A stretch of DNA of 23,838 bases from a virus: positions 1 to 23,838 of IMG/VR virus record IMGVR_UViG_3300025313_000120; one strand, written 5' to 3'. A program made the position numbers and the translations under genes. Below are positions 1 through 23,838 of the stretch, piece by piece. The notes beneath the pieces were generated by a model, which ran no database searches, was not told the DNA's origin, and was given only the letters and a program-made list of their open reading frames with translations. How positions within the stretch are numbered: position 1 is the stretch's first letter; each line of letters opens with the position of its first letter.

Positions 1-1107
1 CTGCATTTCCCGCACATCCGCCCCGGCACCAGGGGTGTTGGTCAGGCGCAGCCGCCAGTAGCGGTGCCCGCCGTTGGGATTCAGATACCATTCATTCCAG
101 CCGATGAGATCGGGGATGCAGCCGCTTGCTGCCGTGGACCATGTGGAGCCGTTGTCCGATCGCTCGATCGTGTAGTTGGCCGTGCAGCCTGCCGCATCCA
201 GATAAAGTATTAGCCGACGATACTCGGGCGTCACGCCGGAGCCGTGGTCTACGGTGACCGTGGCGCCCGAGCTGGCCGCATCGGTGTTCCAGCAATCCAC
301 CGTGACGGAATCATCCACGCAGGCCGCGGCGCTGAATCCGCCCATGCCCGAGTTGGCAATCATGCCGCCGGTAATCAGGCCGCGTGTCTGGAATCCAGCG
401 CCCCATGTGGCATTGGTCAGGTACTCGGACACGCACAGAGCGGTATTCGCGGTGTAAGCGGTGGTTCCACTGCGCGGGTCGTAACAGAGCGCGCCCTCTA
501 CCTCGAAGGTGATATTGGGCAGGCCGTTGGGGAATTGATTCTGGCCATAGAGCAATTTGACGTATACGCCCGCGCATCCCCGCTGGCGGTGGGCCGTGGT
601 CCAGCCGATACCCTCGGAGACCAAGTTGCTGAATGCTGCCTGGTCACGCGTACCTAGGTTGGCATTCATGTACACGTAGTTCAGCCATGAGCCGGTGCCC
701 GAGCGGCTGAGATCGCCGTCGCTGCCGTCCAGCGTGACTTCCACGCCGTCAAAGAACATCTTCTTGACGGAGTTGACCTGGTGGCCGGTGAGCGTGATGG
801 CTAGGTGGATGTATTGATTGTTGGCCCCGCTGGTGGCCAGAAACGTGATGACGCCGCCGAGGCGGCTATGCTTGCCGAACAGGACGCGGCGCGCGGCGGC
901 AGACTGGCGGGATGTAACCTGACGGCCAGCGGTGCCACCTTGGGCAGCGATGCCGGATGCGCCGGGCTTCTTGCGGAACAGGCGGGCAACTTGGCCGATG
1001 GCGATGGATGCGGCGGTAGAGACGATGAAGGTGGATAGCGCTACGGTTGCTGCACTGGCGGTGCCAACACCGAAGGCCAGCCCTAGAAAGCCTATTACCG
1101 GCGGCAC
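1..1107 (-). CDS. Tail tip protein (TipJ/J-like), 5' part, cut by window edge
   Basis: The frame is open for 369 codons from a GTG at 1107 to the left edge, so the C-terminal part is missing. In this family the protein forms the tail tip and contacts the host surface. The N-terminus has a long hydrophobic stretch (residues 3-42, VIGFLGLAFGVGTAS and on), then a basic RKKPG. The conserved tip signature follows: RVLFGKHSRLGGVITFL, then NNQYIHLAITLTGH and a FFDGVEV strand. Later comes a PNITFEVEGALCYDPRSG segment typical of this protein. The start is uncertain. An in-frame TAG lies at 1129-1131, no ATG is available, and the GTG has only a weak purine-rich upstream region. The plus-strand cargo operon lies immediately upstream and may have displaced the original start and ribosome binding site. 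The family call is from recognition of the sequence pattern, without a search. Confidence 0.82.
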   Translation of the reverse strand, partial: MPPVIGFLGLAFGVGTASAATVALSTFIVSTAASIAIGQVARLFRKKPGASGIAAQGGTAGRQVTSRQSAAARRVLFGKHSRLGGVITFLATSGANNQYIHLAITLTGHQVNSVKKMFFDGVEVTLDGSDGDLSRSGTGSWLNYVYMNANLGTRDQAAFSNLVSEGIGWTTAHRQRGCAGVYVKLLYGQNQFPNGLPNITFEVEGALCYDPRSGTTAYTANTALCVSEYLTNATWGAGFQTRGLITGGMIANSGMGGFSAAACVDDSVTVDCWNTDAASSGATVTVDHGSGVTPEYRRLILYLDAAGCTANYTIERSDNGSTWSTAASGCIPDLIGWNEWYLNPNGGHRYWRLRLTNTPGAGADVREMQ

Positions 1108-1129
1108 GTTGTTTCGCTTTCGCTTCGTC

Positions 1130-1157
1130 TAGACATTAGCTACGTTGGTGATAAAGT
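1130..1157 (+). promoter_or_regulatory. Possible promoter of the plus-strand cargo operon
   Basis: TAGACA at 1130-1135 resembles a -35 box, and TAAAGT at 1152-1157 resembles a -10 box, with a 16-bp spacer. The next ribosome binding site is at 1169 and the first start codon at 1181. The two genes read against the tail operon and need their own promoter. This gap of about 70 bp between divergent starts is the only room for one. It is a consensus match by eye only. Confidence 0.35.
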
Positions 1158-1180
1158 GCGGATACACGGAGGCTCTACCC

Positions 1181-2026
1181 ATGCTCAGACCTGTGCTTAC
1201 TGCCCTCGGTCTCCTGCTTTGTTCCATGCCTGCCTTGTCGCAGGACCGCTCGCCGCGCATCTTTCTTACCGATAGCGTGTCGTGGGAGGTTGCTGGCCGC
1301 GCTGGTGGCGCAAGGCCACAATCCGCGGAGATAGCCAAAACGTTCAGCCAGCGCTGCCCTACCATTCGCATCAACAACCGATCCGACATGGCGGACTTTG
1401 TTGTTGTTCTAGAGCATGAAGGCGGAAAGGGGTACGCCCGCAAGGACAACAAGGTAGCCGTGTACGACTGGGATGGTGACCTCATTTACGCTGGCTCGAC
1501 CGCCGTGTTGGGCAATGCTGCGAAGGACGCCTGCACTGCGATAAAGTCCGAATGGCGACGAAACCCACGGCCTGAAACCGATGCGGCAAAGCCGGTTCCA
1601 ACGGCTGTAGCACCAACCACTAAAGACTCGCCCTTAGCAGCAGAAACTGTCTCTCGCTCCGTATTTGTCGATATGGAAAGAACCGAATCCCACACCAAGC
1701 GCAGTAGTGCCGACGTTGCTTATGCTCTCGTGGATGCTGTTACAAACCACCTGAAAGCAAAGGGAGTAGCGGTTGCCTCTGGCAAGTCTCCCGCCCAATA
1801 CCATCTTCGCCTGATCGTTGACCGACCGGTTATGAAGTGGGTAAAGGTGACCGTGGAAGCTTACGGCGATGGCGACCAGCCACTGTGGACAAGCGTTGCT
1901 GAAAGCGGTGGCGGTCTCAGTGGTGAACACGGATTGCGCGTGGCGACAGAAAGACTTCAAAAGCTTATTGACGGAAAGCTTGGAGAAGTAAACGGTCTCC
2001 CACTTGCCGTCGTTGCAGCACAGTAG
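1181..2026 (+). CDS. Exported periplasmic protein of unknown function (cargo gene 1)
   Basis: This is a 281-residue protein. The start at 1181 was chosen because GGAGG lies 8 bases upstream and it opens a clean signal peptide (MLRPVLTALGLLLCSMPALS, then QDR). A GTG 36 bases earlier adds only non-signal residues. The mature protein has an N-terminal domain of about 100 residues (IFLTDSVSWEV, GGARPQSAEIAKTF, ADFVVVLEHEGGK, KVAVYDWDGDLIY). A Pro/Thr/Ala linker follows (about residues 135-160). A second domain of similar size (VFVDMERTES to the end) looks like a divergent partner. I recognise the ARPQSAEI...NNRSDMADFVV pattern from Acidobacteriota secreted proteins but know no function. It forms an operon with the next gene, 24 bases downstream. 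The orientation is opposite to all neighbouring tail genes, so it is cargo rather than a virion gene. Confidence 0.85.
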   Translation: MLRPVLTALGLLLCSMPALSQDRSPRIFLTDSVSWEVAGRAGGARPQSAEIAKTFSQRCPTIRINNRSDMADFVVVLEHEGGKGYARKDNKVAVYDWDGDLIYAGSTAVLGNAAKDACTAIKSEWRRNPRPETDAAKPVPTAVAPTTKDSPLAAETVSRSVFVDMERTESHTKRSSADVAYALVDAVTNHLKAKGVAVASGKSPAQYHLRLIVDRPVMKWVKVTVEAYGDGDQPLWTSVAESGGGLSGEHGLRVATERLQKLIDGKLGEVNGLPLAVVAAQ

Positions 2027-2050
2027 AAACTCAACAACTACGGAGGAAAT

Positions 2051-2611
2051 ATGCGAATTGTCCCAGCCTTGGTCCTTGCTCTGTTTCTGTGTACCCCTGC
2101 CATGCAAGCGCAAGACACGCCCGCCGCCGAGATATTCGGCGGGTACTCGTACCTCAGTTTTGACGGCGGTTCCCTCGGAAGCTCCGAACGCATCGGCCTG
2201 AACGGTTTCGGCACATCGGTTACTGGAAACATCAACCGCGTGATTGGGATTGAAGGGGAGATCGGCAGTCACTGGGGCAGCGATTGCGGCGGTAGTGGCC
2301 TTGACTGCAACCAACTCTCGTTCATGGCTGGCCCGAGATTCGCCTTCCGTGGATCGTCCGTGACAGGCTTCGTCCACAATCTGTACGGCGTGTCCCATGC
2401 CAGCGTCGGCCTGTCCGGTGTGAATGTGACCGACAACAGCTTCGCTCTTGCCATTGGTGGTGGCGTGGATGTGAAGGCAAGCAATGTCGTCTCGATCCGC
2501 GTTGCTCAGTTTGACTACGTGATGACCGACCTGTACTCCGGCCTCGGAGCCGACAGGCAGAACAACTTCCGTTTTCAGGCTGGCGTTGTCTTGACGTTCG
2601 GGAGGCATTAA
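2051..2611 (+). CDS. Outer-membrane beta-barrel protein (cargo gene 2, Lom-like position)
   Basis: This 186-residue protein starts at an ATG with GGAGGAA 5 bases upstream. A signal peptide (MRIVPALVLALFLCTPAMQA, then QD) is followed by amphipathic strands typical of a small eight-stranded barrel: EIFGGYSYLSF, IGLNGFGTSVTGNINRVIGIEGEIG, LSFMAGPRFAF, VTGFVHNLYGVSHASVG, FALAIGGGVDVKAS, VSIRVAQFDYVMTDL and a last strand FRFQAGVVLTFGRH. The GGYSYL...NRVIGIEGEIG...GPRFAFRG...QNNFRF pattern is one I associate with Acidobacteriota outer-membrane proteins. It should sit in the host outer membrane. The nearest known analogue by position and type is lambda Lom, which is expressed from a prophage next to the tail fibre gene. 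The stop codon overlaps the convergent stop of the tail peptidase. A role in adhesion, masking of phage receptors or envelope change is inference. Confidence 0.88.
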   Translation: MRIVPALVLALFLCTPAMQAQDTPAAEIFGGYSYLSFDGGSLGSSERIGLNGFGTSVTGNINRVIGIEGEIGSHWGSDCGGSGLDCNQLSFMAGPRFAFRGSSVTGFVHNLYGVSHASVGLSGVNVTDNSFALAIGGGVDVKASNVVSIRVAQFDYVMTDLYSGLGADRQNNFRFQAGVVLTFGRH

Positions 2612-3024
2612 ATCCTCCACGCCCTGACCGCCAGTGACAGCGGCAGCTTCTCGATTTGCTTCTCGCCCGGTGCCCAGATGTCTTCGCCCGACAGGCTCAC
2701 GATGCCCAACGCCGGAAGCTCCGGCTGATTGATGAGCACCACATCGCCCCTGCGCGCGTAGGCTACCGGCACTTCCTTGATGTCATTCACCAGCGCGATA
2801 CGAGATGCCAGGTCGCCCACGTCCCCATCGCCAAGTAGTCGCAAAGCGCCTTTAACATCGTGGTATGTCTCCCTGAAGTCTGCGGCCAGATCCACTCCCG
2901 TCATGGCCAGGACGGCATCGCAGGCGAAGCTGGTGCAATCATTTCTTCCCCAAACGAAAGGCGTTTCCCGGCGCAGTTCGATGAACCGCTCAAGCTGCGT
3001 CGGCCATGTGTCGAAGCGTTTCAT
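2608..3024 (-). CDS. NlpC/P60-like tail peptidase
   Basis: This 138-residue protein starts at the ATG at 3024, which overlaps the upstream stop as ATGA; a longer frame to 3066 lacks support. The segment FVWGRNDCTSFACDAV holds the likely catalytic Cys after a Gly-Arg-Asn-Asp, as in phage NlpC/P60-type and DUF6950-type proteins. AYARRGDVVLI, GIVSLSGEDIWAPGE and a final LAVRAWRI match the strands of that fold. In this family the enzyme is carried at the tail tip and cuts peptidoglycan peptides during DNA entry. It lies between the hub-like gene and the tail tip gene, its usual place in HK97- and GTA-like tail modules. The stop is shared tail to tail with the plus-strand beta-barrel gene. Confidence 0.83.
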   Translation of the reverse strand: MKRFDTWPTQLERFIELRRETPFVWGRNDCTSFACDAVLAMTGVDLAADFRETYHDVKGALRLLGDGDVGDLASRIALVNDIKEVPVAYARRGDVVLINQPELPALGIVSLSGEDIWAPGEKQIEKLPLSLAVRAWRI

Positions 3025-3704
3025 GGCTGGTCCCATGCCGGAATGTCTTCCTCGGCGTCGTACCACTCGCCACTATTGCCCTGGAAATTGCCGGGCACTG
3101 GCTGCGCGCCACCACCGCCCACGGGGTTGCTGGAGATGGGTACCTGGTTTCCGCCCCACACCAGCGACATTTCCTGCAACGCAGCCACAAACTCAAATCC
3201 CAGATCGCCGGGGAATTCAATCTGCTGATCATCGTGCGTGAATCGCCGCTCGCGCGAACGCTTCATATTCAGCAAGCGGCTCTCGACGTTGATGGTGATG
3301 GTTACGGTGTCGGCGCCCTCGGCAATGGAGCAACTGTCCATGCGCCCCGAGAACGACAGGAACGGATCGGCAACCACCGCTTCCGCTGAGGTAAGGAATC
3401 CTTGGTAGATGTAGGCCGGTGAGCCCTGTCTGACTTCGCTGAGCGCCGATGTAACCAGGCTCGCAGGGATACCGGAGAGTGAAAGCTGTACGCCCTCGGC
3501 TACCGTATCGGCATTCTCGGTGAGTGGCGAGACCTTCCCCAGGTTGCCGGTGCCGGTCCATGTCTGGCCGTTCCATGACTTCGAGCCGTAGCCGCTCCAC
3601 AGGTAGAGCCAGCCGGAGGGAAAGTAGAGCTGAACGAAGAGGACTGGACGCAGCCCTGCCGCCGTGATTTCGGTCACGGTGTTGGCGTGCAGATTGCGTG
3701 ACAC
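3021..3704 (-). CDS. Minor tail / hub protein (DUF2163-like)
   Basis: This 227-residue protein starts at a GTG right after the upstream stop (TAAGTG). It opens with VTEITAAGLRPVLFVQLYFPSGWLYLWSGYGSKSWNG, a pattern of phage proteins at the distal tail that precede the NlpC peptidase. Internal segments are VAEGVQLSLSGIPASLV, PAYIYQGFL, DSCSIAEGADTVTITINVESRL and RERRFTHDDQQIEFPGD. The last of these (residues about 160-180) resembles the substrate-free end of GTA and Rhizobium phage hub components. A Gly-rich tail (VGGGGAQPVPG) ends the protein. It overlaps the peptidase gene by 4 bases. The family call rests on sequence pattern and gene order. Confidence 0.78.
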   Translation of the reverse strand: MSRNLHANTVTEITAAGLRPVLFVQLYFPSGWLYLWSGYGSKSWNGQTWTGTGNLGKVSPLTENADTVAEGVQLSLSGIPASLVTSALSEVRQGSPAYIYQGFLTSAEAVVADPFLSFSGRMDSCSIAEGADTVTITINVESRLLNMKRSRERRFTHDDQQIEFPGDLGFEFVAALQEMSLVWGGNQVPISSNPVGGGGAQPVPGNFQGNSGEWYDAEEDIPAWDQP

Positions 3705-4325
3705 TTAGATTGCTGAGTAAGCCTCGAAGGAAAGGGAGTAGAGATAGCCTTCGGATACATCCCATTGCACGGAGTTTGCGGCCAGCCTGAAGCAGCCCTT
3801 GGCGGTGGCGCCCATCGTGACCGCTGCGCCATTCGATGGCGAAATGTCCAGTGCCGGGAAGATGTCCAGCGTGCCCGCGCCGGTCTTGTCCACGAGGTTC
3901 ATGTACAAGCGAGCATTCGCGCCCGTGCCCACGGAGAAGTAATCACCCGCCTTGAGCGTTCCGCTAAGACTGGCAACGATCAGAGACCGGCCAACCTGCG
4001 ATGCGCCATTGACCGTGACCGAGCCGGATGCGCTCCCAAGAAGGCCGGTGTTGTCAGGCGGTCCATATAGGAATGTTCCATACTTGCCGCTTTGGCCGAC
4101 AAGCCACGCCTGGAAGGGAGCGGCTTGCGCGCGAGTCATCAGCGGCAGACTGACGGACAGCTTCCACATCGAGCCCTGGAACAAATAGGTTTGTTCCTGT
4201 AGGGTGTACGGGGAGATGGAACCGGCGACTACGTTCCATGCTTCCATCGTGATGCGTGCGCCATTGATGGCGGCCGCTCCGTTCCCGGTGACTGTCGGGA
4301 AGTTTGTCGGGAAGGAGATGGCCAT
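3705..4325 (-). CDS. Minor tail protein (distal-tail-like)
   Basis: This 206-residue protein sits directly after the tape measure gene, where the distal tail protein normally lies. It opens with MAISFPTNFPTVTGNGAAAI and carries the tell-tale ...RAQAAPFQAWLVGQSGKYGTF-type segment (LMTRAQAAPFQAWL) followed by YGPPDN. These are seen in phage proteins that cap the tail tube end. A central strand-rich region (SVTVNGASQVGRSLIVASL, GDYFSVGTGANARLYM) looks like an inserted carbohydrate-binding-like or Ig-like segment, but that is only a guess. The C-terminus VSEGYLYSLSFEAYSAI is a terminal strand typical of the family. The next gene follows with no spacer. Confidence 0.72.
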   Translation of the reverse strand: MAISFPTNFPTVTGNGAAAINGARITMEAWNVVAGSISPYTLQEQTYLFQGSMWKLSVSLPLMTRAQAAPFQAWLVGQSGKYGTFLYGPPDNTGLLGSASGSVTVNGASQVGRSLIVASLSGTLKAGDYFSVGTGANARLYMNLVDKTGAGTLDIFPALDISPSNGAAVTMGATAKGCFRLAANSVQWDVSEGYLYSLSFEAYSAI

Positions 4326-4328
4326 TCG

Positions 4329-6350
4329 CTAAGCTCTGCGCCTTCCGTTCTGACCAATGATGGCAAGTGTTCTGGCTACCGTGCGATCTTCAGACTGCTT
4401 GAGCACGCGGCTGAGGCCAGCCATGTCCGTGCCCGGCGCCGCGTTGATGTTGTAGACAGGGGCGACGGTGATGCTGCCGCCCAGCTTATTGTTGGAAACG
4501 ATGGTCCCGGCAGAGTCGGGCACGAACAGCTCTTTCCCGCGCTCGCCTACCCACGAGGGACCAGTGATGTGACCGCCATCGGCGAATCCAGGCCAGAGCG
4601 GGCCACCGCTCATGCTAATACTGCCCACGCCAGACGCCGCTGCTGCCGGACCGGCGAACGCCCCGGCGATAGCGCCGCCGATCTTTCCGAGTATCCCGCC
4701 GATGCCGGAGCCGGATTGCTGGTTGCCAAACAGCGCATTCATCAACGGCTGCATGGCCCCGAGTTGCAGGATCATCTCCGACATGGTTTGCAGGATGTTC
4801 CCCAGCGCATCGCGGAAACCTTCGGCCCGCGTGATGGCCCTGGTAAACATCTGCGCCATGTCTTCGCGGACCTGGATGGCAATCGGTCGCAGCGCCTGAA
4901 ACTTCGGCGGGAGCTTGTCTAGTTCCAGTCCCAGCGCCTTTATGTCAATTTCGGGCGCGACAAATGCAAACTCCGGTGCCTGCACATCCGGCATGATGCC
5001 GGTGAATCCGCCGCGGCCCCTGGGCATGGCGGAGGCGGCTTTATTCATGAGGTCCAGTTGATTGGCGAGGTGTCCCTCGATGGCCGCTTCTGCCTTGGTG
5101 TGTCCCTCGCGTTCAGCCTTGAGGATGGCAGCCTGACGAACGGATAGGCCGTACAGGTCGATCTGTAGTTGCAGTGCCGCTATCGCCTTCTTGCCCTCTC
5201 CGGTTACCGCAGCGGCCGCTTGAACGGTGGAGTTTAGGCCCGCAGGCAACGCTGGCCCGAAGGCTTCGCCAAGATTCAGCGCGTCTACGGCGAGCTTGGT
5301 TCCCTCTGCGGCAGACTGAATGCGCGCCAGCGCCTCTACGAACGTCTGCTGCCGGTCCCAACGAATCTGGTCCATCTCGGCGTTGTAGTCACGCAACACC
5401 GAACTGGCCCTTGAATTGTTAAAGGGTGTCTTTGCTATATCTGCAATGAACTTTGCAGTTCTTGCCAGACTCTTTCCTAGCCACTCCACGTCCGCCGCAA
5501 TGACTTCGATTGCTCCACGCAATGACTGGAAGATCACCAGCGCTGCACCGGCCAGGTTGATAAGGTGTTCCGTTGCAGACTTCATGTTCCCGGCATTATT
5601 GGCGAAGGACAGCATGGAGTTAGAGGCCGCTTCTAACTGTGGGATCAGGGCAGGGAGTGTCTTGATGACTAAACCATCCAACACAGCCCGCAGCCGGGTG
5701 ATGTTGTCCTGGAACCGCTCGGCACCCTTGGCGACTTGGCCAGTAATAACCACTCCCAGCTTCTTGGCCTCTTCTACGGCACCGGCGAGACCTTCCTGCA
5801 TGGGAATCAGTGCCGCCCCAACGCCCTTGCCGAATATTTGGGCAGAGAGGTTTGTACGTTCCAAGCCAATCGGCAGCTCACCGAGCCTCTTGGATATTTC
5901 AACAAAGGCGTCGTTGGTGTCCTTGAACACTGGCACATTGCCACGGAACAGGGTGCCCAGAGCGGAATGTGCCGCGCGGCCCTCTTGCGTGGCCTGGTTG
6001 GCCTTAGACAGGTTTTTGGCGAGGTTCACCATGCCGGTTGAAAGAGAGCCGGTATCTACATCGGAGAGCTTTGCGGCGTATGACAGCGCGGAGAAATTCT
6101 CAACAGAGGTTCCGGCGGCCTGTGCCATCTTTCCCATCTTGTCGGCGGTATCGATTGCCCGCATGGCCATCACGGCAGCGGCTCCAGCGGCGCTGGCAAT
6201 CATGCCCGCCGCGGCGGCGCCGATGATCTTGAATGACCGCTCGACCTGCCTGGCCGTGTCGAAGGAAAGATTCGAGGCGCGCTTCAGGTCCGAGGCGAAC
6301 GACGCCGTGCCGGCCTTGAGGTTGATAATCAGTTCGCCGACTGTGGCCAT
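4329..6350 (-). CDS. Tail tape measure protein
   Basis: This 673-residue protein overlaps the G-T chaperone stop as TAATG. In long-tailed phages it fills the tail tube, sets tail length and is ejected into the host envelope. The N-terminus (MATVGELIINLKAGTASFASDLKRA) and the Ala/Gly-rich hydrophobic helix at about residues 42-66 are typical, followed by a helical core (KMGKMAQAAGTSVENFSALSYAAK, RFQDNITRLRAVLDGLV). A second Gly/Ala-rich hydrophobic stretch near 555-580 (GIGGILGKIGGAIAGAFAG) may be a membrane segment. The C-terminal FADGGHITGPSWVGERG is a signature of lambda gpH-like proteins. It is short for the family, so a tail of roughly 100 nm is expected from the usual 0.15 nm per residue. 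Tape measure function is secure from the motifs and gene order. Confidence 0.95.
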   Translation of the reverse strand: MATVGELIINLKAGTASFASDLKRASNLSFDTARQVERSFKIIGAAAAGMIASAAGAAAVMAMRAIDTADKMGKMAQAAGTSVENFSALSYAAKLSDVDTGSLSTGMVNLAKNLSKANQATQEGRAAHSALGTLFRGNVPVFKDTNDAFVEISKRLGELPIGLERTNLSAQIFGKGVGAALIPMQEGLAGAVEEAKKLGVVITGQVAKGAERFQDNITRLRAVLDGLVIKTLPALIPQLEAASNSMLSFANNAGNMKSATEHLINLAGAALVIFQSLRGAIEVIAADVEWLGKSLARTAKFIADIAKTPFNNSRASSVLRDYNAEMDQIRWDRQQTFVEALARIQSAAEGTKLAVDALNLGEAFGPALPAGLNSTVQAAAAVTGEGKKAIAALQLQIDLYGLSVRQAAILKAEREGHTKAEAAIEGHLANQLDLMNKAASAMPRGRGGFTGIMPDVQAPEFAFVAPEIDIKALGLELDKLPPKFQALRPIAIQVREDMAQMFTRAITRAEGFRDALGNILQTMSEMILQLGAMQPLMNALFGNQQSGSGIGGILGKIGGAIAGAFAGPAAAASGVGSISMSGGPLWPGFADGGHITGPSWVGERGKELFVPDSAGTIVSNNKLGGSITVAPVYNINAAPGTDMAGLSRVLKQSEDRTVARTLAIIGQNGRRRA

Positions 6351-6993
6351 TAGTTCCCTACCTTCACTTCCCCGCCGAGGGCCATCGTCATCACTTCAAG
6401 CATTTCCCTGCTGATGGGCGCGGCGTTGGGAGTCTTGGGTTTCTTGAGCCATGGCATGACTTCGTGGGGTTGGGGAATCTTCTTTGCACCTTGCGTGGCG
6501 TACATGTGGCAGATCATCGTTGCGATGCGGTAGTCTTCGCGGTGCTCACGTTCGCTGTATGCCTCTTCCAGAGCCGACCATTCGCCCAGCGACAGGCTGC
6601 CGACCTCTTCCCTGCTCAGGCCGTAGCGCACGCGGCAATGCGCCAGAAACTTGAGGCTGGGTCTTAGTCCGCTGCCGCCAGAGCTTTTGGGGGCGTCTCT
6701 TCCGATGCGGCAAAGGCTTGCTGATAGGCGTCAATGACGGGTTGCAGGTTCTGCGGGTCCATCATCGAGCCGACTTCCCTGACGGTGAGTTCCGGCGCCT
6801 CGTGCAGCAGACCCGCCCAGACGATGGCGCGGACCTGCCGGAAGTCCGGCTTCGTCAGCGAATCCCATGCGTCCTTGGTCAGAAAGTTGAGATTCAGTTC
6901 ATCGCCCAACGAGATAAGCGCATTCACGTCAAACTTGAGGTGTCGTTCCTGGCCGCCCAGCATTACCGGGACGACTTTAATGCTCTGTTCCAT
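6350..6993 (-). CDS. Tail assembly chaperone G-T, made by -1 frameshift
   Basis: Reading the G gene to CCCAAAA at 6691-6685 and slipping back one base gives an unbroken frame to 6350, 214 residues in all. After the slip the frame reads KSSGGSGLRPSLKFLAHCR, then VRYGLSREEVGSLSLGEW. This GLRPSLxFLAHCRxRYGLSxEE stretch is what I expect of the T part in HK97- and GTA-like phages. Its upstream half has no start codon and would be lost if T started at the GTG at 6631. The T part alone spans 6350 to about 6684. By analogy with lambda gpG and gpGT, the minor longer form links the major tail protein to the tape measure during assembly. It abuts the tape measure gene (TAATG overlap). Confidence 0.8.
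6664..6993 (-). CDS. Tail assembly chaperone G
   Basis: This 109-residue protein starts at the ATG at 6993, preceded by AAGGAGAGCGA. A longer frame to 7140 is only the shadow of the HNH gene. The protein opens MEQSIKVVPVMLGGQERHLKFDVNAL, then LISLGDELNLNFL and a helical region (DSLTKPDFRQVRAIVWAGL, PELTVREVGSMMDPQNLQPVIDAY). It ends in an Ala-rich tail that covers the slip site. The pattern of a small acidic protein with a Phe/Asn-Ala-Leu motif just before the tape measure, and an overlapping second frame, is diagnostic of phage tail chaperones. It overlaps the HNH gene by 17 bases. Confidence 0.85.
   Translation of the reverse strand: MEQSIKVVPVMLGGQERHLKFDVNALISLGDELNLNFLTKDAWDSLTKPDFRQVRAIVWAGLLHEAPELTVREVGSMMDPQNLQPVIDAYQQAFAASEETPPKALAAAD
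6685..6691 (-). other. -1 ribosomal frameshift slippery site CCCAAAA
   Basis: Read 5' to 3' on the minus strand, the heptamer C CCA AAA fits X XXY YYZ in the zero frame of the G gene, 6 codons before its stop at 6664. After slippage the two codons become CCC and AAA, so both tRNAs can re-pair. The new frame is open to 6350. A GC-rich region (CTCTGGCGGCAGCGG) follows, but I did not find a clear strong pseudoknot by eye. Confidence 0.82.
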
Positions 6994-7375
6994 TCGCTCT
7001 CCTTCCAGGGCCGCAAGCGCCATGGGTCCGGTCATCGCGCGTCTTTCGAGCGTGGCAAGGAACCGCGCAAAGACCTTGCCCGTTCTCCAGCGACCAATCG
7101 CCCGAGCCGTCCGGGTTGAGCGGCACGATATGATCCGCAACCGTGGATGGCACGTAGTGATTGGGAATCTTGTAGGGGTTCACGCATAGCGGATCGCGGG
7201 CCAGTACCAGCCTGCGCCATTTCACATGCCGTCCGCCGTATCCCCGTTCCGCCGTCTTGCCGCGGTACTGCCGGTCGGCTGCATGGGCGGCCAGACGATG
7301 CTTCTCGCAACGTCCACGGTCAACCAGTTCCCGGCAACCTGGTTGACCGCAGAAGCGCCTAACCGCGACAGGCAT
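6977..7375 (-). CDS. HNH endonuclease
   Basis: This 132-residue protein starts at the ATG at 7375, overlapping the tail tube stop as TAATG. It opens with a small Cys cluster (FCGQPGCRELVDRGRCEKHR). The HNH core follows: VADHIVPL gives the first His, SLENGQGLC the Asn, and PCHARKT the last His. The zinc knuckle reads C-x3-C (LCAVPC) rather than the usual C-x2-C, a one-residue insertion. HNH enzymes close to the terminase can be part of the packaging motor, but this one lies in the tail region. It may be a free-standing homing-type nuclease or serve tail operon exchange. No interrupted gene or intron was found around it. A longer frame upstream (to 7744) only shadows the tail tube gene. Confidence 0.85.
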   Translation of the reverse strand: MPVAVRRFCGQPGCRELVDRGRCEKHRLAAHAADRQYRGKTAERGYGGRHVKWRRLVLARDPLCVNPYKIPNHYVPSTVADHIVPLNPDGSGDWSLENGQGLCAVPCHARKTRDDRTHGACGPGRRANGTEH

Positions 7376-7788
7376 TAGCTCAGGACGGGCTTGCCGGTGG
7401 AGTTTTTGAACGTCGCAGTCCCGGTCATCCGCTCGCCAGGCGTGATGCCATCTGACGCCCACGAAGTGAGTAGGCAGGTCTGCGTCCACACGCCAAGCGA
7501 ACCGGGCAGGGTTACGACCAGTGACTTGGCTGTGCCAGCTTGCGCGTCCGTGGTTAGTAACTGCTGCCCGGTAGCCTTGGGGCGATAGTTCATCTGGATG
7601 GTGATTTCGGGGCCGTTGAGCAACCCGAAGATGAATTCCTTGTATCGGTCGTCTGAGCCCATGAAGGTCGCTTCTGCTGGCTCCATCTGCCCAACACCGA
7701 CGCCGTTGATGGAAATGATCTCTTCCGTGGCCGTGCCGCCCCACGTAGCCGTTAATCCATATCCTGGTTTTGCAGCCGATGCAGCCAT
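7375..7788 (-). CDS. Tail tube protein, second copy
   Basis: This 137-residue protein starts at the ATG at 7788, preceded by AGGAGGAAAGAG, a near-perfect ribosome binding site. The earlier start at 7806 is unlikely. The segments AASAAKPGYGLTATWGG, MGSDDRYKEFIFGLL, EITIQMNYRP, TTDAQAGTAKSLVVTLPG and GITPGERMTGTATFKNSTGKPVL match the fold of phage tail tube (major tail) proteins. The neighbour at 7865-8506 is a paralogue sharing the MAASxxxPGYG start, the DD-x-Y-x2-FI segment and TDAQAGT. A minus-strand terminator lies between them, so the two can be made in different amounts. Which copy forms the tube is not clear. This one has the usual compact length and sits next to the chaperones. Confidence 0.82.
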   Translation of the reverse strand: MAASAAKPGYGLTATWGGTATEEIISINGVGVGQMEPAEATFMGSDDRYKEFIFGLLNGPEITIQMNYRPKATGQQLLTTDAQAGTAKSLVVTLPGSLGVWTQTCLLTSWASDGITPGERMTGTATFKNSTGKPVLS

Positions 7789-7803
7789 CTCTTTCCTCCT
7801 GGG

Positions 7804-7835
7804 CAAAACAAAACGCCCCTAACCGCAGGGCGTTT
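7804..7835 (-). terminator. Rho-independent terminator between the two tail tube genes
   Basis: On the minus strand a perfect 8-bp stem (AAACGCCC at 7835-7828 pairing with GGGCGTTT at 7818-7811) with a 9-base loop is followed by TGTTTTG. It lies 30 bases after the first tube gene stop and 16 bases before the second tube gene start. No new minus-strand promoter is evident after it, so it probably acts as a partial terminator that lowers expression of downstream tail genes. Confidence 0.75.
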
Positions 7836-7864
7836 CATTGCCGAATCTGATTTGGGTTTGCGTG

Positions 7865-8506
7865 CTAGTAGTGCAGGTAAGCCTTTCCAGAAATCTTCAG
7901 TTTTGCCGTGAAGCGAATAATGTCCGCTACAGATGCCACCGTAACGAGGTCTTCCACGTAAGCGTTAGCCCACCAGACGCACTGGTTGCCGCTGGCCGCG
8001 CCGGGAGTTCCGCCAAGCGCGATAGACCACGTTCGCAGCGTGCCAGCCTGCGCGTCCGTAACAATCTGCACCTGCGAAGCGTCGTCGGTGTAGTTACCTT
8101 CCACGTCAACTTCAGCCCAGAGCATCGTTTGAATGAACTGCCGGTACTGATCGTCGGAGTTCAGATGCGTGGCATCCGCGAGGTCCGCCCGCAATCTGAA
8201 GCCGTTGATGGCGACCAATTCGGCCACACTTACCTGAAGCGCAACCGAAATTCCGCCTGAATGATTGTTTTCAATTATGCTCGTGAAGGTGCTGCCTGTT
8301 ACGCTGTTTACCTTGGTAACTTCCTTGACTGTGGTGCTGGCCGTGTCAATGCACAGGACCGTTCCCTGCGTGATGCTGGTCATCAAAGCCGGGGTGCGAG
8401 ATTGTGGGGTAGAGCTTCCCGTTGTAGACGCGGCAATGGTGGTCAGGTTGCTGTCCTGCCGCCCTAGCACTGCCCCGTACCCCGGCCTTACAGAAGATGC
8501 TGCCAT
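7865..8506 (-). CDS. Tail tube protein, first copy with inserted domain
   Basis: This 213-residue protein starts at the ATG at 8506 after an AGGAG. Compared with its 137-residue neighbour it carries about 75 extra residues after the shared MAASSVRPGYGAVLG start. These include TTIAASTTGSSTPQSRTPAL, VLCIDTASTTVKEVTKVNSV and FTSIIENNHSGGISVAL. The extra part may be an Ig-like or surface domain on the tube. The rest (INGFRLRADLADATHLNSDDQYRQFIQTML, EVDVEGNYTDD, VTDAQAGTLRTWSIALGG, ADIIRFTAKLKISGKAYL) aligns with the second copy. Major tail protein, or a terminator-side tube variant, fits its place just after the tail terminator gene. Strong expression is expected because it precedes the transcription terminator. 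Confidence 0.8.
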   Translation of the reverse strand: MAASSVRPGYGAVLGRQDSNLTTIAASTTGSSTPQSRTPALMTSITQGTVLCIDTASTTVKEVTKVNSVTGSTFTSIIENNHSGGISVALQVSVAELVAINGFRLRADLADATHLNSDDQYRQFIQTMLWAEVDVEGNYTDDASQVQIVTDAQAGTLRTWSIALGGTPGAASGNQCVWWANAYVEDLVTVASVADIIRFTAKLKISGKAYLHY

Positions 8507-8516
8507 TGGCTATCTC

Positions 8517-8906
8517 CTAACTCTCGGCGAAGTGAAAGCCGTATTCCTGATCCACGCGGAAACACAACGTTTCCGGGTCGTACCCATCGTCTTCGCTGAT
8601 CTGGAATGCGGCGTGAATGGTCGTGCTGCCCATCGTTCCCTGGTAGCCGTGCAGTTGCGCGCGAACGATCTTGGCCAGTTGCTTGGCCTCGCCGTAGCTT
8701 TCGGCCATCGAAGACAGCGTGAATACCGCCTCGTTGTAGCCACCCACTTCCTGCATGGTGACGGCCGGAATCTGCGAGGACGAGCTGTAAACAATCGCTT
8801 CCAAGGTGGCATTTTGCGGGAGTATTCCTGGGTAGAAGCGCGTGCCGATCACGGCGCTAATCGAAGCGTTCGCCTGTACCCATGTAACCAAGTCCTGCTG
8901 AATCAT
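8517..8906 (-). CDS. Tail terminator protein (DUF3168-like)
   Basis: This 129-residue protein overlaps the preceding stop as ATGA. It begins MIQQDLVTWVQANASISAVIG, then RFYPGILPQNATLEAIVYS and IPAVTMQEVGGYNEAVFTLSS, with a helical AESYGEAKQLAKIVRAQL and a final strand LCFRVDQEYGFHF. This layout (helix, P-x-xP-xxAxLPAIVY strand, GLxxAxFxLxxxA, helix) is that of DUF3168 tail-completion proteins, which cap the head-proximal end of the tail. Its place between the gp10-like gene and the tube gene is the standard one. Confidence 0.83.
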   Translation of the reverse strand: MIQQDLVTWVQANASISAVIGTRFYPGILPQNATLEAIVYSSSSQIPAVTMQEVGGYNEAVFTLSSMAESYGEAKQLAKIVRAQLHGYQGTMGSTTIHAAFQISEDDGYDPETLCFRVDQEYGFHFAES

Positions 8907-9580
8907 GTCGCTTTGCGGAAGGATTCCCTGGCGATGCGGTCAATACCAGCGCGCAGGCGAGTCTTGACGAGTTCCAGAGCCTTCATCTTCATGGCCTCAA
9001 ACGCGGGGCGCATGAACGGTTGGGCCTTCACTTTCGTGGTAGTCGCAACGGCATCCTTGGCCCGGCTGTTGCGCCGCGTCATCGCAATGGCCGACAGGTC
9101 GCCGGTAATCTTGCGCAGGTGCTTGGTTGCACGCGGGGCGATGTGCATTCTGCCGGCCGGAACCCAGCCTTTCTCGATGTAGCGCCCAAAGAATGCGTGC
9201 TTCTTGTCGAGTCCGATCTTGGCCCTGACGATAGCTCCCGCCACGCCCAGCGATTTAATGGAGATGGACTTCTTGATGCCGTCCTTGAGAAACATCTTGC
9301 GCCATGATGGCTTGCCGAACGTTACGCTCGGGTCGTGTGGCGCCCTTAGCGCCGCCTGCGCGCGTATCAGTTCAGCCCCATCGCGCACGGCGGATGTAAG
9401 GACTTTTCTGGCCGTCTTTTCTGGCAACTCGTTCAGTGCCGCTTCCAGTTCCTTGAGTCCCTGTACTTCCACCGTGGTCCAGTCACCGGCGTTGTGGAAA
9501 CCCGTGAGCGCCCGCTGCGATGAGCGCGAGATGCCCGCCTGACGGGCAAGGCTGGAGAAGTTGGGGATGGAGAAGGCCAC
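8903..9580 (-). CDS. HK97 gp10-like tail completion protein
   Basis: This 225-residue protein uses a GTG start overlapping the upstream stop (TAGTG). The core at about residues 33-130 reads WTTVEVQGLKELEAALNELPEKTARKVLTSAVRDGAELIRAQAALRAP, the signature of HK97 gp10 family proteins. FGRYIEKGW and QPFMRPAFEAMKMKALELV match the family's C-terminal part. It joins the head completion complex to the tail. It is longer than the family average (about 130-180 residues) because of an N-terminal extension (MAFSIPNFSSLARQAGISRS) and a basic insert (KHLRKITGDLSAIAMTRRNSRAK). The neighbours P and R support the call. Confidence 0.84.
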   Translation of the reverse strand: MAFSIPNFSSLARQAGISRSSQRALTGFHNAGDWTTVEVQGLKELEAALNELPEKTARKVLTSAVRDGAELIRAQAALRAPHDPSVTFGKPSWRKMFLKDGIKKSISIKSLGVAGAIVRAKIGLDKKHAFFGRYIEKGWVPAGRMHIAPRATKHLRKITGDLSAIAMTRRNSRAKDAVATTTKVKAQPFMRPAFEAMKMKALELVKTRLRAGIDRIARESFRKAT

Positions 9581-9930
9581 TACTTCCGCTCCTTGACCGT
9601 CAACGTCGCCTCGCGTCCGCGCTCGCCCACGTTCTGTATGCCCAATATGTCGAAATAGCGATCCGTTGCCTGAAAGATGTCGTACATCTTGACCCTCATC
9701 TTGGCGGTCACGCCGTGCACGCTTTGCCGGCGCACGGTGATGCGCGAGATGTCGAGTGCCTGGAGCTGGTCCATCGTGGTAAACGATTCCTTACCCTGAT
9801 TGACCTGCGGCTCGACCGATGCCCACACGGTTCTGACTCCTTCCCATGTGTCCGTCTCCGCGCCAAAGGTATCAAGTGCGCCAGTCAGTTCCTCGAACGT
9901 TATCTGGTGACGGAGCTTCCCTGCTTGCAT
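9580..9930 (-). CDS. Head-tail joining (head closure) protein
   Basis: This 116-residue protein starts with MQAGKLRHQITFEELTGALDTFG, the fingerprint of Phage_H_T_join / SPP1 gp16-like proteins. The family's W-x3-VWAxVEP segment follows (TWEGVRTVWASVEP), then ITVRRQ, and a C-terminal FDILGIQNVGERGREATLTVKE. It plugs the portal and connector after packaging and gives the surface to which the tail binds. It overlaps the upstream ORF as TAATG. In most relatives this gene lies directly next to the gp6-like connector. Here about 6 kb of accessory genes separate them. Confidence 0.86.
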   Translation of the reverse strand: MQAGKLRHQITFEELTGALDTFGAETDTWEGVRTVWASVEPQVNQGKESFTTMDQLQALDISRITVRRQSVHGVTAKMRVKMYDIFQATDRYFDILGIQNVGERGREATLTVKERK

Positions 9931-10256
9931 TAGCTACCGGCTGCCACGCCTTCCGACACATAGGCGGGGCGGTATCCTTCGCCGTTGATTCCAGCGGCGG
10001 TGGTGGCGATGATCTTGATCTGGTAGCCGGGTCCAGGGTCAGGGTCGAATGCCTCTGTCACCGCGGCACGGTACAGGCCGTCCGATAGGCCAGAGTAAGA
10101 GGCGGTTAGCGGTCCACCGCCCGTGGGAATGGTTCCCGTGGGACTGAGAATGGTCACGTACACCGTGGCGTTGTTGATGAAGGAATTATCGCGGCTATTC
10201 ACCAGCACTACGTCAATGTCCTGGTCATTCCGCTTGAATAGTTGGTGCGTGCTCAT
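9930..10256 (-). CDS. Small strand-rich phage protein, function unknown
   Basis: This 108-residue protein overlaps the end of the repeat protein by 4 bases (ATGA). It reads as an Ig-like or beta-sandwich domain: KRNDQDIDVVLVNSRDNSFINNATVYVTILSPTG, PLTASYSGLSDGLYRAAVTE, YQIKIIATTAAG. Proteins of this type, with an INNATVxVTLxDxxG strand and a G-x-YR-AxV strand, recur near head-tail genes of siphophages and are often virion accessories. I do not recognise a named family. Tight coupling to the repeat protein gene suggests they act together. Confidence 0.72.
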   Translation of the reverse strand: MSTHQLFKRNDQDIDVVLVNSRDNSFINNATVYVTILSPTGTIPTGGGPLTASYSGLSDGLYRAAVTEAFDPDPGPGYQIKIIATTAAGINGEGYRPAYVSEGVAAGS

Positions 10257-11542
10257 TGCGGTCTCACCCTAACCGTTGTCCTGATAACCGGTCGCACGGT
10301 CACTTCGCTAATCACGGCACGGTCGGTTGTGGCGGCAACGCCCGGCCGCCAAATCAGCGATGCCACGCTGGCCGTCATAAGCATGATCGTCTGCACGGCC
10401 ACGGATAGAATCTGGATGATGACTTCGGCGCCAGCAACGAATGTCGCGGCAAAACCGGTCAGCGCGTAGCTTCCCGGTTCAGCGGTGAGCACCCGGCCCG
10501 CGAGCGTGGAGGCATCTGAGCCAGTCACCGCGTATGACCCGGACGATGCCGTAATTTGCCTGCCTGCCACGGTGGAAGCGGCAGAACCGGTCAGCGTGTA
10601 ATTCGCGGGGTCCAGCGTCAGCGTTCGGTCGGCCAGTATCGAGGCGTCAGAACCGGTGAGGGTATAGGTTCCCGGTTCGCCGGTGATTGCACGCTGGGCC
10701 AGCACGGTTGCCGCAAAGCCGGTCACGTCGTATACGCCAGCGTTGCCGCTCAGGATGCGGTCGGCCAGGAGTGATGCCACGCTGCCCGTAATCGCGTATG
10801 TTCCAGCGTCCAGCGTGAGATTGAAACCGCGCAGCATCGCCGCATCTATGCCCGTGATCGTGTAACTGCCAGCGTCGGCCGATACCACGCGTCCTGCCAG
10901 AAGGTCTGCCGTGGCCCCGGTAAGGATATAGGCTCCAGCGTCGGCTACCAGGACAAAGTTGCCAGTTGGCGTGTAGACCAGCAGCGTGTCGCCGGGAGTG
11001 ATGAGGTATTCGCCTGCCCCGGCCGACAACATGCGTTCCACAAGCAGCGTGGCAGCGGCGCCAGTCAGAACGTAGGAGCCGGGCGCTGCGGTAATCATGC
11101 GCTCGGCCAGCAGGGACGCATTTGCACCGGTCAGCAGGTAGGCACCGGGATCGCCGGACAGGACGCGCCCGGCTACAGTCAGAGCATCTGCACCCGTGAT
11201 GGAATAGCTGCCGGGGGAGGCTGTCAGGAAGCGCTCGGTCAGCAACGAGGCGGCTGTACCGGTGAGGGTGTAACCTCCAGCGGTGGCCTCAATCATGCGT
11301 CCCGCGAGAAGGTCTGCCGTGGCCCCGGTGAGCGCATAGGTTCCAGAGTCCACGGACAGGAAGAAGCCGCGAAACAGGCCGGCATCGGCGCCGATAAGGG
11401 AATACGCTCCGGGCGAAGCGGTGACCATGCGACCCGACAACACGCTCGCGGCCAGGCCGGTGAGTGCATAGCTGCCAGGGTCGGCGCTCAGTGGCCATTC
11501 GCGCCAGAACTTGGTCTGCGCTAGAACTGAGATTGTTGGCAT
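10253..11542 (-). CDS. Long 22-residue-repeat protein, unknown function
   Basis: This 429-residue protein starts at an ATG overlapping the upstream stop (TAATG). After 17 residues it is built of about sixteen 22-residue repeats (residues 18 to about 375) with consensus G-x-Y-x-L-T-G-x-x-A-x-L-L-x-x-R-x-L-x. One unit near residue 185 is irregular (YLITPGDTLLVYTPTGNF). The C-terminal 54 residues are different, with a hydrophobic stretch (IIQILSVAVQTIMLMTASVASLIW) and a basic end. The regular Tyr/Leu spacing suggests a beta-solenoid or stacked-strand fibre. It could be a virion surface fibre or a fibre-like spacer. I do not know the family by name. It lies in the accessory block between the connector and the joining protein. 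Confidence 0.8.
   Translation of the reverse strand: MPTISVLAQTKFWREWPLSADPGSYALTGLAASVLSGRMVTASPGAYSLIGADAGLFRGFFLSVDSGTYALTGATADLLAGRMIEATAGGYTLTGTAASLLTERFLTASPGSYSITGADALTVAGRVLSGDPGAYLLTGANASLLAERMITAAPGSYVLTGAAATLLVERMLSAGAGEYLITPGDTLLVYTPTGNFVLVADAGAYILTGATADLLAGRVVSADAGSYTITGIDAAMLRGFNLTLDAGTYAITGSVASLLADRILSGNAGVYDVTGFAATVLAQRAITGEPGTYTLTGSDASILADRTLTLDPANYTLTGSAASTVAGRQITASSGSYAVTGSDASTLAGRVLTAEPGSYALTGFAATFVAGAEVIIQILSVAVQTIMLMTASVASLIWRPGVAATTDRAVISEVTVRPVIRTTVRVRPQ
10418..11491 (-). repeat. Coding tandem repeat, about sixteen 66-bp units
   Basis: Degenerate 66-bp units encode the 22-residue repeats of the protein above. DNA divergence between units is mostly high. However, a 23-bp stretch is identical at 10899-10921 and 11307-11329. 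Protein units 2-3 and 10-11 also share an RGF-x-Lx2-D-x-GTYAxTG pattern, which points to a later block duplication of about eight units. Boundaries are approximate. Confidence 0.8.
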
Positions 11543-11988
11543 TATTTGTAGAAGAGGTCGAGGACCACGGTGCTTGCCGTCACGCCGGTGGAATTGTTGT
11601 CTGCAATGCCCGTCACGATGCCGAAGGCGACTCCGGTTCCGAAATTTAGGCCAGCGGTGCCAACCGGGCGGCTATTGGACAAGCCAGCTTGCACGGCAAT
11701 GGTCAGCACGGGAGTATCGCTGCCCAGCGTGGGAGCGGTGGCTTTATTGAACAGCTTTACGTAGATGGGCACCGTACCAAGGTTGAATATTTCCCATCCG
11801 TAGACCTGGCCAGCGCTGCCCTTGACGCTGACGGCATCACCAGATCCGGCGGCCACGCGGTGATGGATAAGCGCGCCAATCTGGCTGGCTGTGACTGCTC
11901 CGGCCATCCATTCGGCGTGGTCTGTGAAATCCGTTGACGATCCAAGGGTGAGGTCTGTGCTCGGCGGATTCTGGTAGGGAACGCCCAT
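11542..11988 (-). CDS. Phage virion accessory protein, function unknown
   Basis: This 148-residue protein starts right after the upstream stop (TAAATG) and ends by overlapping the repeat protein gene. A central segment YGWEIFNLGTVPIYVKLFNKATAPTLGSDTP and later VAFGIVTGIADNN are features I have seen in many siphophage proteins of the head-tail region. In those, a beta-strand-rich protein of this size often decorates the capsid or tail. No enzymatic motif is visible. Confidence 0.75.
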   Translation of the reverse strand: MGVPYQNPPSTDLTLGSSTDFTDHAEWMAGAVTASQIGALIHHRVAAGSGDAVSVKGSAGQVYGWEIFNLGTVPIYVKLFNKATAPTLGSDTPVLTIAVQAGLSNSRPVGTAGLNFGTGVAFGIVTGIADNNSTGVTASTVVLDLFYK

Positions 11989-12798
11989 TTAGTCACCCAC
12001 TCCAATTAGTGTTAGCCGTGGCGTGGCAGTAGCCGCCGCAGACTTGATGCCGACGGCCAAGCCGATCGCGGTGTCAGACGCTTGCGTCCACGTGGAGTTA
12101 GTAGCGCCGGAGGTGTTGGTACGCGCCTGCTGCTGGTTGCCGGTGCCGCAGGTTCCTTCGGTGCAGCTCTCGCCGATTTCGAGGAACGAGTTGCCCGGCG
12201 TAAACGCCGCGCCTCCAGAATTGCCGGCGATGCCGAAAACAATGCCTGTCTGGCTGAGCGTCACGTTGCAGGTCATGGTTGTGCCGCCCGCCGTGGTCGC
12301 ACAGGACACGGTATCGGTGTCGAACGGAGTGGCGCTGGTATTGAGCCCCGACATAAGGGCACCGTAGAACCGGGGATAGTTTCCGCCCGCTCCGCTGATC
12401 GTTGCGGTGTAGCTGGTGTTCGCCGATACGTTCGAGAAGACGGCAATACACTGGCGGTAGACGAAGCCCGGCGAACCAACGTTGTTGGTGCGGCAACTCG
12501 TGGTCGGCGTGCGCACCGTATCTCCGGCGCCGTTCGTAAAGGTTGCGCTCATGGTGGTCCCGGAGCCGCAGCCGCTATCAAGACAGAATCCCGCGCCGAC
12601 GATCACCGCGTCCCCGGCGGATGGAGTCGTGCTCAGCGTGAATGTAACGGAAGTCTGGTTGGTGCTGTTATTGCCGGAGATGTCGAACGTCTTGCAGGTG
12701 ACGCCGTTGCCGTAGTCCGTGGTGGCGCATTGCGCCCATGCGGACGGAGCACAGGCGCTCAGCACGGTGAGCAAGGCGATTTGTAGCAGGCGTTTCAT
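11989..12798 (-). CDS. Exported Cys-rich protein, possible lipoprotein
   Basis: This 269-residue protein has an N-terminal export signal, MKRLLQIALLTVLSACAPSA. The LSAC at residues 13-16 fits a lipobox, with Cys16 as the lipidated residue. Cleavage at AWA before Q would be a conventional alternative. The mature part is Thr/Ser/Gly/Asn-rich, strand-rich and has many Cys residues in close pairs (CATTDYGNGVTCKTF, CLDSGCGSG, CTEGTCGTG), which suggests disulfides in the periplasm or outside the cell. Such a protein does not fit virion assembly in the cytoplasm. A phage-made surface protein or a strange tail spike are both possible. Function unknown. Confidence 0.75.
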   Translation of the reverse strand: MKRLLQIALLTVLSACAPSAWAQCATTDYGNGVTCKTFDISGNNSTNQTSVTFTLSTTPSAGDAVIVGAGFCLDSGCGSGTTMSATFTNGAGDTVRTPTTSCRTNNVGSPGFVYRQCIAVFSNVSANTSYTATISGAGGNYPRFYGALMSGLNTSATPFDTDTVSCATTAGGTTMTCNVTLSQTGIVFGIAGNSGGAAFTPGNSFLEIGESCTEGTCGTGNQQQARTNTSGATNSTWTQASDTAIGLAVGIKSAAATATPRLTLIGVGD

Positions 12799-12813
12799 TG
12801 GGGAATTATCCCT

Positions 12814-13248
12814 TTAACTCCCTTGTGCTTCTGCTGGGGTGAAATCAACGTAGTATTCCTTGCCCTGCTCGAACTGAGTGAAAGCGGCGTCATTCAAAAC
12901 GTTCAGGCTTACGGTGCCGCCCGGGGTTGACGCAAAGAACTGCTTGTTTTCATCGCTACCCGTATAAACAGGGTACAGATGAACGTTCTTGCTCTTTTCA
13001 TCCTTGAAGCTGCAAACCATTTTCGCTCGGACCATTTTCCGTTCCTCCAATTTAGATTTACCAACTGCCGCCACTAAGTCTTGAACTCTACGCTCCATCT
13101 CCGCTGGCGTGGGCCAAGGTAGCGGCCCTAGCCGGATGTGGTCAATGTGGTTGCAAGGCTCAAGGCGTGTTTCCCCGTTACCGGAAACACGTTGAAATCG
13201 TTCTCCGGTAGCCAGATTCATGCGTTCAATATCGCCCCTAACTTCCAT
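12814..13248 (-). CDS. Hypothetical protein with two in-frame starts
   Basis: The long form has 144 residues and the short form 73. ATG at 13248 has GGAGGT 7 bases upstream. ATG at 13035 is in the same frame and has GGAGGA 7 bases upstream, so both could be used. The short part (MVRAKMVCSFKD, VHLYPVYTGSDENKQFF, GKEYYVDFTPAE) resembles a small phage and environmental domain that I have seen as a stand-alone protein. The long-form extra 71 residues look basic and may be a fused second domain (GNGETRLEPCNHIDHIRLGPLPW). No function is known. Confidence 0.7.
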   Translation of the reverse strand: MEVRGDIERMNLATGERFQRVSGNGETRLEPCNHIDHIRLGPLPWPTPAEMERRVQDLVAAVGKSKLEERKMVRAKMVCSFKDEKSKNVHLYPVYTGSDENKQFFASTPGGTVSLNVLNDAAFTQFEQGKEYYVDFTPAEAQGS

Positions 13249-13271
13249 GCCCCACCTCCAAGGGAGTCATC

Positions 13272-13301
13272 TATATAATTCCCTTTCATTGCTCGGTACA
13301 A
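13272..13301 (-). promoter_or_regulatory. Weak promoter-like element in front of the two-start gene
   Basis: On the minus strand TTGTAC (13301-13296) and TATATA (13277-13272) are spaced by 18 bp. The patch is AT-rich in an otherwise GC-rich region. AAGGGA and TCCCTT form an imperfect stem over the same place. The match to consensus is poor (about 3 and 4 of 6), so this is only a candidate internal promoter. Confidence 0.25.
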
Positions 13302-14140
13302 GCCTCCGAGATGGCGGTCGCGGTTACGGTGATCGTACAATTCAGCGTCTTGCTCACCGTCTCCGTCCGGGAAGGCACACTGACGGCCGGCACGACTACC
13401 GATACAGGGCCGAGCGTCTGGCCGCCCACGTTCACAGCCAAGGACACTGGCGGCGGCGTGATGCTCGATGCGGGAATGGTCACAGTGCCCGTCACCGCCC
13501 GCGTGAAGGTGTAGGTCCGCGCCGGGTCGGGGTCAGGGTCGGGCGGCGGGGGCGGCGGGGGCGGGGGGTCCGTCACCAGGTTGGCATTGTCGCTGCCGAT
13601 GAATCCCGTAGGCAAGGCCGCTTCCTCGAAGTCCACGTGCATCCAGAACGCTCCCGGCGAACCGGGAATGGCTGCCGTGCTTACGGCTACAACCACAGCC
13701 CGAGCCGCTGCGGGCGCCGTGCCAATCTGCGTGGCAAATCCGCCATTGGTCGCCGCCGAGCGGATCGGCGCGCTGAATTTCGTGCTGATGATGTCGCCCA
13801 CCTCAAAGCCGCCAGTCTGCGGTGGGGGAGGGGGCGGTGGAGGCGGCGGTTCCCCGGGAATGGTGACCGTTACCTCATTCGAAGCCAGCGATTCCACGCC
13901 ATCGGCTACCGCCGTGACCGTGTAGCGATAGATCGCGCCGGGCTGTATGCTGGTATCTGCGATGGGCGAGGAGCTCGCGGTGCCCACAACTCCACCCGGC
14001 ACACGGTTTAGCCGATACTGCTGGACGTTCGGCGTAGTCGAAGGGTCAAACGTTGCGCGGGCCGTGCTCTGCGCGCTTGCGCTGATAGCGCTTCCTGCGA
14101 GCAGCAAGCACAGCCCTACGCCGATCTTGTTTCCGGTCAT
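13286..14140 (-). CDS. Exported FN3-like protein with two polyproline linkers
   Basis: This 284-residue protein starts at the ATG at 14140, which has GAGGT 6 bases upstream and opens a clean signal peptide (MTGNKIGVGLCLLLAGSAIS and on, ending SAQ). A GTG at 14167 would only add a basic stub. Residues 25-94 resemble a fibronectin type III domain (QYRLNRVPGGVVG, YRYTVTAVADGVESLASNEVTVT). A run of ten Pro (98-107) leads to a second domain, then a run of nine Pro (192-200) leads to a third strand-rich domain to the end. Such modular exported proteins occur in cell-surface proteins, and FN3-like domains also decorate phage particles. Why a signal peptide is present in a head-tail operon is unexplained. 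Confidence 0.8.
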   Translation of the reverse strand: MTGNKIGVGLCLLLAGSAISASAQSTARATFDPSTTPNVQQYRLNRVPGGVVGTASSSPIADTSIQPGAIYRYTVTAVADGVESLASNEVTVTIPGEPPPPPPPPPPQTGGFEVGDIISTKFSAPIRSAATNGGFATQIGTAPAAARAVVVAVSTAAIPGSPGAFWMHVDFEEAALPTGFIGSDNANLVTDPPPPPPPPPDPDPDPARTYTFTRAVTGTVTIPASSITPPPVSLAVNVGGQTLGPVSVVVPAVSVPSRTETVSKTLNCTITVTATAISEACTEQ

Positions 14141-14267
14141 GTAAGACCTCAGCAGTCGTTGCTTCACTTTTCAGTAGTCTTTGTGCCAGATTCGCCGCTT
14201 TTGCCAACCAGTCATCGGCCGGCACAAAGCAGTCACTTCTTAACCGTGTACGCGACCGTGCTTTCAT
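14046..14267 (-). CDS. Possible small basic protein (overlaps next gene)
   Basis: This 73-residue frame starts 2 bases after the stop of the upstream gene and overlaps the start of the exported FN3 protein by about 95 bases. It fills an otherwise empty 130-base gap. It reads as a helical, Lys/Arg-rich protein (DDWLAKAANLAQRLLKSEA, RKRYQRKRAEHG). The ribosome binding site is weak. It may be a real small gene or chance. Confidence 0.35.
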   Translation of the reverse strand: MKARSRTRLRSDCFVPADDWLAKAANLAQRLLKSEATTAEVLHDRKQDRRRAVLAARRKRYQRKRAEHGPRNV

Positions 14268-14269
14268 AC

Positions 14270-14704
14270 TTAGAGAATCGCCATCCCCTTAACCTTCTGC
14301 GCCGTGGTCGCCCCGTTCCAGATATTCATCATGCTGGTCTGCGGGGTTGTGTAGAAAGCGTTGTTGGTCGCAAACAATCCCAGCGCAACCCCCTTCTGCG
14401 CCTGCCTAAAATCGTTGACCGCCGTAGTCCACTGCGCCATTAGCGATGCATCGGAGTCGGGTGGGGAATCCGGGTCTGGCGTCACGTCCGTATCTGGCAC
14501 CGCCTGCGACACCGTATCCTTGCTCACCAGCGCTGCGATGATGGAACGCGCCTGACCCTTCAGCCATAGAGCAGCCTGTGATAGTGAAGTGAGGCCCGGG
14601 GGAACCGTCATGGTGCGCGGAACCACTTTCACGCCGTCTGTAAACTCCACCTGCACCACGTTGCTGTCAGGATCGAAACGAACGAACTTTGCTGTCCAGG
14701 CCAT
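14270..14704 (-). CDS. Hypothetical phage protein
   Basis: This 144-residue protein begins MAWTAKFVRFDPDSNVVQVEFTDG, a short strand module. A helical LTSLSQAALWLKGQARSIIAAL follows, then an acidic Pro/Asp linker (VPDTDVTPDPDSPPDSD), and a C-terminal part with AVNDFRQAQKGVALGLFATNNAF. No family is recognised. It has an ATG preceded by AAGGAGGGACACCT and lies 12 bases after the signal-peptide gene upstream. It probably belongs to the accessory virion block. Confidence 0.7.
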   Translation of the reverse strand: MAWTAKFVRFDPDSNVVQVEFTDGVKVVPRTMTVPPGLTSLSQAALWLKGQARSIIAALVSKDTVSQAVPDTDVTPDPDSPPDSDASLMAQWTTAVNDFRQAQKGVALGLFATNNAFYTTPQTSMMNIWNGATTAQKVKGMAIL

Positions 14705-14716
14705 AGGTGTCCCTCC

Positions 14717-15388
14717 TTATGGAGCTGCCGCGACGACGATTTGGCCCGAGAGTTGTACGGCCGCACTGGTAACCAAGCACAATACAGCGTTGGAAGTAAC
14801 AGTCCGTCCGACTGACCCAGCTCCATTTCCAAGCGTCAGACCGCCATTCGCTGCGAAGTTCCAGCCTTCCGCTGCCGTAACGCCGCCCATGACTCCAGCG
14901 GTCGGAGAACCGCAGCCGTCGGTGTTGTCGTCGACCAGCGCGACGTTGTTCGCACCGGCCGTGACGAGATTGATTGCGCATATGTAGTAGTGCGTGCTTG
15001 CGCCCGCCAGCGACGGCGTGATTTCGGTGGTCGTGGCCGTAACGATGTCAACTGGGAGGTAGAGCTTGGCAATGCCGCTACATGGGTCTAGTTGCCGCGT
15101 CCACATCTGCCCAAGCGAATCAAACGACGGCATCGTGTTGTCGCCGCTCGTCGCGGTACTCGCGGCAGCGACATCCCGGCGGACGCCCATCGCGTAGAGT
15201 CCGGTGCCACCAGCCGTCTCAGCCACGTCTTCCACCGGGACGGCAACGCCACCCAACTGGGACAACGTGGTAACGGTGGTAACGGTGGTCACCGTGCCGC
15301 TGGAGAACGTCACGGGCTGCTGTGAATACACCACCGCTCCGTAGAGGATGACGACCAGCAATGCCAGCCAGATCGGTTTCGTCTTCAT
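14717..15388 (-). CDS. Virion-like protein with N-terminal export or anchor signal
   Basis: This 223-residue protein starts at the ATG at 15388, 5 bases after the previous stop. It opens with MKTKPIWLALLVVILYGAV, a signal peptide or membrane anchor, then a short VTT repeat (VTTVTTVTT). The region GLYAMGVRRDVAAASTATSGDN followed by MPSFDSLGQMW matches a pattern frequent in phage structural proteins (A-x-RRD ... DGD ... DxxGxL). The C-terminal part is strand-rich, with Cys pairs. A virion protein carrying an export signal is odd. It may be anchored in the host membrane to interact with particles. Function unknown. Confidence 0.73.
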   Translation of the reverse strand: MKTKPIWLALLVVILYGAVVYSQQPVTFSSGTVTTVTTVTTLSQLGGVAVPVEDVAETAGGTGLYAMGVRRDVAAASTATSGDNTMPSFDSLGQMWTRQLDPCSGIAKLYLPVDIVTATTTEITPSLAGASTHYYICAINLVTAGANNVALVDDNTDGCGSPTAGVMGGVTAAEGWNFAANGGLTLGNGAGSVGRTVTSNAVLCLVTSAAVQLSGQIVVAAAP

Positions 15389-15392
15389 CTGA

Positions 15393-15626
15393 TTAACCAC
15401 CAATGGATTTGCCGGTCAGGCCGATGACGCCGGGATCAACGTCCAAGCCGAAGTGTCGTCGGCCGCAGACCTTGCACACATGGCAATGGATGTCCTGCCG
15501 AATAACAGGCTCTCCGTTGATGACCAGGCGCGCGACCATTGCGCCCGTGGCCGTTACGGAGTCTTTGGAAACGAGGTTGCTCGGTTCTGCGCAGCAAGGA
15601 TTCAGATTTGGATTTGTCGCCGACAT
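15393..15626 (-). CDS. Small Cys/His-rich (zinc-ribbon-like) phage protein
   Basis: This 77-residue protein has an ATG with GGGGGGAGT upstream. The Cys/His clusters (PCCAEPSNLV and CHVCKVCGRRHFGLDVDPG) suggest zinc binding by four of them. VCGRRHFGLDxDPGxIGLxGK recurs in small phage proteins next to capsid or head-tail genes, but I know no role. It lies between the decoration-like gene and the first signal-peptide protein. Confidence 0.77.
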   Translation of the reverse strand: MSATNPNLNPCCAEPSNLVSKDSVTATGAMVARLVINGEPVIRQDIHCHVCKVCGRRHFGLDVDPGVIGLTGKSIGG

Positions 15627-15635
15627 ACTCCCCCC

Positions 15636-16067
15636 TTACGCGAGTGTGAAAATGGTTCCAGTCGTGTCGGAGCCATTAAACTTGACACTAAAGGTCTCCC
15701 CCACCAGCAGGGTCAGCGACGATCCGTAGTCCCACCAGGCGATGAGCGGGTCCACGGGCGATGTCTGGGTGTCGTTGTAAAGCGTCACATAGCGAAAGCT
15801 GGCCATGCCAGCGCCGGAAGAGGTCCACACAATTTTGGTGCCCGTTAATGTGGCAGTGCCGGTAGCCTCCGCAAGGGTGTTCTGTGAATCTTCCCCGCCG
15901 GTCGTGTAGCCATTGCCATTGGCGATTTGCGTGAGGTCCGACAGAATCGTATTGGTAGCCACTGGCGCAGCGAGCGTCAGCACGCATTTCAGCGTATCGG
16001 TATTTAGCTGATGCTTGGCAAGGCCAAGTTGTTCGACAAAATCTTGTATCTTCGAGTACGAAGCCAT
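15636..16067 (-). CDS. Decoration-like phage structural protein
   Basis: This 143-residue protein has an AAGGAG 9 bases before the ATG. It starts MASYSKIQDFVEQLGLAKHQL, then LKCVLTLAAPVATNTILSDLTQI, GNGYTTGG, TGTATLTGTKIVWTSSGAGMASFRYVTLYND, and PLIAWWDYGSSLTLLVGETFSVKFNG. I have seen this protein (with LIAWWDYGSxxTLxxGExFxV) in very many siphophage head regions. It is usually listed as a phage protein and may stabilise or decorate the capsid. The exact role is not known to me. Confidence 0.82.
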   Translation of the reverse strand: MASYSKIQDFVEQLGLAKHQLNTDTLKCVLTLAAPVATNTILSDLTQIANGNGYTTGGEDSQNTLAEATGTATLTGTKIVWTSSGAGMASFRYVTLYNDTQTSPVDPLIAWWDYGSSLTLLVGETFSVKFNGSDTTGTIFTLA

Positions 16068-16072
16068 ATACT

Positions 16073-16177
16073 TTACTCCTTATCGGCCATTGTGATGTAC
16101 TTCACACTATGGCGGTTAAATTGGACACGGAACCACATCGGCCTAGGCATACATCCAAGCGATAAACGAACGGTCAT
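16073..16177 (-). CDS. Possible 34-residue small protein
   Basis: An ATG at 16177 with AGGA 6 bases upstream opens a 34-codon frame ending in TAA at 16073, inside the ribosome binding site of the next gene. The product (MTVRLSLGCMPRPMWFRVQF, ending in MADKE) looks protein-like. The good spacing to both neighbours suggests translational coupling. The CRP-like palindrome lies inside it. Confidence 0.4.
   Translation of the reverse strand: MTVRLSLGCMPRPMWFRVQFNRHSVKYITMADKE
16087..16112. promoter_or_regulatory. CRP/FNR-type palindrome
   Basis: TGTGA (16091-16095), six bases, then TCACA (16102-16106) form a perfect 5-bp inverted repeat with the spacing of the CRP family consensus. The flanks CCAT and ATGG extend the symmetry imperfectly. 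It lies 20 to 45 bases in front of the decoration-like gene. It could bind a CRP-family regulator, or be a chance match in coding sequence. Confidence 0.3.
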
Positions 16178-16189
16178 TCAGTCCTTTCA

Positions 16190-16786
16190 CTACCACTCGA
16201 AATGTGGAATTGTTTCGTTCACTAGCAACTGTTCAATGTGAAACGGCACCATTGCCACGATGGTCCCAGTGATGATTGGTTCTCGGCTCTCGTACCAATG
16301 GGCCACGAGCATCTTGATTGCGAGCTTGATCGTGTCGCTGACCAGTAGCGGCGACGTGGCTCCGGCCGTGTAGTTCACTTCCACAGCATTCATGCGGCTG
16401 TACAGCGATGGCCAGACGTACCCATAGGCGGGCTCGATGCGCGCGGGCGCGCTGAGCAGGTCCGCCTGGTAGGCGCTGGAGGAAAGTGTCTGCTGCGTGC
16501 CGGTGGTGTCGTAGTATTTCACCGATCCAACCGATGCCACCGGGGAGCGCGGAAGGCGAATGACGCCGCATGCCGGCCAGCCATCTAGCGTGAGCTTTAG
16601 AACGGTGGTGCAGAGCGTCCGGTTGGTCACGTTTTCGACCGTGATCCGCGCTGCCTTGAGCAATCCGCCGATATTCGGCTCGATGTCCTGCACATCCTCG
16701 ATGTCACCGAGGCGCAGCCATTCCGCGGCGGCGGCGAGGTCTACTGCCTCAATCGTTGGCGCTGTGGTAACGGTCAGTGCTGACAT
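16190..16786 (-). CDS. gp6-like head-tail connector
   Basis: This 198-residue protein begins MSALTVTTAPTIEAVDLAAAAEWLRLGDIED. The typical gp6 segments follow: LLKAARITVENVTNRTL, RLPRSPVASVGSVKYYDTTG, VEVNYTAGATSPLLVSDTIKLAIKMLVAHWYESREP. It forms the ring that joins the portal to head closure. The ATG at 16786 has no recognisable ribosome binding site (upstream bases read GTGCCCTAA). The remnant copy of the same start at 17944 keeps a good one, TGAGGAATAA. This and the 50-bp direct repeat show that a cassette was inserted here. How the intact gene is now translated is unclear. Confidence 0.88.
   Translation of the reverse strand: MSALTVTTAPTIEAVDLAAAAEWLRLGDIEDVQDIEPNIGGLLKAARITVENVTNRTLCTTVLKLTLDGWPACGVIRLPRSPVASVGSVKYYDTTGTQQTLSSSAYQADLLSAPARIEPAYGYVWPSLYSRMNAVEVNYTAGATSPLLVSDTIKLAIKMLVAHWYESREPIITGTIVAMVPFHIEQLLVNETIPHFEW
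16728..16777 (-). repeat. 50-bp direct repeat, copy A (in the intact connector gene)
   Basis: This stretch is identical to 17886-17935 and lies in the 5' part of the connector gene. The next 6 bases differ between copies (TGCTGA versus GCTGGA on the plus strand), then ACATTTA is shared again. The pair flanks the inserted cassette. Confidence 0.92.
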
Positions 16787-16811
16787 TTAGGGCACTAATA
16801 TACTTGCGTAA

Positions 16812-17564
16812 CCAAGCATCCGAGCTCCCATCCTCAAATCCGACCAACTAGCGGTTGTTGACGAAAAGCTAAAACGGGCCGACGAAAACATCCGCAATCT
16901 CCACACCGAAATCACCGCCTTCCTGCCCGACAACACCGCAAGCGGAATCAGCGAAGAGGAGAAGAAGGGAGTCGATGAATGGGCCAGAAGGCATGCGAAC
17001 CGAGGCATCCCCCCCAGGTTTGGCGTCCTTGCTGGCGAGGTTGTTTATCATCTCCGGTCCTCGCTCGACCATATCGTGTGGATGCTTTCCGATGACGCCT
17101 ACAAGAGGGCCAATGAACGGGCCATTGCCTTCCCCATATTCGTCAAAGAGCCAGTGGCGAAAGATGAAATTGCCATTTACAACAGACAGATAAAGGGCAT
17201 CACGACCAACAGCGATGCGTTGCGTGTCATCAAGGACGTACAGCCGTACCACGCTAGGGATCGTGCTACGGATCAGCCGCTTGCCATCGTCCACGACTTG
17301 AACCGAATTGATAAGCACCAGAACATTGTTGTGGTCGTGGGAACCTTCAACATGGGAATGAAATTTCCCGCTGCCGTCGTCATCGGCAGCTCTAAGATGA
17401 GCGAGGAGCAATTTGCTGCCCTCTTTCAGCAGAAGGTAGAAATTAAGTTGGCCCGACAAGTAGCTTTCAAAAGGTTTGGACAAAGGGAAAACCAAACGGC
17501 TATCCCATCGCTCACGCATCTTTTGAACGCGGTCCGCGATGTCGTCAAGCTGTTCGATTCCTAG
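16812..17564 (+). CDS. R-x4-H (HEPN-like) protein, start codon missing or unusual
   Basis: This plus-strand frame is open from the TAA at 16809 to the TAG at 17564 (about 250 codons). No ATG, GTG or TTG occurs before a GTG at 17076, which falls inside the conserved part and lacks a ribosome binding site. The real start was therefore lost at the cassette edge or is non-canonical (an ATC at 16818 or 16830 is possible). It has an N-terminal helical stretch (KSDQLAVVDEKLKRADENI), the segment GEVVYHLRSSLDHIVWML with R-x4-H as in HEPN RNases, and then AFPIFVKEP, KDVQPY, and HDLNRIDKHQNIVVVVG. I recognise the HNLRSALDHLVW ... FPIF ... QPY ... L-x4-DKHR pattern from many bacterial hypothetical proteins of about 230-260 residues, but know no proven role. 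HEPN nuclease activity is inference. A 262-codon frame on the other strand here is a shadow. Confidence 0.68.
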   Translation, partial: PSIRAPILKSDQLAVVDEKLKRADENIRNLHTEITAFLPDNTASGISEEEKKGVDEWARRHANRGIPPRFGVLAGEVVYHLRSSLDHIVWMLSDDAYKRANERAIAFPIFVKEPVAKDEIAIYNRQIKGITTNSDALRVIKDVQPYHARDRATDQPLAIVHDLNRIDKHQNIVVVVGTFNMGMKFPAAVVIGSSKMSEEQFAALFQQKVEIKLARQVAFKRFGQRENQTAIPSLTHLLNAVRDVVKLFDS

Positions 17565-17598
17565 GCAAGAGTCGATTTTTGGGAGTGGCACTGGTATA

Positions 17599-17615
17599 GT
17601 CCCTTCTAGAGGGAC
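17599..17615 (+). promoter_or_regulatory. Inverted repeat over the ribosome binding site of the 60-residue gene
   Basis: GTCCCT (17599-17604), TCTAG, AGGGAC (17610-17615) form a perfect 6-bp inverted repeat. The right arm contains the AGGG of the ribosome binding site, and TATAGT at 17595-17600 may be a -10 box. It could be an operator for autoregulation or an RNA hairpin hiding the ribosome binding site. Confidence 0.45.
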
Positions 17616-17621
17616 GACACA

Positions 17622-17804
17622 GTGACCACTACTCAAGGGAAAGCCTCTGGCAAGCAATCAGAATGGTCCAACTTTGAAAGTGCACTGAAGAAGGTACTGT
17701 CTGTCTCCCACGCCGAAATGAAATCAAAGCTGGACGCTGAGAAGCGGACGCGTCCTAAGCGCGCCGCTTCCCGCGTTTCCCGATCTTCCCGCGCCAACGA
17801 TTAG
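17622..17804 (+). CDS. Small basic protein of unknown function (60 residues)
   Basis: It starts at a GTG at 17622 with GAGGGA 9 bases upstream. It reads as a helix with a conserved feel (SEWSNFESALKKVLSVSHAEMKSKLD) and a basic Arg/Ser-rich tail (TRPKRAASRVSRSSRAND). I have seen short bacterial proteins of the type F-x2-ALKKVLSVSxxEMKxKLDAEKRxK, with no function assigned. It follows the R-x4-H protein gene by 57 bases on the same strand, so the two may form one small unit. It is the only cassette gene with intact start signals. Confidence 0.72.
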   Translation: MTTTQGKASGKQSEWSNFESALKKVLSVSHAEMKSKLDAEKRTRPKRAASRVSRSSRAND

Positions 17805-17944
17805 GAACAACTTCCTGCCTTCCCAGTGACTTCCGCGAAGGTCAACCGCTTTCCTGCGATGCGCGATAGCGCCAGTTGAAACCTAGCGGCGGCGAGGTCT
17901 ACTGCCTCAATCGTTGGCGCTGTGGTAACGGTCAGGCTGGACAT
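17801..17944 (-). pseudogene. Remnant of the connector gene 5' end
   Basis: From an ATG at 17944 (preceded by TGAGGAATAA, a good ribosome binding site) the frame reads MSSLTVTTAPTIEAVDLAAA, which matches the intact connector (MSALTV...) except Ser for Ala at residue 3. It then diverges into cassette sequence (RFQLALSRIAGKRLT and on) and stops after 47 codons. This was the original start of the connector gene before the cassette came in. Confidence 0.85.
17886..17935 (-). repeat. 50-bp direct repeat, copy B (in the connector remnant)
   Basis: This stretch is identical over 50 bases to 16728-16777. It marks the right edge of the inserted cassette; the sequence to its left is foreign to the connector gene. 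Confidence 0.92.
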
Positions 17945-18508
17945 TTATTCCTCATAGAGAGGGGGGGGGCGCAAGTAACCGTTGGTGGCGAACAGCCACT
18001 TGCGCCCTGGGGGCTTCCCGGCAGGGAAGGTGTTTACGCAATGGCCGTTGCGGACTGGTCTCCGGCGTAACGCGCGCCGGAAAGAAATCGCAATGGCCGA
18101 GGCAATCACGCTATTGGTGCCGTTGGTGATGTGCAACCGCAGGTTGGGGTATCCCGCCGGCAGTTCGCTGGCATCAATCTCCATGACGTAGAAGATGCCA
18201 TTGTTGGCCGAAGGCGCAGCTTCGCCAGTTGCGGCCTTGGCAATCGCGGCGCTGAGTGTGTCACCGGCGGCAGTCTCTTCCTCGTACTGACGGAAAGCGA
18301 TGTCCACGGTGGCGGAAGGCGTGAAGTCGTCGCACGCCTGCAAGATTGTTGCCGTCCATGCCGCAGCCGACACTCCGACCTGAAGGACAATCGTGGCGTG
18401 TGCATAGTTCCCCATCGAAAACACATCGGAGTCCGCTCCGCCGGTGATGTCCACGGGCGGTAGGATGTTCACGATGTGGCCCTGCTCTGCAATGTTGATT
18501 CCCTTCAT
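17945..18508 (-). CDS. Small virion protein with probable 3' frameshift
   Basis: This 187-residue frame starts after AAGGAG. The body (MKGINIAEQGHIVNILPPVD, FSMGNYAHATIVLQVGVSAAAW, YVMEIDASELPAGYPNLRLHITNG) is typical of a phage protein found right after the capsid gene, likely a decoration protein. After SVIASAIA the frame becomes an atypical basic tail (ISFRRALRRRPVRNGHCV). The +1 frame instead gives LSGARYAGDQSATAIA and a stop at 18034, which looks like the natural end. One extra A in the plus-strand run at 18085-18087 explains it. The repaired protein would have 157 residues. The extra tail runs through a run of nine G at 17961-17969. Confidence 0.78.
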   Translation of the reverse strand: MKGINIAEQGHIVNILPPVDITGGADSDVFSMGNYAHATIVLQVGVSAAAWTATILQACDDFTPSATVDIAFRQYEEETAAGDTLSAAIAKAATGEAAPSANNGIFYVMEIDASELPAGYPNLRLHITNGTNSVIASAIAISFRRALRRRPVRNGHCVNTFPAGKPPGRKWLFATNGYLRPPPLYEE

Positions 18509-18539
18509 GGTCCGTGTGCTCCTTATCTCAGAATGTGTG

Positions 18540-18561
18540 GGCGGCCCCCGAAGAGGCCGCC
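18540..18561 (-). other. Stable hairpin with UUCG tetraloop after the capsid gene
   Basis: On the minus strand GGCGGCCTC pairs with GGGGCCGCC (9 bp with one G-U) around a C(UUCG)G tetraloop, 6 bases after the capsid gene stop. No T-run follows, so it is not a standard terminator. It may protect the capsid mRNA 3' end or reduce read-through. Confidence 0.6.
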
Positions 18562-18567
18562 TCAGAC

Positions 18568-19893
18568 TTAACCGCGGGTATCGAGCGAGACGAACGGCGA
18601 CTGCGTTGCCGTGCCCTTGAACGGGGTCAGGGGCAGGTTCCAGATGGGCTGTCCGTCAACGCGCAACGTGATGCGGAAGGTCATTTCGTCGTTGATGAAA
18701 CGGACATGCATAGAGGACGCCGCTTGCGCACCGCCCTTTTCGATCATCAGGTACTGGCTGAGGTCCAGCAGCATGACGTCGCCCTTGGTTCCGAGTGTCG
18801 GGCAGTATTCCACGGGGATGACAGGACGGCCGAGGATCGTGCCGTAGCCATCGCCATTGGGGAACTGATAGACGGGGGTGGAGATGCCGCCGACGTTCTC
18901 AGACCCGGCGACGTTCTTGATCTTGATGTTGAGCTGCGGCAGTTGCGGCATCACGTCCTGATTGACGAACCATCCAGCATTCGCGCGGCTGCGCGGGTGC
19001 AGGCGGGCGTACATCTTCAGAACGTTCTCGGAAACAATCGTGGCCGCAACTTGGCTGGCTTCCTTGGCAACGCTCACCAAGGCGGAGCTGTTGAGAATGC
19101 CGAGCGGCTGGCCTACGCCGGTTCCCTCGATGATGGCGTCTTCCACGAGGAAATTCAGTTCCTCGGAGAATGCCTGCTCCGCGATTCCGCCCAAAGCGGA
19201 CGCATCCGCAATAAGTTCATCGGTGGCGTAGTACAACGCCATGAGCTTGCTCAGCTTCAGTTCCATCTGGCGGAACTTGGGCTTCTTGGAGGTAACTGTG
19301 TCGGCTTCCTGTGCCCAGTAGCCCTGGACGCCGCCCCAGCGTGAACCGGTGGCGCGGCTGGATTCGTCAACCGCGTTGATGACAAGCCCGTTGCCGCTGA
19401 CGGTCTGCCGGCGAACCCTGCTCAGCACTTCGCCGCCCTCGTTGACCCGGCGCAGGATTTCATTGCTGAAATCGGACTGCACAAGGAATCCGCCATCGGA
19501 AGGAACAGCCTCATTCGATCCCGTGGCAGCAGCCTGCAAGCGGGGATCAACCAAGCGGCCATTGCTACGGTCGGCCGCAACCACCGCAAGCAGATATTCG
19601 CCCAAAGACTTGAAGCCGGCCTTTTTGGGCGCCGGATCACCTGCCCGGCTTGCCGCGTCCGTGTTCGGACTCTCGCCGGGAGTGGCGTTCCGCTCGATTT
19701 CTTGCAGGGCCTCTTCGCGCTCGACCTGCTTGCTGATTCCATTGGAACCAGTGAGCGCCTTAAGGTTCTCTTCATACTTGGCTGCCTCGGATTCGTTCAG
19801 TTCCCGATTCTCCGCGGCGGCCGCGTCCAACAGCCCGCGCATCGTCTTGGTGATGTCATGCGCGCGCTGCCGCAGTGCTTTAATGTTCGACAT
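18568..19893 (-). CDS. HK97-fold major capsid protein
   Basis: This 441-residue protein starts at the ATG at 19893, which has AAAGGAG 8 bases upstream; a longer frame to 19980 is not supported. About the first 100 residues are charged and helical (MSNIKALRQRAHDITKTMRG, ...NRELNESEAAKYEENLKAL) and should be the delta scaffold domain that the protease removes. The shell domain follows: KSLGEYLLAV, SDFSNEILRRVNEGGEVLSR, YWAQEADTVTSKKPKF, FLVEDAIIEGTGVGQPLGIL, DGYGTILGRPVIPVEYCP, and a final VDGQPIW. These are signature stretches of the HK97 capsid family. Hairpins lie in its 5' leader and just after its stop, in keeping with high expression. Confidence 0.95.
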   Translation of the reverse strand: MSNIKALRQRAHDITKTMRGLLDAAAAENRELNESEAAKYEENLKALTGSNGISKQVEREEALQEIERNATPGESPNTDAASRAGDPAPKKAGFKSLGEYLLAVVAADRSNGRLVDPRLQAAATGSNEAVPSDGGFLVQSDFSNEILRRVNEGGEVLSRVRRQTVSGNGLVINAVDESSRATGSRWGGVQGYWAQEADTVTSKKPKFRQMELKLSKLMALYYATDELIADASALGGIAEQAFSEELNFLVEDAIIEGTGVGQPLGILNSSALVSVAKEASQVAATIVSENVLKMYARLHPRSRANAGWFVNQDVMPQLPQLNIKIKNVAGSENVGGISTPVYQFPNGDGYGTILGRPVIPVEYCPTLGTKGDVMLLDLSQYLMIEKGGAQAASSMHVRFINDEMTFRITLRVDGQPIWNLPLTPFKGTATQSPFVSLDTRG

Positions 19894-19961
19894 CGCTTTT
19901 CTCCTTTGCGTATCTACGTGCTCCGCCGCTGGCTTCCAGACATCGGAAGTCGCTCTGGCGC

Positions 19962-19986
19962 TTTGCCGCAGCGGAGCCACGGCAAA
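19962..19986 (-). other. Leader hairpin in front of the capsid gene
   Basis: On the minus strand TTTGCCG (19986-19980) pairs with CGGCAAA (19968-19962) with an 11-base loop, in the gap between the protease stop and the capsid start. It may stabilise or regulate the capsid message. No T-run follows. Confidence 0.4.
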
Positions 19987-20004
19987 AAGTCGTTTGGTTG
20001 TGCT

Positions 20005-20895
20005 TTAGAGGGTCGCTGCTACGAGTTCGAGTTCCCGTGCAAGCTGTGCGCGCAGGGAACGTTGCGGTGCGCGCGCTCCAAGTCGTTGTAACGCCTGGTC
20101 CATCGTCTCGATACGGTCGGCCATGCCGATTTTCACGGCGTCGGACGCCATGACCATGCGGCCTTCGCCAAATCCGCTGCGCACCGCTTCCTGTGACACG
20201 CCGCGGCCCTTGGCTACCGATTTCACGAACATTCCGTAAAACCCATCTACCTTGGACTGTAGCTCGGCACGGGCCGACTCGCTCAATGGCTCGAACGGGT
20301 TTCCATCGGCCTTGTACTTCCCTGCTGTGATGAGTGAAATCTTGATGCCCTCGTTTTCGAGGGCCTTGGACATGTCTTCGTGCGCGGCAATGACGCCGAT
20401 GGAACCGACCATGCCACTGGGTGACACGGACAGTTCGCCGGCCGCAGACCCCAGCCAGTAAGCCGCGCTGGCCGCTGTCGTGGCGTGGGCCACGATCTTC
20501 TTATCTTTGCGTGCATCGAGGATTTCAGCCGCCATTTCCGGCAATCCGGCCACCGCTCCACCCGGCGAGTCAATATCCAGCACAATTGCCGAAACATTCG
20601 GATCGGCGACGGCCTGCCTGAAGTCGGCAGCCAGCGTATCGAGCGGAGTTCCGCCAAAAATCATGGTAAACAGGCTGGCATGTGGCGTGATCGCTCCATG
20701 AATCGGGATGACGGCGATGGAACCGGAAGACTTCGCGCTGGGGCGTGGCCCGGCGCTGAATTTCGCCTGAATTTCGGCATCGGTAAGCTCGCCACTGACT
20801 TTTAGCGCGATAAGGTCGGCAATGGACTGGAGCTTTTCCGGCAGAATGGCCCACGGCTGACGAAATACTTCGGCAACAAGTGGTCTGTAATTCAT
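20005..20895 (-). CDS. S49-family head maturation protease
   Basis: This 296-residue protein overlaps the portal stop as ATGA. It carries SppA / lambda C-like segments: IAVIPIHGAITP (residues 60-71), IVLDIDSPGGAVAGLPEMA (104-122), VAHATTAASAAYWLGSAA with the likely nucleophile Ser143, and GSIGVIAAHEDMSKALE. AGKYKADGNPFEPLS holds the likely Lys base (Lys195 fits best by position). It is the order expected between portal and capsid: the enzyme trims the capsid scaffold domain inside the procapsid. The N-terminal 55 residues are a typical extension. An internal scaffold product from an in-frame start, as in lambda C/Nu3, was not looked for in detail. Confidence 0.93.
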   Translation of the reverse strand: MNYRPLVAEVFRQPWAILPEKLQSIADLIALKVSGELTDAEIQAKFSAGPRPSAKSSGSIAVIPIHGAITPHASLFTMIFGGTPLDTLAADFRQAVADPNVSAIVLDIDSPGGAVAGLPEMAAEILDARKDKKIVAHATTAASAAYWLGSAAGELSVSPSGMVGSIGVIAAHEDMSKALENEGIKISLITAGKYKADGNPFEPLSESARAELQSKVDGFYGMFVKSVAKGRGVSQEAVRSGFGEGRMVMASDAVKIGMADRIETMDQALQRLGARAPQRSLRAQLARELELVAATL

Positions 20896-22187
20896 AGGAG
20901 CACTCCCATGTCTTTAGCGATGCGTGCATCGCTGGAATCTGGTTCGTCATCTGTGGTCGGTGCAGGCGCAGGCGCAGGTACAGGCGATCCTGCCGGAACC
21001 ATGTTCGATGGACGCCAGTAGTCCGCTCCACCTTGCTCCGCAGGGATCTTCGGCAGATTTTCCTTGCTGGCAATGATGTCGCCGTTCATAAATCCCGCTT
21101 GGCGGGCAAGCGAATACGACTCATAGCGACTCTTCAAATCGCCACGCAGCAGGGCGTCCAAATTGAATTCCGAGAAGTATCCATCACCGTAGATTTCAGC
21201 CAGCGGCTGAATAAGGTCCACATTGACTCGTTTTTCAAAGCGATTCGCGCGGGCCGACATAGAATCGGTGACAAACTCAATTCCCTGGTGTTCGATGTTG
21301 TTGTTAGTGGAACGTTCCAACATGCTTATTTTGTGCGGCGGGATGCGCGCCATGCCGCAGATTTCCTCGCGGGTGGCGTTTGTGGACTCGAGCAACTGGG
21401 AATCCTTGTTCGTGATCCCAATTGCCTGATATTCCATGCCATTAGGGAGAATGGCTGTCTTGCCGCGGTTCTTTCCTGCTTGGTACTCTTCCCACTGCTT
21501 GCGGAATTCGTTGTACTTCTCAGTAGAGAGCGACTGCGGGACTTTCAGCACACCGCCCGGCGTGGCGTTGTTGCCAAGAAAGCTAGTCTCGAAATCCTGC
21601 TGCGCCAGGCCCTTGCGGATAACGTTGCTGGCGGCAGAAATGAAGCTCATCCCATAGATTCCATCCGAGGACAGTCCGCGGATGTGCAGCACTTGGTCCT
21701 GCGTCAGTTTCGTTGTAGCAAGTCCGTTGGTGGATGACACTTCATACTGGAGGCGTCCACTATCCAGTTGCTTAACTTGCACTCGATCGGGGTGCATGGG
21801 CACAAGTGCGTCAATCACGCCCCGTGGCCCCGGCAGAATGCGTGAATAGGCATTCCCGCGCAGTTCGATGTGCGCCTGCATCATCTCGACCCACTCAAAC
21901 GCGGTCTGCCAAACGTTCGGGCGATTGTGCAGAACGTCGTATAGCGGGAAGTCTCTGGCACGCTCGCGCCCGCCATCGGGTAATCGCTTGTAGATTTCCA
22001 ATGGGCAGGAAGCCAACGTCTCCGAAGCGACGCGTACGCAAGCGAACACGGCAGACAACTGCAATGCAGATGCGGGAGTTACGGCACTGGAGCCAATGCC
22101 AAACGGCTGATACCAGTAGTCGTCAGACGGTCCTGGTGCGCTGGCTCCGATGAAACGGCCAACTGAGCGCAGTAACCGCCCTCTCAG
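20892..22187 (-). CDS. HK97-type portal protein (non-ATG start)
   Basis: The clear family sequence begins upstream of any ATG: RSVGRFIGASAPGPSDDYWY, QPFGIGSSAVTPASALQLSA, then VFACVRVASETLASCPLEIYK. It continues with YDVLHNRPNVWQTAFEWVEMM, LRGLSSDGIYGMSFISAA, NNIEHQGIEFVTDSM and a Pro/Ala-rich end. No ATG exists in the 140 bases before 22064, and in-frame GTG or TTG codons are also absent. A TTG at 22064 would cut off the conserved DDYWYQPFG. CTG at 22187 has GAGGT 10 bases upstream; CTG at 22172 has AGAGG 7 bases upstream. Start at one of these two is inferred. The protein (about 431 residues) forms the 12-mer ring for DNA passage. It starts next to the terminase stop at 22190. Confidence 0.93.
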   Translation of the reverse strand: MRGRLLRSVGRFIGASAPGPSDDYWYQPFGIGSSAVTPASALQLSAVFACVRVASETLASCPLEIYKRLPDGGRERARDFPLYDVLHNRPNVWQTAFEWVEMMQAHIELRGNAYSRILPGPRGVIDALVPMHPDRVQVKQLDSGRLQYEVSSTNGLATTKLTQDQVLHIRGLSSDGIYGMSFISAASNVIRKGLAQQDFETSFLGNNATPGGVLKVPQSLSTEKYNEFRKQWEEYQAGKNRGKTAILPNGMEYQAIGITNKDSQLLESTNATREEICGMARIPPHKISMLERSTNNNIEHQGIEFVTDSMSARANRFEKRVNVDLIQPLAEIYGDGYFSEFNLDALLRGDLKSRYESYSLARQAGFMNGDIIASKENLPKIPAEQGGADYWRPSNMVPAGSPVPAPAPAPTTDDEPDSSDARIAKDMGVLL

Positions 22188-22189
22188 GT

Positions 22190-23797
22190 TTATACGAACC
22201 TCAATTCAGGTGCGGCCGTGCTGGAAAGCAGCGCGCAGGCGTTATCCGCCATCGCTAAAGCCACGATTCCGTCAATTCGGCCCGTGGCCTTGCGTTTGTC
22301 GAATTTGCGATTCCCGGCTGGGTCCACGCTCACCCGGGCGTTGTCAATGCACCAGCCCATGACTGGATTTCCGCGATGCTTCAGTCTGCGACTCAACACA
22401 TCGTCCTCGAGCGCCGTCACAGCCGAGGCCATGCCCTTGAATCCCTGGCCGGATGGCGTGATAGTTAGGTCCACGCCCAGATCTTCTAGTTCGCGGGTCA
22501 TTTGGTCCATGTTCCAAGGGTCAAATGCAAGCGTAGCGATCTGGAATTTCGTGGAAAGCTCGCCAAGCTTCCGCGCAATATACCGGTAATCAATCACCTT
22601 GCCAGGAGTAGCCATGAGGTGGCCTTGTTTCACCCAGAGCCGGTACGGAGCGGAGTCTTTCTTCTCCGCTTCCTCGATCCCATCCTCGGCCGTCCAGAAA
22701 TACTCCAGTAGGGGCTTCTCTTCCTCCATCGGGAAGACCAAAACCAGCGCCGTCAGGTCATTTTTCTTGGACAGGTCCAATCCGGCGTAGCACACCTGAC
22801 CGCGCAGGCTGTCTTCCGTGAAATCCGACTGGCAGGCAGCCCATTCCGCGCGCGGAATGAACCTGAACTCTCCAGCCACGCGCTGATTGAGATAAAAAAG
22901 GCGGAACGCCGCTTCTCTCGCCGGGATACGTTTAGCCTGTTCGGCGGCGGATCGCATCTCATCCAGCGACCGGAAGTCGCCAAGTGCCGGATTACAGCCC
23001 ATCCATGTGGCCTCGGACCACGTGTCGGCCGTTTCCGGCGCGGCATAAATACAGGGAAAAAACGTCTTATCCTCGACCACGCCGTCCCGAACCTGCACGC
23101 CATAATCGAAAAGCTCGCTCATAATGTGCTTCGGATCGCCAGACTGCGTGGAAATTACTATCGTGAGCGGTTCCGCCCTAGCGCCGGTGGAGGTCGTCAG
23201 CACATCGTACAGCTCGCGATTAGGCGCCTGCGCCAGTTCGTCGTAAATAATGCACGACGCTGAAAAACCGTGCTTTGTCTTAGCGTCAGAGGACAGCGCC
23301 ATGAATATGCTGCCGGTTTCCACATCCTCGAGGTGTTTCGTGAAGTCACGAATGACAATCCGGTTACGCAGCGCTGGAACCTTGTTAATCATGGCCTTCA
23401 TCTCGTTGTAAATCAGCGCCGCCTGATTCCGGTCCGCCGCCGCCGAGTACACCTGCCCGCGCTGCTCCGCCTCCGGTCCGCATAGATGCGCCAGCGCCAG
23501 CGCCGCAGTCAGCCCCGTCTTCCCGTTCTTTCGCGGCATCGTGATAAGCGCCTGCCTGACAATCCGCTTCCCGCTCTCGTCCGTGGCGTAAATGCCATCA
23601 AGAATCATTTTCTGCCAGGCCCGCAGCACGAAATCTGTTCCCGCCAGCGTCCCAGACGTGACCGGAAGCTTTTCAATGAAGTTGATTACCTGCTCTACGC
23701 GAGTACCTCCAGCTATGGAAGCGGTAGAAACGTACCGCCTACCTTTCCAGTTTTGTAAACCCTTTATTTTCTGTGCGTTAGGGCCGCGTAGTCCCAT
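22190..23797 (-). CDS. Large terminase subunit (HK97-like TerL)
   Basis: This 535-residue protein packages DNA into the procapsid. The start at the ATG at 23797 gives MGLRGPNAQKIKGLQNWKGR, a common opening; a TTG 24 bases earlier is less likely. The ATPase has a Walker A-like MPRKNGKT (residues 87-94) and a Walker B CIIYDELAQ (Asp187-Glu188). The nuclease half has CYAGLDLSKKNDLTALV, with a metal-binding Asp near 341, then TLAFDPWNMDQMTRELE and a last metal site in GRIDGIVALAMADN. The length fits the family. The small terminase would be to the right, outside this window. Confidence 0.96.
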   Translation of the reverse strand: MGLRGPNAQKIKGLQNWKGRRYVSTASIAGGTRVEQVINFIEKLPVTSGTLAGTDFVLRAWQKMILDGIYATDESGKRIVRQALITMPRKNGKTGLTAALALAHLCGPEAEQRGQVYSAAADRNQAALIYNEMKAMINKVPALRNRIVIRDFTKHLEDVETGSIFMALSSDAKTKHGFSASCIIYDELAQAPNRELYDVLTTSTGARAEPLTIVISTQSGDPKHIMSELFDYGVQVRDGVVEDKTFFPCIYAAPETADTWSEATWMGCNPALGDFRSLDEMRSAAEQAKRIPAREAAFRLFYLNQRVAGEFRFIPRAEWAACQSDFTEDSLRGQVCYAGLDLSKKNDLTALVLVFPMEEEKPLLEYFWTAEDGIEEAEKKDSAPYRLWVKQGHLMATPGKVIDYRYIARKLGELSTKFQIATLAFDPWNMDQMTRELEDLGVDLTITPSGQGFKGMASAVTALEDDVLSRRLKHRGNPVMGWCIDNARVSVDPAGNRKFDKRKATGRIDGIVALAMADNACALLSSTAAPELRFV

Positions 23798-23838
23798 AAT
23801 CTTACTCTGTACGTACCTCAAGCACGGTCACCGAGCAA

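Follow-up and report, generated by a model that had tools for sequence, protein, structure and literature searches.

The DNA analysed here, referred to as the window, is a stretch of 23,838 nucleotides of viral origin (IMG/VR record IMGVR_UViG_3300025313_000120). Its minus strand carries the head module of a tailed phage, made of the terminase large subunit, the portal, an S49 protease, an HK97-type capsid protein, a gene with a broken 3′ end, an insert, and a head-tail connector (Table 1). The remaining conserved head genes have reading frames that span almost their entire Pfam profiles. The broken gene departs from its natural frame at the A run at 18085-18087 (plus strand). Residue 141 is the last normal one, and from there the zero frame runs on into a 46-residue tail with a net charge of +8, while the next frame encodes LSGARYAGDQSATAIA and a stop at 18036-18034. 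An earlier note on this DNA had attributed the break to one extra A in this run, with a natural-looking end left intact in the +1 frame and an atypical basic tail of about 45 residues in the current one. Both the end with its stop and the tail are found as described, and alignment with a near-identical contig (L023, discussed below) shows that both the cause and its position were given exactly right. In L023 the normal protein has 157 residues and its natural end; residues 142–157, the last 16, are replaced in the window product. L142, G144, and R146, all lost through the break, are each at least 90% conserved in the family.

Table 1. Coordinates of the broken gene, its parts, and the adjoining capsid gene in the window.
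Feature	Position	Strand	Basis
Major capsid protein gene, HK97-type, PF05065	18568..19980	−	Pfam; directly upstream of the broken gene
Frame-broken gene, capsid-adjacent, probable jellyroll cement protein	17945..18508	−	187 aa as in the window; relatives, synteny, model of an intact relative
A run (T on the coding strand), one base longer than in L023	18085..18087	−	Comparison with L023
46 shifted codons, net charge +8	17948..18085	−	Absent from all readable relatives (including the best 80 of 159)
Natural 3′ end in the other frame, LSGARYAGDQSATAIA + stop	18034..18084	−	Conserved in 89/89 relatives reaching the end (including the best 80 of 159)
Hairpin CCGGCG...CGCCGG	18062..18080	−	By-product of the codons for SGARYAG

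Relatives were gathered by scans of viral contigs and genome contigs for the gene or its site and, with repeated fetches of the same contig removed, the set examined comprised 91 contigs in addition to the window. The largest of these scans, from which the best 80 of 159 relatives were kept, used two patterns, one being the C-terminal motif itself, and its set therefore leans towards intact members. Counting these best 80 of 159, the C-terminus is reached by 89 of the 91 relatives, with L009 and L012 leaving their contigs before the end. All 89 (the best 80 of 159 included) have the in-frame end, with a stop no more than 22 residues from the conserved motif. A scan that used only patterns lying upstream of the site gave 10 loci, 8 of which reach the end, and all 8 are intact. 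The check on homologues proposed by the earlier note, in which relatives carrying the basic tail would count against a break, was also run: the long basic tail is present in none of the 89 readable relatives, a set that again includes the best 80 of 159.

Could the tail nevertheless be a functional, lineage-specific extension that has taken the place of the old end? Its 46 open codons and its charge of +8 speak for this reading, which we consider highly improbable. As a control, the 89 relatives were read from one base before the motif, and 88 of them (including the best 80 of 159) meet a stop inside the locus. In this shifted reading of the 88, with L023 counted and the best 80 of 159 among them, the median is 35 open codons and at least 46 are open in 32, which makes the tails of those 32 of 88 as long as the window's or longer. 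The shifted products of the same 88 (L023 and the best 80 of 159 included) carry a net positive charge in 74 cases, and are as basic as the window's tail, at +8 or more, in 16. Because the shifted frames of relatives often give similar tails, a long basic tail is what shifted readings of this DNA tend to produce, and on the control with these 88 relatives (best 80 of 159 included) a selected tail is rejected. The natural end is moreover still encoded by the same DNA in L023.

L023 is a second IMG/VR contig (3300025174_000628) of 7,739 bases. Aligned to positions 14701–22430 of the window, it shows a single difference in 7,730 columns, which is the one additional A in the window's 18085–18087 run. 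Its copy of the gene is intact, and the natural end is made without any shift. When either form of the site was used as an exact pattern, with the window's own record excluded, the contig of L023 alone was matched. L023 may come from related material, which limits its independence as a witness. Its first 50 bases hold a short inverted repeat, and the first 10 mismatch the window; this start is a fold-back assembly end.

The earlier note had offered three causes for the extra base, namely mutation, sequencing error, or a +1 slip yielding two C-termini. The first two stand, and the third is not supported. Programmed +1 frameshifting in structural genes was reportedly described by Zimmer in 2003 for Listeria phage PSA, and a similar slip at ATT-TCT-TTC would let both C-termini be made here. 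The two cases share a +1 frame change close to where a head gene ends (3′), from which either of two C-termini could result; here both frames stay open, and the site is followed by a hairpin. In contrast to PSA, the shift is here neither needed nor kept by any relative (the best 80 of 159 included), and the near-identical L023 is without the extra base. All 89 readable relatives, including the best 80 of 159, are in frame unshifted, as is L023 itself, and none of the 89 has the tail. There is also no nearby zero-frame stop at the putative slip site, the zero frame being open for 46 codons. A programmed slip is thus very hard to sustain, and just as improbable is the reading in which the extra base is real and +1 slippage yields two forms of the cement protein, of which one would carry the capsid-binding tail and the other the basic one.

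The hairpin itself is accounted for by coding. The GC-rich stem CCGGCG...CGCCGG that had been pointed out right after the site is present, with its arms at 18062–18067 and 18075–18080 on the plus strand. The 61-nt segment folds only weakly better than its shuffles (z = −1.86), 11 of 200 being equally or more stable. Of six slid registers, five pair less well than the true one. No conserved downstream stimulatory structure was found among the 89 relatives (including the best 80 of 159): all six pairs form in only 4, L023 being one of them, and at least four pairs in 52. Random synonymous codings of SGARYAGDQ give six of six pairs in 8.9% of cases and at least four in 88%, and six other members with SGARYAG have only four pairs each. 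Since random synonymous codings pair as well, the hairpin is explained by the protein sequence, which rules it out as a conserved stimulatory element. On the strength of L023, the in-frame relatives, and this codon-explained hairpin, the programmed slip is rejected.

What remains, almost certainly, is an ordinary event: a single base, private to the window, was inserted close to the gene's 3′ end, either by an assembly or consensus error or by a real mutation, and no programmed frameshift is involved. Between these two, an error in consensus or assembly is weakly favoured as a matter of judgement, because the sole mismatch between sequences that agree across 7.7 kb sits exactly where it breaks a conserved gene. 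A real and recent mutation that had become fixed or common in the population sampled is a less probable but serious candidate, and it would leave the phage with a cement protein bearing a foreign basic tail, or without the protein. The length of the run favours it, since two or three A do not make a typical homopolymer error site, unlike the long runs that are error-prone, and the beta core would survive as far as residue 141. Against it, no further difference to L023 is found over the 7,730 columns, and that one base costs the protein residues that the family conserves. If the insertion were real, the product would retain its beta-sheet core (residues 1–141), lose the conserved 16-residue tail, and gain a random basic one. 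Weaker binding to the capsid would then be expected, because the break replaces the part matching the capsid-contact tail of phage BPP-1 (see below) and removes L142, G144, and R146. The case shows how a single base in an environmental contig can mimic recoding, and how the matter can be settled by one near-identical contig.

The description of the gene as a capsid-proximal virion gene is backed by synteny and, moderately, by fold. The gene adjoins the HK97-type major capsid gene, recognized by PF05065 in the window, and in 87 of 91 relatives (including the best 80 of 159) the capsid match ends 16–131 bases upstream of it. The remaining four of these 91 (best 80 of 159 included) comprise three contigs without upstream DNA and one with the capsid 972 bases away. 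An AlphaFold2 model of an intact relative, L003, built with 74 sequences, has a mean pLDDT of 91.4 and a pTM of 0.86 and is nearly all beta; the final strand runs to residue 143, and the tail is modelled with lower confidence (76 and 66 in the last two blocks).

In the second structure comparison of this model with the PDB, YomS of SPBc2 is at the top (Z 11.4), followed by proteins of phage Milano (9.2) and phage 7-7-1 (8.8), and lower down by two subtilisin entries (8.5 and 8.4) and Carin1 capsid chain A (8.1, 20% identity). Unrelated proteins thus score up to Z 8.5 against this model, and phage capsid chains 8.1–9.2. Foldseek against the PDB gives one match below 0.001, an Eph receptor domain with a low TM-score, and the best match in a viral structure library is an uncharacterised phage protein (TM-score 0.75). 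Bbp16 of Bordetella phage BPP-1 (PDB 3j4u chain H) aligns with the L003 model at Z 8.2 (rmsd 2.9, 106 aligned residues, 22% identity), and is likewise a small, beta-structured protein whose capsid partner is of the HK97 type. That chain H is the cement protein is deduced from its length of 140 and from the paper on BPP-1 (PMC3863775). In BPP-1, the cement protein continues beyond the jellyroll in a 16-residue C-terminal extension (Thr125-Ala140), and a loop at its C-terminus makes contact with capsid proteins (PMC3863775). The tail of L003 likewise extends about 14–16 residues beyond the last strand in the model, and residues 142–157, replaced in the window, correspond in position to this capsid-contacting tail. 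BPP-1 differs in being a podovirus with a permuted capsid fold (PMC3863775).

Gene order and these moderate fold scores make a jellyroll cement protein on the outside of an HK97-type shell the probable identity of the gene product, a likely reading rather than a proven one because unrelated proteins score nearly as high. Sequence searches gave little. PHROG 28483, for which no function is given, is matched by 9 of 74 family members (best E 2.4e-8); for L003 itself, no PHROG was matched at E 0.01. A sequence-profile search of the PDB matched no chain below E 0.6 (best E 0.62), and the window protein (18091–18508) matched no phage record at E 0.001. The L003 protein found no match in phage records at E 10 or in plasmid records, nor did the family member tested in Pfam and NCBIfam. 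The family is a widespread capsid-adjacent one, present on at least 91 contigs besides the window, and from its modelled fold and position is probably a capsid cement.

Next to the broken gene lies the insert (16790–17885; 1,096 bp, 53% GC), flanked by a 62-nt direct repeat, 94% identical, at 16728–16789 and 17886–17947, which corresponds to the beginning (5′) of the connector gene. The complete connector gene begins within the repeat copy at 16789, and the copy after the cement gene is truncated after about 46 codons. The arrangement suggests that an insertion duplicated, or restored, the start of the connector gene. Repeat and insert are also present in L023, which is without the extra base; the insert and the frameshift are therefore unrelated, and a link between them is ruled out. 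Running counter to the head genes, on the plus strand, the insert holds a 242-codon open frame (16836–17564), with no ATG, GTG, or TTG before 17076, and a 60-codon ORF (17622–17801). Relatives of the longer frame were found among viral contigs only in that of L023, with none in genome contigs or phage records, none in plasmid records for its 3′ part, and none above the cut-off in Pfam; the shorter ORF is matched only in the contig of L023, with none in plasmids. These reading frames may derive from a piece of a cellular gene that was captured. Elsewhere in the window, two further plus-strand ORFs (1145–2611) run counter to the structural genes and have signal-peptide-like starts, with no match in NCBIfam. 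In the tail-gene region, the minus-strand ORF 7744–6977 includes a stretch, at about 6977–7310, that presumably resembles an HNH endonuclease.
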